Below, in pieces: positions 1-64,000 of a DNA stretch of 64,000 nt (positions are counted from its first letter, which is position 1; each line of letters starts with the position of its first letter). The notes beneath the pieces were generated by a model. The model was not told where the DNA came from, did no database searches, and saw nothing but the letters and a program-made list of their open reading frames with translations. Location of the stretch: NCBI RefSeq assembly GCF_000855665.1, contig NZ_JXSS01000110.1:1-64000 (forward strand), written 5' to 3'. The DNA comes from Lysobacter sp. A03. GTDB taxonomy: Bacteria; Pseudomonadota; Gammaproteobacteria; Xanthomonadales; Xanthomonadaceae. Position numbers and translations under genes: made by a program.

Positions 1-239
1 TCGTCGGCCAGCTCGGCCAGTTCCGGGTCGCCGCGCATCGCCAGCGCCGTCTCCAGGTCCGCCTGGGCAGCGGCCTCGTCGGCGAGCGCGGTCGCCACCG
101 GCCCCAGCTGGGAGAACTCGCGCGAGAGCTGGCGGAAGCGCTGGTTGTCGCCGATCACATCCGGGTCGGCCAGCAGGCGCTCCAGTTCTTCGCGGCGTTC
201 GGCGAGGGCTTCGAGCTTGCGGCGCAGGCTGGGGGTCAT
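1..239 (-). CDS. prfA: Peptide chain release factor 1, N-terminal part (cut by window edge)
   Basis: This is the first 79 codons of release factor 1, which reads UAA and UAG stop codons on the ribosome. Read on the minus strand it begins [19 protein letters not shown] and continues through the [12 protein letters not shown] helix, which matches the start of E. coli RF1 (MKPSIVAKLEAL, RFRALSREYAQL). Only the N-terminal helical domain is inside the window; the PxT anticodon-like tripeptide and the GGQ loop lie beyond the left edge. It is downstream of hemA on the same strand with a gap of about 140 bases, the usual hemA-prfA arrangement. The identity is secure although the gene is partial. Confidence 0.93.
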
Positions 240-380
240 CGGTCGGTCTCGGGTCGAGAGGGGTGGGTCTGGAAAAACGCGGGACGGGCGGGGTGAATGG
301 GTCGGTTGGCAGCAACGGGTGCGGCGCGCCGACGGGTCCGGCCGGCGAACAATCGGCGGGCCAGGCAACGTGTGGCAAGG

Positions 381-1721
381 CTACTTGCGGCTGTCGCGGC
401 CGGGCGTTGGCTTCGCACCATCACGCTTTTCAGCCGGCATCAGGATCGCGCTTCCGGCGGCGGGAAAGAGCTTGTCGGCCGCCCGGGCCAGTTCGGCATT
501 GCCGGTGATCGCGGCCTCGCGCAGCGCAATCGTCGGTGCGTGCAGGAGGCGGTTGGTCAAGGTGTGGGCAAGGAATTCGAGCACCGCGTCCGGGTCCTCG
601 CCATTGGCCAACTGCTGGCGGGCCTTGGCCAGCGCATCCAGTTTCGCCGCGTCGCCGTGGGCGCGCAGCTGCTTCAGCGGCGCGGTACGACTGCGGGCCA
701 ACAGGCTCTCCATGAAGCGCGCGACCTGGACCTCGATAATGGCTTCGGCTTCCGCCGCGGCTTCCTGGCGGCTGCGCCGGTTCTCCTCGATGGAGCGCTC
801 CAGGTCATCCACCGTGTACAGATACACGTCGCGCAGCTTGGCGACCTCCGGGTCGATGTCGCGCGGCACGGCCAGGTCCAGCAGCAGCATTGGCCGATGT
901 CGACGCTGGGCCAGGGCGGTGGCCACCTGGTCGCGATGCAGCACGGCGCCTCGCGCGGCGGTGGCGGACAGCACGATGTCCGCCTGGCCAAGATGGCGGT
1001 CGATCTCGTCCAGCGGCACGGCAACCCCGCCATGCCGGCTGGCCAGTTCCTGCGCGTGGGCGAGGGTGCGGTTGGCGACCAGCAGCCTTTTCACTCGCGC
1101 CTGGACCAGATGCCGCGCGGCCAGCTCGACCGTATCGCCCGCGCCGATCAGCAGCACGGTTGAGTCTTCGATTCGGGCGAAGGATTCCTGCGCCAGCCGA
1201 ACGGCGGCCGAGGCCACTGAGACCGGGTTGGCGCCGCTACGGGTGTCCGTGCGCGCGCGCTTGGCGGTGGTGAAGGTGTGCTGGAACAGGCTGTCGAGCT
1301 GGCTGCCCAGACTGCCCGCCGCGCGCGCCGTAGCCCACGCATCCTTGACCTGGCCCAGGATCTGCGGCTCCCCCAGTACCAGCGAATCCAGGCCGGTCGC
1401 GACCCGGAACAGATGGCGGACGGCGCCCGCGCCGGCGTGCCGGTAGAGGTAGGCCTGCCGTTCGTCCATCCCGGCCGGGTGGGGGGCCAGCCAGTTCGCC
1501 CCCGCCTGCCCGCCGTCATCGACCACGGTGTAGATCTCGGTGCGGTTGCACGTGGACAGCAGCGCGGCCTCTCGTACCCCGCCCAGTCCGCGCAGCGAAT
1601 CCAGGGCGGCAGGAATCGTCTCGCTGGAGAACGCCACCCGCTCGCGCAGGCTGACCGGCGCGGTCTGGTGGTTGATCCCGAGCACGAACAGGTTGGAGGT
1701 TGGACTGGTCACCGGACTCAT
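381..1721 (-). CDS. hemA: Glutamyl-tRNA reductase
   Basis: This enzyme reduces glutamyl-tRNA(Glu) to glutamate-1-semialdehyde with NADPH, the committed step of C5-pathway haem synthesis. The 446-residue protein has the N-terminal [15 protein letters not shown] motif, the nucleophile Cys58 in LSTCNRTE, the [16 protein letters not shown] segment and the nucleotide-binding GAGDTVE stretch, followed by the C-terminal dimerisation helices ([10 protein letters not shown]). It is slightly longer than E. coli HemA (418) because of a short N-terminal extension and a basic tail rich in Lys, Arg and Asp. It is divergent from the TPR-protein gene and is followed by prfA on the same strand. Confidence 0.97.
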
Positions 1722-1816
1722 GGGGATTGGACGGCGGGTTCAGGCGCTTGCGATAAGCTGCTGGCTGCTGAAGGCCCATATTCTACCGGCCTCCCGATTC
1801 CCAGGGATTCACCTTG

Positions 1817-3499
1817 ATGCAAGCACCGTTGCGCCTATTCATATCCGCCGTCCTGTTGCTGCTGGCAAGCGCGTTTTCGGCCAGCGCCGCGCCTGCCGCC
1901 GAAGTGCCCACGGCCGATCCGGTGATCGAGACCCTCGAGCCCTTGATAGCGGCCGAGTTCGCCCTTCAGGCGGGTCGGCTGGAGGAGGCATCACGCTGGT
2001 ACCTGCAGGCGGCGTTGGCCGCCGACGACGAGGCGTTGACCGAGCGGGCGACGCGAATTGCCCTGCTGTCGCGCGATGACGAGAGCGCCGCGCGTCTGTT
2101 GGAGCTGTGGCGACGCCAGGGCGGCAATAGCGTCAACTTCCTCGGCGCCGAGGCCAGCCTGGCCCTGCGCCGCGGTGATGAGCGCAAAGCGCAGCGTTTT
2201 CTGGTCCAGTTGCTCGGCATGCCCGGTGACGAGGGCTGGCGGCAGGTGCTGGGGGTGATGATCGCCGGCGCCCGCGATCCGGCCCAGTCGTCGCGGGTGC
2301 TGGAAGGGCTGGTGCGTCGTGGCAGCATTCCGCCGACCCTGCAGGCGTGGCTTGCGTTTGGCGGGCTGGCCCAGCGCCTTGAGCAGCCGGAGCTGGCTGA
2401 ACGCATCGTCGCCGAAGTGCTCAAACGCTTTCCCGGCGAGCCGCGGGTGGCCCTGTTGAGGGTCAGCCAGCTGCGCGAAGCCCGTCGCGTGGACGAAGCG
2501 CGCGACGTCCTGGCCTCCATCGCCGAGCGCGCCGAAGATGACGATGAACTGCGCCTCGCCATCGCCTATGAATACGACACCCTCGGCGATCTGGCCGCCG
2601 CCGAGGCCACACTCGCGCGCGGCGAGCAGGACGACCAGACCTACGGCCTGCGCGCCTCGCTGCTGGCCCGGGCCAAGGACAATGTCTCGTTGCTGGCGTT
2701 GTATGAGGAGCTCAGCGCGCGCGGCCAGGTGCCCGATCCGCGCCGACGCCTGCTGTTGGGCCAGGTGGCCGAATTTCTGAAGCGCTACGACGAGGCGCTG
2801 AACTGGTATCAGGGCGTCCCGGGTGGGGCGCAGCGCGTCCCGGCGATGTTGCGCAGCGCCAACGTCCTGCATGAGCTGAATCGTGCCGACGAGGCGTTTG
2901 CACAGCTGCGTGAAATGCAGGCCGATGCGTCGACCACCGACACCGCGCGCCGCGATGCCTATCTCCTGGAAGCGTCACTGCACGAGCACGATGAGGACGC
3001 AGCGGCCGAGAAGGACGCTTTCTCACGTGGCCTGGCCGCGTTCCCCGACGATCTGGAAATCCTCTACGCGCGCGCCCTGAGCTGGGAGCGTGGCGATGAT
3101 ATCGCCCGCGCGGAGGCCGATCTGCGCCGCATCCTTGTCATCGATCCCGAATCGGTCGCCGCGTTGAACGCACTGGGCTACACGCTTGCCGATCGAACCG
3201 ACCGCTACCAGGAAGCCTTGGAGCTGATCAACCGCGCCCGTGCCGCAGAGCCCGACAACGCCGCCATTACCGACAGTTACGGCTGGGTGCTCTATCGGCT
3301 GGGACGGAACGACGAAGCCCTGGTCGCGCTTCGACAGGCGTTCGCATTGCAGAAAGACGCCGAGATCGCCGCCCACCTGGCCGAAGTGCTGTGGACGCTC
3401 GGTCGCCATGACGAGTCCCGCAAGTACCTGGAAGAAGCAGAACGCATCGATCCCGACAACCGCGCCTTGAAGCGGGTCAAGGAACTGACCGGGCCATGA
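1817..3499 (+). CDS. Exported tetratricopeptide-repeat protein, positional homologue of Pseudomonas LbcA
   Basis: The 560-residue protein has a signal peptide (hydrophobic LFISAVLLLLASAF, likely cleavage after ASA at residue 24) followed by many degenerate TPR-like helical pairs. The last repeats are the clearest (ALNALGYTLADR, ITDSYGWVLYRLGRNDEAL). I chose ATG 1817 over the TTG three bases upstream. Its place between hemA and lolB is the one held in P. aeruginosa by PA4667/LbcA, the outer-membrane lipoprotein that activates the periplasmic protease CtpA. Here there is no lipobox, and there is no cysteine anywhere in the protein, so it cannot be a lipoprotein by the usual route. It overlaps lolB by four bases, implying translational coupling. 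A scaffold or adaptor role in the periplasm is inference. Confidence 0.85.
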   Translation: MQAPLRLFISAVLLLLASAFSASAAPAAEVPTADPVIETLEPLIAAEFALQAGRLEEASRWYLQAALAADDEALTERATRIALLSRDDESAARLLELWRRQGGNSVNFLGAEASLALRRGDERKAQRFLVQLLGMPGDEGWRQVLGVMIAGARDPAQSSRVLEGLVRRGSIPPTLQAWLAFGGLAQRLEQPELAERIVAEVLKRFPGEPRVALLRVSQLREARRVDEARDVLASIAERAEDDDELRLAIAYEYDTLGDLAAAEATLARGEQDDQTYGLRASLLARAKDNVSLLALYEELSARGQVPDPRRRLLLGQVAEFLKRYDEALNWYQGVPGGAQRVPAMLRSANVLHELNRADEAFAQLREMQADASTTDTARRDAYLLEASLHEHDEDAAAEKDAFSRGLAAFPDDLEILYARALSWERGDDIARAEADLRRILVIDPESVAALNALGYTLADRTDRYQEALELINRARAAEPDNAAITDSYGWVLYRLGRNDEALVALRQAFALQKDAEIAAHLAEVLWTLGRHDESRKYLEEAERIDPDNRALKRVKELTGP

Positions 3500-4152
3500 G
3501 GATCTCCGTTGCCGTAGCCGTCATCGCGCTGGGCCTGCTGCTGGCCGGCTGCGCAGGCGCGCCGCTGCGACCGGCGATTTCAGCGTCCGATGTCGCCGCC
3601 GCCGAAGCGTCCCAGGTTCAGCGCGAACGCTTGCTGGCCCGCACTCCGGACTGGTCATTGGCCGGGCGCGTCGCGGTTTCCAATGCAGGCAAGGGTGGCA
3701 GCGGCCGCATCGAATGGCGTCAGGACGGCCCGCGATACCTGATCACCCTCAGCGCGCCGGTAACGCGGCAGGGTTGGCAACTGACCGGCGATGCTGACGC
3801 GGCGCGCCTCGAAGGACTTGAGGGTGGTCCACGTTCCGGCCCCGATGCCCGACTGCTGTTGCTGGCCGCGACCGGCTGGGACATTCCCGTGGTGGCACTT
3901 GGCGACTGGGTCCGCGGCGCCCGCGCCCCCGAACTGGCACCAGCAACGATCGAATACGGCACCGACGGACTGCCGCGCCGGATCGATCAGGACGGCTGGA
4001 CGATCGAATACCGCTGGGCCCCCGATGCGGTGACGGAGGGCGAAACAGCGCTCCCCAGCCGGGTCGACGCGGTCCGTGGCGAGGCCCGGGTCAAGCTGAT
4101 CGTCGACGAATGGCAGGCAGAAATCCCGCCCGGCGCGATGCAGCTGCAATGA
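3496..4152 (+). CDS. lolB: Outer-membrane lipoprotein receptor LolB
   Basis: LolB accepts lipoproteins from the periplasmic carrier LolA and inserts them in the outer membrane. The 218-residue precursor has a lipoprotein signal with the lipobox LLAGC (Cys19) and Ala at +2, consistent with outer-membrane sorting. The mature part follows the LolB pattern ([10 protein letters not shown], then GRIEWRQDG and a beta-rich body). Its ATG overlaps the stop of the TPR gene (ATGA) and its own stop overlaps the ispE start, so the three genes form one coupled unit. The lolB-ispE-prs order is the standard gammaproteobacterial one and supports the assignment beyond the sequence match. Confidence 0.93.
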
Positions 4153-5066
4153 CGGGTCCCTCATCCGGGCCCTATGCGGCTGCCGAGCGCTGGAGCGAGT
4201 GGCCGGCGCCGGCCAAGCTGAACCTGTTCCTGCGCATTCCGGGACGTCGCGCGGACGGCTACCACCTGCTGCAGACCGTGTTCCGCCTGCTCGACTGGGG
4301 CGATACGGTGCGTCTGCGCGTTCGGAGAGACGCGCGGATCGTTCGTCAGGGCAGCCCGCTCGCTGGTGTGGCAGAGGCGGACGACCTGACCGTACGCGCA
4401 GCCACCCTGTTGCAGTCGGTATCGGGATCGGCGCAGGGCGTGGACATCGCAATCGAAAAGCGCATCCCCGTGGGCGGCGGTTTTGGCGGCGGATCATCGG
4501 ATGCGGCCACGGTCCTGGTTGCGCTGGACGCGCTGTGGGGCACCGGGCTGGGCGAGGAGCGGCTGGCGGCATTGGCGCTGCAGCTCGGAGCCGACGTGCC
4601 GGTGTTCGTGCGCGGGCGGAATGCGTGGGCCGAGGGTATCGGCGAGCAGTTGACGCCGATCGATTTGCCGCGGGCGTGGTACCTGCTGGTCAACCCGGGC
4701 GTGCACGTCGCTACCGCCGAGCTCTTCCAGTCAGCCGAATTGACGCGCGATGCGCAGCCCGCGACAATAGCGGACTTCGTTTCGGGCAAACCGCTCGGGA
4801 ACGCGTTCGAGCCGGTATTGCGCGGCCGCGAACCGGCCATAGACGCCGTGTTTGCTGCCCTGTCGCAGGTCGGCACGCCGCACCTGACCGGTTCCGGCAG
4901 TGGGTGTTTCGTCGAGTTCGCCAGCCGCGAATCCGCCGAATCCGCGCTGTCTGCGTTGCCATCGGGCCTGGATGCCTGGTTGGCTGCAGGCCTGGATCAC
5001 TCGCCCTTGCGCGGTATTGCGGGCAGGACGAAACCAGTTACACAGGGGCGTCGCCAAGAGGCCTAA
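4149..5066 (+). CDS. ispE: 4-diphosphocytidyl-2-C-methyl-D-erythritol kinase
   Basis: IspE phosphorylates CDP-methylerythritol in the MEP pathway to isopentenyl diphosphate. The 305-residue protein is a GHMP kinase, with [10 protein letters not shown] at the N-terminus (substrate Lys), the ATP loop [16 protein letters not shown], and LGADVPVFV containing the catalytic Asp. I chose ATG 4149 because it overlaps the lolB stop; an upstream in-frame ATG at 4110 lies inside lolB and would add an unrelated extension. The last 23 bases of the gene, including the stop, lie inside the tRNA-Gln gene that follows, which is unusual and is discussed as a finding. Confidence 0.96.
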
Positions 5067-5120
5067 GGCACCAGGTTTTGATCCTGGCATTCGTAGGTTC
5101 GAATCCTACCGCCCCTGCCA
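5044..5120 (+). tRNA. tRNA-Gln (UUG anticodon)
   Basis: The acceptor stem pairs AGGGGCG (5044-5050) with CGCCCCT (5110-5116), followed by discriminator G and an encoded CCA (5118-5120). The anticodon stem CCAGG/CCTGG encloses the loop TTTTGAT, giving anticodon TTG. The T-arm is GTAGGTTCGAATCCTAC. The 5' 23 bases are shared with the 3' end of ispE. A tRNA-Gln between ispE and prs is a known arrangement in related gammaproteobacteria. Confidence 0.95.
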
Positions 5121-5153
5121 ATTTTGAAGCCTGTGGGCCCCGCGCCCTGAGCG

Positions 5154-6128
5154 ATGTCCAACATGAAAGTCCAAGGTGATCGCAGTCTGCTGATCTTTTC
5201 CGGTAACGCCAATCCGGTACTGGCCCGGGCGGTGTGCAAGGAACTGGGCGTGCGACCGGGCAAGGCGCTGGTCAGCACGTTCTCCGATGGTGAGGTGCAG
5301 GTCGAGATCGAGGAGAACGTGCGCCAGCAGGACGTGTTCGTGATCCAGCCGACCTGCGCCCCCAGCGCCGAGAACCTGGTCGAGCTGCTGGTCCTGATCG
5401 ATGCGCTCAAGCGCGCCTCCGTCAGCAGCGTCACCGCTGTGGTGCCTTACTTCGGCTATGCCCGCCAGGATCGCCGTCCGCGCTCCTCGCGGGTGCCGAT
5501 CACCGCCAAGGTCGCCGCCAAGATGTTTTCCGCGGTGGATTGCGACCGGGTGCTTACGATCGACCTGCATGCCGACCAGATCCAGGGTTTCTTCGACATG
5601 CCGGTCGACAACGTCTACGCCTCGCCGCTGTTGCTGGCCGACATCTGGCGCGCGCACGGCACCGACAACATGGTCGTTGTCAGCCCGGACGTGGGCGGGG
5701 TGGTGCGCGCGCGGGCGATCGCCAAGCGGCTGGATGATGCGGACCTGGCGATCATCGACAAGCGCCGGCCCAAGGCCAACGTGTCCACCGTGATGAACAT
5801 CATCGGCGACGTGGACGGCAAGACCTGCGTGCTGGTCGATGACATCGTCGATACCGCGGGCACCCTGTGCGCCGCCGCTGCCGCGTTGAAGGCGCGTGGC
5901 GCGACCAAGGTCGTTGCCTACTGCACCCACGCGGTGCTGTCGGGCGCGGCGATCAGCAACATCCGCAATTCCGAACTCGACGAGCTGGTGGTCACCGATA
6001 CCATTCCGCTGACCGAGGCCGCGCGCGAGTGCGGCCGGGTCCGCCAGCTCAGCGTCGCCGAGCTGCTGGCCGAGACGATCCGCCGGATCGCTTTCGGCGA
6101 GTCGGTCAGCTCGCTCTACGTCGACTGA
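5154..6128 (+). CDS. prs: Ribose-phosphate pyrophosphokinase (PRPP synthetase)
   Basis: Prs makes PRPP from ribose-5-phosphate and ATP for purine, pyrimidine, NAD, His and Trp synthesis. The 324-residue protein has [10 protein letters not shown], the ATP-site loop [21 protein letters not shown] and the PRPP-binding loop [14 protein letters not shown], all in class I order. Two ATGs (5154 and 5163) could start it. I kept the first; the ribosome-binding site is weak (GAGCG just upstream), so the start is uncertain by three codons. It begins 34 bases after tRNA-Gln and may depend on read-through from it. Confidence 0.97.
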
Positions 6129-6224
6129 CCGCCGCACTTTTTTTATGGCTCACCTGGTCGCGGGTGAGTCTTTCCCGGCCGCCGCGAGGTGGCCACACCT
6201 GCAACACAAGCGAGTAAACAAGCA

Positions 6225-6899
6225 ATGTCCGATCAAACCATCAAGGCCTCTGGCCGCAGTGTCGAGGGGAAGGGTGCGAGCCGCCGCCTGCGTCACGCGG
6301 GCAAGATCCCGGCCATCATCTACGGCGGCGACGCCGCTCCGCAGCCCGTCGTGCTCGACCAGGAAAAGATCTGGGTCGCCAGCCAGAACGAGTGGTTCTA
6401 CTCGACCATCCTGGACCTGGACGTCGACGGCAAGGTCGAGAGCGTGCTGCTGCGTGACATGCAGCGCCACCCGTTCAAGCAGATCATCATGCATCTGGAT
6501 TTCATGCGGGTGAACCAGAAGGAAGTGCTGCGCACCCAGGTGCAGCTGCACTTCATCAACGAGGACATCTCGCCGGCCGGCAAGAACGCCGACGTGATCA
6601 TCATGAAGGAGCTGAACCACGTCGACGTCAGCTGCCTGCCCAAGGATCTGCCGGAGAACATCGAGGTCGACCTGTCCAAGCTGGAGCTGGGTGACACCAT
6701 CCACCTCTCGCAGATCCCGCTGCCCGAGGGCGTCGAGATCCCGAGCCTGGCGCTGGGCGAGGAGTACGACACCGCCGTGGTCGTGGCGCGCAAGGGTCGC
6801 GTGGAAGTCGAGCCGGAGCCGGAAGTCGAAGACGACACCGATGCCGCCGATGTGCCGGCCACCAAGGTCGATTCGGACGAGAAGAAGGACGACGAGTAA
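6225..6899 (+). CDS. rplY: 50S ribosomal protein bL25, long CTC form
   Basis: bL25 binds 5S rRNA in the central protuberance. This 224-residue version has the L25 beta-barrel (GASRRLRHAGKIPAIIYGG) plus the C-terminal CTC/TL5 domain (DVSCLPKDLPENIEVDLS, then the ISLE-like IPSLALGEEYD), and ends in a very acidic tail of Glu and Asp with a few Lys. E. coli L25 has only the first domain. I chose ATG 6225 (MSDQTIKASGR). The upstream in-frame ATG at 6189 would add twelve residues not seen in the family. The order prs-rplY-pth-ychF is conserved. Confidence 0.95.
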   Translation: MSDQTIKASGRSVEGKGASRRLRHAGKIPAIIYGGDAAPQPVVLDQEKIWVASQNEWFYSTILDLDVDGKVESVLLRDMQRHPFKQIIMHLDFMRVNQKEVLRTQVQLHFINEDISPAGKNADVIIMKELNHVDVSCLPKDLPENIEVDLSKLELGDTIHLSQIPLPEGVEIPSLALGEEYDTAVVVARKGRVEVEPEPEVEDDTDAADVPATKVDSDEKKDDE

Positions 6900-6962
6900 G
6901 CCTGCAATTCGCTGGGGCAACCGCAATCGCGGAAGCCCCGGCTTGCGGCTTGCTCGCCTGTC

Positions 6963-7544
6963 ATGGCCGGTTTGCGCCTGATCGTCGGACTGGGGAATCC
7001 CGGTCCTGAATACCTCCGGACCCGGCACAATGCCGGGTTCTGGTTTGTGGACGCCCTGGCGGAAAGCCTGGGTGTCCGTTTCAGCCTGGAATCAAAACTG
7101 TCCGGGCAAGCGGCGAAGGTCCAGATTGCCGGGCAGCCGATCTGGTTGCTCAAGCCTGCGACCTTCATGAACCTGTCCGGCAAGTCGGTAACCGCCGCGC
7201 TGAATTACTGGAAGATCGAGCCCGAGCAGGCATTGCTGGCGCACGATGAGCTCGACCTCCCACCCGGCACCGCCCGCCTGAAGTTTGATGGTGGTCACGG
7301 GGGCCAGAATGGACTGCGCGACACCATGCGACTGCTCGCCCACGGCCGTTTCCACCGGCTGCGGATCGGCATCGGCCATCCGGGCCACAAGGATCAGGTC
7401 ACCCCTTGGGTGCTGGGCCGGCCCGGCGCGGACGACGAGGCGATGATCCTGCGCGCCATTGGCGATGCGATCGACGTGCTGCCGCTGGCGGTTGCCGGCG
7501 ATTTCAGCGAGGCGATGAAGCGCCTGCACACGCCCCGGGCCTGA
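6963..7544 (+). CDS. pth: Peptidyl-tRNA hydrolase
   Basis: Pth releases tRNA from peptidyl-tRNAs that drop off the ribosome. The 193-residue protein has the family signature LIVGLGNPGPEY (Asn12) and the catalytic His22 in RHNAG, followed by FMNLSGKSV, the DELDLPPG acidic residue and the GGHGGQNGLRD loop. Length and motif spacing match the bacterial family. It lies 63 bases after rplY and 63 bases before ychF, likely in the same transcript. Confidence 0.97.
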   Translation: MAGLRLIVGLGNPGPEYLRTRHNAGFWFVDALAESLGVRFSLESKLSGQAAKVQIAGQPIWLLKPATFMNLSGKSVTAALNYWKIEPEQALLAHDELDLPPGTARLKFDGGHGGQNGLRDTMRLLAHGRFHRLRIGIGHPGHKDQVTPWVLGRPGADDEAMILRAIGDAIDVLPLAVAGDFSEAMKRLHTPRA

Positions 7545-7607
7545 AGCCCGCTTCGTCATTGCTACACCATTGGTTCCACCCCTCATATTGAAAGCGAGTA
7601 CAGCGTC

Positions 7608-8699
7608 ATGGGCATCAAATGCGGCATCGTCGGCCTTCCCAACGTAGGCAAGTCGACCCTTTTCAATGCCCTGACCAAGGCGGGCATTGCCGCCGCCAAT
7701 TTCCCGTTCTGCACGATCGAGCCGAACGTGGGCGTGGTGCCGGTCCCCGATCCGCGCCTGAACGCGCTGGCGGAGATCGTCAAGCCGCAGAAGTGCCTGC
7801 CCACCGCGGTCGAATTCGTCGACATCGCCGGTCTGGTCGCCGGCGCGGCCAGTGGCGAGGGTCTGGGCAACAAGTTCCTCGCCCACATCCGCGAGGTGGA
7901 CGCGATCACCCACGTGGTGCGCTGCTTCGAGAACGACGACATCATCCACGTCAACAACCGCATCGATCCGCTGTCGGATATCGACACCATCGATACCGAG
8001 CTGGCCCTGGCCGATCTGGATTCGGTCGAGAAGGCGCTGCAGCGCGCCGAGCGCTCCGCCAAGACCGGCGACAAGGACGCGAAGATCCGCGTCGACGTGC
8101 TCACCCGCGTGCGCGATGGCCTGGATGCCGGCAAGCCGGCCCGGGCACTGGACCTGTCCGACGATGACCGCCTGGCGCTGCGCGACCTGTTCCTGCTGAC
8201 CCTGAAGCCGGTGCTGTACATCGCCAACGTGCTGGAGGACGGCTTCGAGGACAATCCACACCTGGATGCGGTGCGAGCGCGGGCGGAAGCCGAAGGCGCC
8301 GAGGTGGTGCCGGTCTCGGCAGCGATTGAAGAGGAACTCAGCCAGCTCGACGACGAGGACCGCGATGCGTTCCTGGCCGACATGGGCCTGGACGAGCCCG
8401 GCCTCAACCGCGTCATTCGCGCCGCCTACAAGCTCCTCGGGCTGCAGACCTATTTCACCGCCGGGGTCAAGGAAGTGCGCGCCTGGACGGTCAAGGGCGG
8501 GGCGACCGCACCACAGGCCGCCGCGGTCATCCATACAGACTTCGAGAAGGGCTTCATCCGCGCCGAGACCATCGGCTATGACGACTTCATCAAGTACCAG
8601 GGTGAGACCGGCGCGCGCGAGGCCGGGCGCATGCGCCTTGAGGGCAAGGAGTACAAGGTCCAGGAAGGCGATGTGTTGCATTTCCGCTTCAACGTGTAG
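7608..8699 (+). CDS. ychF: Ribosome-binding ATPase YchF (OLA1 family)
   Basis: YchF is an Obg-family P-loop protein that hydrolyses ATP rather than GTP and binds ribosomes. The 363-residue protein carries the G1 loop [15 protein letters not shown] and the G3 region VDIAGLV. In place of the guanine-specifying NKxD it has NVLE (in YIANVLED), the change that gives ATP preference in this family. The C-terminal TGS domain is present ([29 protein letters not shown]). The usual pth-ychF neighbourhood is kept. Confidence 0.97.
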
Positions 8700-8759
8700 C
8701 CTCCGCTGCGGCGCGAGGTCGCATTTTCAGCAGCCTGGGCAAATATCTTTCGCCCGCCG

Positions 8760-8788
8760 TTGACAAGCGCGCAAAAGCCCCTCAGAAT
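8760..8788 (+). promoter_or_regulatory. Likely sigma-70 promoter of the tRNA-Tyr/tuf cluster
   Basis: A perfect -35 TTGACA (8760-8765) is followed after 17 bases by CAGAAT (8783-8788). Transcription would start about 7 bases before the tRNA-Tyr gene. The stretch after the -10 is GC-rich (GCGGGC), a discriminator typical of stringently controlled stable-RNA promoters. The -10 matches consensus at four of six positions. Confidence 0.65.
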
Positions 8789-8800
8789 TGCGGGCTCTTT

Positions 8801-8886
8801 GGAGGGATACCCAAGCGGCCAACGGGGGCAGACTGTAAATCTGCTGGCTTACGCCTTCGGTGGTTCGAATCCACCTCCCTCCACCA
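8801..8886 (+). tRNA. tRNA-Tyr (GUA anticodon)
   Basis: The acceptor stem GGAGGGA pairs with TCCCTCC (8876-8882), then discriminator A and encoded CCA. The anticodon stem GCAGA/TCTGC encloses CTGTAAA, giving GTA. A long variable arm (GGCTTACGCCTTC) makes it a class II tRNA of 86 bases, as expected for bacterial tRNA-Tyr. It is the first gene of the tRNA-tuf-secE-nusG cluster. Confidence 0.96.
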
Positions 8887-8977
8887 GCTTCGCGCCCGTC
8901 GCGTGCTGGTAGACGCAAGGCAACAAACCGATAGACTAACCATCCGTCGGCGCAGCACCCAAGCAGGTTTGTCCGGC

Positions 8978-9051
<74 letters not shown>

Positions 9052-9102
9052 TTGATGTCGCGACGTTTTTGACCCTGCTGAAATGGTCTGTTTGAAAAAT
9101 TC

Positions 9103-9178
9103 GCTCACGTAGCTCAGTCGGTAGAGCACCTCCTTGGTAAGGAGGAGGTCACTGGTTCGATTCCAGTCGTGAGCACCA
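9103..9178 (+). tRNA. tRNA-Thr (GGU anticodon)
   Basis: GCTCACG (9103-9109) pairs with CGTGAGC (9168-9174), followed by discriminator A and encoded CCA. The anticodon stem CCTCC/GGAGG encloses TTGGTAA, giving GGT. It ends 44 bases before the first tuf gene, as in the E. coli tufB operon. Confidence 0.96.
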
Positions 9179-9222
9179 CACCTACCATCCAGAACACCGT
9201 CCCACAGCGAGAAGCGACAATC

Positions 9223-10413
9223 ATGGCCAAGGGTAAATTCGAGCGCACCAAGCCGCACGTGAACGTCGGCACGATCGGTCACGTTGACCACGGCAAGACC
9301 ACGTTGACTGCAGCGCTGACCAAGGTTGGCGCGGAGCGTTTTGGTGGCGAGTTCAGCGCGTACGACGCGATTGACCGTGCCCCCGAAGAGAAGGCACGCG
9401 GCATCACGATCTCGACCTCGCACGTCGAGTACGAGTCCCCGAACCGCCACTACGCACACGTCGACTGCCCCGGGCACGCCGACTACGTGAAGAACATGAT
9501 CACCGGTGCGGCGCAGATGGATGGCGCGATCCTGGTGTGCTCGGCCGCTGACGGCCCGATGCCGCAGACCCGCGAGCACATCCTGCTGGCCCGCCAGGTC
9601 GGCGTGCCCTACATCGTGTCCTACCTGAACAAGGCGGACATGGTGGACGACGCCGAGCTGCTGGAGCTGGTGGAGATGGAAGTGCGCGAGCTTCTGTCCA
9701 AGTACGACTTCCCCGGCGACGACACCCCGATCATCACCGGTTCGGCGCTGAAGGCACTGGAAGGCGACCAGAGCGATATCGGCGTGCCCTCGATCATCAA
9801 GCTGGTCGATGCACTGGACAGCTGGATCCCGGAGCCCGAGCGCGACGTGGACAAGGCGTTCCTGATGCCGGTCGAGGACGTGTTCTCGATCTCCGGTCGC
9901 GGCACCGTGGTGACCGGTCGCATCGAGCGCGGCATCATCAAGGTGGGCGAGGAGATCGAGATCGTCGGCATCCGCCCGACCGTCAAGACCACCGTCACCG
10001 GTGTCGAGATGTTCCGCAAGCTGCTCGACCAGGGTCAGGCGGGCGACAACGCCGGCCTGCTGCTGCGCGGCACCAAGCGTGACGACGTCGAGCGCGGCCA
10101 GGTGCTGTGCAAGCCCGGTTCGATCAAGCCGCACACCGAGTTTGAAGGTGAGGTGTACATCCTGAGCAAGGACGAGGGTGGCCGTCACACGCCGTTCTTC
10201 AAGGGCTACCGTCCGCAGTTCTACTTCCGCACCACCGACGTCACCGGCGCCTGCGAGCTGCCCGAGGGCGTGGAGATGGTGATGCCGGGCGACAACGTGA
10301 AGATGGTGGTGACGTTGATCAACCCGATCGCGATGGACGAAGGCCTGCGTTTTGCGATCCGCGAAGGTGGCCGCACCGTCGGCGCCGGCGTGGTGTCCAA
10401 GATCATCAAGTAA
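9223..10413 (+). CDS. tuf: Elongation factor Tu, copy 1 (tufB position)
   Basis: EF-Tu carries aminoacyl-tRNA to the ribosome as a GTP complex. The 396-residue protein has the P-loop GHVDHGKT, switch [12 protein letters not shown] and the base-specifying NKAD (E. coli has NKCD), then the two beta-barrel domains. I chose ATG 9223 ([12 protein letters not shown]). Longer in-frame starts run back into tRNA-Thr and are not credible. It differs from the second copy at 26392 by five bases by eye, all silent, so the two proteins are identical; this is the usual result of gene conversion between tuf copies. Confidence 0.98.
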
Positions 10414-10470
10414 TTTCAAGCGCCCGGGCCGCCCTGCAAGGGGTGGCCTGTTGGCGTAACAGGAAGGATT

Positions 10471-10502
10471 GGCAAGGCGGCTTCAGCCGCCGTTGCCTTT
10501 TC
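10471..10502 (+). terminator. Hairpin with U-run after tuf, possible partial terminator
   Basis: GGCAAGGCGGC (10471-10481), a TTCA loop, and GCCGCCGTTGCC (10486-10497) form a stem with a single bulge. The T residues at 10498-10502 give it the shape of a Rho-independent terminator. tRNA-Trp starts only 15 bases later with no obvious promoter of its own, so it may be leaky or serve as an RNA-processing point between tuf mRNA and tRNA-Trp. Confidence 0.6.
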
Positions 10503-10516
10503 CGGAACCAGTCAAT

Positions 10517-10592
<76 letters not shown>

Positions 10593-10607
10593 CAAGCGGA
10601 AGGTCGA

Positions 10608-10973
10608 TTGAACACCAAGGCTGAGCAAAGCACGGGCGACATCCTGAAATACGTGGCCGCGGTGCTGTTGGTGGCCGCAGGCGTATTCGGCTTCTACTGG
10701 TTCGACCAGTGGCCGGGCGGCATCCGCGCCCTGCTGGTGGTGGGCGGTCTGGTCCTTGGCGCGGCGGTCTTCATGGTCAGCCACAAGGGTGTGCAGACCC
10801 GCGAGTTCCTCTCGGAATCCCACTTCGAGTTGCGCAAGGTGGTCTGGCCCACGCGCCAGGAAGCAATGCGCACCACCTGGGTGGTGGTTTTGGCAGTCGT
10901 GATCCTGAGCCTGATCCTGGCCGGATTCGATGTCGTCATCCAGGCGGCGGTGAAGTGGCTGCTTGGACGTTGA
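10608..10973 (+). CDS. secE: Preprotein translocase subunit SecE
   Basis: SecE clamps SecY in the SecYEG channel. The 121-residue protein has two N-terminal membrane segments (around residues 10-35 and 40-55), the conserved amphipathic motif [13 protein letters not shown] and a C-terminal membrane helix ([16 protein letters not shown]), as in E. coli-type long SecE. I chose TTG 10608: it follows GGAAGG at a good distance, and the next in-frame ATG is far inside the protein. The in-frame ATG at 10563 lies within tRNA-Trp and is rejected. nusG follows after four bases. Confidence 0.93.
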
Positions 10974-10977
10974 GGAG

Positions 10978-11589
10978 ATGACACAAGTGCAGAGTTCAGA
11001 CAACAGTCCCACCGCGGAAAGCGGCGGAACCAACAAGCGCTGGTATGTCGTCCACGCCTATTCGGGTTACGAGAAGACGGTGGCCCAGGCGCTGCGTGAC
11101 CGCATCGCTCGCGAAGAAATGGAAGACCGCTTCGGCGAGGTGCTCGTTCCCACGGAAGAAATCGTGGAAATGCGCGCCGGCCAGAAGCGCCGCTCCGAGC
11201 GCAAGTTCTTCCCCGGTTACGTGCTGGTCCAGATCGCCACGACCGATGAGGGCGGCATTCCGCGCATCGACAGCGAGTGCTGGCACCTGATCAAGGAAAC
11301 CCCGAAGGTGATGGGTTTCATCGGTGGTACCGCCGCGCGGCCGTTGCCGATCGCCGACCACGAGGCTGCGGCAATCCTGGACCGCGTCCAGGAAGGCGTC
11401 GAGAAGCCGCGTCCCAAGGTGCTGTTCGAAGCCGGCCAGATGGTCCGCGTCGTCGATGGTCCCTTCAACGACTTCAACGGCGTGGTCGAGGAAATCAACT
11501 ACGAGAAGAGCCGCCTTCGCGTGGCGGTGCTGATCTTCGGACGTTCGACCCCGGTCGAGCTCGAATTCGGTCAGGTCGAAAAGGCCTGA
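10978..11589 (+). CDS. nusG: Transcription termination/antitermination factor NusG
   Basis: NusG binds RNA polymerase and couples it to Rho or the ribosome. The 203-residue protein has the NGN domain ([29 protein letters not shown]) and a C-terminal KOW domain ([21 protein letters not shown]). It carries a Ser/Asn/Thr-rich N-terminal extension of about 18 residues before KRWYVV compared with E. coli. Two starts compete. ATG 10978 has GAGGAG almost touching it. GTG 10987 has better spacing to the same GGAG. I kept the ATG. It is translated directly after secE. Confidence 0.95.
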
Positions 11590-11689
11590 CGGATAACCCA
11601 TCCGCCGGACGAGTGGTTCGCCCGGCATCAATCGCGAGGAGCCTGCCGTTGCGAGACGCGCAGGCGCTTGCACTCGCAGGAGTTGTGAC

Positions 11690-12118
11690 ATGGCAAAGAA
11701 AGTAGTTGGCTATATCAAACTGCAGGTCAAGGCCGGCCAGGCGAACCCGTCGCCGCCGGTGGGTCCTGCCCTCGGCCAGCGCGGCCTGAACATCATGGAG
11801 TTCTGCAAGGCATTCAACGCCGCGACCTCCAAGCTCGAGCCCGGCCTGCCGACTCCGGTGATCATCACCGCGTACTCGGACCGTACCTTCACCTTCGTCA
11901 CCAAGAGCACCCCTGCCGCGGTGCTGCTGAAGAAGGCCGCCGGCGTCAGCGTGGGTTCCAACCGTCCCAACACCGACAAGGTCGGCAAGGTGACGCGCGC
12001 CCAGCTGGAAGAGATCGTCAAAGCCAAGGAGGCCGACCTCACGGCGGCGGACCTGGAAGCGGCGGTGCGTACGATTGCGGGTTCGGCCCGCAGCATGGGT
12101 TTGGCGGTGGAGGGTTAA
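11690..12118 (+). CDS. rplK: 50S ribosomal protein uL11
   Basis: uL11 forms the base of the L7/L12 stalk with 23S rRNA and is needed for RelA activation. The 142-residue protein has the N-terminal [20 protein letters not shown] segment and the C-terminal rRNA-binding domain ending [15 protein letters not shown] lies eight bases before the ATG. The 100-base gap after nusG has room for a promoter or for the L1-binding operator known upstream of rplK in E. coli, but I could not identify either with confidence. Confidence 0.97.
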
Positions 12119-12121
12119 GAC

Positions 12122-12820
12122 ATGGCGATGACCAAGCGCAAGAAAGCAATCAAGGCCGCCGTCGAGCCGGGCAAATCCTACGCCTTCGACGACGCCATCA
12201 AGATCGTCAAGACCGCCACCAAGGCGAAGTTTGTCGAGTCCGTTGACGTGGCGGTGCGCCTCGGCGTGGACGCGCGCAAATCCGACCAGCAGGTGCGCGG
12301 TTCGACCGTGCTGCCCGCCGGCACCGGCAAGAGCGTTCGTGTTGCGGTGTTCGCACCGGCGGGCGCCAAGGCCGACGAGGCCCTGGCTGCCGGCGCGGAG
12401 GCGGTGGGCATGGACGACCTGGCCGAGAAGATGCAGGCCGGCGACCTGAACTACGACGTCGTGATCGCCACCCCCGACGCGATGCGCGTGGTGGGCAAGC
12501 TGGGCCAGCTGCTCGGCCCGCGCGGCCTGATGCCCAACCCGAAGGTGGGCACCGTGTCCCCGAACCCGGGCGAGGCGGTCAAGAACGCCAAGGGCGGCCA
12601 GGTGCGTTACCGCACCGACAAGGCCGGCATCATCCACTGCACGATCGGCAAGGCGGACTTCGACGACGCCTCGCTGAAGGGCAACCTGGAAGCGCTGCTG
12701 GTGGACCTGATCAAGGCCAAGCCGGCCAGCGCCAAGGGCCACTACCTGCAGAAGATTTCGGTCAGCTCGACCATGGGCCCCGGCGTCGCCGTGGACCAGG
12801 GAACGCTGGCCCTGAAGTAA
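12122..12820 (+). CDS. rplA: 50S ribosomal protein uL1
   Basis: uL1 forms the mobile stalk at the E site and in E. coli represses its own rplKA operon. The 232-residue protein has [33 protein letters not shown] and the closing [11 protein letters not shown] segment of the family. It starts three bases after the rplK stop, with GGAGGG inside the rplK 3' end as ribosome-binding site, so the two genes are coupled. An ATG two codons later is an alternative start. Confidence 0.97.
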
Positions 12821-13204
12821 TGAATCACGCATCGGCCGGAGCGCAACCGCCCCGGCCGGTGCGGAACGTTTGAGGGCATCGCCGAGGCTCAAGCCGACGC
12901 GATAGCTGTCAAAGACCGCAGGCGCGTCCAGCGCATGGTTGCGGCGGGCAGGGAGGCTCGCACTGGCACGGATATCGTCGCCGCCATGGACACCGGATGC
13001 TTAATCCAGGTTCCAGCAGCGCTCCTCCGGGAGTTGTTGCCGGCACCAGGCCTGCGTAGATGGTTGCCGACCCTCCAGAATCCTGGAAACGGCCACCACC
13101 CGGAGCATCGTTCGCGATGTTCCCGGCATCGGGCCAAACGATGCCGACCGAGTACCGCTCCCGTGCATGTTGCGCGGGGCGGAGTTGAAGTACGGAGGAG
13201 TGCA
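12821..13204 (+). promoter_or_regulatory. Long structured leader before rplJ (candidate L10 leader)
   Basis: This 384-base gap has no credible gene. An in-frame opening back from rplJ to 12935 exists but has no family support. It contains clear hairpins: an 11-bp stem 12829-12839/12852-12862, a UUCG-capped stem 13106-13110/13115-13119, and GGCATCG (13125-13131) with CGATGCC (13139-13145). In E. coli and many bacteria the L10(L12)4 complex binds the rplJ leader to repress translation, and the position fits. I did not identify the conserved kink-turn itself. GGAGG lies just before the rplJ ATG. Confidence 0.6.
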
Positions 13205-13729
13205 ATGGCTCTTAATCTGACCCAGAAACAGGAAGTCGTTGCCGAACTGGCGGAGGTCGCCAGCAAGGCGCACTCGCTGGTCGCCGCGGATTACGTCGGT
13301 CTTACCGTCGGGCAACTGACGGAAATGCGCAAGAAGGCCCGCGAAGCCGGTGTGTACTTGAAGGTAGCCAAGAACACGCTGGTCTCGCGCGCAGTGGAGA
13401 ACACCGATTACGCCATCGTCGCCGATGAGCTGACCGGTCCTTTGCTGTATGCCTTCTCGCAGGAAGATCCCGGCGCTGCGGGACGTCTGATGAAGGAGTT
13501 CGCCAAGGCGAACGACAAGCTGAAGCCACGCCTTGTGTCACTGGGCGGACAGTTGTACCCGGGCACCCATGTGGATGTCCTGGCGTCGCTGCCAACCCGT
13601 GACGAGGCGTTGTCGATGCTGCTCAGCGTCATGTCCCAGCCGGCCACCATGTTGGTGCGCCTGCTCAGCGAGCCCGCGTCGCAGGTTACCCGCGTTGTCA
13701 ACGCGGCTGGCCAGACCAAGGCTGCCTGA
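13205..13729 (+). CDS. rplJ: 50S ribosomal protein uL10
   Basis: uL10 anchors the L7/L12 dimers to the ribosome. The 174-residue protein begins [17 protein letters not shown] and has the [19 protein letters not shown] and [13 protein letters not shown] segments, then a C-terminal helical region for L12 binding ([22 protein letters not shown]). I chose ATG 13205 because GGAGG stands just before it and because it gives the family start; the open frame extending upstream is the leader. rplL follows after 85 bases. Confidence 0.97.
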
Positions 13730-13814
13730 GGCAGACAGTTCGGTTTACGGTTTTCTGCATAACGCTTTACGACAATCAAGTCGTTTCCAATCCAGATAAA
13801 ACGAGGTTTTTACA

Positions 13815-14189
13815 ATGTCCCTGTCCAACGAGCAGATCATCGAAGCGATCGCCGAAAAGTCCCTCATGGAAGTGATGGAGCTGGTGAAGTCGATGGAAGA
13901 GAAGTTCGGCGTGTCCGCCGCCGCTCCCGTCGCCGCTGCCGGCCCGGCCGCAGCTGCTGCTGCCCCGGCTGAAGAGCAGACCGAGTTCACCGTGACCCTG
14001 AAGGCCGCCGGTGAGAAGAAGGTCGAGGTGATCAAGGTTGTCCGCGCGATCACCGGTCTGGGCCTGAAGGAAGCCAAGGACCTGGTCGAAGGCGCGCCGA
14101 AGGATGTCAAGGAAGGCGTGACCAAGGACGAAGCCGAGAAGCTGAAGAAGGACCTTGAGACCGCCGGTGCGTCCGTCGAAGTCAAGTAA
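13815..14189 (+). CDS. rplL: 50S ribosomal protein bL12 (L7/L12)
   Basis: bL12 is the multi-copy stalk protein that recruits GTPase factors. The 124-residue protein has the N-terminal dimerisation domain, an Ala/Pro/Gly hinge (about residues 34-54) and the conserved C-terminal domain ([35 protein letters not shown]). Codon choice and acidity are as expected. rpoB follows after 287 bases. Confidence 0.98.
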
Positions 14190-14476
14190 TCCTTGATTGA
14201 GTCGCCGGTTTATACTGGAGGCGACCAGCCGGGGCTGGGGGCGAAAGCTCCCGGCCTTTGGCCGTTGTAGCGATATCGGTTCCACGTTCCACCACGCAGT
14301 ACCGAGTTGGCAGTAGGAAGTAGCGGGAGATGGCGTGCTGGTGCCGGCAATACCAGCGACTTCCCACTGGCAATTTTGCACCACCTTGATGCATCCCCCG
14401 ATCTGCATCTCTCCCATCACGTTTTCCCCCGGGCCGCGGACGCGCGACCCGATGAACACCGAGGCGGTAGCTCACC
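14190..14476 (+). promoter_or_regulatory. rplL-rpoB intergenic region with strong hairpin (candidate attenuator)
   Basis: No gene is visible in these 287 bases. GGCTGGGGGC (14233-14242), a GAAA loop, and GCTCCCGGCC (14247-14256) make a ten-pair stem with two wobbles, followed by CTTTG. In E. coli this gap holds a partial terminator and an RNase III site that set the ratio of stalk protein to RNA polymerase subunits. The position and structure suggest the same role here, which is inference. A smaller CTGGT/ACCAG stem lies further on, at about 14337-14355. Confidence 0.5.
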
Positions 14477-18646
<4,170 letters not shown>

Positions 18647-18745
18647 GGCCGCTGGGCGGGCAACGCCGCGAATCGCGCGTTGCCCGGCTCAGACCACCGG
18701 TAGTGCCAGCCCTTTGACGATTTACTCCTCCACGGAGAAAGAAAA

Positions 18746-22960
<4,215 letters not shown>

Positions 22961-23117
22961 TACTGCAATAGCAAGTGGCGACCGGAAACGGTCGTCCCAG
23001 ATCACCAAATGAGGCGCACGGAGCGCCTCGTGTTGGGCCCAGGGAAGGGCGGGATCAGGAAGTTTCGCGGGACTGGCGCACTGCGCCGGCCCCCGTGGAT
23101 TCGTGTCTAATTCGCAT

Positions 23118-23147
23118 TTGACGGCATCGTCAAGTGCGGGTTATACT
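23118..23147 (+). promoter_or_regulatory. Sigma-70 promoter of the str operon
   Basis: TTGACG (23118-23123), an 18-base spacer and TATACT (23142-23147) lie 95 bases before rpsL. The same -35, spacer length, -10 and following bases (TTTTC, one base, GTCT) recur before rpsJ at 27713. The -35 is also half of a perfect inverted repeat, TTGACG-GCAT-CGTCAA. A GC-rich hairpin at 23011-23029 lies upstream, after rpoC, but has no U-run. Confidence 0.8.
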
Positions 23148-23241
23148 TTTCGGTCTCGGTCGGTCGGGAGTTTCCGGCTTTCCGTTCGTTATTCACAAGA
23201 GGTGCGGCATTCCTGGCCGGCCTCTCACCAAAGAGTTCCCG

Positions 23242-23616
<375 letters not shown>

Positions 23617-23627
23617 GGAATTGACCC

Positions 23628-24095
23628 ATGTCGCGTAAAGGTTCAGCACCGCAGCGTTCGATCCTGCCCGATCCAAAGCATGGCAGCGAGACGATCGCGC
23701 GTTTCATCAACATGGTCATGTACAGCGGCAAGAAGTCCGTCGCCGAGAAGATCGTGTACGGCGCCATGGACGTGATTGGCGAGAAAAATGCCGATCCGTT
23801 GGAAGTCGTCGAGAAGGCCCTGGCCAACATCTCGCCGGCGGTTGAGGTCAAGTCCCGCCGCGTCGGCGGTTCCACCTACCAGGTGCCGGTCGAGGTGCGT
23901 TCGTCGCGCCGGGTCGCGCTGGCAATGCGCTGGCTGATCGACGCCGCGCGCAAGCGTGGCGAGAACACGATGCCGCGCAAGCTCGCCGCAGAGCTGCTTG
24001 ATGCCTCCGAGAGTCGTGGTGGCGCGGTCAAGAAGCGTGAGGAAACCCACCGCATGGCGGAAGCGAACAAGGCGTTCGCGCACTACCGCTGGTGA
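23628..24095 (+). CDS. rpsG: 30S ribosomal protein uS7
   Basis: uS7 nucleates assembly of the 30S head and in E. coli is the translational repressor of the str operon. The 155-residue protein has the family pattern [49 protein letters not shown] and the helix [14 protein letters not shown] at the C-terminus. It lies 11 bases after rpsL. The following 137-base gap before fusA contains a GCCCCG (24103-24108)/CGGGGC (24116-24121) stem of unknown role. Confidence 0.98.
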
Positions 24096-24232
24096 CCCGG
24101 ATGCCCCGTCAGTAGCGGGGCGTTCGCAGGCAACAACACACTCCGACGGCGGCCGCGGCTGCCCGAGCGTACCGCGTGCCGCCATCAGGTGGCACCCGGC
24201 CTTTCTGAAACATCCAAATACGAGAGGGTACC

Positions 24233-26323
24233 GTGGCTCGCACCACTCCCATCGAACGTTACCGCAACTTCGGCATCATGGCCCACATCGATGCCGGAAA
24301 GACGACCACCTCCGAACGCATCCTGTTCTATACCGGTGTCAACCATAAGCTTGGCGAAACCCATGAGGGTGCCGCCACGATGGACTGGATGGAGCAGGAG
24401 CAGGAACGCGGCATCACCATCACGTCGGCTGCGACGACCGCTTTCTGGAGCGGCATGGACAAGTCCATGGAACAGCACCGGCTGAACATCATCGACACTC
24501 CCGGGCACGTCGACTTCACCATTGAGGTGGAGCGGTCCCTGCGCGTGCTCGATGGTGCGGTGTTCGTGCTGTGTGCGGTCGGTGGCGTGCAGCCGCAGTC
24601 CGAGACTGTCTGGCGCCAGGCCAACAAGTACAAGGTGCCGCGTCTTGCATTCGTCAACAAGATGGATCGCACCGGCGCCAACTTCAACAAGGTCGTCAGC
24701 CAGCTGAAGGCCCGCCTGGGTGCCTATCCAGTGCCGATGCAGGTGCCGATCGGCGCTGAAGACGGCTTCGAAGGCGTGGTCGACCTGGTCAAGATGAAGG
24801 CGATCCACTGGGATACCGCGTCCCAGGGCACTGTGTTCGAGTACCGTGAGGTCCCGGCCGATCTGTTGGAAGAGGCGACCACCGCACGCGCGTTCATGGT
24901 CGAGGCTGCCGCCGAGGCCAGCGAAGAGCTGATGGACAAGTACCTCAACGACGGTGAGCTCACCGAGGCGGAGATCATCGCCGGCCTGCGCGAGCGCACC
25001 TTGAAGGTCGAAGTCATTCCGGTGTTCTGCGGCACGGCGTTCAAGAACAAGGGCGTCCAGGCGATGCTCGACGGCGTGATCCAGCTGCTGCCGGCTCCGA
25101 CCGACGTGCATGCCGTGACCGGTATCGACGAGGACGAGCAGGAAGCGACCCGCGAGGCTTCCGACAAGGCGCCATTCTCCGCGCTGGCGTTCAAGGTCAT
25201 GACCGATCCGTTCGTTGGCTCGCTGACCTTCTTCCGCTGCTACTCGGGCGTGCTGAACTCCGGCGACCAGGTGTACAACCCGATCAAGTCGAAGAAGGAG
25301 CGCATCGGCCGCATCCTGCAGATGCACTCCAACGACCGCATCGAAATCAAGGAAGTGCGTGCCGGCGACATCGCCGCCGCCGTCGGCCTCAAGGACGTCA
25401 CCACCGGTGACACCCTGTGTGCGATCGATAACGTGATCACTTTGGAGCGCATGGTGTTTCCGGAGCCGGTGATCTCGATGGCCGTGGAGCCCAAGACCAA
25501 GGCCGACCAGGAGAAGATGAGCACCGCGTTGGGCCGTCTCGCACAGGAGGATCCGTCCTTCCGCGTGCACACCGACGAAGAGTCCGGCCAGACCATCATC
25601 TCGGGCATGGGCGAGTTGCACCTGGACATCCTGGTGGACCGCATGCGCCGCGAGTTCAACGTCGACGCCAACGTGGGCAAGCCGCAGGTGGCTTACCGCG
25701 AGACCATTCGCAAGGCGGTCAAGGCCGAAGGCAAGTTCGTTCGCCAGTCCGGCGGTAAGGGCCAGTTCGGCCACGTGTGGCTGGAAATCGAGCCCGGCGA
25801 GACCGGCAGCGGTTACCTGTTCGAGAACGCGATCGTCGGCGGCGTTGTCCCCAAAGACTACATCCCGGCCGTGGACAAGGGTATCCAGGAGGCGGTTGCC
25901 AACGGCCTGCTGGCCGGCTATCCGATCGTCGACGTCAAGGTCAAGCTGGTCGACGGTTCCTACCATGAAGTCGACTCCTCCGAAATGGCGTTCAAGATCG
26001 CCGGCTCGATGGGCTTCAAGGAAGGCTTCCACAAGGCCAGCCCGGTCCTGTTGGAGCCGATGATGAAGGTCGAGATCGTCACTCCGGAGGATTACCTGGG
26101 CGACGTGATGGGCGATGTCAGCCGCCGTCGCGGCATCCTGCAGGGTCAGGAGGACAGTCTGTCGGGCAAGATCATCGACGCGATGCTTCCGTTGGGCGAG
26201 ATGTTCGGCTACGCCACCAGCCTGCGCTCCATGTCGCAGGGTCGTGCGACCTTCACGATGGAATTCGATCACTACGCCGAGGCGCCGGCCAACATCGCCG
26301 ACGCGGTGATCAAAAAGAACTGA
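24233..26323 (+). CDS. fusA: Elongation factor G
   Basis: EF-G drives translocation and, with RRF, ribosome recycling. The 696-residue protein has the P-loop [28 protein letters not shown] and NKMDR, then domains II-V including [21 protein letters not shown] and the C-terminal [21 protein letters not shown]. The start is GTG 24233, preceded by GAGAGGG at normal spacing, as for E. coli fusA. The tuf gene follows after 68 bases. Confidence 0.99.
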
Positions 26324-26391
26324 TGCAACGGCCGGCATCCGCCGGCCGCCGCTTCCATACGACAACCAGACGAAATCCAGAGGTAACAATC

Positions 26392-27582
26392 ATGGCCAAG
26401 GGTAAATTCGAGCGCACCAAGCCGCACGTGAACGTCGGCACGATCGGTCACGTTGACCACGGCAAGACCACGTTGACTGCAGCGCTGACCAAGGTTGGCG
26501 CGGAGCGTTTTGGTGGCGAGTTCAGCGCGTACGACGCGATTGACCGTGCCCCCGAAGAGAAGGCACGCGGCATCACGATCTCGACCTCGCACGTCGAGTA
26601 CGAGTCCCCGAACCGCCACTACGCACACGTCGACTGCCCCGGGCACGCCGACTACGTGAAGAACATGATCACCGGTGCGGCGCAGATGGACGGCGCGATC
26701 CTGGTGTGCTCGGCCGCTGACGGCCCGATGCCGCAGACCCGCGAGCACATCCTGCTGGCCCGCCAGGTCGGCGTGCCCTACATCGTGTCCTACCTGAACA
26801 AGGCGGACATGGTGGACGACGCCGAGCTGCTGGAGCTGGTGGAGATGGAAGTGCGCGAGCTTCTGTCCAAGTACGACTTCCCCGGCGACGACACCCCGAT
26901 CATCACCGGTTCGGCGCTGAAGGCGCTGGAAGGCGACCAGAGCGATATCGGCGTGCCCTCGATCATCAAGCTGGTCGATGCACTGGACAGCTGGATCCCG
27001 GAGCCCGAGCGCGACGTGGACAAGGCGTTCCTGATGCCGGTCGAGGACGTGTTCTCGATCTCCGGTCGCGGCACCGTGGTGACCGGTCGCATCGAGCGCG
27101 GCATCATCAAGGTGGGCGAGGAGATCGAGATCGTCGGCATCCGCCCGACCGTCAAGACCACCGTCACCGGTGTTGAGATGTTCCGCAAGCTGCTCGACCA
27201 GGGTCAGGCGGGCGACAACGCCGGCCTGCTGCTGCGCGGCACCAAGCGTGACGACGTCGAGCGCGGCCAGGTGCTGTGCAAGCCCGGTTCGATCAAGCCG
27301 CACACCGAGTTCGAAGGTGAGGTGTACATCCTGAGCAAGGACGAGGGTGGCCGTCACACGCCGTTCTTCAAGGGCTACCGTCCGCAGTTCTACTTCCGCA
27401 CCACCGACGTCACCGGCGCCTGCGAGCTGCCCGAAGGCGTGGAGATGGTGATGCCGGGCGACAACGTGAAGATGGTGGTGACGTTGATCAACCCGATCGC
27501 GATGGACGAAGGCCTGCGTTTTGCGATCCGCGAAGGTGGCCGCACCGTCGGCGCCGGCGTGGTGTCCAAGATCATCAAGTAA
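26392..27582 (+). CDS. tuf: Elongation factor Tu, copy 2 (tufA position)
   Basis: The 396-residue product is identical to that of the tuf gene at 9223. By eye the genes differ at five third positions only. This copy closes the str operon after fusA, the normal tufA place. I chose ATG 26392, preceded by CAGAGGTAAC. Upstream sequence shared with the other copy is limited to about a dozen bases around the start, so conversion seems confined to the coding region. Confidence 0.98.
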
Positions 27583-27893
27583 TTTCTGTACCTGGCGCTC
27601 CTCAAGGGGCGCCAAACCAGCGAAATGAGGAGCAGGACGCACCTCGTATTCGCCCGACAGGGAAATGTCGCGTGGCAACACCACAGGCTGTAGCGGATAT
27701 GTCCGCAACAGCTTGACGGGCTGGTGACACGCGCTTTATACTTTTCTGTCTGGGCAGGCCGGGTAACCGGCCTGCCTTGTTTTGCTACAGATTTCCGTAT
27801 CGGCAGGCCATCTCCGGTGCGGGGGAAATATCCATTGGGGTTCGGTGCACCTAGCCACCGGCCCGTCGCTCTTTACTTCCAAGGAACACCGTC
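27583..27893 (+). promoter_or_regulatory. tuf-rpsJ intergenic region: S10 operon promoter and leader
   Basis: This 311-base stretch holds no gene. Near the start, TGGCGC (27593-27598) pairs with GCGCCA (27609-27614), a hairpin without a U-run. The S10 promoter is at 27713-27742. Downstream a leader of about 145 bases runs to rpsJ and includes a short GGCAGGCCGGGTAACCGGCCTGCC palindrome-like stem starting near 27752. In E. coli, L4 acts on the S10 leader; whether this one responds to L4 cannot be read from the sequence. Confidence 0.55.
27713..27742 (+). promoter_or_regulatory. Sigma-70 promoter of the S10 operon
   Basis: TTGACG (27713-27718), an 18-base spacer and TATACT (27737-27742), followed by TTTTC-T-GTCT. 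It is a near-twin of the str promoter at 23118. It shares both hexamers, the spacer length and the initially transcribed bases, while the spacer sequences differ. Confidence 0.82.
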
Positions 27894-28205
27894 ATGGCGG
27901 ACCAAAAGATCCGAATCCGGCTGAAGGCGTACGATCATCGATTGATCGACCGCTCGGCCAGCGAGATCGTCGAGACAGCCAAGCGGACCGGCGCACAAGT
28001 GCGCGGCCCGATTCCGCTGCCAACCAAGATCGAGCGCTTCACCGTTCTTACTTCTCCGCACGTCGACAAGGACGCGCGCGACCAGTACGAGACCCGCACG
28101 CACAAGCGCGTGCTCGATATCGTCGACCCCAACGACAAGACCGTGGACGCGCTGATGAAGCTCGAACTGGCTGCCGGCGTCGACGTCCAGATCAAGCTGA
28201 CCTGA
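27894..28205 (+). CDS. rpsJ: 30S ribosomal protein uS10
   Basis: uS10 is in the 30S head and, as NusE, also joins the NusB antitermination complex. The 103-residue protein has the family core [34 protein letters not shown] and [16 protein letters not shown] lies before the ATG. It is the first gene of the S10 operon; rplC follows after ten bases. Confidence 0.98.
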
Positions 28206-28215
28206 GGCAGACATC

Positions 28216-28872
28216 ATGACCGCGAAGAAATATTCGTTGGGCATCGTCGGTCGCAAGGCCGGCATGAGCCGGTTCTTCACCGAAGATGGCCGTTCCATTC
28301 CGGTGACCCTCATTGAGGCGACCCCAAACCGGATCACCCAGATCAAGTCCGTTGACAGCGACGGTTACAGCGCGGTGCAGGTCACCGTCGGCGTGCGCCG
28401 CGCGGCGCTTGTCAACAAGCCCTCGGCGGGTCACCTGGCGAAAGCCAAGGTCGGCGCCGGTCGTGGCCTGTGGGAATTCCGCGTCGCCGACGACAAGCTG
28501 GGTGACTTCAATGTGGGCGGCGAGATCAAGGCCGACATCTTTGAAGTGGGCCAGATCGTCGACGTGCAGGGCGTCACCAAGGGCAAGGGCTTCCAGGGCA
28601 CCGTGAAGCGCTGGAACTTCGCCATGGGTGATGCCACCCACGGTAACTCGCTCTCGCACCGGACCCCGGGTTCCATCGGCCAGCGCCAGACGCCGGGCCG
28701 CGTGTTCCCGGGCAAGAAGATGTCCGGCCACATGGGCCAGGTGCAGCAGAGCACGCAGGGTCTTGAAGTGGTCAAGGTCGACGCCGAGCGCGGCCTGATC
28801 GCAATCAAGGGCGCCGTGCCGGGCGCGCCGGGCGGCGATGTGATCGTCCGTCCGACGACCAAGGGAGTATGA
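28216..28872 (+). CDS. rplC: 50S ribosomal protein uL3
   Basis: uL3 is an early assembly protein near the peptidyl-transferase centre. The 218-residue protein has [30 protein letters not shown] and the loop [20 protein letters not shown]. The Gln in GQRQTP is the position methylated by PrmB in E. coli L3 (Gln150). The stop overlaps an ATG at 28869 belonging to the rplD frame. Confidence 0.98.
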
Positions 28873-28874
28873 CG

Positions 28875-29480
28875 ATGGAACTTGCCATCAATAACAGCGA
28901 CAAGACCCTGGCGGTCTCCGAGGAGATCTTCGGGCGCGAGTTCAGTGAGGACCTCGTTCACCAGGTCGTGGTCGCCTACCGTAACGCGGGCCGTGCCGGA
29001 ACCAAGGCGCAGAAAACGCGTTCGGAAGTCGCCGGTACCACCAAGAAGTCGAAGAAGCAGAAGGGCGGTGGCGCACGTCATGGCGCGCTGACCGCTCCGA
29101 TCTTCCGCGGCGGTGGCGTGACCTTCGCGGCCAAGCCGCGCAGCTTCGCGCAGAAAGTCAACCGCAAGATGTACCGCGCGGCAATGGCCTCGATCCTGTC
29201 CGAGCTCAACCGCCAGGGTCGGATCACCGTCGTGGACAGCCTGGAGCTGGACTCGCCGAAGACCACGGGCATGGTTGCCCTGCTCAAGGGTCTTGAAGCT
29301 GGCCGCCGCCCGCTGCTGGTCACCGAGGATGCCACCGAGAATCTGTACCTCTCGGCGCGCAACTTGCCGTATGTCGAAGTCCGTGACGTGCAGGGCCTGG
29401 ATCCGGTCGCGCTGGTTGGCGCCGACACGGTCGTGGTCACCGCCGACGCGATCAAGAAGATCGAGGAGTGGCTGGCATGA
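28875..29480 (+). CDS. rplD: 50S ribosomal protein uL4
   Basis: uL4 lines the exit tunnel and in E. coli is the S10-operon repressor. I chose ATG 28875 ([12 protein letters not shown], 201 residues, exactly E. coli length), with GGGAG seven bases before it. The ATG at 28869 is an alternative. The tunnel-loop region reads [20 protein letters not shown], where E. coli has the [20 protein letters not shown] type. I recall this replacement as usual in xanthomonads, so I read it as a lineage marker and not as damage. rplW overlaps the stop. Confidence 0.97.
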
Positions 29481-29773
29481 ACGACGCCAAGCTCTATAAC
29501 GTGATTCGTGCCCCGCGTGTGTCCGAGAAGACCGCGCGGCTGCAGGAAGTTTCCAATCAATACGTCTTCGAAGTGGCGACGACGGCAACCAAGGCGGACA
29601 TCAAGGTCGCCGTGGAAAAGCTGTTCGACGTCAAGGTCGAGGCGGTCAACGTGCTCAACGTGAAGGGCAAAGCCAAAGCCTTCAAGTTCCGCATGGGCCG
29701 TCGCCCCGACTGGCGCAAGGCATACGTGACGCTGGCCGATGGCCAGTCGATCGACGTGATGGCCAAGGCTTGA
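29477..29773 (+). CDS. rplW: 50S ribosomal protein uL23
   Basis: uL23 surrounds the tunnel exit and docks trigger factor and SRP. The 98-residue protein starts at ATG 29477, overlapping the rplD stop (ATGA), and reads [20 protein letters not shown]. The GTG three codons upstream is less likely. The trigger-factor contact region ([20 protein letters not shown]) and the C-terminal [15 protein letters not shown] are standard. It is translationally coupled to rplD. Confidence 0.97.
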
Positions 29774-29783
29774 GGATCGACCC

Positions 29784-30611
29784 ATGGCACTAATGACATT
29801 CAAACCCACTTCGCCCGGCCGCCGTTCGGCAGTCCGCGTCGTGTCGCCCGAACTCCACAAGGGCGCCCCGTATGCGCCGTTGCTGGAGCCGCAGAGCCGC
29901 TCGGGTGGTCGTAACCACCACGGCCGCATCACCACCCGCCACATCGGTGGTGGCCACAAGCAGCACTACCGCATCATCGATTTCAAGCGCAACAAGGAAG
30001 GCATTCCGGCGCGCGTGGAGCGGATCGAATACGATCCCAACCGCACCGCCCATATCGCCCTGCTGTGCTATGTCGACGGTGAGCGTCGCTACATCATCGC
30101 GCCCAAGGGTCTGAAGGCGGGCGACCAAGTGATCGCCGGCCGTGATGCCCCGATCCGTACCGGCAACAGCCTGCCGCTGGCCAACGTGCCGGTCGGCTCG
30201 ACCGTGCATTGCATCGAGATGAAGCCTGGCAAGGGTGCGCAGATCGCCCGTGCCGCCGGCGCCTCGGTCCAGCTGGTGGCGCGCGAGCAGGGTTACGCAA
30301 CCCTTCGCCTGCGCTCCGGCGAGATGCGCAAGGTGCCCGTCGAGTGCCGCGCCACCATCGGTGAAGTCGGCAACAACGAGCACAGCCTGCAGAAACTGGG
30401 CAAGGCCGGTGCCAAACGCTGGTTGGGCATTCGCCCGACGGTGCGTGGTGCCGCCATGAACCCGGTCGACCATCCGCACGGCGGTGGTGAAGGCAAGGCT
30501 GGCCAGGGCAACCCGCATCCGGTCACCCCGTGGGGTGTCCCGACCAAGGGTTACAAGACGCGGCACAACAAGCGCACGCAGCAGTTCATCGTTCGCGATC
30601 GCAGGAGCTAA
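29784..30611 (+). CDS. rplB: 50S ribosomal protein uL2
   Basis: uL2 contacts the peptidyl-transferase centre and bridges the subunits. The 275-residue protein has [30 protein letters not shown] and the closing [14 protein letters not shown] loop with the conserved His (E. coli His229 region). Length matches the family, and it sits in the normal S10-operon order. Confidence 0.98.
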
Positions 30612-30617
30612 TCGACA

Positions 30618-30884
30618 ATGGCACGTTCACTTAAAAAGGGTCCGTTCGTCGACCACCATCTGATCAAGAAGGTGGAGGCTGCGGCCAACAACAAGCGCCC
30701 GATCAAGACCTGGTCGCGCCGCTCGATGGTGCTGCCGGAGATGGTGGGTTTCACCATCGCCGTGCATAACGGTCGCAACCACATCCCGGTGCTGGTCAAC
30801 GAGAACATGGTCGGCCACAAACTCGGCGAGTTCGCCCTGACGCGTACCTTCAAGGGACACGTCGGCGACAAGAAGAGCCGATAA
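30618..30884 (+). CDS. rpsS: 30S ribosomal protein uS19
   Basis: uS19 is in the 30S head near the A-site finger. The 88-residue protein begins [15 protein letters not shown] and contains [15 protein letters not shown] and HVGDKKSR at its end. It is six bases after rplB and ten before rplV. Confidence 0.98.
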
Positions 30885-30894
30885 GGAGATGACC

Positions 30895-31242
30895 ATGGAA
30901 GCCAAAGCCATCCTGCGCAGTGCGCGCATCTCCGCCCAGAAAGTCCGCCTGGTCGCCGACCAGGTGCGCGGTCAGACCGCCGAGAAAGCAGTCAACCTGC
31001 TGAAGTTCTCCGACAAGAAGGCCGCCGATCTCGTCCGCAAGGTTCTGGAGTCGGCCATTGCCAACGCCGAGAACAACCAGGGCGCCGACATCGACGAGCT
31101 CAAGGTCACGACCATCATGGTTGACGAAGGTCCGACGCTGAAGCGCTTCATGGCGCGTGCGAAGGGTCGCGGCACCCGCATTCTCAAGCGCACCAGCCAC
31201 ATCACCGTGGTTGTGGGCGACGGCAAGCAGGGCGGAGTCTGA
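30895..31242 (+). CDS. rplV: 50S ribosomal protein uL22
   Basis: uL22 extends a loop into the exit tunnel. I chose ATG 30895 ([19 protein letters not shown], 115 residues) because AAGGAG at 30883-30888 has six-base spacing to it; the ATG at 30889 touches the ribosome-binding site. The beta-hairpin region reads [20 protein letters not shown], the wild-type macrolide-loop sequence. rpsC follows after two bases. Confidence 0.97.
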
Positions 31243-31244
31243 TT

Positions 31245-31961
31245 ATGGGTAACAAAGTTCATCCGACCGGCATTCGCCTGGGCATTTCCAAAGACTGGAA
31301 CTCCAAGTGGTTTGCCGGCAAGAAGCAGTACTCCGAGTACCTGATCGCCGACCTCAAGGTCCGCGAGATGCTGCGCAAGAAGCTCTCGCAGGCGGGCATC
31401 TCGAAGATCTTCATCGAGCGCCCGGCCAACAACGCCCGCGTGACGATCCACACCGCCCGTCCGGGCGTGGTGATCGGCAAGCGGGGCGAGGACATCGACA
31501 AGCTGCGCAAGGAAGTCAGCGAGATGATGGGCGTTCCCGCCCACATCAACGTGACCGAAGTGCGCAAGCCCGAGCTGGACGCCCAGCTGGTGGCGGAGTC
31601 GATTGCCCAGCAGCTGGAGCGTCGCATCATGTTCCGTCGCGCGATGAAGCGCGCGGTCGGCAACGCGATGCGCCTGGGTGCCCTGGGCATCAAGGTCCAG
31701 GTGGGTGGCCGCTTGAATGGTGCGGAAATCGCCCGTTCCGAGTGGTACCGCGAAGGTCGTGTGCCGCTGCACACCCTGCGCGCAGACATCGACTACGGCT
31801 TTGCCGAGGCGAATACCACCTACGGCATCATCGGCGTGAAGGCATGGGTCTACCGGGGCGAGATCTTCGATTTCTCCCAGGTTGGTCAGGAAAAGCCGGA
31901 CGACAGCCCGCGCAGCGATCGACGTGACCGCTCGCCCCGTCCGCCCCGCGACTCGAGGTAA
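31245..31961 (+). CDS. rpsC: 30S ribosomal protein uS3
   Basis: uS3 forms part of the mRNA entry channel and helicase. The 238-residue protein has [20 protein letters not shown], the KH-domain GXXG (IGKRGEDI) and the entry-site [18 protein letters not shown] basic patch. The C-terminal tail ([20 protein letters not shown]) is a Pro/Arg/Asp-rich low-complexity extension of the kind that varies between species. Confidence 0.98.
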
Positions 31962-31967
31962 CGGATC

Positions 31968-32381
31968 ATGTTGCAACCAAAACGAACCAAGTACCGCAAG
32001 GTCCACAAGGGCCGCAATGACGGTCTGGCCTGGAGCGGCAATGCTGTCAGCTTCGGCGAGTACGGCCTGAAGGCGACCGCGCACGGCCAGCTTACCGCTC
32101 GCCAGATCGAGGCGGCACGTCGCTCCATCAGCCGTCACGTCAAGCGCGGCGGCAAGATGTGGCTGCGGGTGTTCCCCGACAAGCCGGTCACCAAGAAGCC
32201 GATCGAAGTCCGCATGGGCAAGGGCAAGGGCAACGTGGAGTACTGGGTTGCCCAGGTCCAGCCCGGCCGGATGATCTACGAGATCGAGGGCGTGGCTGAA
32301 GACGTGGCGCGCGAAGCGTTCCGTCTGGCCGCCGCGAAGCTCTCGGTGACCACCACTTTCGTGACCCGGACGGTGCGGTAA
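31968..32381 (+). CDS. rplP: 50S ribosomal protein uL16
   Basis: uL16 binds near the A-site tRNA. The 137-residue protein begins [19 protein letters not shown] and has [20 protein letters not shown] and the [18 protein letters not shown] segment, including the Arg at the E. coli R81 hydroxylation region ([10 protein letters not shown]). Its TAA stop shares the final A with the ATG of rpmC. Confidence 0.98.
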
Positions 32382-32566
32382 TGGAACTCAACAAACTCCG
32401 AGAGAAGTCCGCTGACGAGCTCAAGGCCCACCTGACCGAGCTGCACAAGGAGGGTTTCGCCCTTCGCATGCAGCAGGCCACCGGCCAGCTCGCCAAGACC
32501 CATGAGGCCCGCCGGGTGCGCCGCGAGATCGCTCGCGTCAACACCCTGCTCGGCGAGAAGAAGTAA
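32381..32566 (+). CDS. rpmC: 50S ribosomal protein uL29
   Basis: uL29 lies at the tunnel exit next to uL23. The 61-residue two-helix protein reads [20 protein letters not shown] and [18 protein letters not shown]. Its ATG overlaps the last base of the rplP stop, implying coupling. Confidence 0.97.
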
Positions 32567-32575
32567 GGACCCGCC

Positions 32576-32845
32576 ATGACCGACAACAATACAGAGAAGG
32601 CGCTGCGCACGGTCGAAGGACGCGTGGTCAGCAACAAGATGGACAAGACCGTCACCGTGCTCGTCGAGCGCCAGGTCAAGCACGCGCTGTACGGCAAGTA
32701 CATCCGTCGCTCGACCAAGCTGCACGCGCACGATGCGGAGAACACCTGCAACGAGGGCGACGTGGTCCGGATTTCCGAGATCGCGCCGATGTCGAAGACC
32801 AAGAACTGGCGTGTGGTGGAAGTTGTCACCCGCGCTGTCGAATAA
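32576..32845 (+). CDS. rpsQ: 30S ribosomal protein uS17
   Basis: uS17 is a primary 16S rRNA-binding protein. The 89-residue protein has [20 protein letters not shown] and the [11 protein letters not shown] segment of the OB fold. The N-terminus has a short acidic/Asn extension ([11 protein letters not shown]). It is the last gene of the S10 operon in the usual division. Confidence 0.97.
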
Positions 32846-32860
32846 CGAGGAGGCTGAACC

Positions 32861-33229
32861 ATGATCCAGATGCAAAGCTACCTCACGGTGGCAGACAATT
32901 CCGGCGCGAAGGAAGTGATGTGCATCAAGGTGCTCGGTGGCTCCAAGCGCCGCTACGCCGCGATCGGCGACGTCATCAAAGTGACCGTGAAGGACGCGAT
33001 TCCGCGGGGCAAGGTCAAGAAGGGCGACGTCTATGACGCCGTCGTCGTGCGGACCCGCAAGGGCGTTCGCCGCTCGGATGGCTCGTTGATCCGCTTCGAC
33101 GGCAACGCTGCCGTCCTGCTGAACAACAAGCAGGAGCCGATTGGCACCCGCATCTTTGGGCCCGTGACCCGTGAACTGCGTTCCGAGAAGTTCATGAAGA
33201 TCGTCTCGCTCGCCCCAGAAGTGCTCTGA
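32861..33229 (+). CDS. rplN: 50S ribosomal protein uL14
   Basis: uL14 contacts 16S rRNA helix 14 in an inter-subunit bridge and binds the silencing factor RsfS in known systems. The 122-residue protein begins [19 protein letters not shown] and has ACIK-type [20 protein letters not shown] and [13 protein letters not shown]. It is the first gene of the spc group, with GAGGAGG before its ATG. Confidence 0.98.
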
Positions 33230-33243
33230 GCGGAGGAATTGAC

Positions 33244-33558
33244 ATGAACCGTATCAAGAAAGGCGACCACGTGATCGTCACCGCCGGCAAGGACAAGGGC
33301 AAGAAGGGTGATGTGGTGCGCGTTGCAGGCGACAAGGTCGTCGTGTCCAACGTCAACATCATCAAGCGCCACACCAAGCCGAACCCGCAGGTCGGCCAGG
33401 CCGGCGGCGTGATCGAGCGTGAAGCGCCGATCCATATCTCCAACGTGATGGTGTTCAACCCGGCTTCGGGCAAGGGCGAGCGCGTTGGCATCAAAGTGCT
33501 GGAGGATGGGCGCAAATTGCGTGTGTTCCGCTCCAGCGGCGAGGCGCTTGACGCCTGA
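33244..33558 (+). CDS. rplX: 50S ribosomal protein uL24
   Basis: uL24 initiates 50S assembly. The 104-residue protein has the KOW motif ([21 protein letters not shown]), [13 protein letters not shown] and [16 protein letters not shown] lies just upstream of its ATG. rplE follows after 11 bases. Confidence 0.98.
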
Positions 33559-33569
33559 GGAATGCTGAA

Positions 33570-34109
33570 ATGACCCGGCTTGAAAAATTCTACAAAGAAG
33601 AAGTGGTTCCGTCGCTGACCGAGAAGTTCGGTTACACGAACCCGATGCAGGTGCCGCGAATCTCCAAGATCACCCTGAACATGGGTGTGGGCGAGGCCGC
33701 CACCAACAAGAAGGTGCTGGAGAACGCGGTCGCCGACATGACCAAGATCGCCGGCCAGAAGCCGATCGTGACCAACAGCCGCGTCTCGGTGGCCTCGTTC
33801 AAGATCCGTGACGGCTGGCCGATCGGCTGCAAGGTCACCCTGCGCCGTTCGAAGATGTTCGAGTTCTTCGACCGTCTGATCAACGTTTCGCTGCCGCGCG
33901 TGCGTGACTTCCGTGGTGTGTCTGGCAAGTCCTTTGACGGGCGTGGCAACTACAACATGGGCGTCAAGGAACAGATCATCTTTCCTGAAATCGATTACGA
34001 CCAGGTGGATGCTGTCCGGGGCATGGACATCGCGATCATCACGACCGCGAACACCGATGCGGAAGCCCGCGCCCTGCTGGAAGCGTTCCGCTTCCCGTTC
34101 CGCACCTAA
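33570..34109 (+). CDS. rplE: 50S ribosomal protein uL5
   Basis: uL5 binds 5S rRNA and the P-site tRNA. The 179-residue protein has [37 protein letters not shown] and [20 protein letters not shown]. In E. coli the S8 repressor site of the spc operon overlaps the rplE start; I did not recognise that structure here. Confidence 0.98.
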
Positions 34110-34124
34110 TTCAAGGATCCACCC

Positions 34125-34430
34125 ATGGCAAAGACCTCAATGATCAACCGCGATCTGAAGCGGGCGAAGCTGGCGGAGAAGTATGCCGCCAAGCGCGCCG
34201 AGCTGAAGAAGACGATTTCCAGCCCGTCCAGCTCCTATGAGGAGAAGGAAGAGGCGGTGGTCAAGCTGCAGAAGCTGCCGCGTGACTCGTCTCCGTCGCG
34301 CCAGCGCAATCGTTGCGCCCTGACCGGCCGTTCGCGCGGCGTGTACGCCAAGTTCGGCCTCGGTCGGAACAAGCTGCGCGAAGCCACCATGCGTGGTGAC
34401 GTGCCGGGCCTGCGCAAGGCCAGCTGGTAA
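34125..34430 (+). CDS. rpsN: 30S ribosomal protein uS14, zinc-free long form
   Basis: uS14 is in the 30S head. The 101-residue protein is the C-minus type: it lacks the CxxC...CxxC zinc ribbon of the short form and has the longer N-terminal half ([19 protein letters not shown]). The conserved C-terminal region reads [20 protein letters not shown] and LRKASW. It is followed by a run of eight A and a 138-base gap before rpsH, which is unusual. Confidence 0.97.
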
Positions 34431-34568
34431 AAAAAAGTGGTAATGGGGGTCGGTTAGTCTGCTAGACTTGCCGGCTCGCAACGCTCCACGCGTGTCTGCC
34501 GTTCCAAGGCGCGCCACAACTGAATTCGCAATCGCGCGGATATCGGTGCACTCATCAGGTAACTACAC
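34431..34568 (+). promoter_or_regulatory. rpsN-rpsH gap with small hairpin (candidate regulatory element)
   Basis: The gap is 138 bases in a region where neighbouring genes are separated by a dozen. CGG (34451-34453), a TT bulge, AGTCT (34456-34460), loop GCT, AGACT (34464-34468), TG and CCG (34471-34473) form an irregular stem with a two-by-two internal loop. rpsH encodes S8, whose known sites are irregular stems with internal loops, so an S8 site is possible. A TAGACT on the 3' side looks like a -10 but has no credible -35. Confidence 0.35.
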
Positions 34569-34967
34569 ATGAGCATGACTGATCCCATCGCCGACATGTT
34601 CGTCCGCATCCGCAATGCGGCCGCGGTCGGCAAGCCGTCGGTGAAAATGCCGTCGTCCAAGACCAAGGTCGCCATCGCCAAGGTGCTGGAAGACGAAGGC
34701 TACATCCTCGGCACCACCGTGACCGATATCGGCAACGGCAAGCACGAGCTCCAGGTCGACCTCAAGTACTACGAAGGCAAGCCGGTAATCGAGCAGCTGA
34801 AGCGCTACTCGCGGTCCGGCCTGCGCCAGTACCGCGGCAAGGACCAGCTGCCCAAGGTGCTCAACGGCCTGGGCGTTTCCATCATTTCCACCTCCAAGGG
34901 CATCATGACCGATTCGAAGGCGCGCGAGCTCGGCGTCGGCGGTGAAGTCCTGTGCTTCGTGGCATAA
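34569..34967 (+). CDS. rpsH: 30S ribosomal protein uS8
   Basis: uS8 binds 16S rRNA helix 21 and in E. coli represses the spc operon. The 132-residue protein has [35 protein letters not shown] and the C-terminal [27 protein letters not shown] precedes the ATG. rplF follows after 13 bases. Confidence 0.98.
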
Positions 34968-34980
34968 GGGAGTAACGACC

Positions 34981-35508
34981 ATGTCCCGTATTGCCAACAA
35001 GCCGATCGTTCTGGCCAAGGGCGTCCAGCTGGATGTCCAGTCCGGCAGCGTAGCGGTCAAGGGTCCGAAGGGCTCTCTCTCGATGGCCATGCCCGAAGGT
35101 GTGCAGATCAAGATAGATGACGGCCAGGCGCTCATGAGTTCCGACACCCCGGCCCATGTGGCCGTGACCGGCACGATGCGTTCGATCATCGCCAACATGG
35201 TGCACGGCGTTTCGGAAGGCTTCGAGCGCAAGCTCGAACTGGTCGGCGTCGGCTACCGTGCCGCCATGCAGGGCAAGGACCTGAGCCTGACGCTCGGCTT
35301 CTCCCATCCGATCGTGTTCACCGCTCCGGAAGGCATCACCATCACCACCCCGACCCAGACCGAAGTGCTGGTGCAGGGTGCCGACAACCAGCGTGTCGGT
35401 GAGGTGGCTGCCAAGATTCGTGGCTTCCGTCCGCCCGAGCCCTACAAGGGCAAGGGTGTGAAGTACGCCGGCGAGACCATCATTCGCAAGGAAGCCAAGA
35501 AGGCCTGA
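34981..35508 (+). CDS. rplF: 50S ribosomal protein uL6
   Basis: uL6 is at the factor-binding site next to the sarcin-ricin loop. I chose ATG 34981 ([19 protein letters not shown], 175 residues). The in-frame start at 34942 lies inside rpsH. The protein has [20 protein letters not shown] and the signature [26 protein letters not shown] lies upstream of the start. Confidence 0.97.
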
Positions 35509-35545
35509 TCACCATCAGGGGCCTTCAGCTTTCGAGGACCAGACA

Positions 35546-35899
35546 ATGAACAAGAACATCGCCCGCCTGCGCCGCGCCAAGTCCACCCGTTCGCATATTC
35601 GTACGCTCGGTGTCCCGCGCCTGTCCGTGCTGCGCACCGGCCAGCACCTGTACGCGCAGGTATTCACTGCCGACGGATCGCAGTGCCTCGCCGCTGCCTC
35701 GACCACCCAGTCGAGCGTGATGGAAGGCCTGAAGAACGGACGCAACGCCGACGCCGCCACCAAGGTTGGCCAGGCAATTGCCGCCGCGGCCAAGGCCGCC
35801 GGCATCGAGAAGGTTGCTTTCGACCGCTCGGGCTATCGCTATCACGGTCGCGTCAAGGCGCTGGCCGATGCCGCCCGAGAGGGTGGCCTGCAGTTCTAA
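35546..35899 (+). CDS. rplR: 50S ribosomal protein uL18
   Basis: uL18 binds 5S rRNA. The 117-residue protein begins [20 protein letters not shown] and ends [23 protein letters not shown], the family signature. It is followed by an unusually long 153-base gap before rpsE. Confidence 0.97.
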
Positions 35900-36052
35900 G
35901 CCGGGACGGGGCCTGCGCCCCGTTCCTCTACCTGCCGACGCGGGTCGCGTCGGGTGTGATCCCAGGTTCCTGTGGTCGCACGGCGCCCGGAAGTGTCAAC
36001 AATCATAAGCGGCACCGCCGCAAATTCCCTATTCAAACCAGGTAACTGCAAG
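35900..36052 (+). promoter_or_regulatory. rplR-rpsE gap with three consecutive hairpins
   Basis: No gene is visible. Three stems lie almost end to end. The first is 35903-35912/35917-35926 (ten pairs around ACGGGGC/GCCCCGT, loop CTGC). The second is 35935-35941/35947-35953 (CCGACGC/GCGTCGG). The third is 35954-35966/35969-35981 (GTGTGATCCCAGG with CCTGTGGTCGCAC, two wobbles and one mismatch). None has a U-run. About 70 less structured bases and AGGTAA lead to the rpsE start. In E. coli this gap is short. The stacking suggests a regulatory RNA or processing site. Confidence 0.55.
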
Positions 36053-36583
36053 ATGGCTAACGAACGCGATTCACGGGGGCGTGGTCCCCGCGACGAAATC
36101 GACGACGGGATGATCGAGAAGCTGATCACCGTCAACCGTGTCAGCAAAACCGTCAAGGGCGGTCGCCAGTTCACGTTCACCGCATTGACGGTGGTCGGCG
36201 ACGGTGGTGGCAAGGTTGGCATGGGTTACGCGAAGGCGCGCGAAGTGCCGGCCGCGATCCAGAAGTCGATGGAGCAGGCTCGCAAGAACATGAAGGGCGT
36301 CGATCTGAACAACGGCACGCTGTGGCATTCGGTCAAGTCCGGCCACGGCGCGGCGCATGTGTACATGCAGCCGGCGTCGGAAGGTACCGGTGTGATCGCC
36401 GGCGGCGCCATGCGCGCGGTGCTCGAGGCGGTCGGCGTGCGTGACGTGTTGGCCAAGGCCACCGGTTCGCGCAACCCGATCAACCTGGTCCGGGCAACCC
36501 TGCGTGGCCTGTCCGAGATGCACTCGCCGGAAAAGATCGCAGCCAAGCGCGGCAAGAAGGTCGAGGAATTGAACCATGGCTGA
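36053..36583 (+). CDS. rpsE: 30S ribosomal protein uS5
   Basis: uS5 is at the mRNA entry and affects accuracy. I chose ATG 36053 ([11 protein letters not shown], 176 residues), eight bases after AGGTAA; the frame is open upstream to 35972 but that lies in the structured gap. The protein has [39 protein letters not shown] and the [20 protein letters not shown] loop. Its stop lies inside the rpmD start (eight-base overlap). Confidence 0.97.
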
Positions 36584-36776
36584 TGCAACTGAAAACAAGA
36601 ACGGCACCGTCAAGGTGCGTCTGGTCAAGGGTCTGCGTGGTACCCAGGGTCGCCACCGCCTGTCGGTGAAGGCACTGGGCCTGCGCAAGATCAATGACGT
36701 CCGCGAGCTGAAGGACAGCCCGCAGGTTCGGGGCCTGATCAACACGGTCCACTACCTGGTCCGGGTCGAGGAGTAA
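36576..36776 (+). CDS. rpmD: 50S ribosomal protein uL30
   Basis: uL30 is a small 50S protein found in a subset of bacteria. The 66-residue protein reads [20 protein letters not shown] and [20 protein letters not shown]. The ATG at 36576 lies within the last codons of rpsE, so translation is probably coupled. rplO follows after four bases. Confidence 0.97.
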
Positions 36777-36780
36777 TACG

Positions 36781-37218
36781 ATGCGTCTCAATACACTCTC
36801 GCCCGCAGAGGGCGCCCGCGAAGACCGCAAGCGCGTCGGTCGCGGTATCGGTTCGGGCCTGGGCAAGACCGCCGGTCGCGGACACAAGGGCTCGTTCGCG
36901 CGATCCGGCAAGGGCAAGATCAAGGCCGGCTTCGAAGGCGGCCAGATGCCGATGCAGATGCGTCTGCCCAAGGTCGGCTTCCGCAGCAAGACCAAGAACG
37001 ACACCGCCGAAGTCATGCTCTACCAGTTGGACAAGCTTGAGGCGGGCGAGATCGATTTCGCCGCCCTGCGTGCCGCCGGCCTCGTGCCGAGCCGCGCCAA
37101 GCGCGCGAAGCTGGTGGTGAAGGGCGAGGTCGGCAAGAAGTTCATGTTCAAGGGCGTGCTGGCCACAGCCGGTGCCAAGGCCGCCATTGAAGCGGCCGGC
37201 GGCAAGGTCGAGGAGTAA
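36781..37218 (+). CDS. rplO: 50S ribosomal protein uL15
   Basis: uL15 is a late-assembly 50S protein. The 145-residue protein begins [20 protein letters not shown] and has the Gly-rich [20 protein letters not shown] and [17 protein letters not shown]. The C-terminal part ([20 protein letters not shown]) is standard. secY begins seven bases after its stop. Confidence 0.98.
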
Positions 37219-37225
37219 GTCACCG

Positions 37226-38584
37226 ATGGCGCGTAGCAACAACGCCATGGCCGGCATGGGCGGCGGGCTCGGCAAGTTCACCGAGCTCCGTCAGCGACTC
37301 ATGTTCGTGCTGGGAGCACTGGTCGTGTACCGGGTGGGCTGTTACATCCCGGTTCCGGGCGTCAATCCCGAGGCGATGTTGCGCTTGATGGAAAGCCAGC
37401 AGGGCACCATCGTGGACATGTTCAACATGTTCTCCGGTGGTGCGCTGGAGCGCTTCAGCCTGTTCGCGCTGAACGTGATGCCCTACATCTCCGCGTCCAT
37501 CATCATGCAGTTGATGGTGCAGATCCTGCCCAGCATGAAGGCCATCCAGAAAGAGGGCGAGTCGGGCCGGCGCAAGATCACCCAGTGGTCGCGTCTTGGA
37601 GCGATTCCGCTGGCCGTGTTTCAGGCCTGGGGCATTGCGACGGCCCTGCAGGCTGGCGGCGCCAGCCAGGGCATTCCAGTGGTCTACAGCCCCGGCGCGG
37701 GCTTTGTCATCACTGCGGTGATCTCGCTTACCGCAGGCACCATGTTCCTGATGTGGCTGGGCGAGCAGGTGACCGAGCGCGGCATCGGCAACGGTGTCTC
37801 GCTGATCATCTTCGCCGGCATCGTGGCCGGGTTGCCGTCGGCGGCCCTGAACATGTTCGAGCAGGTCCGCAACGGCGAGATGGGTACGCTCACCGCCATG
37901 GCGGTCGTCGCGATCGTATTGGCCGTTACGTTCTTCGTGGTGTTCGTGGAGCGGGGCCAGCGGCGGATCACGGTCAACTACGCGCGCCGCCAGGGCGGCC
38001 GCAGCGCGTACATGAACCAGTCCTCATTCCTGCCGCTGAAGCTCAACATGTCTGGCGTGATCCCGCCGATCTTCGCGTCCAGCATCGTCATGTTCCCGGC
38101 CACCGCGGCTACGTGGTTCAGCCAGGGCGATTCCTCGTCGTTCATGCTCAAGGTCAGCCAGTGGCTTAACCCGGGTGAGCCGCTGCACATGCTGCTTTAC
38201 GGCGGTCTGATCGCCGGCTTTACCTTCTTCTACACCGCGCTGGTGTTCAACTCGCAGGAAACCGCAGACAACCTGAAGAAGTCGGGCGCGTTGATCCCGG
38301 GTATCCGCCCGGGCAAGGCGACCGCCGACTACGTCGACGGGGTCCTGACCCGGCTGACTGCGGCGGGTGCGACCTATCTGGTCATCGTATGCCTGCTGCC
38401 GGAAGTGATGCGCTCGCAGATGGGGACCTCGTTCTATTTCGGCGGCACCTCGCTGCTGATCGTCGTTGTCGTGGTGATGGACTTCATTGCGCAGATCCAG
38501 GCGCACCTGATGTCGCACCAGTACGAAAGCCTGCTAAAAAAGGCGAACCTGAAGGGTTCCCGTGGCGGCGCCGGCGTGCGTTGA
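37226..38584 (+). CDS. secY: Preprotein translocase subunit SecY
   Basis: SecY is the protein-conducting channel of the inner membrane. The 452-residue protein has ten predicted membrane segments starting with [20 protein letters not shown]. It contains the plug region [20 protein letters not shown] and the cytosolic C5 loop ([20 protein letters not shown]) that contacts SecA and the ribosome. I chose ATG 37226; the earlier in-frame start lies in rplO. The usual rpmJ gene does not follow. Confidence 0.98.
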
Positions 38585-38983
38585 GCGAAAGGTGTTGATT
38601 CAAGCCAGTCACTTCGGCTAAACTGGCGCGTCATCTTCGGCGTACGTTGCTGCGGATGCTGCTGATGTATCGAAAGCCCGGCCTCCACACCGGCTTTCAT
38701 CAGGGCGACCTGCGCGACGTCTCGCGCGCAGGTGGATCCGGACCCGTCTGCGCGCCAGAGTAGCGCGCGGTGTCCGGGAAGGCGGCTTGACAGCGCTTTC
38801 CCGGTCAGTCCTGGTTCGTCGCCGGAGCATGGGCACACTCCCCATGCCGTTGCGGTGCTGCGTCAACCGACGGCGCACTGCTTCCTACAACCCGAGGCCT
38901 AGATGATTTTCCGATTCACTGACCAGTGAACCTTTCCACCGAGTTGTCAGGGCTCGGTTGCCAAACCAGTTGGAGATCGCGTT
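38585..38983 (+). promoter_or_regulatory. secY-rpsM gap: alpha-operon promoter and multi-hairpin leader
   Basis: These 399 bases hold no rpmJ or other recognisable gene. After a promoter at 38595-38624 come four hairpins: 38672-38698 (GAAAGCC/GGCTTTC, one bulge), 38708-38716/38725-38733 (ACCTGCGCG/CGCGCAGGT), 38774-38784/38794-38804 (eleven pairs, one wobble) and 38827-38833/38841-38847 (GCATGGG/CCCATGC). In E. coli, S4 represses the alpha operon through a pseudoknot just upstream of rpsM; this longer leader could serve the same end, which is inference. Confidence 0.55.
38595..38624 (+). promoter_or_regulatory. Likely sigma-70 promoter of the alpha operon
   Basis: TTGATT (38595-38600), an 18-base spacer and TAAACT (38619-38624). 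The spacer length is the same as in the str and S10 promoters of this window. It lies just after the secY stop, so spc and alpha genes may be separately controlled. Confidence 0.65.
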
Positions 38984-39340
38984 ATGGCGCGTATTGCGGG
39001 CGTCAACCTGCCTGCCCAGAAGCACGTCTGGGTCGGGCTGCAGAATATCTACGGCATCGGCCGTACCCGTTCCAAGCAAGTATGCGAGTCGGCCGACGTC
39101 AAACTGTCGACCAAGATCCGCGACCTGTCCGAGCCGGAAGTCGAGCGTCTGCGCGGCGAAATCGGCAAGTTCATCGTCGAGGGCGACCTGCGTCGCGAAA
39201 TCGGCATGTCGATCAAGCGCCTCATGGACCTGGGTTGCTACCGCGGCCTGCGTCACCGTCGCGGCCTGCCGCTTCGTGGCCAGCGCACCAAGACCAACGC
39301 ACGTACCCGCAAGGGTCCGCGTCGGGCCATCCGGAAGTAA
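38984..39340 (+). CDS. rpsM: 30S ribosomal protein uS13
   Basis: uS13 bridges the 30S head to the 50S subunit and touches the P-site tRNA. The 118-residue protein has [20 protein letters not shown], the helix-two-turn-helix region and the basic tail [24 protein letters not shown] lies eight bases before the ATG. It is the first gene of the alpha operon. Confidence 0.98.
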
Positions 39341-39350
39341 GGGGTAGATC

Positions 39351-39743
39351 ATGGCCAATCCAAGCGGCTCGAAGACGAAGAAGAAGGTCAAGCGCGTCGT
39401 CACCGACGGCGTTGCGCACGTCCACGCTTCGTTCAACAACACCATCATCACGATCACCGACCGCCAGGGCAACGCGCTCTCGTGGGCGACTTCGGGCGGC
39501 GCGGGTTTCCGCGGTTCGCGCAAGTCGACCCCGTTTGCCGCCCAGGTGGCGGCCGAAAAGGCCGGCCGTGCTGCGCTCGACTACGGCGTCAAGTCGTTGG
39601 AAGTGCGCATCAAGGGCCCGGGTCCGGGTCGGGAATCCGCCGTTCGTTCGCTGAACAACGTCGGGTACAAGATCATCAACATCATCGACGTGACGCCGAT
39701 TCCGCACAACGGTTGCCGCCCGCCGAAAAAGCGTCGCGTCTGA
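39351..39743 (+). CDS. rpsK: 30S ribosomal protein uS11
   Basis: uS11 sits on the 30S platform near the Shine-Dalgarno helix. The 130-residue protein has [39 protein letters not shown]-type sequence and the C-terminal [18 protein letters not shown]. rpsD follows after 14 bases. Confidence 0.98.
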
Positions 39744-39757
39744 GGAGCTGAAGAAGA

Positions 39758-40387
39758 ATGGCTCGTTATATTGGTCCTACCTGCAAACTTGCCCGTCGCG
39801 AAGGCGTCGATCTGGGTCTCAAGTCCGCCTCGCGCGCCCTTGACTCCAAGTGCAAGCTTGAGCAGAAGCCCGGTCAGCATGGCGCGACGCTCCGTCGCGG
39901 CAAGATGTCCGATTATGCAAACCAGCTCCGCGAGAAGCAGAAGGTCAAGCGCACCTACGGGTTGCTCGAGCGCCAGTTCCGGAACTACTACAAGAAGGCG
40001 GCGGCGAAGCGCGGCAACACGGGCGAAATCCTGTTGCAGTTGCTCGAAACCCGTCTCGACAATGTCGTATACCGCATGGGCTTTGCGGTGACCAGGCCGG
40101 CCGCGCGCCAGCTGGTGTCGCACCGCGGCGTCACGGTCAACGGCAAGTCGGTCAACCTGCCTTCCTACCAGGTCAAGGCCGGTGATGCGATCGCGTTGTC
40201 CGAGCGTGCGCAGAAGCAGTTGCGCGTGCAGGAGTCGCTGACTGTGTCCCAGCAGATGGATCTGTCGCCGTCCTGGATCGATGTGGACAGCAAGAAATTC
40301 GCGGGTGTCTTCAAGGCGATTCCGGAGCGTACGGATCTGTCGGCCGACATCAACGAAGCGCTGATCATCGAGCTGTACTCGAAGTAA
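39758..40387 (+). CDS. rpsD: 30S ribosomal protein uS4
   Basis: uS4 starts 30S assembly and in E. coli represses the alpha operon. The 209-residue protein has [20 protein letters not shown] (no zinc-binding Cys cluster), [20 protein letters not shown] and the S4 RNA-binding domain [20 protein letters not shown] with [18 protein letters not shown]. The S4 gene lies inside the operon whose leader it might bind. Confidence 0.98.
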
Positions 40388-40446
40388 TCCATCTGTTCTT
40401 GAGCCTCCGACCCGCCGGGTCGTGGGCTCACAGGAGACTCCACAAA

Positions 40447-41445
40447 ATGACGGTTACCGCCAATCAGGTGCTGCGCCCACGCGGTCCCCAGATCGAACGC
40501 CTCACCGACAACCGCGCAAGGGTGGTCATCGAGCCGCTCGAGCGTGGCTACGGTCACACGCTGGGCAATGCGTTGCGCCGGGTTCTGCTGTCCTCGATCC
40601 CGGGCTTCGCGATTACGGAAGTCGAGATCGATGGCGTGCTGCACGAATACACGACGGTCGAAGGGTTGCAGGAGGACGTGCTCGAGGTCCTGCTCAACCT
40701 GAAGGACGTCGCCATCACCATGCACACCGGCGAGTCGGCGACCCTGTCGTTGACCAAGCAGGGTCCCGGCGTGGTGACTGCGGCCGATATCAAGACCGAT
40801 CACAACGTCGAGGTCGTCAACGGCGACCACGTGATCGCCCACTTGACCAAGGACACCGCGCTCAGCATGCGCATCAAGGTGGAACGGGGTTACGGCTACC
40901 AGCCGGCGACCACCCGCCGCAATCCGGAAGAGGAGACCCGCACCATCGGTCGCCTGATGCTGGATGCGAGCTTCAGCCCGATCCGCCGCGTGGCGTATTC
41001 GGTGGAAGCCGCCCGCGTCGAGCAGCGCACCGACCTGGACAAGCTGATCATCGACATCGAGACCAACGGCACCATCGACGCGGAAGAGGCGGTTCGTACC
41101 GCCGCTGAAGTGCTCAGTGACCAGCTGTCGGTGTTTGGCGATTTCACCCAGCGCGAGCGCGGTGCAGCCAAGCCGGCCAGCACGGGTATCGACCCGGTGT
41201 TGCTGCGTCCGATCGACGACCTGGAGCTTACCGTGCGTTCGGCCAACTGCCTCAAGGCGGAAAGCATCTACTACGTCGGCGATCTGATCCAGAAGACCGA
41301 AGTCGAACTGCTGAAGACGCCGAACCTCGGCAAGAAGTCGCTCACCGAGATCAAGGAAGTGCTCGCCCAGCGCGGCCTCTCGCTCGGCATGAAGCTCGAA
41401 AACTGGCCGCCTGCAGGCATCGCCTCGCACGGCATGATGGGCTAA
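40447..41445 (+). CDS. rpoA: DNA-directed RNA polymerase subunit alpha
   Basis: RpoA dimerises to start RNA polymerase assembly, and its C-terminal domain binds UP elements and activators. I chose ATG 40447 ([13 protein letters not shown], 332 residues); the longer frame from 40399 overlaps the spacer. The N-terminal domain has [20 protein letters not shown]. After a linker, the C-terminal domain has [20 protein letters not shown], with the DNA-contact Arg and Asn-Cys-Leu-Lys of the 265-determinant type. GGAG lies 12 bases upstream. Confidence 0.98.
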
Positions 41446-41461
41446 ACAGGAAACAACACTC

Positions 41462-41836
41462 ATGCGCCACCAGAAATCAGGACGCAAATTCAACCGTACC
41501 AGTGCCCATCGCGATGCGATGTTCACCAATATGGCCGCGTCGCTCATCAAGCACGGAGCAATCCGTACGACCCTGCCCAAGGCCAAGGAGCTGCGCCGCG
41601 TTGCGGAGCCGCTGATCACCCTTGGCAAGACGGATGGCGTTGCCAACCGTCGCCTCGCCTTCTCGCGCCTGCGTGACAAGGAAGCGGTGGGTACGTTGTT
41701 TGTGGAACTCGGTCCGCGTTACAGCGCGCGTCCGGGTGGCTACCTGCGCATCCTCAAGTGCGGCTTCCGCGCTGGCGACAATGCGCCGATGGCCTACGTG
41801 GAACTGGTTGACCGTCCGCAGTCCGCGGCGGAGTAA
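41462..41836 (+). CDS. rplQ: 50S ribosomal protein bL17
   Basis: bL17 is near the tunnel exit. The 124-residue protein begins [20 protein letters not shown] and has [20 protein letters not shown] and [20 protein letters not shown]. It closes the alpha operon and is followed by a strong terminator. Confidence 0.98.
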
Positions 41837-41882
41837 TCGCTCCCCGACTGCGACCGGGTGGCAACGCCCTGTCGTAAGCATC

Positions 41883-41908
41883 AGCCCTGGCCGTGTGCCG
41901 GGGCTTTT
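41883..41908 (+). terminator. Rho-independent terminator of the ribosomal-protein superoperon
   Basis: AGCCCTGGC (41883-41891), a CGTGT loop, and GCCGGGGCT (41897-41905) make nine pairs with one wobble, followed by TTTT. It stands 46 bases after rplQ and before dsbB on the same strand. Confidence 0.88.
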
Positions 41909-41963
41909 GCGTTAGACGGCTTCCGCTTTGCGTAGCCGCCCCAAGCCCGTATCGTGTAGCCCC

Positions 41964-42473
41964 ATGACGAGACCCGCGACGCGTATCTCCAGTTTTCGCC
42001 GCCGTTTCCTGCTTGGCTTCTTGGCCTGTGCCGGACTGATCGGTTATGCGCTCTACACCCAGTTCTACGGCGGTCTGCTGCCGTGTCCGCTGTGCTTCTT
42101 CCAGCGAGTCGCCTTCGCAGCGGTCGGTCTGGTGTTCCTCGTGGGTGGTTTGCACGCACCGACTGGGCGGGTCGGGCGGCGCATCTACGGCACACTCGCA
42201 TTGCTGGCCGCATTGGTCGGCATCGGTGTGGCAGGCAATCACGTGCGACTGCAGCATCTGCCACCTGACCAGGTGCCGTCCTGTGGCCCAGGGCTGGATT
42301 ACATGCTCGATGCGATGCCGTTGACCGGGGTGATCCGCAAGGTGATGACCGGATCGGGCGAATGTGCGGAGGTCGACTGGAGCTTCCTGGGTCTGGCGAT
42401 GCCGGCATGGAGCCTTGTCTGGTTTGTCCTGCTCGGTGCCTGGGCGCTGTATGCGACAACGCGCACAGACTGA
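41964..42473 (+). CDS. dsbB: Disulfide bond formation protein DsbB
   Basis: DsbB re-oxidises periplasmic DsbA and passes electrons to quinone. The 169-residue inner-membrane protein has four hydrophobic segments and both cysteine pairs: Cys41-Pro-Leu-Cys44 in the first periplasmic loop, and Cys107/Cys134 in the second. I chose ATG 41964 because it places the first pair exactly at the E. coli positions; a start at 41928 would add an unrelated stretch overlapping the terminator region. No dsbA is nearby. Confidence 0.94.
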   Translation: MTRPATRISSFRRRFLLGFLACAGLIGYALYTQFYGGLLPCPLCFFQRVAFAAVGLVFLVGGLHAPTGRVGRRIYGTLALLAALVGIGVAGNHVRLQHLPPDQVPSCGPGLDYMLDAMPLTGVIRKVMTGSGECAEVDWSFLGLAMPAWSLVWFVLLGAWALYATTRTD

Positions 42474-42573
42474 GGCTGGTCGGCGCGGGCGTTGATCCTT
42501 TGGGCGGGCGTTGCAACTTTGTCGGCACGCATGGATGATGTAATGCTGCTCCGCAACAAAAGTCCTTACCGCC

Positions 42574-43971
42574 ATGCCCACCGCCGAACGCAGCCTGCAC
42601 TCCGTGAATCTCCCCGAGAACTGGAACCCGACCTCCTGGCGCGAGCGCACCGCGCTCCAGCTGCCGACCTATGGGGATCCCGACGAACTCGCGGGCGTAC
42701 TCTCGGAGCTGCGCTCGCTGCCGCCGCTGGTGACGTCCTGGGAAATCCTCGCGCTCAAGCAGCAGATTGCAGACGCCCAGGAGGGCAAGTGCTTCGTGTT
42801 GCAGGGCGGCGACTGCGCCGAAACCTTCGACGCGTGTTCGTCCGACGTGATATCCAACCGCTTGAAGGTGTTGTTGCAGATGAGCCTGGTGCTCGTGCAC
42901 GGCATGCGCAAGCCGGTCGTGCGGGTAGGGCGGTTTGCCGGTCAGTATGCCAAGCCGCGCTCCGCCGACAGCGAGACGATCGATGGCGTGACCCTGCCGA
43001 GCTACCGCGGCGACATGGTCAACGCGCCGCTGTTCGAAGCTGCCGCGCGGCGCCCTGATCCGCGGCGGATGGTGAAGGCGCACGCGCGCTCGGCGATGAC
43101 GATGAACTTCGTGCGCGCGCTGATCGATGGCGGCTTCGCCGATCTGCGCCACCCCGAATACTGGAATCTGGACTGGGTCGGTCACTCGCCGCTGGCGGCA
43201 GAGTATCGCCGCATGGTCGAGTCGATCGGCGATGCCGTCCGCTTCATGGAAACCCTGTCGGGCGGGTCGGTCCGCAACCTGGACCGGGTCGACTTCTACA
43301 CCTCGCACGAGGCTTTGCTGCTGCCGTATGAGGAGTCCTTCACCCGCCAGGTGCCGCGCCACTGGGGCTGGTTCAACCTGAGCACCCATTACCCATGGAT
43401 CGGCATGCGCACTGCAGCGATCGACGGTGCCCACGTCGAGTACTTCCGTGGCATCCGCAACCCGATCGCGCTCAAGGTTGGGCCCTCGGTCACCCCGGAT
43501 CAGCTGATGCGGGTGGTTGATGTGCTCAATCCGCAGGACGAACCGGGCCGGTTGACTCTCATCCATCGGATGGGCGCGGCCCATATCGCCGAGAAATTGC
43601 CGCCGCTGCTGGACGCGGTGCGGCGCGACGGTCGCCGCGTGCTGTGGGTGTGCGATCCGATGCACGGCAACACCGAGGCGACGGCGAACGGCTACAAGAC
43701 CCGCAAGTTCGCCAACATCGGCGACGAGCTGGAGCTGGCCTTTGACCTGCATGCCGCGGCCGGGACGCGGTTGGGCGGCGCGCATCTGGAACTGACCGGC
43801 GAGGACGTCACCGAGTGCACCGGAGGCGCACGTGGCCTGACCGAGGTCGATCTGGAACGCGCGTACCACTCCACCGTCGATCCGCGCCTGAACTACGAGC
43901 AGGCGCTGGAAGTCGCGATGCTGATCGTGCGCAAGCAGTCGCAGCTGTCGGCGGCCGACACGAGCGCATAA
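42574..43971 (+). CDS. 3-deoxy-7-phosphoheptulonate synthase, class II (AroA-II)
   Basis: DAHP synthase joins PEP and erythrose-4-phosphate at the entry to the shikimate pathway. The 465-residue protein is the class II (plant-like, AroA-II) type. It has the N-terminal SWRERTALQLPTYGDP, FVLQGGDCAETFD with the metal Cys, VRVGRFAGQYAKPRS, ESFTRQVPRHWGWFNLSTH and the C-terminal WVCDPMHGNTEAT and ECTGGA. It is unrelated in sequence to E. coli AroF/G/H. It stands alone between dsbB and a shared terminator and may carry its own promoter, which I could not define. Confidence 0.95.
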   Translation: MPTAERSLHSVNLPENWNPTSWRERTALQLPTYGDPDELAGVLSELRSLPPLVTSWEILALKQQIADAQEGKCFVLQGGDCAETFDACSSDVISNRLKVLLQMSLVLVHGMRKPVVRVGRFAGQYAKPRSADSETIDGVTLPSYRGDMVNAPLFEAAARRPDPRRMVKAHARSAMTMNFVRALIDGGFADLRHPEYWNLDWVGHSPLAAEYRRMVESIGDAVRFMETLSGGSVRNLDRVDFYTSHEALLLPYEESFTRQVPRHWGWFNLSTHYPWIGMRTAAIDGAHVEYFRGIRNPIALKVGPSVTPDQLMRVVDVLNPQDEPGRLTLIHRMGAAHIAEKLPPLLDAVRRDGRRVLWVCDPMHGNTEATANGYKTRKFANIGDELELAFDLHAAAGTRLGGAHLELTGEDVTECTGGARGLTEVDLERAYHSTVDPRLNYEQALEVAMLIVRKQSQLSAADTSA

Positions 43972-44000
43972 GCCGGGTAGCCGGGACAAGGCGCAGCAGC

Positions 44001-44030
44001 AAAAAAGCCGCCCGTGATGGGCGGCTTTTT
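44001..44030. terminator. Bidirectional terminator between DAHP synthase and typA
   Basis: AAAAAAGCCGCCC (44001-44013), a GTGAT loop, and GGGCGGCTTTTT (44019-44030) form a perfect stem with an A-run before and a T-run after. It serves the convergent DAHP synthase (plus) and typA (minus) genes equally. Confidence 0.93.
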
Positions 44031-44072
44031 CATGTCCCCCCCCGCATGGTGCGCGGGGCGGTTGACCACCGG

Positions 44073-45899
44073 TCAGCCGCGGCTGGCGCGCTTGCGGTCG
44101 GTCTCGGTCAGGTGCTTCTTGCGCAGGCGGATTTCCTTTGGCGTCACCTCGACCAACTCGTCATCCTCGATGAAGTCCAGCGCCTGCTCCAGGCTGAACT
44201 TGATCGCGGGCGTCAGCTTGATTGCGTCATCCTTGCCCGAGGCGCGCATATTGGTCAGCGGCTTGGTCTTGATCGGGTTGACGGTGAGGTCGTTGTCCTT
44301 GGAATGGATGCCGATCAACTGGCCTTCATAGACGTTGTCGCCCTCGGCGGCAAACAGCTTGCCGCGCTCTTCCAGTGGCCCAAGTGAATACGCCGGGGTG
44401 GCGCCGGCCGAATTGGAGATCATCACGCCGTTGGGGCGCTTGGCGATCGCGCCGACCTCGCGCGGGCCGTAATGGTCAAACACATGGAACAGCAGGCCGG
44501 TTCCCTGGGTCAGGGTCTTGAACTCGTTCTGGAATCCGATCAGGCCTCGCGCGGGGATCATGTAGTCCAGACGCACGCGTCCCTTGCCGTCGGATTCCAT
44601 GTTCTTCAGCTGGCCCTTGCGGGTGCCCAGCTTTTCCATCACGCCGCCCTGGTGCTGCTCCTCGATATCGACAACCAGCTGCTCGACCGGTTCCATCATC
44701 TGGCCATCGATTTCCTTGACGATCACTTCCGGACGCGACACGGCCAACTCGAAGCCTTCGCGGCGCATCGTCTCGATCAGCACCGACAGGTGCAGCTCGC
44801 CGCGGCCGGACACCAGGAACTTGTCCGGGTCCGAACCTTCCTCGACCTTGAGCGCGACGTTGTGCAGGGTCTCGCGCTCCAGACGCTCGCGGATCTGGCG
44901 GCTGGTGATGAACTTGCCGCCGCTGAAGTCCTTGCGGCCGGCGAACGGCGAGTTGTTGACCTGGAAGGTCATCGAGATGGTGGGCTCGTCCACGGTCAAC
45001 GGCGGCAGCGCCTCGGGCGCGTCCACCGCGCACAGCGTGTCGGAGATGCCCAGATCCTGCACGCCGGAGATGGCGATGATGTCGCCGGCTTCCGCCTCTT
45101 CCACCTCGACCCGCTCCAGGCCCATGAAGCCCAGCACCTGCAGCACCTTCGCCTGGCGCTTCTTTCCTTCGCGGTCGATCACGGTGACCGGCATGTTGGT
45201 GCGTACCTTGCCGCGCTGGATGCGGCCCACGCCGATCAGGCCGACAAAACTGTTGTAGTCCAGCTGGCTGATACGCATCTGGAACGGACCGTCCGGGTCC
45301 ACCGCCGGCGGCGGCACGTGCTTCATGATCGCCTCGTACAGCGCGGTCATGTCGCCGTCGCGCACGGTGTCTTCCAGACCGGCGTAGCCGTGCAGCGCCG
45401 AGGTATAGACAATCGGGAAGTCGAGCTGCTCGTTGGTCGCGCCCAGCTTGTCGAACAGGTCGAACACCTGGTCGATCACCCAGTCGGGCCGCGCGCCGGG
45501 GCGGTCGATCTTGTTGATCACCACGATTGGCTTGAAGCCCATCGCGAACGCCTTCTGGGTGACGAAGCGCGTCTGCGGCATCGGTCCGTCCATCGCGTCC
45601 ACCAGGATCAGCACCGAGTCGACCATCGACAGCACGCGCTCGACCTCGCCACCGAAGTCGGCGTGTCCCGGGGTGTCGACGATGTTGATCCGGTTGCCCT
45701 GCCAGGTGATGGCGGTATTCTTGGCAAGGATCGTGATGCCGCGTTCCTTTTCCTGGTCATTGCTGTCCATCACCCGCTCGGCCAGCACAGTGCGGTCGGA
45801 GAACGTGCCGGACTGCTTCAGCAGGCAATCAACGAGGGTGGTTTTGCCGTGGTCAACGTGGGCGACGATGGCGATATTGCGTAGGCGTTCGATGGACAT
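44073..45899 (-). CDS. typA: Ribosome-associated GTPase TypA/BipA
   Basis: TypA is a translational GTPase related to EF-G that helps 50S assembly and growth under stress or cold. The 608-residue protein has [19 protein letters not shown], switch [14 protein letters not shown] and [10 protein letters not shown], then EF-G-like domains III and V and the family-specific C-terminal domain ([36 protein letters not shown]). A TTACCG then TATATA at 17 bases on the minus strand (45973-45945) may be its promoter. It is divergent from ppiB. Confidence 0.97.
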
Positions 45900-46047
45900 G
45901 GGGTAGAGCGGCGCGTAGGCAGCTTTCAGAAGGAAGTCCGCCAGTATATATGCCTGCGTGTTCTGCGCGGTAACTGCGGTGTGGTGGGTTAAACTTGGGG
46001 GTCTGGCGTTCGCACAAGCGCCCCCTTGAGAAAACCGGAGTCACGAC

Positions 46048-46548
46048 ATGAGCCTGATCGCCAATTTCGATACCGAGCGCGGACCGATCCGCATTGAGCT
46101 GGCCGCCGACAAGGCGCCGCTGACGGTCGCCAACTTCGTCAACCTGGCCCAGCGCGGCTTCTACGACGGCCTCAATTTCCACCGTGTTCTGGCCGATTTC
46201 ATGATCCAGGGCGGTTGCCCCCAGGGCACCGGTACGGGCGGCCCGGGCTACCGCTTCGAGGATGAGACCGGCAACGGCCTCGCCCACGAACGCGGCGTGC
46301 TGTCGATGGCCAACGCCGGTCCGGGTACCAATGGCAGCCAGTTCTTCATCACCCACGTGCCGTGCTCCTGGTTGGATGGCAAGCACACCGTGTTCGGCAA
46401 GGTGATTGAAGGCCAGGACATCGTCGACAGCGTCAAGCAGGGCGACAAGATCAAGTCGGTCAAGATCGAAGGCGACGTTGACGCGGCACTCGCGGCCAGG
46501 GCCGACCGCGTTGCCGAATGGAACAAGACCCTCGACGCCAAGGCGTAA
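46048..46548 (+). CDS. ppiB: Peptidyl-prolyl cis-trans isomerase, cyclophilin type
   Basis: The 166-residue cyclophilin has no signal peptide, so it is the cytoplasmic PpiB type. Motifs in order are FVNLAQRGFYDGLNFHRVLADFMIQ (catalytic Arg in FHRV), GGPGYRFEDE, GVLSMANAGPGTNGSQFFI and DGKHTVFGKV. The C-terminus is a short charged tail. GGAG stands just upstream of the ATG. It lies between divergent typA and the aminotransferase. Confidence 0.96.
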   Translation: MSLIANFDTERGPIRIELAADKAPLTVANFVNLAQRGFYDGLNFHRVLADFMIQGGCPQGTGTGGPGYRFEDETGNGLAHERGVLSMANAGPGTNGSQFFITHVPCSWLDGKHTVFGKVIEGQDIVDSVKQGDKIKSVKIEGDVDAALAARADRVAEWNKTLDAKA

Positions 46549-46630
46549 CGCACTTATCGGCAGTGGCGCCTCCAAGCCGCGGCTGCGTTTGGCGCCACCG
46601 CCTTCAACCCCCTTGCAACAGGCGATTGCG

Positions 46631-47836
46631 ATGCCCCAGTTTGCCCAGCGCATCGGTCGGGCCCGGCCCAGCGCGATCATGCAGGTCGCTGAAAAGGCCA
46701 AGCGGCTGAAGGCCGAAGGCCGCGACATCATCAACTTCTCGATCGGCGTGCCCAATTTCCTGCCCGGCGATCACGTCTACGCCGCGGCGCGCGAATCCCT
46801 GGCCCACGACAGCGGCCAGTACGGCAGCAACCGCGGTTCCGACACCCTCCTGAAAGCGTTCCTCGCCCATCTGGAAAAGATCGGCCTGACCGGGTACAGC
46901 GTGGCCAACCTGGCCAGCGGGATTGGCGCCAAACAGCTCATCTACAACCTCGCGGAGGCGTTGCTCGACGAGGGCGACACGATCGCCTTCGCAGTGCCGT
47001 ACTGGACCAGTTATCGGGACATCGCGGCCATCGTAAACGCGAAGGTCGACCTGCTGCCGTGTCCCGCCGCGCAGGACTACAAGCTGACCCCTCAGCAGCT
47101 GCAGACCGCGCTGGAGAAGAAGCCGCGCGTGTTCCTGTTCAACAACCCGTCCAATCCGACCGGCATGGTCTACGGCAGGGACGAGATCGCCGCGCTGGCC
47201 GACGTGCTGGTGCGCTATCCCGATACGTGGATCATCACCGATGACATCTACCACGCGATGGTGTTCGATGACCTGGGCTACTACAACTTCGCCCACGCCC
47301 GGCCGGAGCTGCGGGATCGCCTGATCTTCGTCGACTCGCTGTCCAAGACCTACGGCATGCCCGGTTGGCGCGTCGGCTTGATGGCCGGTCCGGAGTCCGT
47401 GGCCAAGGCGATTGCCACGCTCAACTCCAACCACATCACCAGCATTCCCGAGGTCGTCCAGGCTGCCGCGGTGGCCGCGCTGGAAGGCCCGCAGGATGTG
47501 CCGGCAAGCAAACGGCGCGAATTCCAGGCCAAGCGCGACCAAGTCATGGACGTGATGGATGCGATCCCCGGCGTGGTGTGCCCGCGGCCGCAGGGGGCGT
47601 TCTATGCCTTCCCCGATGTGAGCATCGCATTCGGCCGGGTGCACGGTCCCAGCGGCCTTGCGATCGATGACGACCTGACATTCTGCGGTGCGTTGCTGGA
47701 GACCAAGGGCGTGGCCTGCGTGCCGGGTTCTGCCTTCGGCGAGCCGCGCGCCGTCCGCATCAGCTACACCTGCCCGACCCCGCAGCTGGTCCCCGGGCTG
47801 CAGCGGTTTGCCGAGTTTTTTGCTGAATTGAACTGA
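46631..47836 (+). CDS. PLP-dependent aminotransferase, class I/II (aspartate-aminotransferase-like)
   Basis: The 401-residue protein is a fold-type I aminotransferase. It has [10 protein letters not shown] near the N-terminus, the PLP-phosphate contact region [21 protein letters not shown], the Asp of DDIYH, the PLP lysine in [14 protein letters not shown] and the substrate-carboxylate Arg in AVRISY. This pattern fits the subgroup Ib aspartate transaminases. Exact substrate (aspartate, or a broader keto acid range) cannot be fixed by eye. I chose ATG 46631; the frame is open back into ppiB. It lies next to mdh, consistent with oxaloacetate/aspartate exchange. Confidence 0.88.
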
Positions 47837-47880
47837 GCTGTCGCTTCCCATCTCCCACCCCCACTGTTTCAGGAGTCCCC

Positions 47881-48867
47881 ATGAAGAACCCCGTTCGCGT
47901 TGCCGTTACCGGCGCTGCCGGCCAGATCGGTTACTCCCTGCTGTTCCGCATCGCGTCCGGCGAGATGCTCGGCAAGGACCAGCCGGTGATCCTGCAGATG
48001 CTCGAGCTGCCGATGGAGAAAGCCCAGGCCGCGCTGAAGGGCGTGATGATGGAGCTGGAAGACTGCGCATTCCCCCTGCTGGCCGGCATGGTTGGTACCG
48101 ATGACGCCGAAGTCGCCTTCAAGGACGCGGACGTCGCCCTGCTGGTGGGCGCGCGCCCGCGTGGTCCCGGTATGGAGCGCAAGGACCTGCTGCTGGAGAA
48201 TGCGAAGATCTTCACCGCCCAGGGCGCGGCGCTGAACAAGGTCGCCAGCCGCGACGTCAAGGTCCTGGTGGTGGGCAATCCGGCCAACACCAATGCCTAC
48301 ATCGCGATGAAGTCCGCGCCCGACCTCAACCCGGCCAACTTCACCGCGATGCTGCGCCTGGACCACAACCGCGCGCTGTCGCAGCTGGCCAACAAGGCCG
48401 GTGTGCCGGTGGGCGATATCGAGAAGCTCGTCGTGTGGGGCAACCACAGCCCGACCATGTACCCGGACTACCGTTTTGCCACCGTCAACGGCGAATCGCT
48501 GAAAGACAGGATCAACGACGCCGACTGGAATGCCAACACCTTCATTCCGCAGGTCGGCAAGCGCGGCGCGGCGATCATCGAGGCGCGTGGCCTGTCCTCG
48601 GCGGCCTCTGCTGCCAACGCGGCCATCGACCACATCCGTGACTGGGTGCTTGGCAGCAACGGCAAGTGGGTGACCATGGGCGTGGCCTCAGACGGCAGCT
48701 ACGGCATCCCCGAGGGCATCATCTACGGCGTGCCGGTGATCACCGAGAACGGCAAGTACACCCGCGTCGAAGGCCTTGAGGTGGATGACTTCAGCCGTGC
48801 AGCGATGGACAAGACCCTGGCCGAGCTGGAAGAAGAGCGCGCCGGCGTGGCGCATCTGCTGGGCTGA
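47881..48867 (+). CDS. mdh: Malate dehydrogenase (NAD)
   Basis: Mdh interconverts malate and oxaloacetate in the TCA cycle. The 328-residue protein is the type 2 MDH, closer to cytosolic eukaryotic and actinobacterial forms than to E. coli Mdh. It has [20 protein letters not shown] (NAD-binding), [17 protein letters not shown] (substrate Arg on the mobile loop), [11 protein letters not shown] and the catalytic His in [18 protein letters not shown]-capped terminator follows. Confidence 0.97.
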
Positions 48868-48892
48868 TTCCTCAAGCCAGGCGGTTGCAACG

Positions 48893-48914
48893 GGGCAGCT
48901 TCGGCTGCCCTTTT
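48893..48914 (+). terminator. Terminator of mdh
   Basis: GGGCAGC (48893-48899), a TTCG tetraloop, and GCTGCCC (48904-48910) are followed by TTTT. It is a compact, perfect Rho-independent terminator 26 bases after mdh. Confidence 0.92.
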
Positions 48915-49066
48915 GCGTTCAGGGCCGGGCAGCGCCGCGGCTCGGCTAGAATGGTCGCATCTGCCGCGGCGTGTCCGGCGCCGCTTGGGCAACACCACTC
49001 ACGCACGCCGTCCGACGACCCCCGCGTCGCCGGAACACGGTCTGGACCATCACCACTGGAGTCGAG

Positions 49067-50218
49067 ATGAGCGACACACCCGTAACCAAGCCGAAGCCGA
49101 AAAAATCCGTTGCGCTCAGCGGCACGCCCGCCGGCAACACCGCACTGTGCACCGTGGGCCTCAGCGGCAATGACCTGCACTACCGCGGCTACGACATCCA
49201 CGATCTCGCGACCAAGTCGAGCTTCGAGGAGGTCGCCCACCTGCTCGTTCACGGCGTGCTGCCCACCCGCGCGCAGCTGGCCGCCTACAAGACCAAGTTG
49301 CGCCGCCTGCGTGGGCTGCCGGCACTGGTCACCGAAGTGCTCGAGCTGGTGCCGGCCAACGCCCACCCGATGGACGTGCTGCGCACCGGCTGCTCGATGC
49401 TGGGCACGGTGTTGCCGGAACGTGACAGTCATCCGGCATCGGAGGCGCGCGACATCGCCGACCGCCTGATCGCAAGCTTCGGCTCGATGCTGCTGTACTG
49501 GTGGCACTTCACCCGCAACGGCCGCCGGATTGATGTCGAGACCGCGGACGACAGCGTCGCCGCGCACTTCCTCCACCTGCTCCACGGCGAGCCGGCCAGT
49601 GCGTTGCACGCCGACGCGCTGGACAAATCGCTGGTGCTGTACGCGGAGCACGAATTCAACGCGTCGACCTTTGCCGGCCGCGTGATTGCCGGCACCGGAT
49701 CGGACCTGTACTCGTGCCTGACCGGTGCGATCGGCGCACTGCGCGGACCCAAGCACGGTGGCGCCAACGAAGTGGCGATGGACATCATCAGCCGCTACAA
49801 CACCGCCGACGAGGCCGATGCCGACATCCGCGCGCGGATGGAGCGCAAAGAGATTGTCATCGGTTTCGGCCACCCCGTGTACACGATCGGCGATCCGCGC
49901 AATCCGATCATCAAGGAGATCAGCCGCAGCCTGTGCGAGGACGGCGGCAACCAGGTGCTGTTCGACGTGTCCGAGCGCATTGAGAACCTGATGATGGACA
50001 CCAAGAAGATGTTCCCGAACCTCGACTGGTACAGCGCATCGGCGTACCACATGATGGGCATCCCGACCGCGATGTTCACCCCGCTGTTCGTGATCGCGCG
50101 GACCACCGGCTGGAGCGCCCACGTGATCGAGCAACGCCAGGACGGCAAGATCATCCGTCCCAGCGCGACCTACGTTGGCCCCGGGGATCAGGCTTACGTG
50201 GAACTCGACAAGCGCTGA
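49067..50218 (+). CDS. prpC: 2-methylcitrate synthase (citrate-synthase family)
   Basis: PrpC condenses propionyl-CoA with oxaloacetate in the methylcitrate cycle. The 383-residue protein is a short citrate synthase with [32 protein letters not shown], the active-site His in GPKHGGANE and in [13 protein letters not shown], and [11 protein letters not shown]. The short length and the [16 protein letters not shown] segment favour PrpC over GltA, but some enzymes of this group use both acyl-CoAs. I chose ATG 49067; the longer frame has no family support. TAGAAT at 48952-48957 could be a -10. prpB is not adjacent, and prpD lies 3.8 kb downstream. Confidence 0.88.
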
Positions 50219-50252
50219 CCGGACTACGGGCGCTCAGCGGCTCGCAGCAAGC

Positions 50253-50282
50253 AAAAGGCCACGCAGATGCGTGGCCTTTTTT
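50253..50282. terminator. Terminator after prpC, usable in both directions
   Basis: AAAAGGCCACGC (50253-50264), an AGAT loop, and GCGTGGCCTTTT (50269-50280) plus TT. The stem is perfect. The gst gene converges on it from the minus strand and ends 21 bases further. Confidence 0.93.
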
Positions 50283-50302
50283 GTCGGTGCACTCGGACCG
50301 GC

Positions 50303-50914
50303 TCAGCTCAGCCCTTCCGCCTTCAATACCGCCTGCACGCCCTCATCGGCGTCCATATGGGCGCGGTAGGCCGCAAGATTGTCCAGTCCCGTCATGTCGA
50401 TTCCCACAAACCCCGCCCAGCGCAGGGTCATATAGAAATAAGCGTCGGCATGGCTGCGGAAGCCGGCCAGCCACTGGCGACCTTCCAGGGCTGCATCGGC
50501 GACCTTGAACAGATCGCGCACACGGCCCCGGGCAGCGGTCTTCAGGCCGGCATGCTGCGCCGCGTCGGCATGGAACCGCGCGGGTGCGAACAGCGGATTG
50601 AATGCAGGGTGCAGGTCGGCATTGACGAACGCTAGCCAACGGGTGGCGATGGCTCGCTGGCGGGCACTGCCGTCGCCGATGAGGCCGGCGTCGGGATAGC
50701 TGTCGGCGATATAGCCCATGATCGCGGCGTTCTGGGTAAGGACGAAGTCACCGTCCACCAGGGTCGGCACGGTGCCACTGGGATTGAGCGCCAGGTACTC
50801 GGGCGACTTCATCGCCTGGGCGGTCATGACTTCGACCTCGTAGGGCTGGCCGGTCCATTCGAGGGCGATGTGGTCAGCGGTCGAACACGAGCCAGGCTTT
50901 GTATACAGCTTCAT
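50303..50914 (-). CDS. Glutathione S-transferase, beta-class-like
   Basis: The 203-residue protein has the thioredoxin-like GST N-terminal domain, starting MKLYTKPGSCSTADHIALEW. It carries a Cys at position 10, the beta-class catalytic residue, and SGTVPTLVDGDFVLTQNAAI as the glutathione-binding cis-Pro and Gln-Asn region. An all-helical C-terminal domain follows. I chose the internal ATG at 50914: it is preceded by GGAG on the minus strand, while the longer frame adds a low-complexity Pro/His stretch. Substrate is unknown. The SleB-like hydrolase gene lies upstream on the same strand. Confidence 0.9.
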   Translation of the reverse strand: MKLYTKPGSCSTADHIALEWTGQPYEVEVMTAQAMKSPEYLALNPSGTVPTLVDGDFVLTQNAAIMGYIADSYPDAGLIGDGSARQRAIATRWLAFVNADLHPAFNPLFAPARFHADAAQHAGLKTAARGRVRDLFKVADAALEGRQWLAGFRSHADAYFYMTLRWAGFVGIDMTGLDNLAAYRAHMDADEGVQAVLKAEGLS

Positions 50915-50997
50915 GCGATCTCCGGAGTGGGGCGGGGGAGGGCCATCGTCTCGCCGATGGCCACCCGCCATTATCCACGCGACCGCTGGCGCTGCGC

Positions 50998-51468
50998 TCA
51001 GGTCCCGACCGGAAGGTTGGAGGGAGCGAGGTTCTGCACCTTCAGGAAGGTGTGGTCGCCGATGGTCGCGACCCGGTACGCGTTGCGCCAGTTAGGGCTG
51101 GCAATCGACAATGCGGCGAAATGACTCGCGCCGGGCACGATCTCCAGGCGCTCACCGACGGGCAGTTCCCAGTTGCGCTGCGCTTCCAATGCGATCGTCA
51201 CCGATTCGGCCCAGGCCTCGGTGTTGCTCAGCCGCGTGTTGGGCGAGACGATGGTCGGCGCGAACTGCTTGCGCGCGGTGACCACGTCGCAAACGCTGTC
51301 GCCCCACAGTCCGCTGTCGCGGCGACGCAGCGCGACTTCCGCTACCGCTTGCTGACCCTGCACCGACTGGTTGCGTGCTTCCAGGTACAACGTAGTGCTC
51401 AAGCAGAGCGAGTCTGCGCTTTGCGGGGATAGAACCGAGGCCAACCACAGGATCCAGGCCAGTTTCAT
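50998..51468 (-). CDS. Exported cell-wall hydrolase, SleB/CwlJ type
   Basis: The 156-residue protein has a short hydrophobic N-terminus (MKLAWILWLASVL) and then the hydrolase_2 (SleB) fold pattern: CLSTTLYLEARNQSVQGQQA with the probable catalytic Glu30, QFAPTIVSP, and the closing PGASHFAALSIASPNW and IGDHTFLKV. Relatives cut peptidoglycan glycan strands. In non-sporulating bacteria the job is growth or remodelling. I chose the ATG at 51468, preceded by AAGGAG on the minus strand. Whether the N-terminus is cleaved or stays as an anchor is unclear. Confidence 0.82.
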   Translation of the reverse strand: MKLAWILWLASVLSPQSADSLCLSTTLYLEARNQSVQGQQAVAEVALRRRDSGLWGDSVCDVVTARKQFAPTIVSPNTRLSNTEAWAESVTIALEAQRNWELPVGERLEIVPGASHFAALSIASPNWRNAYRVATIGDHTFLKVQNLAPSNLPVGT

Positions 51469-51826
51469 GACGAACTCCTTGCTCCGTTGCGCCGGCAACG
51501 TTGATCGCACTCGGGGGAGCGCGGTCGGTTGCCGGCATGGCGTACTGGGGAGGCGGCGGCTCTATGGCTCGCTTGGCCCCTTCACCTTGTCCCGCAGACG
51601 GCGGGAAGGTGGATGTCACCAAAGGGGGTGACTGGGAAAGTTGCGGCACGGTAGCGACCGGAATATAAATGCAACGTGAACAGGGTGGCGTATTCAGGTT
51701 TGTATGGACACGGTTTATACCCACCGAATTTTGTGGGCCCTTACCCCATCACGGTTTCACGACAAACTGAACAAAAGTCTGAATTTACAGTCGGGAAACC
51801 CCTGTTCAGACTTTATCGGCGCTCCG
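51469..51826. other. Intergenic region between fadH and the wall hydrolase, with long inverted repeat
   Basis: No gene is supported in these 358 bases. AAAGTCTGAA (51774-51783) and TTCAGACTTT (51805-51814) are a perfect ten-base inverted repeat. Inside it CAG/CTG and GGG/CCC extend the stem to an AAA loop, and T-residues follow on the minus-strand side, so it may terminate fadH. A second stem (GGCGCTC/GAGCGCC, 51818-51836) spans the fadH stop. The middle is more AT-rich than its surroundings, and I recognise no promoter for the hydrolase. Confidence 0.5.
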
Positions 51827-53929
<2,103 letters not shown>

Positions 53930-54002
53930 CTACCAGCGTGTGTCCACGCTCTGCTTATGGACGAGAGGGCACAGTGAAGCGCCGCACCATGGAGTCCTGC
54001 CA

Positions 54003-55466
54003 ATGAGCCAGCACGACAGCCGCTCTGCGATCCGCCCCGCGCCTGACCAGCCGTTACTGGACGTGGCGGACTACGTGGTCGACTACACGATCGATTCGAC
54101 GGAGGCCTACGACACGGCGCGCTACATGTTGCTGGACTCGCTGGCATGCGCGGCGCTGGCGATGGAGCACCCGGAGTGCGTGACCCATCTGGGGCCGCTG
54201 GTGCCGGGCGCGGAACTCAAGGACGGCGCACGCGTGCCGTTCACCGGCTTCCAGCTCGACCCGGTGCAGGCCGCCTACAACATCGGCGTGCAGATCCGCT
54301 GGCTGGACTTCAACGACACCTGGCTGGCCGCGGAATGGGGGCATCCTTCGGACAACCTCGGCGCGATCCTGGGTGTGGCCGATTACCTCGGGCGCCGCGC
54401 GGAGCAGGACGGCAAGGCGCCGATGACTGTGCGCGACGTGCTCGGCTGGGCAGTCAAGGCCCACGAGATCCAGGGCTGCTATGCGCTGGAGAACGCGTTC
54501 AACCGCCTGGGCATGGACCACGTCATCCTGGTGCGCCTGGCGTCCACCGCCGTGGCGACCCGGATGCTCGGCGGTGACCGTGACGCGATCTGGTCGGCGC
54601 TGTCGCACAGCTGGATGGACAACGGCGTCCTGCGCACCTATCGCCACGCGCCCAATACCAGCCCGCGCAAAAGCTGGGGTGCCGGCGATGCCTGCCGCCG
54701 TGCGGTGACCCACGCACTCAATGCCGTGCGCGGGGAAGTCGGCTGCCCCAGCGCGCTGACCGCGCCAACCTGGGGCTTTTATGACGTCGCCTGCGACGGT
54801 CGGCCATTTACCTTCGAGCGCCCCTTTGGCAGCTATGTGATGGAAAACGTTCTGTTCAAGCTCAGCTTCCCCGCCGAGTTCCATGCCCAGACCGCTGTCG
54901 AATGCGCCATGCAATTGCACGCGCAGGTGACGCAGCAGCTGGAAGCCGGAGGCGTGGAGGCCATCGAGCGGATCGAGCTGGAAACCCAGCAGGCCGCGAT
55001 CCGCATCATCGACAAGACCGGTCCGCTGTCCAACTACGCCGACCGCGATCACTGCCTGCAATACATGGTCGCCGTGCCGTTGCTGTTCGGGCGCCTCACC
55101 GCCGATGACTACGGTGATGCGGTTGCCGCCGACCCGCGCATCGATGCACTCCGGCAGAAGATGACGGTGAGCGAGGACCCGCGTTTTACCCGCGACTATT
55201 CCGATCCAGCCAAACGCTATATCGGGAACTCGGTCCAGGTGTTTTTCACAGACGGCACCCACACGCAAAAGGTCACCGTCGACGTCCCCATTGGTCACCG
55301 GGAGCGCCGGGCGGAGGGAATTCCGGTGCTGATGGACAAGTTCGAGCGCGCCATGCGCGGCCGGCTTTCCACGGAGCGGGCGGATCGGTTGATGACGCTT
55401 GCAAACGACCCGTCGCAGCTGGAATCGCTTGCTGTCACGGAATTTATGGGTCTTTTTTCGAACTGA
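54003..55466 (+). CDS. prpD: 2-methylcitrate dehydratase
   Basis: PrpD dehydrates 2-methylcitrate to 2-methyl-cis-aconitate without an iron-sulfur cluster. The 487-residue protein follows E. coli PrpD almost throughout: IVDYV-like VADYVVDYTI, YDTARYMLLDSLACA, IRWLDFNDTWLAAEWGHPSD, KAHEIQGCYALEN, RTYRHAPNTSPRKSW and GSYVMENVLFKLSFPAEFH. I chose ATG 54003, eight bases after GGAG; the open frame back to 53889 has no match. It is separated from prpC by three minus-strand genes, so the methylcitrate cycle is split here. Confidence 0.96.
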   Translation: MSQHDSRSAIRPAPDQPLLDVADYVVDYTIDSTEAYDTARYMLLDSLACAALAMEHPECVTHLGPLVPGAELKDGARVPFTGFQLDPVQAAYNIGVQIRWLDFNDTWLAAEWGHPSDNLGAILGVADYLGRRAEQDGKAPMTVRDVLGWAVKAHEIQGCYALENAFNRLGMDHVILVRLASTAVATRMLGGDRDAIWSALSHSWMDNGVLRTYRHAPNTSPRKSWGAGDACRRAVTHALNAVRGEVGCPSALTAPTWGFYDVACDGRPFTFERPFGSYVMENVLFKLSFPAEFHAQTAVECAMQLHAQVTQQLEAGGVEAIERIELETQQAAIRIIDKTGPLSNYADRDHCLQYMVAVPLLFGRLTADDYGDAVAADPRIDALRQKMTVSEDPRFTRDYSDPAKRYIGNSVQVFFTDGTHTQKVTVDVPIGHRERRAEGIPVLMDKFERAMRGRLSTERADRLMTLANDPSQLESLAVTEFMGLFSN

Positions 55467-55650
55467 ATGCATCGCAACAGTTCGCAGTGTGTCCGGGGAA
55501 CTTTGTCAATTGTTATTCCGCTGTTAACACGGGCTTCACGCTTGCCGCCCTAGGCTTCACCCCGATGGCGTCAAACCGGCAGCCGTCCACTAGCGCTACC
55601 GAATCACGCACCCCGATTTTTTCAGTCTGGATCCACACGGAGATACACGA

Positions 55651-56703
55651 ATGAACAAGAAACTCCTTTGCGCAGCCATGCTTGGTGGCCTGGCGTTCGC
55701 GGGCGCCGCAAGCGCTCAAGAGTTCGATGACCGCTGGTACCTGACCGGTTCGGCGGGCATGAACATCCAGGACAACAATCGCGATTCCCGCGATGCGCCG
55801 TTCCTGGCCTTGGGTGTGGGCAAGTTCCTCAACCCGAACTGGTCGCTTGACGCGGAGCTGAACTATCAGAAGCCGAAGGCCGATCGCAACCAGGATCTGA
55901 ACTGGAGCCAGTACGGCATCTCGCTCGACGCGCGTTACCACTTCCTGGCCGAAGGCCGGAACTGGAACCCGTACGTCCTGATGGGCCTGGGTTACCAGCG
56001 CGCCGAGGAAGAGTTTGATCCGTCCAACCCGCTGTTGCCCGCGCGCTTCACCCGCAACGGCGCCCCCAGCGTGCAGAAGGACGGCCACGTTGCCGGCAAG
56101 CTCGGTTTTGGTGCGCAGGGTGACGTCGGTCGCGTGAAGATCCGCACCGAGTTGGCTTACCGCATTGATGCGCACGACGACAGCGTCGGCGCGTTCCTGA
56201 CCGACGATGTGCCGCGCGATGACGGTGCGGACTGGTTCGGCGACGTCCTGGCTTCGGTTGGTGTCGTGGTTCCGCTGGGCCCCGAGCCGATGGTTCCGGT
56301 TGCTCCGGCGCCGCCGCCGCCGGCCCCGCCTGTCCAGGATGCTCCGGTTCCGGTCACCATCGACCTGCGTGGCGTGAACTTCGACTTTGACAAGTCCACC
56401 CTGCGCGCTGATTCGCTGGCGATCCTCAACGAGGCGCTGGAAATCCTGCGTCGTTACCCGGAAGTCCGCGTCGAAGTGGCCGGTCACACCGACCTCTGCG
56501 GTCCGGATGCGTACAACCAGTCGCTGTCCGAGCGTCGTGCGCGGGCCGTGTATGACTACATGACCTCCAACGGCATCGATTCCAGCCGCCTGGCCGGTCC
56601 GATCGGCTACGGCGAGAGCCGTCCGCTGGAGCAGACCGAGCAGACGCAGCCTGGCTGCCGCAACGAGCGTAACCGCCGCACTGAGTTGAACGTCCAGAAC
56701 TGA
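55651..56703 (+). CDS. OmpA-family outer-membrane protein 1 (with Cys pair)
   Basis: The 350-residue precursor has a 22-residue signal peptide ending ASA, an N-terminal beta-barrel (QEFDDRWYLTGSAGMN, DARYHFLAEGRNWNPYVLMG), a Pro/Ala linker (residues about 212-230) and a C-terminal OmpA domain (VNFDFDKSTLR, VAGHTDLCG, NQSLSERRARAVYDY). This last domain binds diaminopimelate of peptidoglycan in relatives. Cys283 and Cys336 are the only cysteines of the mature protein and could form a disulfide; the neighbouring paralogue lacks both. A 13-pair terminator follows, so the two genes are separate transcripts. Confidence 0.93.
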   Translation: MNKKLLCAAMLGGLAFAGAASAQEFDDRWYLTGSAGMNIQDNNRDSRDAPFLALGVGKFLNPNWSLDAELNYQKPKADRNQDLNWSQYGISLDARYHFLAEGRNWNPYVLMGLGYQRAEEEFDPSNPLLPARFTRNGAPSVQKDGHVAGKLGFGAQGDVGRVKIRTELAYRIDAHDDSVGAFLTDDVPRDDGADWFGDVLASVGVVVPLGPEPMVPVAPAPPPPAPPVQDAPVPVTIDLRGVNFDFDKSTLRADSLAILNEALEILRRYPEVRVEVAGHTDLCGPDAYNQSLSERRARAVYDYMTSNGIDSSRLAGPIGYGESRPLEQTEQTQPGCRNERNRRTELNVQN

Positions 56704-56749
56704 GTGAGGCGCACACCTCTGGGGGTTCGCCCACAGCGGTGACGTAAAT

Positions 56750-56786
56750 CCGAAGCCCGGCAGAAATGCCGGGCTTCGGCTATTTT
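56750..56786 (+). terminator. Terminator of OmpA-family gene 1
   Basis: CCGAAGCCCGGCA (56750-56762), a GAAA tetraloop, and TGCCGGGCTTCGG (56767-56779) form thirteen perfect pairs, followed by CTATTTT. Confidence 0.93.
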
Positions 56787-56795
56787 GAGCGCTTG

Positions 56796-56824
56796 TTAAT
56801 AAATTGTTCGGATATGTGTATCAT
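56796..56824 (+). promoter_or_regulatory. Possible promoter of OmpA-family gene 2
   Basis: TTAATA (56796-56801), a 17-base spacer and TATCAT (56819-56824) lie in a markedly AT-rich patch between the preceding terminator and the gene. TTGTTA at 56793 is an alternative -35 but with 20-base spacing. The palindrome TCACG-TT-CGTGA (56824-56835) begins at the end of the -10 and would overlap the transcription start. Confidence 0.45.
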
Positions 56825-56953
56825 CACGTTCGTGACTGCGGATCGTCGGGGCTTCGTGCCGCCTTCCGAAGTGACCTGCCTGTTCCAGCGGTGCGTCGTG
56901 AAAGCGATGCGTCGACAAATACTTTCCCCCGGATCCTACTGAAGGAGCTTTCC

Positions 56954-57967
56954 ATGAAAATTCGTTTGATGAGCGCCGCGCTGCTCGCCGGCCTGGCATT
57001 TGCCTCGGCCGCCAATGCGCAGGAATTCGATGACCGCTGGTACCTGACCGGTTCCACCGGCTTCAACCTGCAGGACAGCGACCGCGGCACTAATGACGCC
57101 CCGTTCCTGGCCCTGGGCCTGGGCAAGTTCGTCAGCCCGAACTGGTCGATCGACGGTGAGCTGAACTATCAGAACCCGAACTTCGATGCCAACCAGGACC
57201 TCAACTGGAGCCAGTACGGCATCTCGCTGGATGCGCGTTACCACTTCCTGGCCGAAGGCCGTAACTGGAACCCGTACCTGCTGATGGGCCTGGGCTACCA
57301 GCGCGCCGAGGAAGAGTTTGACGCGTTCCCGAACCCGAACTCGCCCGGTCAGCGCGTTGACGGCAACCTGGCCGCCAAGGTCGGTGCCGGTCTGCAGGCC
57401 AACATGGGCCGCGTCGGTGTGCGTACCGAGCTGGCGTACCGTGGTGACTTCGACGACCAGAGCGTCCACAACCCGAACGAGAGCTGGTTCGGTGACCTGC
57501 TGGCCACCGTCGGCGTGATCGTTCCGCTGGGCCCCGAGCCCGTTGCTCCCGTGGCGCCCGCTCCGGTCGCTCCGCCGCCGGCTGCTCCGGTTGAAGCCCC
57601 GATCCCGGTGACCATCGACCTGCGTGGCGTGAACTTCGAGTTCGACAAGTCGAACCTGCGCCCGGATGCGGTCTCGGTCCTGAACGAAGCGGCCCAGATC
57701 CTGCAGCGCTATCCCGAGCTGCGCGTCGAAGTGGCCGGCCATACCGACTCCAAGGGTTCGGATGCCTACAACCAGGCCCTGTCGGAGCGTCGCGCCAGCG
57801 CCGTCTATGACTACCTGACCAGCAACGGCATTGACGCCGGCCGCCTGGTGGGCCCGAACGGTTACGGCGAGAGCCGCCCGATCGCGCCGAACACCAACCC
57901 GGACGGTTCGGACAACCCGGCCGGTCGCGCCGAGAACCGTCGCACCGAGTTGAACGTGCAGAACTAA
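56954..57967 (+). CDS. OmpA-family outer-membrane protein 2
   Basis: The 337-residue precursor is a close paralogue of the preceding gene product. It has a signal peptide ending ANA, barrel (QEFDDRWYLTGSTGFN), a longer Pro/Ala/Val linker (around residues 205-226) and an OmpA domain (VNFEFDKSNLR, VAGHTDSKGSDAYNQALSER). It has no cysteine. I chose ATG 56954 with AAGGAG at ideal spacing. A leader of about 120 bases follows the candidate promoter. Tandem OmpA porins with separate promoters and terminators suggest differential expression, which is inference. Confidence 0.94.
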   Translation: MKIRLMSAALLAGLAFASAANAQEFDDRWYLTGSTGFNLQDSDRGTNDAPFLALGLGKFVSPNWSIDGELNYQNPNFDANQDLNWSQYGISLDARYHFLAEGRNWNPYLLMGLGYQRAEEEFDAFPNPNSPGQRVDGNLAAKVGAGLQANMGRVGVRTELAYRGDFDDQSVHNPNESWFGDLLATVGVIVPLGPEPVAPVAPAPVAPPPAAPVEAPIPVTIDLRGVNFEFDKSNLRPDAVSVLNEAAQILQRYPELRVEVAGHTDSKGSDAYNQALSERRASAVYDYLTSNGIDAGRLVGPNGYGESRPIAPNTNPDGSDNPAGRAENRRTELNVQN

Positions 57968-58016
57968 GTACGTCTGCAACAGCGGGGGGCGCCCCTTGGC
58001 GTTCCCTGCGCGCTAC

Positions 58017-58049
58017 CGAAACCCGGCCATTGCGCCGGGTTTCGTTTTT
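58017..58049 (+). terminator. Terminator of OmpA-family gene 2
   Basis: CGAAACCCGGC (58017-58027), a six-base loop, and GCCGGGTTTCG (58034-58044) are followed by five T residues. Confidence 0.93.
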
Positions 58050-58160
58050 CTGCGTTCTGGCCGGACATGCGGCGCGCTTGCGGTTGTTCAACGCGTGGGG
58101 GGCGCCTACACTCCCGGTGACTGGACGCGGTGTCCAGATGCCGTTTCCAGGAGTCCGAAC

Positions 58161-58730
58161 ATGTTGCGTGCCGCTGCTTTTCTTGTCCTGCTGTCATCCG
58201 CCGGAGTAGCAAGCGCGCAAAGTGCTGCCGCCTGCAGCAGCCTGTCGGCGCCCGCTGTGCCGGTCCAGCGCACCTTGATCGTCCCGATCGCCTCGGAGTT
58301 TCGCACTCCGGGACGCCAGTTGGGCGCGCCCTCGGGCGTCCTGTCACAGGCTTTGAGCGAGTCGCTTTCCGCCGAGCAGGTGATATTTCGCAAACACATT
58401 GAGAGTTGCGCCGTGTTTGCCAGCATCGCGCCACCCGCCTCACCCGCGAGCCTGCCGGCCGCGACGGTGGCGCCTGCAGTGCCGGGCTCCGGCGCAGTGC
58501 CCACGGCGACCGATCCGGCCGCTTACAAGCCGCGTACCGAATTCGACAACACGCCGTGGCGGTTCAACATGAGCGAGAACGGCCAGCGGATGACCGCCGA
58601 CGCCTTCGACGAGTGGATGAAGGCCAAGGGGCTGCAGGTGGTTGGCGGCAAGTTCATGCGGATTCCGGCCGCGGCCGCGGCGCCCGCGGTCGAAGCGGAT
58701 GCAGCCGAAACGCCGGTCCAGGAACAGTAG
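58161..58730 (+). CDS. Small secreted protein of unknown function
   Basis: I do not recognise this protein. The 189-residue precursor has a signal peptide (MLRAAAFLVLLSSAGVASA) and a first segment with Cys25 and Cys83, the only cysteines outside the signal. An Ala/Pro/Val linker (about 87-121) follows, then a compact charged segment (FDNTPWRFNMSENGQRMTAD, then AFDEWMKAKG, about residues 128-168) and an Ala/Glu-rich tail. AGGAG stands eight bases before the ATG. It lies between an OmpA gene and a strong terminator of its own, so it is probably a single-gene transcript acting in the periplasm or outside. Confidence 0.75.
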   Translation: MLRAAAFLVLLSSAGVASAQSAAACSSLSAPAVPVQRTLIVPIASEFRTPGRQLGAPSGVLSQALSESLSAEQVIFRKHIESCAVFASIAPPASPASLPAATVAPAVPGSGAVPTATDPAAYKPRTEFDNTPWRFNMSENGQRMTADAFDEWMKAKGLQVVGGKFMRIPAAAAAPAVEADAAETPVQEQ

Positions 58731-58783
58731 ACGCTCAACTCGAGCAAATTCGGATGTTCGACAAGGGTCGAGTCCAGGAAATG

Positions 58784-58809
58784 AAAACGGCCGCAGATGC
58801 GGCCGTTTT
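58784..58809. terminator. Terminator after the small secreted protein
   Basis: AAAACGGCCGC (58784-58794), an AGAT loop, and GCGGCCGTTTT (58799-58809) form eleven perfect pairs with A- and T-runs. Loop and closing bases (GC-AGAT-GC) are the same as in the prpC terminator. It could also stop minus-strand read-through from kbl, which ends about 130 bases away. Confidence 0.92.
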
Positions 58810-58940
58810 CATTTGTGCTTAGCTGAGGTCTTTGCCGGTTGACCGATCTGCAGCGCCAGAGTCAGGCACTCTGCAGTGATGACGCCGATTCCAGAACACC
58901 CAACGCTGGGCGCCCGGGCGTGCGGGCCGTGGCCGCACCC

Positions 58941-60134
58941 TCAGCCGTTCAACACGCCCAGTTCGCGCCCGATGCGGATGAACGAATCAATAGCCTGGTC
59001 GAGCTGCTCGCGGGTGTGTGCGGCGCTGATCTGGGTGCGGATGCGCGCCTCGCCCTGAGGTACCACGGGGAAGAAGAATCCGATCACGTAGATGCCTTCA
59101 TCCAGCAGCCGGTTGGCGAACTTTTGTGCCATCGGCGCGTCATACAACATGACGGGGACGATCGGATGGTTGCCGGGCTTGAGGTCGAAGCCGGCCGCGC
59201 TCATTTTCTCGCGGAAGTAACGTGTGTTCTCTTCCAGCGTGGTGCGCATCGCGTCGGCGCCAACCAGCATCTGGAAGGCCTTGGTACCGGCGGCGACGAC
59301 GTGCGGAGGCAGCGAGTTGGAGAACAGGTACGGGCGCGAGCGCTGGCGCAGCAGCTCGATAACTTCCTTTTTGCCCGTAGTGAAGCCGCCCACGGCGCCG
59401 CCCATGGCCTTGCCCAGGGTGCCGGTGAAGATATCGATGCGGTCCATGACGCCCTTGAGTTCCGCCGAACCCCGGCCGGTGGCGCCTATGAACCCGGTCG
59501 CGTGGCAGTCGTCGATGTGCACTAAGGCGCCGTATTTCGCCGCCAGTGCGCAAATCTCGTCGAGTGGGGCGACGAAGCCGTCCATTGAGAACACGCCATC
59601 GGTGGTGATCAATTTGGTCTTGCAGCCAGCCGCGTCCGCCGCCTGCAGCTGGGTTTCCAGATCGGCCATGTCGCAGTTGGCGTAGCGGAAGCGCTGGGCC
59701 TTGCACAGACGTACACCGTCAATGATCGAGGCATGGTTGAGGCTGTCGGAAATGACCGCGTCCTCAGGCCCCAGCAAAGGATCGTACAAGCCGCCGTTGG
59801 CGTCGAAGCAGGACGCGTACAGGATGGTGTCTTCGGTGCCGAAGAAATCGGCGATCGTCTCCTCCAGCTCTTTGTGCAGGTCTTGGGTACCGCAGATGAA
59901 GCGGACGGATGCCATGCCGAAACCGTGGGAATCCAGCGCGTCCTTGGCGGCCTGGATCAGCTCGGGATGGTCGGCCAGGCCGAGGTAGTTGTTGGCACAG
60001 AAGTTCAGCACCGTACTGCCGTCCTCCAGGGTGATCTGCGCCGACTGCGGGCTGCTGATCACACGCTCGGATTTGAACAGGCCGGCCTCACGGATTTCCT
60101 CGAGGCTGGTGGCGTAACGTTTGGTCAGGGACAT
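58941..60134 (-). CDS. kbl: Glycine C-acetyltransferase (2-amino-3-ketobutyrate CoA ligase)
   Basis: Kbl splits 2-amino-3-ketobutyrate with CoA into glycine and acetyl-CoA. The 397-residue PLP enzyme of the alpha-oxoamine synthase family has [57 protein letters not shown] and the PLP lysine in [14 protein letters not shown]. It is downstream of tdh on the same strand (124-base gap), so the two enzymes form the threonine-to-glycine pathway. The stretch from 58731 to 58940 holds only the terminator above. Confidence 0.97.
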
Positions 60135-60258
60135 GGCGGCTCCAGAAAGTCGTAGTCGATGTCGGGTCGGTGCGCGTGGATTACGTTCGCGCAGCTGCGG
60201 AAAAGGGCGGTGTGCGCTGGGCGTTCGCCAGCGGCGCGGCGTGGCGAGCGGGTCGCAC

Positions 60259-61338
60259 TCAGTTCCAGCTGAGCACGATCTTGCCCGACTGGCCGGCTTC
60301 CATGAGGTCGAAACCCTTCTGGAATTCGTCCACCGGGAGCTGGTGGGTCAGCACCTTGCCCAACGGGAATCCGCCCAGCACCAGCTGGGTCATCTTGTAC
60401 CAGGTCTCATACATCTTGCGCCCATAGATGCCATGCAGGGTCAGGCCCTTGAAGATGATCTTGTCCCAGTCCGCGCCGGCGCCTTGGGGCATGATGCCGA
60501 GCAGCGCGATCTTGCCGCCGTGGTACATGCACTCGAGCATGTCGTTGAAGGCGCGCGGGTTGCCGCTCATCTCCAGACCGACGTCGAAGCCTTCCATGTG
60601 CAGGTCCTTCATCACGTTCTTCAGCGGTGTGTTGGCGACGTTGACCACGCGGGTGGCGCCCATGTCGGCAGCGAGCTTGAGCCGATAGTCGTTGACGTCG
60701 GTGACCACCACGTTGCGCGCGCCGATGTGCTTGCAGATGCCCGCCGCGATGATGCCGATGGGGCCGGCGCCGGTGATCAGCACGTCCTCGCCGACCACGT
60801 CGAACTCCAGCGCGCAGTGGGCCGCGTTGCCGTAGGGGTCGAAGAAGGCCGCCAGCTCGCTGGGGATCTGGTCGGGGATCGGCCACAGGTTGGTCGCCGG
60901 CATCACGATGTACTCGGCAAACGCGCCGTTGCGGTTGACGCCGATGCCGACGGTGTTGGGGCACAGGTGCTGGCGGCCACCGCGGCAATTACGGCAGTGG
61001 CCGCAGACGATGTGGCCTTCGGCCGAAACCCGTTGGCCGACGCGATAGCCGGTCACGCCCGGGCCGACGTCGACGATGCGGCCGACGAACTCGTGGCCGA
61101 TCACCAGGCCTGGCTTGACGGTGCGCTGGCTCCACTCGTCCCACAGGTAGATGTGCAGGTCCGTGCCGCAGATCGCGGTCTTCTCCAGCTTGATCAGGAC
61201 CTCGTTGGCGCCGGCGGTGGGTACTGGCACGTCTTCCATCCAGATGCCTTTTCCGGCTTCGCGCTTGACCAGCGCCTTCATCGTGGAGGGGATCAAGTGC
61301 GCTGCGTTGGGCTGCGCGTTGGCGGTGGTATCGGACAT
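60259..61338 (-). CDS. tdh: L-threonine 3-dehydrogenase
   Basis: Tdh oxidises threonine to 2-amino-3-ketobutyrate with NAD. The zinc alcohol-dehydrogenase-family protein has the catalytic-zinc region [17 protein letters not shown] and GHEFVGRI, the structural-zinc cysteines in [15 protein letters not shown], and [20 protein letters not shown] for NAD. Two starts are possible. ATG 61338 gives 359 residues with a 19-residue Asn/Ala-rich lead. ATG 61281 ([20 protein letters not shown]) gives 340 residues, matching E. coli. Neither has a good ribosome-binding site; I kept the longer form with low certainty about the start. kbl follows. Confidence 0.95.
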
Positions 61339-61519
61339 GGATGGCCTGGCGAAAACGGCGGGGTTTGGGACCGATTGTACCGGCCACGCCTTTAGTCCCG
61401 ATGACGGCAGTCGCCCAACCCGGCCGCGCAGCCGGCTCAAGGGCATGACCGTTGGCGGTTGCGGACGCTGCGTGGCATTGCTTATCGTCGAAGGTTGCAT
61501 ATCACCTACCGGGGCAACC

Positions 61520-63697
61520 GTGAACTTTCGAATCCTCTCGGCGGCCCTGACCGTCGCGCTCGCATCCACCGCCGCCCACGCCGATGAAGGCATGTGGCAA
61601 CCCAGCCAGATGCCCGAGTTGGCCGCCCAGCTGAAGGCGCGCGGCCTGGAGATGGACCCGGCGGCGTTGTCCAACCTTGCCGGCAAACCGCTGGATGCGG
61701 TCATCAGCCTGGGTGGTTGCACGGCAAGCTTCGTGTCCCCTACGGGTCTGGTGGTGAGCAACCATCACTGCGTTTACGGCGCGGTCCAGTACAACTCCAC
61801 GCCCGATCGCGACCTGCTCAGTGACGGGTTTGTCGCCAAGACCCTCGCCGAGGAGCTGCCGGCCGAGCCCAATGCACGCATCTACGTCACCCAGGAGATC
61901 GCAGACGTCACCGCCCGGATCACCGACGGTCTGGACGGCCTGGATGGCAAGACCCGCTACGACACCGTGGAGTCGCGCAGCAAGGCGCTCGTGGCCGAGT
62001 GCGAGCAGCCCGGCGGCCTGCGCTGCAATGTCTACAACTTCCACGGCGGCCTTCAGTTCTCGCTGATCCGCCAGCTGGAGATCCGCGACGTGCGTCTGGT
62101 GTACGCGCCACCCGACTCGATCGGCAAGTTCGGCGGTGACGAGGACAACTTCGAGTGGCCGCGCCACACCGGCGACTGGGGGTTCCTGCGCGCCTACGTT
62201 GGCAAGGACGGCAAGCCGGCGGCGTACTCCGCCGACAACGTGCCCTACAAGCCGGCCAGCTGGTTGACGGTGGCCCAGCAGCCGCTGGAGGAGGGTGACT
62301 ACGTCATGGTGACCGGCTATCCCGGTTCCACCGATCGATACCGCCTGCCAGGCGAGGTCAAGGAAGCGATCGAGTGGCGCTATCCGACGATGGTGGGCTA
62401 CTTCGGCGACTACCTGGCCACGATTGATCGAACGACCGCCGGCGACAAGGCGGCGGCGCTCAAGTACGCCTCCACCGTCGCCGGTATCAACAACGTGCTC
62501 AAGCTGTATCAGGGCAACCTGGACGGCTTCGCCCAGATGGACGATCCGCTGGGCATGAAGCAGGCGCGCGAAGACGCGCTGGAGGCATGGCTGGGCAAGC
62601 GCGGCAGCGAGGGCCGGGCGCAGCTGGACGCCATTCGCGCGCTGGAGAAGGAACTGGCCGAGGATCGCGCAACCCGTGAGCGTGACCTGTGGTTCAACAA
62701 CACCCTGGGTGGCGGGTTGCCCGGCGTGGCGGTAAACCTGTATCGCAACGCGATCGAGCAGGCCAAGCCGGACGCGGAGCGCAAGCCGGGCTATCAGGAT
62801 CGTGATGCACCGCGCATCGCCGGCTCGATGACGGCGTTCGACAAGCGCTACGACGCCAAGGTGGACCAGGCACTGATGTCGCTGCGCCTGCAGCGCTACG
62901 CCAGCCAGGTGCCTGCGGCGCAACGCATCGCCGCCCTCGACCGTTGGCTGGGTATCGGCGCCACCGACACGACCATCCCCGGACTGGAGACCAAGCTCAA
63001 CGCGCTGTACGCCGGCTCAAAGCTCGGCGACGCGGACACCCGTCTCGCGCTGCTGAAGGCGGACAAGGCCGAGATCGAGACCTCCAACGACACCGCCTTG
63101 CAGCTGGCGGTGGCGATGATGCCGACCGTGTTGCAGATCGAGGCTGACGCCGAGGCCCGCTCCGGCCGGATCTCGGCACTGCGGCCGCAGTACATGCAGG
63201 CGATGATCGATTTCAACCAGTCCCAGAACAAGCCGGTCTATCCGGATGCCAACAGCTCGCTGCGCATCACCTTCGGCACCGTGAGGGGTTACTCGCCGCG
63301 CGACGGCGTGCAGATGACGCCGTTCACGACGCTGGCCGGCATCGTCGCCAAGACCACCGGCAAGGATCCCTTCATCACGCCACAGTCGGAACTCGACGCG
63401 ATTGCCGCCGGCAAGGGCGCCCAGTACCGGATGGACTCGCTGGGCGATGTGCCGGTGAACTTCCTCAGCGACGTGGATACCACCGGCGGCAACTCCGGAT
63501 CACCCACCCTGAATGCCAAAGGCGAGCTGGTTGGCCTGTTGTTTGACGGCAACTACGAAAGCCTCAGCGCCGGCTGGATCTTCAACCCCGAACTGACCCG
63601 CTCGATCCACGTCGATACCCGCTATATGCGCTGGGTGATGGACGAGGTCGATCACGCTGAACACCTCCTGGAGGAGATGGGACTGCCGCATGACTGA
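61520..63697 (+). CDS. Family S46 dipeptidyl-peptidase, DPP7-like (DAP BII type)
   Basis: S46 exopeptidases remove dipeptides from peptide N-termini in the periplasm or outside. The 725-residue precursor has a signal peptide ([19 protein letters not shown]), the catalytic His in [13 protein letters not shown] (His83), and the catalytic Ser in [17 protein letters not shown]. The residue 18 positions after that Ser, in LLFDGNYE, is Gly. In characterised S46 enzymes Gly there marks DPP7 (hydrophobic P1) and Arg marks DPP11 (Asp/Glu P1). The likely start is GTG 61520. A longer in-frame opening crosses the tdh promoter side. The next S46 gene overlaps its stop. Confidence 0.92.
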
Positions 63698-64000
63698 CAC
63701 CAACGCAACCCTGAAGACCGCCGTGCGCGGGGCATTGCTGGCGACCGCCGCCGGCCTCGCGTTTGGCGCCCACGCCGATGAAGGCATGTGGATGCCCTCG
63801 CAGCTGCCGCAGATCGCCGACCAGTTGGCTGCGGCCGGCTACAAGGGCGATCCCGCCGCGCTGGCCGACCTGACCCGCCCGCCGATGAGCGCGGTGGTGT
63901 CGCTGGGCGGATGTACCGCCAGCTTCGTGTCCCCACAGGGTCTGGTGGTGACCAACCACCACTGCGCCTATGGGGCGATCCAGCTCAACTCGACGCCGCA
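63690..64000 (+). CDS. Second family S46 dipeptidyl-peptidase, N-terminal part (cut by window edge)
   Basis: The first 103 codons are present. They read [20 protein letters not shown] (signal region, ending AHA before DEGMWMPSQLPQ), [20 protein letters not shown] and HCAYGAIQLNSTP, closely parallel to the preceding gene, including the catalytic His. The ATG at 63690 lies inside the last codons of the first peptidase gene (eight-base overlap), so translation is coupled. The residue that separates DPP7 from DPP11 lies beyond the right edge. In Pseudoxanthomonas two such enzymes (DAP BII and DAP BIII) are known, so a complementary specificity is plausible. Confidence 0.9.
   Translation, partial: MTDTNATLKTAVRGALLATAAGLAFGAHADEGMWMPSQLPQIADQLAAAGYKGDPAALADLTRPPMSAVVSLGGCTASFVSPQGLVVTNHHCAYGAIQLNSTP

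Follow-up and report, generated by a model that had tools for sequence, protein, structure and literature searches.

The spc mRNA of Lysobacter sp. A03 contains a conserved, structured RNA between rplR and rpsE, which we read, at about even confidence, as an undescribed ribosomal-protein leader situated inside the polycistronic message and controlling translation from rpsE onwards. The conservation of this RNA, its structure, its strand, its place, and its phylogenetic range are established. It lies in the window, the whole stretch of 64,000 nucleotides analysed here, in which an earlier note had drawn attention to three hairpins in a 153-base gap. The gap is real, with the rplR stop at 35899 and the rpsE start at 36053, and its counterpart in E. 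coli K-12 is 14 nt, as short as the note had it. The accompanying picture of an otherwise tightly packed operon stands only in part: the rplR-rpsE gap is long, but by the ends of the open reading frames so are the rpsN-rpsH gap (138 nt) and the secY-rpsM gap (399 nt). In the minimum-energy fold the three stems lie where the note placed them, at 35903-35926, 35935-35953, and 35954-35981, with 11 pairs and one mismatch in the third in place of the roughly 13 pairs claimed. Conservation is highest at 35999-36025, a segment that lies downstream of the three stems and was missing from the note's list. The features of the locus are as follows.

35546-35899, + strand: rplR (uL18), the upstream cistron (open reading frame)
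35900-36052, + strand: rplR-rpsE intercistronic RNA, 153 nt (fold z -3.8)
35903-35926, + strand: P1 hairpin, 10 pairs, stem 1 of the earlier note (minimum-energy fold; sequence not conserved)
35931-35933, + strand: 5' strand of the pseudoknot stem, CCU, partner 35942-35944 (covariation)
35935-35953, + strand: P2 hairpin, 7 pairs, 35935-35941/35947-35953, stem 2 of the earlier note (changes on both sides in 6 of 7 pairs)
35942-35944, + strand: 3' strand of the pseudoknot stem, GGG, in the P2 loop (covariation)
35954-35981, + strand: P3 hairpin with GUUC tetraloop at 35966-35969, stem 3 of the earlier note (fold, alignment)
35999-36025, + strand: P4 core, ACAAUCAUAA-GCGGC-ACC-GCCGC-AAAU, stem 36009-36013/36017-36021, the best conserved part (conservation)
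36040-36043, + strand: likely Shine-Dalgarno sequence of rpsE, AGGU (judged from the sequence)
36053-36583, + strand: rpsE (uS5) with an Arg-rich N-terminal extension (open reading frame, translation)

The gap folds at -71 kcal/mol, compared with -54.9 (sd 4.2) for 200 dinucleotide shuffles, none of which folds as well (z -3.8). For the comparison across species, we took the stretch from the rplR stop to the rpsE start in GTDB contigs and in further genomes of the window's family. Of 149 family genomes drawn, 145 had an rpsE match and 142 were examined; G047 and G142 (cut by contig ends) and G022 (start unparsed) were left out, and in G022 the core pattern directly adjoins rpsE despite the unparsed start. 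Gap lengths assigned by script range from 16 to 279 nt with a median of 157, the smallest (16 nt in L216, 31 nt in L213) being the result of mis-picked start codons. The gap of Lysobacter spongiicola DSM 21749 (L035) is identical to that of L115 in the window's genus, g1.

The P4 core, directly downstream of the three stems, has the consensus ACAACN(A/C)YAA-[GCGGC]-loop-[GCCGY]-A and precedes rpsE in 139 of the 142 Xanthomonadaceae genomes examined. It was located with the pattern CAA[CT]..[TC]AAG and, after it, a hairpin of 4 or more pairs, so that constancy at these positions and full pairing in the sequences retained are given by construction, and the number of gaps that fit is the measure of conservation. 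The pattern fits 158 of 168 distinct gaps, or 158 of 162 outside L058-L063. The 10 gaps that do not fit comprise these six loci of other lineages, two that by eye are one base off (L053, L143), and two with a degenerate core (L206 and L044, the latter identical to L209). Outside the fixed positions, the base 5' of CAA is A in 155 of 158 sequences. The 5' strand of the stem is GCGGC in 153, and the first pair is a G-U 81 times and a G-C 77 times. The stem stays paired through double changes in GUGGC/GCCAC (n = 2), GCGAC/GUCGU (n = 2), and GCGAU/GUCGU (n = 1), and by eye L290 likewise keeps pairing by a double change to GCGGU/ACCGC. In 155 of 158 sequences, 18-46 nt separate the end of the stem from the picked rpsE start, the exceptions being two mis-picked starts (L048, L216) and one distance of 15 nt. 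The core does not overlap the Shine-Dalgarno sequence.

We also searched 99 family genomes with a loose form of the core pattern, which gave 95 matches in 91 genomes. By comparison of coordinates by eye, 88 of the 95 lie beside rpsE; the other seven are in G016, G030, and G091 or are second matches in G048, G069, G078, and G085. A reversed pattern gave 87 matches in the same 99 genomes; the loose pattern is thus no rarity on its own, and its location is what is informative. This placement bears on the idea that the core is bound by a small ligand or by a non-ribosomal RNA-binding protein of the order. Strict conservation of the core without similarity to rRNA would fit such a ligand, as would the finding that, within the order, only three families have the core at rpsE. 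A global regulator, however, should have sites at several genes, and we regard this reading as improbable.

Upstream of the core, at least 75 nt are present in 118 of the 158 sequences. After 11 with P2 absent or mis-parsed were dropped, 107 long gaps remained, and for pair counts these were reduced to 80 by removing 7 duplicates and 20 sequences whose P2 loop has 4, 6, or 7 bases. Two alignments were made, A1 with 66 of 118 selected cores and A2 with 63 of the 80 selected long sequences; several of the 17 sequences excluded from A2 are of the Xanthomonas type or lack P2, so the RNAalifold result and the long covariance model, R2, lean to the other type. RNAalifold on the 63 sequences finds P2, P3, and P4, with double changes in 17 of 22 pairs. 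A hairpin of at least 6 pairs is present at the P1 site in 92 of the 107 long-form relatives, a count that has no chance control. P2, listed above with 7 pairs, has 8 in the window's minimum-energy fold. Beside the base of P3, columns 44 and 74 of A2 hold G.A 28 times, A.G 19 times, GG 11 times, GC 3 times, AC twice, and AA never (n = 63); the G.A/A.G exchange hints at a possible conserved non-standard pair at the junction of P2 and P3.

The loop of P2 is complementary to the bases just upstream of the hairpin, CYY facing RRG, as seen by eye across species. In the 80 distinct sequences, P2 and this pseudoknot together have 98.4% of cells paired, a percentage that for P2 is partly by construction since the script that picked P2 demanded 6 of 7 pairs, and 134 double-changed cells compared with 36.0 in shuffles; when the registers are shifted by 1-3, pairing drops to 33-43%. 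The pseudoknot pairs played no part in the choice of sequences. Taken alone, they are paired in 96.3% of cells compared with 82.4% in shuffles, with 34 double-changed cells compared with 7.4 (0 of 500 shuffles), and shifted registers give 27-63%. The outer pair is CG in 53 sequences, UA in 6, GU in 5, AU in 3, GC in 3, UG in 1, and unpaired in 9. On a tree of rplR, both bases change on the same branch 11 times for the outer pair (2.96 expected) and 6 times for the middle pair (0.62 expected), numbers reached in 0 of 5000 draws in either case. The inner pair, which mostly varies from C-G to U-G, does so twice (0.82 expected, p 0.19) and is not significant. On the same tree, six control pairs drawn from the pseudoknot strands and the positions beside them are without excess (p 0.19-0.88), and two controls that mismatch the P2 strands show some (p 0.02 and 0.005). 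In an unguided covariation scan, the outer and middle pairs rank 6th and 21st, in the company of pairs from P2 and P3 and of a column block that distinguishes two sequence types. A stem of 3 pairs, a 1-nt linker, a stem of 7 pairs, and a 2-nt linker make a compact H-type geometry, which is sterically good. On these comparisons, P2 forms an H-type pseudoknot in most Xanthomonadaceae, with both helices supported.

These results also bear on whether the hairpins are anything more than chance products of an unconstrained spacer. The sequence is GC-rich, P1 is poorly conserved, and P1-P3 have been lost repeatedly, all of which would suit a chance origin, but the covariation and conservation results refute it for P2, the pseudoknot, P3, and P4; with P1 excepted, we find it hardly credible. 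The earlier note had suggested a check for covariation over relatives, and the compensatory changes that the check brought out in stems 2 and 3, together with the pseudoknot and the strongly conserved core, lend strong support to its proposal of a lineage-specific cis-acting RNA.

The pairs themselves identify the strand. U-G in the pseudoknot (34 of 80 sequences) and G-U in the first P4 pair are mismatches on the opposite strand, and thus the molecule under selection is the mRNA, on the + strand. A terminator scan found no intrinsic terminator or attenuator on the + strand of the gap, in agreement with the earlier view that the stems are not simple terminators, and a scan for promoter-like sites in the gap found none. 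One terminator-like site is present on the minus strand, at 36009-36021, and it is what would favour a DNA-level feature, namely an internal promoter or a minus-strand terminator. Its count equals the mean for shuffled sequence, also 1.0, and the G-U pairs in 81 of 158 P4 stems can form on the + strand only, on which ground we reject the minus-strand terminator; a feature of the DNA is very unlikely overall.

The two parts of the element differ in their history. P1-P3 are absent in two members of the window's genus, L111 (71 nt gap) and L112 (62 nt gap), where the core alone remains, and they are missing from further lineages as well; other secondary losers of P1-P3 likewise keep the downstream core. 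The earlier note had named loss of the stems in close relatives as a finding that would count against its reading; such loss does occur for stems 1-3 in L111 and L112, but the core is kept. On a weak single-gene tree, parsimony gives one gain and six losses for the module containing P2 and P3. This pattern, together with the observation that the P4 stem has only 5 conserved pairs and that P1 and P3 are short for RNase III, counts against a processing site at which RNase III, RNase E, or another enzyme would cut the spc transcript between rplR and rpsE. A long intercistronic gap with stable hairpins is what such a site would look like, and we consider it unlikely.

Persistence of the core after loss of the upstream module is also compatible with an element that works without any protein on translation or mRNA stability, as an insulator, standby site, or stabiliser, with rpsE translated independently of rplR. 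The folded RNA and the A-rich ACAAC flank just 5' of the ribosome-binding site would suit this role, and no rRNA mimic was found for the core. On the other hand, a generic open or stable site would not require a core that obeys a single exact pattern (158 of 162 distinct sequences) or a pseudoknot maintained through double changes. We consider such a protein-free element possible, if somewhat doubtful.

We looked for the mimicry of rRNA in several ways. The 15-nt 5' half of the core was below zero in 16S, and in 23S and flanks it was within the background of random 4.5-kb pieces of the window. In local alignments of 66 cores with the genome's own 16S, the mean of 15.5 shows no excess over shuffles (15.9-16.4); with the genome's own 23S, the mean of 17.5 is just above all ten shuffle means (16.6-17.4). 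At the level of sequence, the core has no clear similarity to the genome's own 16S or 23S beyond shuffles. An octamer common to the core and 16S, ACAAGCGG, and a resemblance of AACUCC...GCCGC to the 16S 530 region, both seen by eye, were treated as chance. A kissing interaction between the P3 loop and the core (RUU with AAY) was also rejected, as C/U changes in the core do not by eye track A/G changes in the loop.

The window's own minimum-energy fold pairs 35929-35934 (UACCUG, the 5' strand of the pseudoknot included) with 36039-36044 (CAGGUA), placing 6 pairs over the Shine-Dalgarno sequence. The mean length of the longest such pairing in the 107 sequences is 2.95 bases, compared with 2.87 with shuffled partners, a value that 21 of 200 shuffles reach, and 5 or 6 pairs occur in 7 of the 107, including the window and its nearest relative, L002. 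The pairing is thus no longer than with shuffled partners and no conserved switch is visible; a Shine-Dalgarno on/off switch was discarded as a family feature, the alternative pairing not being conserved.

The taxonomic range of the core was examined with a covariance model, R1, which has matches in 76 of the 200 genomes sampled from the order, among them all 36 of the window's family, 32 of f12, and 7 of f3. In 274 genomes across the class, R1 gave only three matches, all in the window's own family, and 0 of 271 elsewhere; the search scored at most 32 candidates per genome under strict filters, and misses are possible. The remaining match in the order, in f9 (G231), was taken as false, being on a different contig from rpsE. 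We then inspected rpsE itself in 30 order genomes, selected once the R1 result was known. The core is at rpsE in 16 of 16 R1-positive f3 and f12 genomes inspected, and none was found there in the 14 genomes inspected from nine other families, which comprise 13 R1-negative genomes and G231. At nine Rhodanobacteraceae-type loci found without R1, by uS5 similarity (L049-L057), the core is exact in eight and changed by one base in the ninth. In the order sample, then, the core is found at rpsE in three families, Xanthomonadaceae and two sister families. The long model R2 finds 31 of 36 family genomes at 54 bits or more; its matches at 28-38 bits in f3, f7, and f12 were not counted as the long form. 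We note that in 13 of the 14 coreless loci (L263, L264, L268, L277, L278, L280, L282-L284, L286, L288, L289, L291, L292) the script-picked rplR-rpsE gap is 17-70 nt, and that L292, in f8, has a gap of 173 nt with unrelated sequence.

The position, strand, structure, and range of the element suit a ribosomal-protein leader better than any other reading. Under the leader reading, the P4 core, with its single-stranded ACAACNAYAA and its GCGGC/GCCGY hairpin, would be the ancestral recognition element, to which the upstream module of H-type pseudoknot and P3 would have been added in Xanthomonadaceae. A ribosomal protein of the operon, present in excess, would bind the leader RNA, and the bound leader would hold the rpsE start in a form closed to ribosome loading. 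The output of uS5 would then fall, and that of uL30, uL15, and SecY, whose genes are closely spaced, would follow by translational coupling. The long gap would uncouple rpsE from rplR, so that the distal half of the operon would need a control of its own. We infer the protein ligand, the repression, and the coupling, the last two steps drawing on the known logic of such leaders and on the close spacing downstream. The candidate ligands are uS5, as the product of the first gene controlled; uS8, the spc regulator of E. coli; and uS4, a repeated autoregulator.

An Arg/Asp-rich N-terminal extension of uS5, of the RGRDRDR type (36053-36100 in the window), is present in most Xanthomonadaceae examined, and no extension of this type was seen at the f3 and f12 loci we looked at. 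The pseudoknot/P3 module is present in 112 of the 158 sequences, 107 of them parsed and five recognised by eye (L033, L146, L149, L150, L153; L146 and L153 also match R2). An RGR-type extension accompanies it in 111 of the 112, and the remaining one, L133, has an Arg-rich variant. Among the 46 sequences without the module, 38 are without the RGR type, some of which, L192 among them, have another Arg-rich stretch, and 8 keep an RGR-type extension. Parsimony places the gain of the module and the gain of the extension on one branch, with a clade of 13 that has neither, and common ancestry therefore explains much of the association. We regard the association as a lead towards uS5 as ligand, not as proof. 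In a doubtful extension of the leader reading, uS5 would read a two-module mRNA sensor, the conserved body of the protein contacting the order-wide P4 core and the Arg-rich extension contacting the pseudoknot/P3 module; if true, an RNA module and a ribosomal-protein extension arose together. To the best of our knowledge, uS5 has never been shown to regulate its own synthesis.

Two other gaps of the operon are long. The rpsN-rpsH gap, 34431-34568, is 138 nt in the window and 33 nt in E. coli, and it contains CGGATATCGGTG at 34537-34548, just 5' of the rpsH Shine-Dalgarno sequence. Allowing at most one mismatch, 27 of the 29 loci L029-L057 have this 12-mer, and of the two without it L034 stops short of the site; none of the 51 loci L058-L108 has it. 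The rpsH element has the look of another leader, independent of the rpsE one, and may be the site of uS8 in the order. Upstream of it, at 34460-34468, a TGnTATAAT-like -10 box, TGCTAGACT, can be seen by eye, and the same gap in several relatives among L029-L057 has boxes of TATAAT or TATAGT type, also by eye; these suggest an internal promoter that would split the spc operon. The secY-rpsM gap, 38585-38983, is 399 nt, and it measures 54-436 nt in 28 of 29 loci L029-L057; no Rfam leader was found in it.

Comparison with known systems indicates that the RNA family is new and that its kind is most probably known. Rfam 15 gives no match at the gathering score in 20000-50000 and none up to E 5 in 35850-36100, and we found no description of an rpsE element in the open-access literature covered by our searches. 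The element is untranslated mRNA directly 5' of a ribosomal-protein gene, and it has conserved structure with compensatory changes on the mRNA strand. Passages of PMC7247131 describe ribosomal-protein leaders as preceding ribosomal-protein genes, as usually not widespread, and as differing among lineages, with several unrelated leaders known for uS4. The rpsE element resembles those leaders in being a structured untranslated RNA 5' of a ribosomal-protein gene in one lineage and in combining helices with conserved unpaired flanks (PMC7247131). None of the 20 leaders in Table 1 of PMC7247131 stands before rpsE, and uS5 is not among the ligands of that table. The rpsE element differs from those leaders in lying inside an operon and in having no detected rRNA mimicry or Rfam match.

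One parallel is within the same operon. In its passages on spc control, PMC10931766 gives uS8 as the regulator known in E. coli, acting at an internal site that controls distal cistrons. That operator is at the start of rplE, whereas the rpsE element is elsewhere and has a different structure (PMC10931766). The window's rplE start, compared by eye, is without the GUAGUA/UACUAC stem of E. coli. A second point of comparison is the uS4 alpha-operon leader of E. coli, a pseudoknot-containing regulator of the neighbouring ribosomal-protein operon, which we take to be Rfam Alpha_RBS, RF00140. The rpsE element is in a different place and has a different topology, and there is no Rfam match in the window's operons; we know of no counterpart of the P4 core in the uS4 leader.

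According to the same passages of PMC10931766, spc control in B. subtilis and other species is unknown. Control of spc outside E. coli and Vibrio is an open question, to which the rpsE element brings a specific RNA whose helices are defined and whose bases are strongly conserved, located ahead of an essential ribosomal gene in the group to which Xanthomonas, Stenotrophomonas, and Lysobacter belong. Its pseudoknot, compact and backed by covariation, is a further natural example of this fold. Taken together, the rpsE and rpsH elements suggest that in these bacteria control of the operon is split into separate segments.
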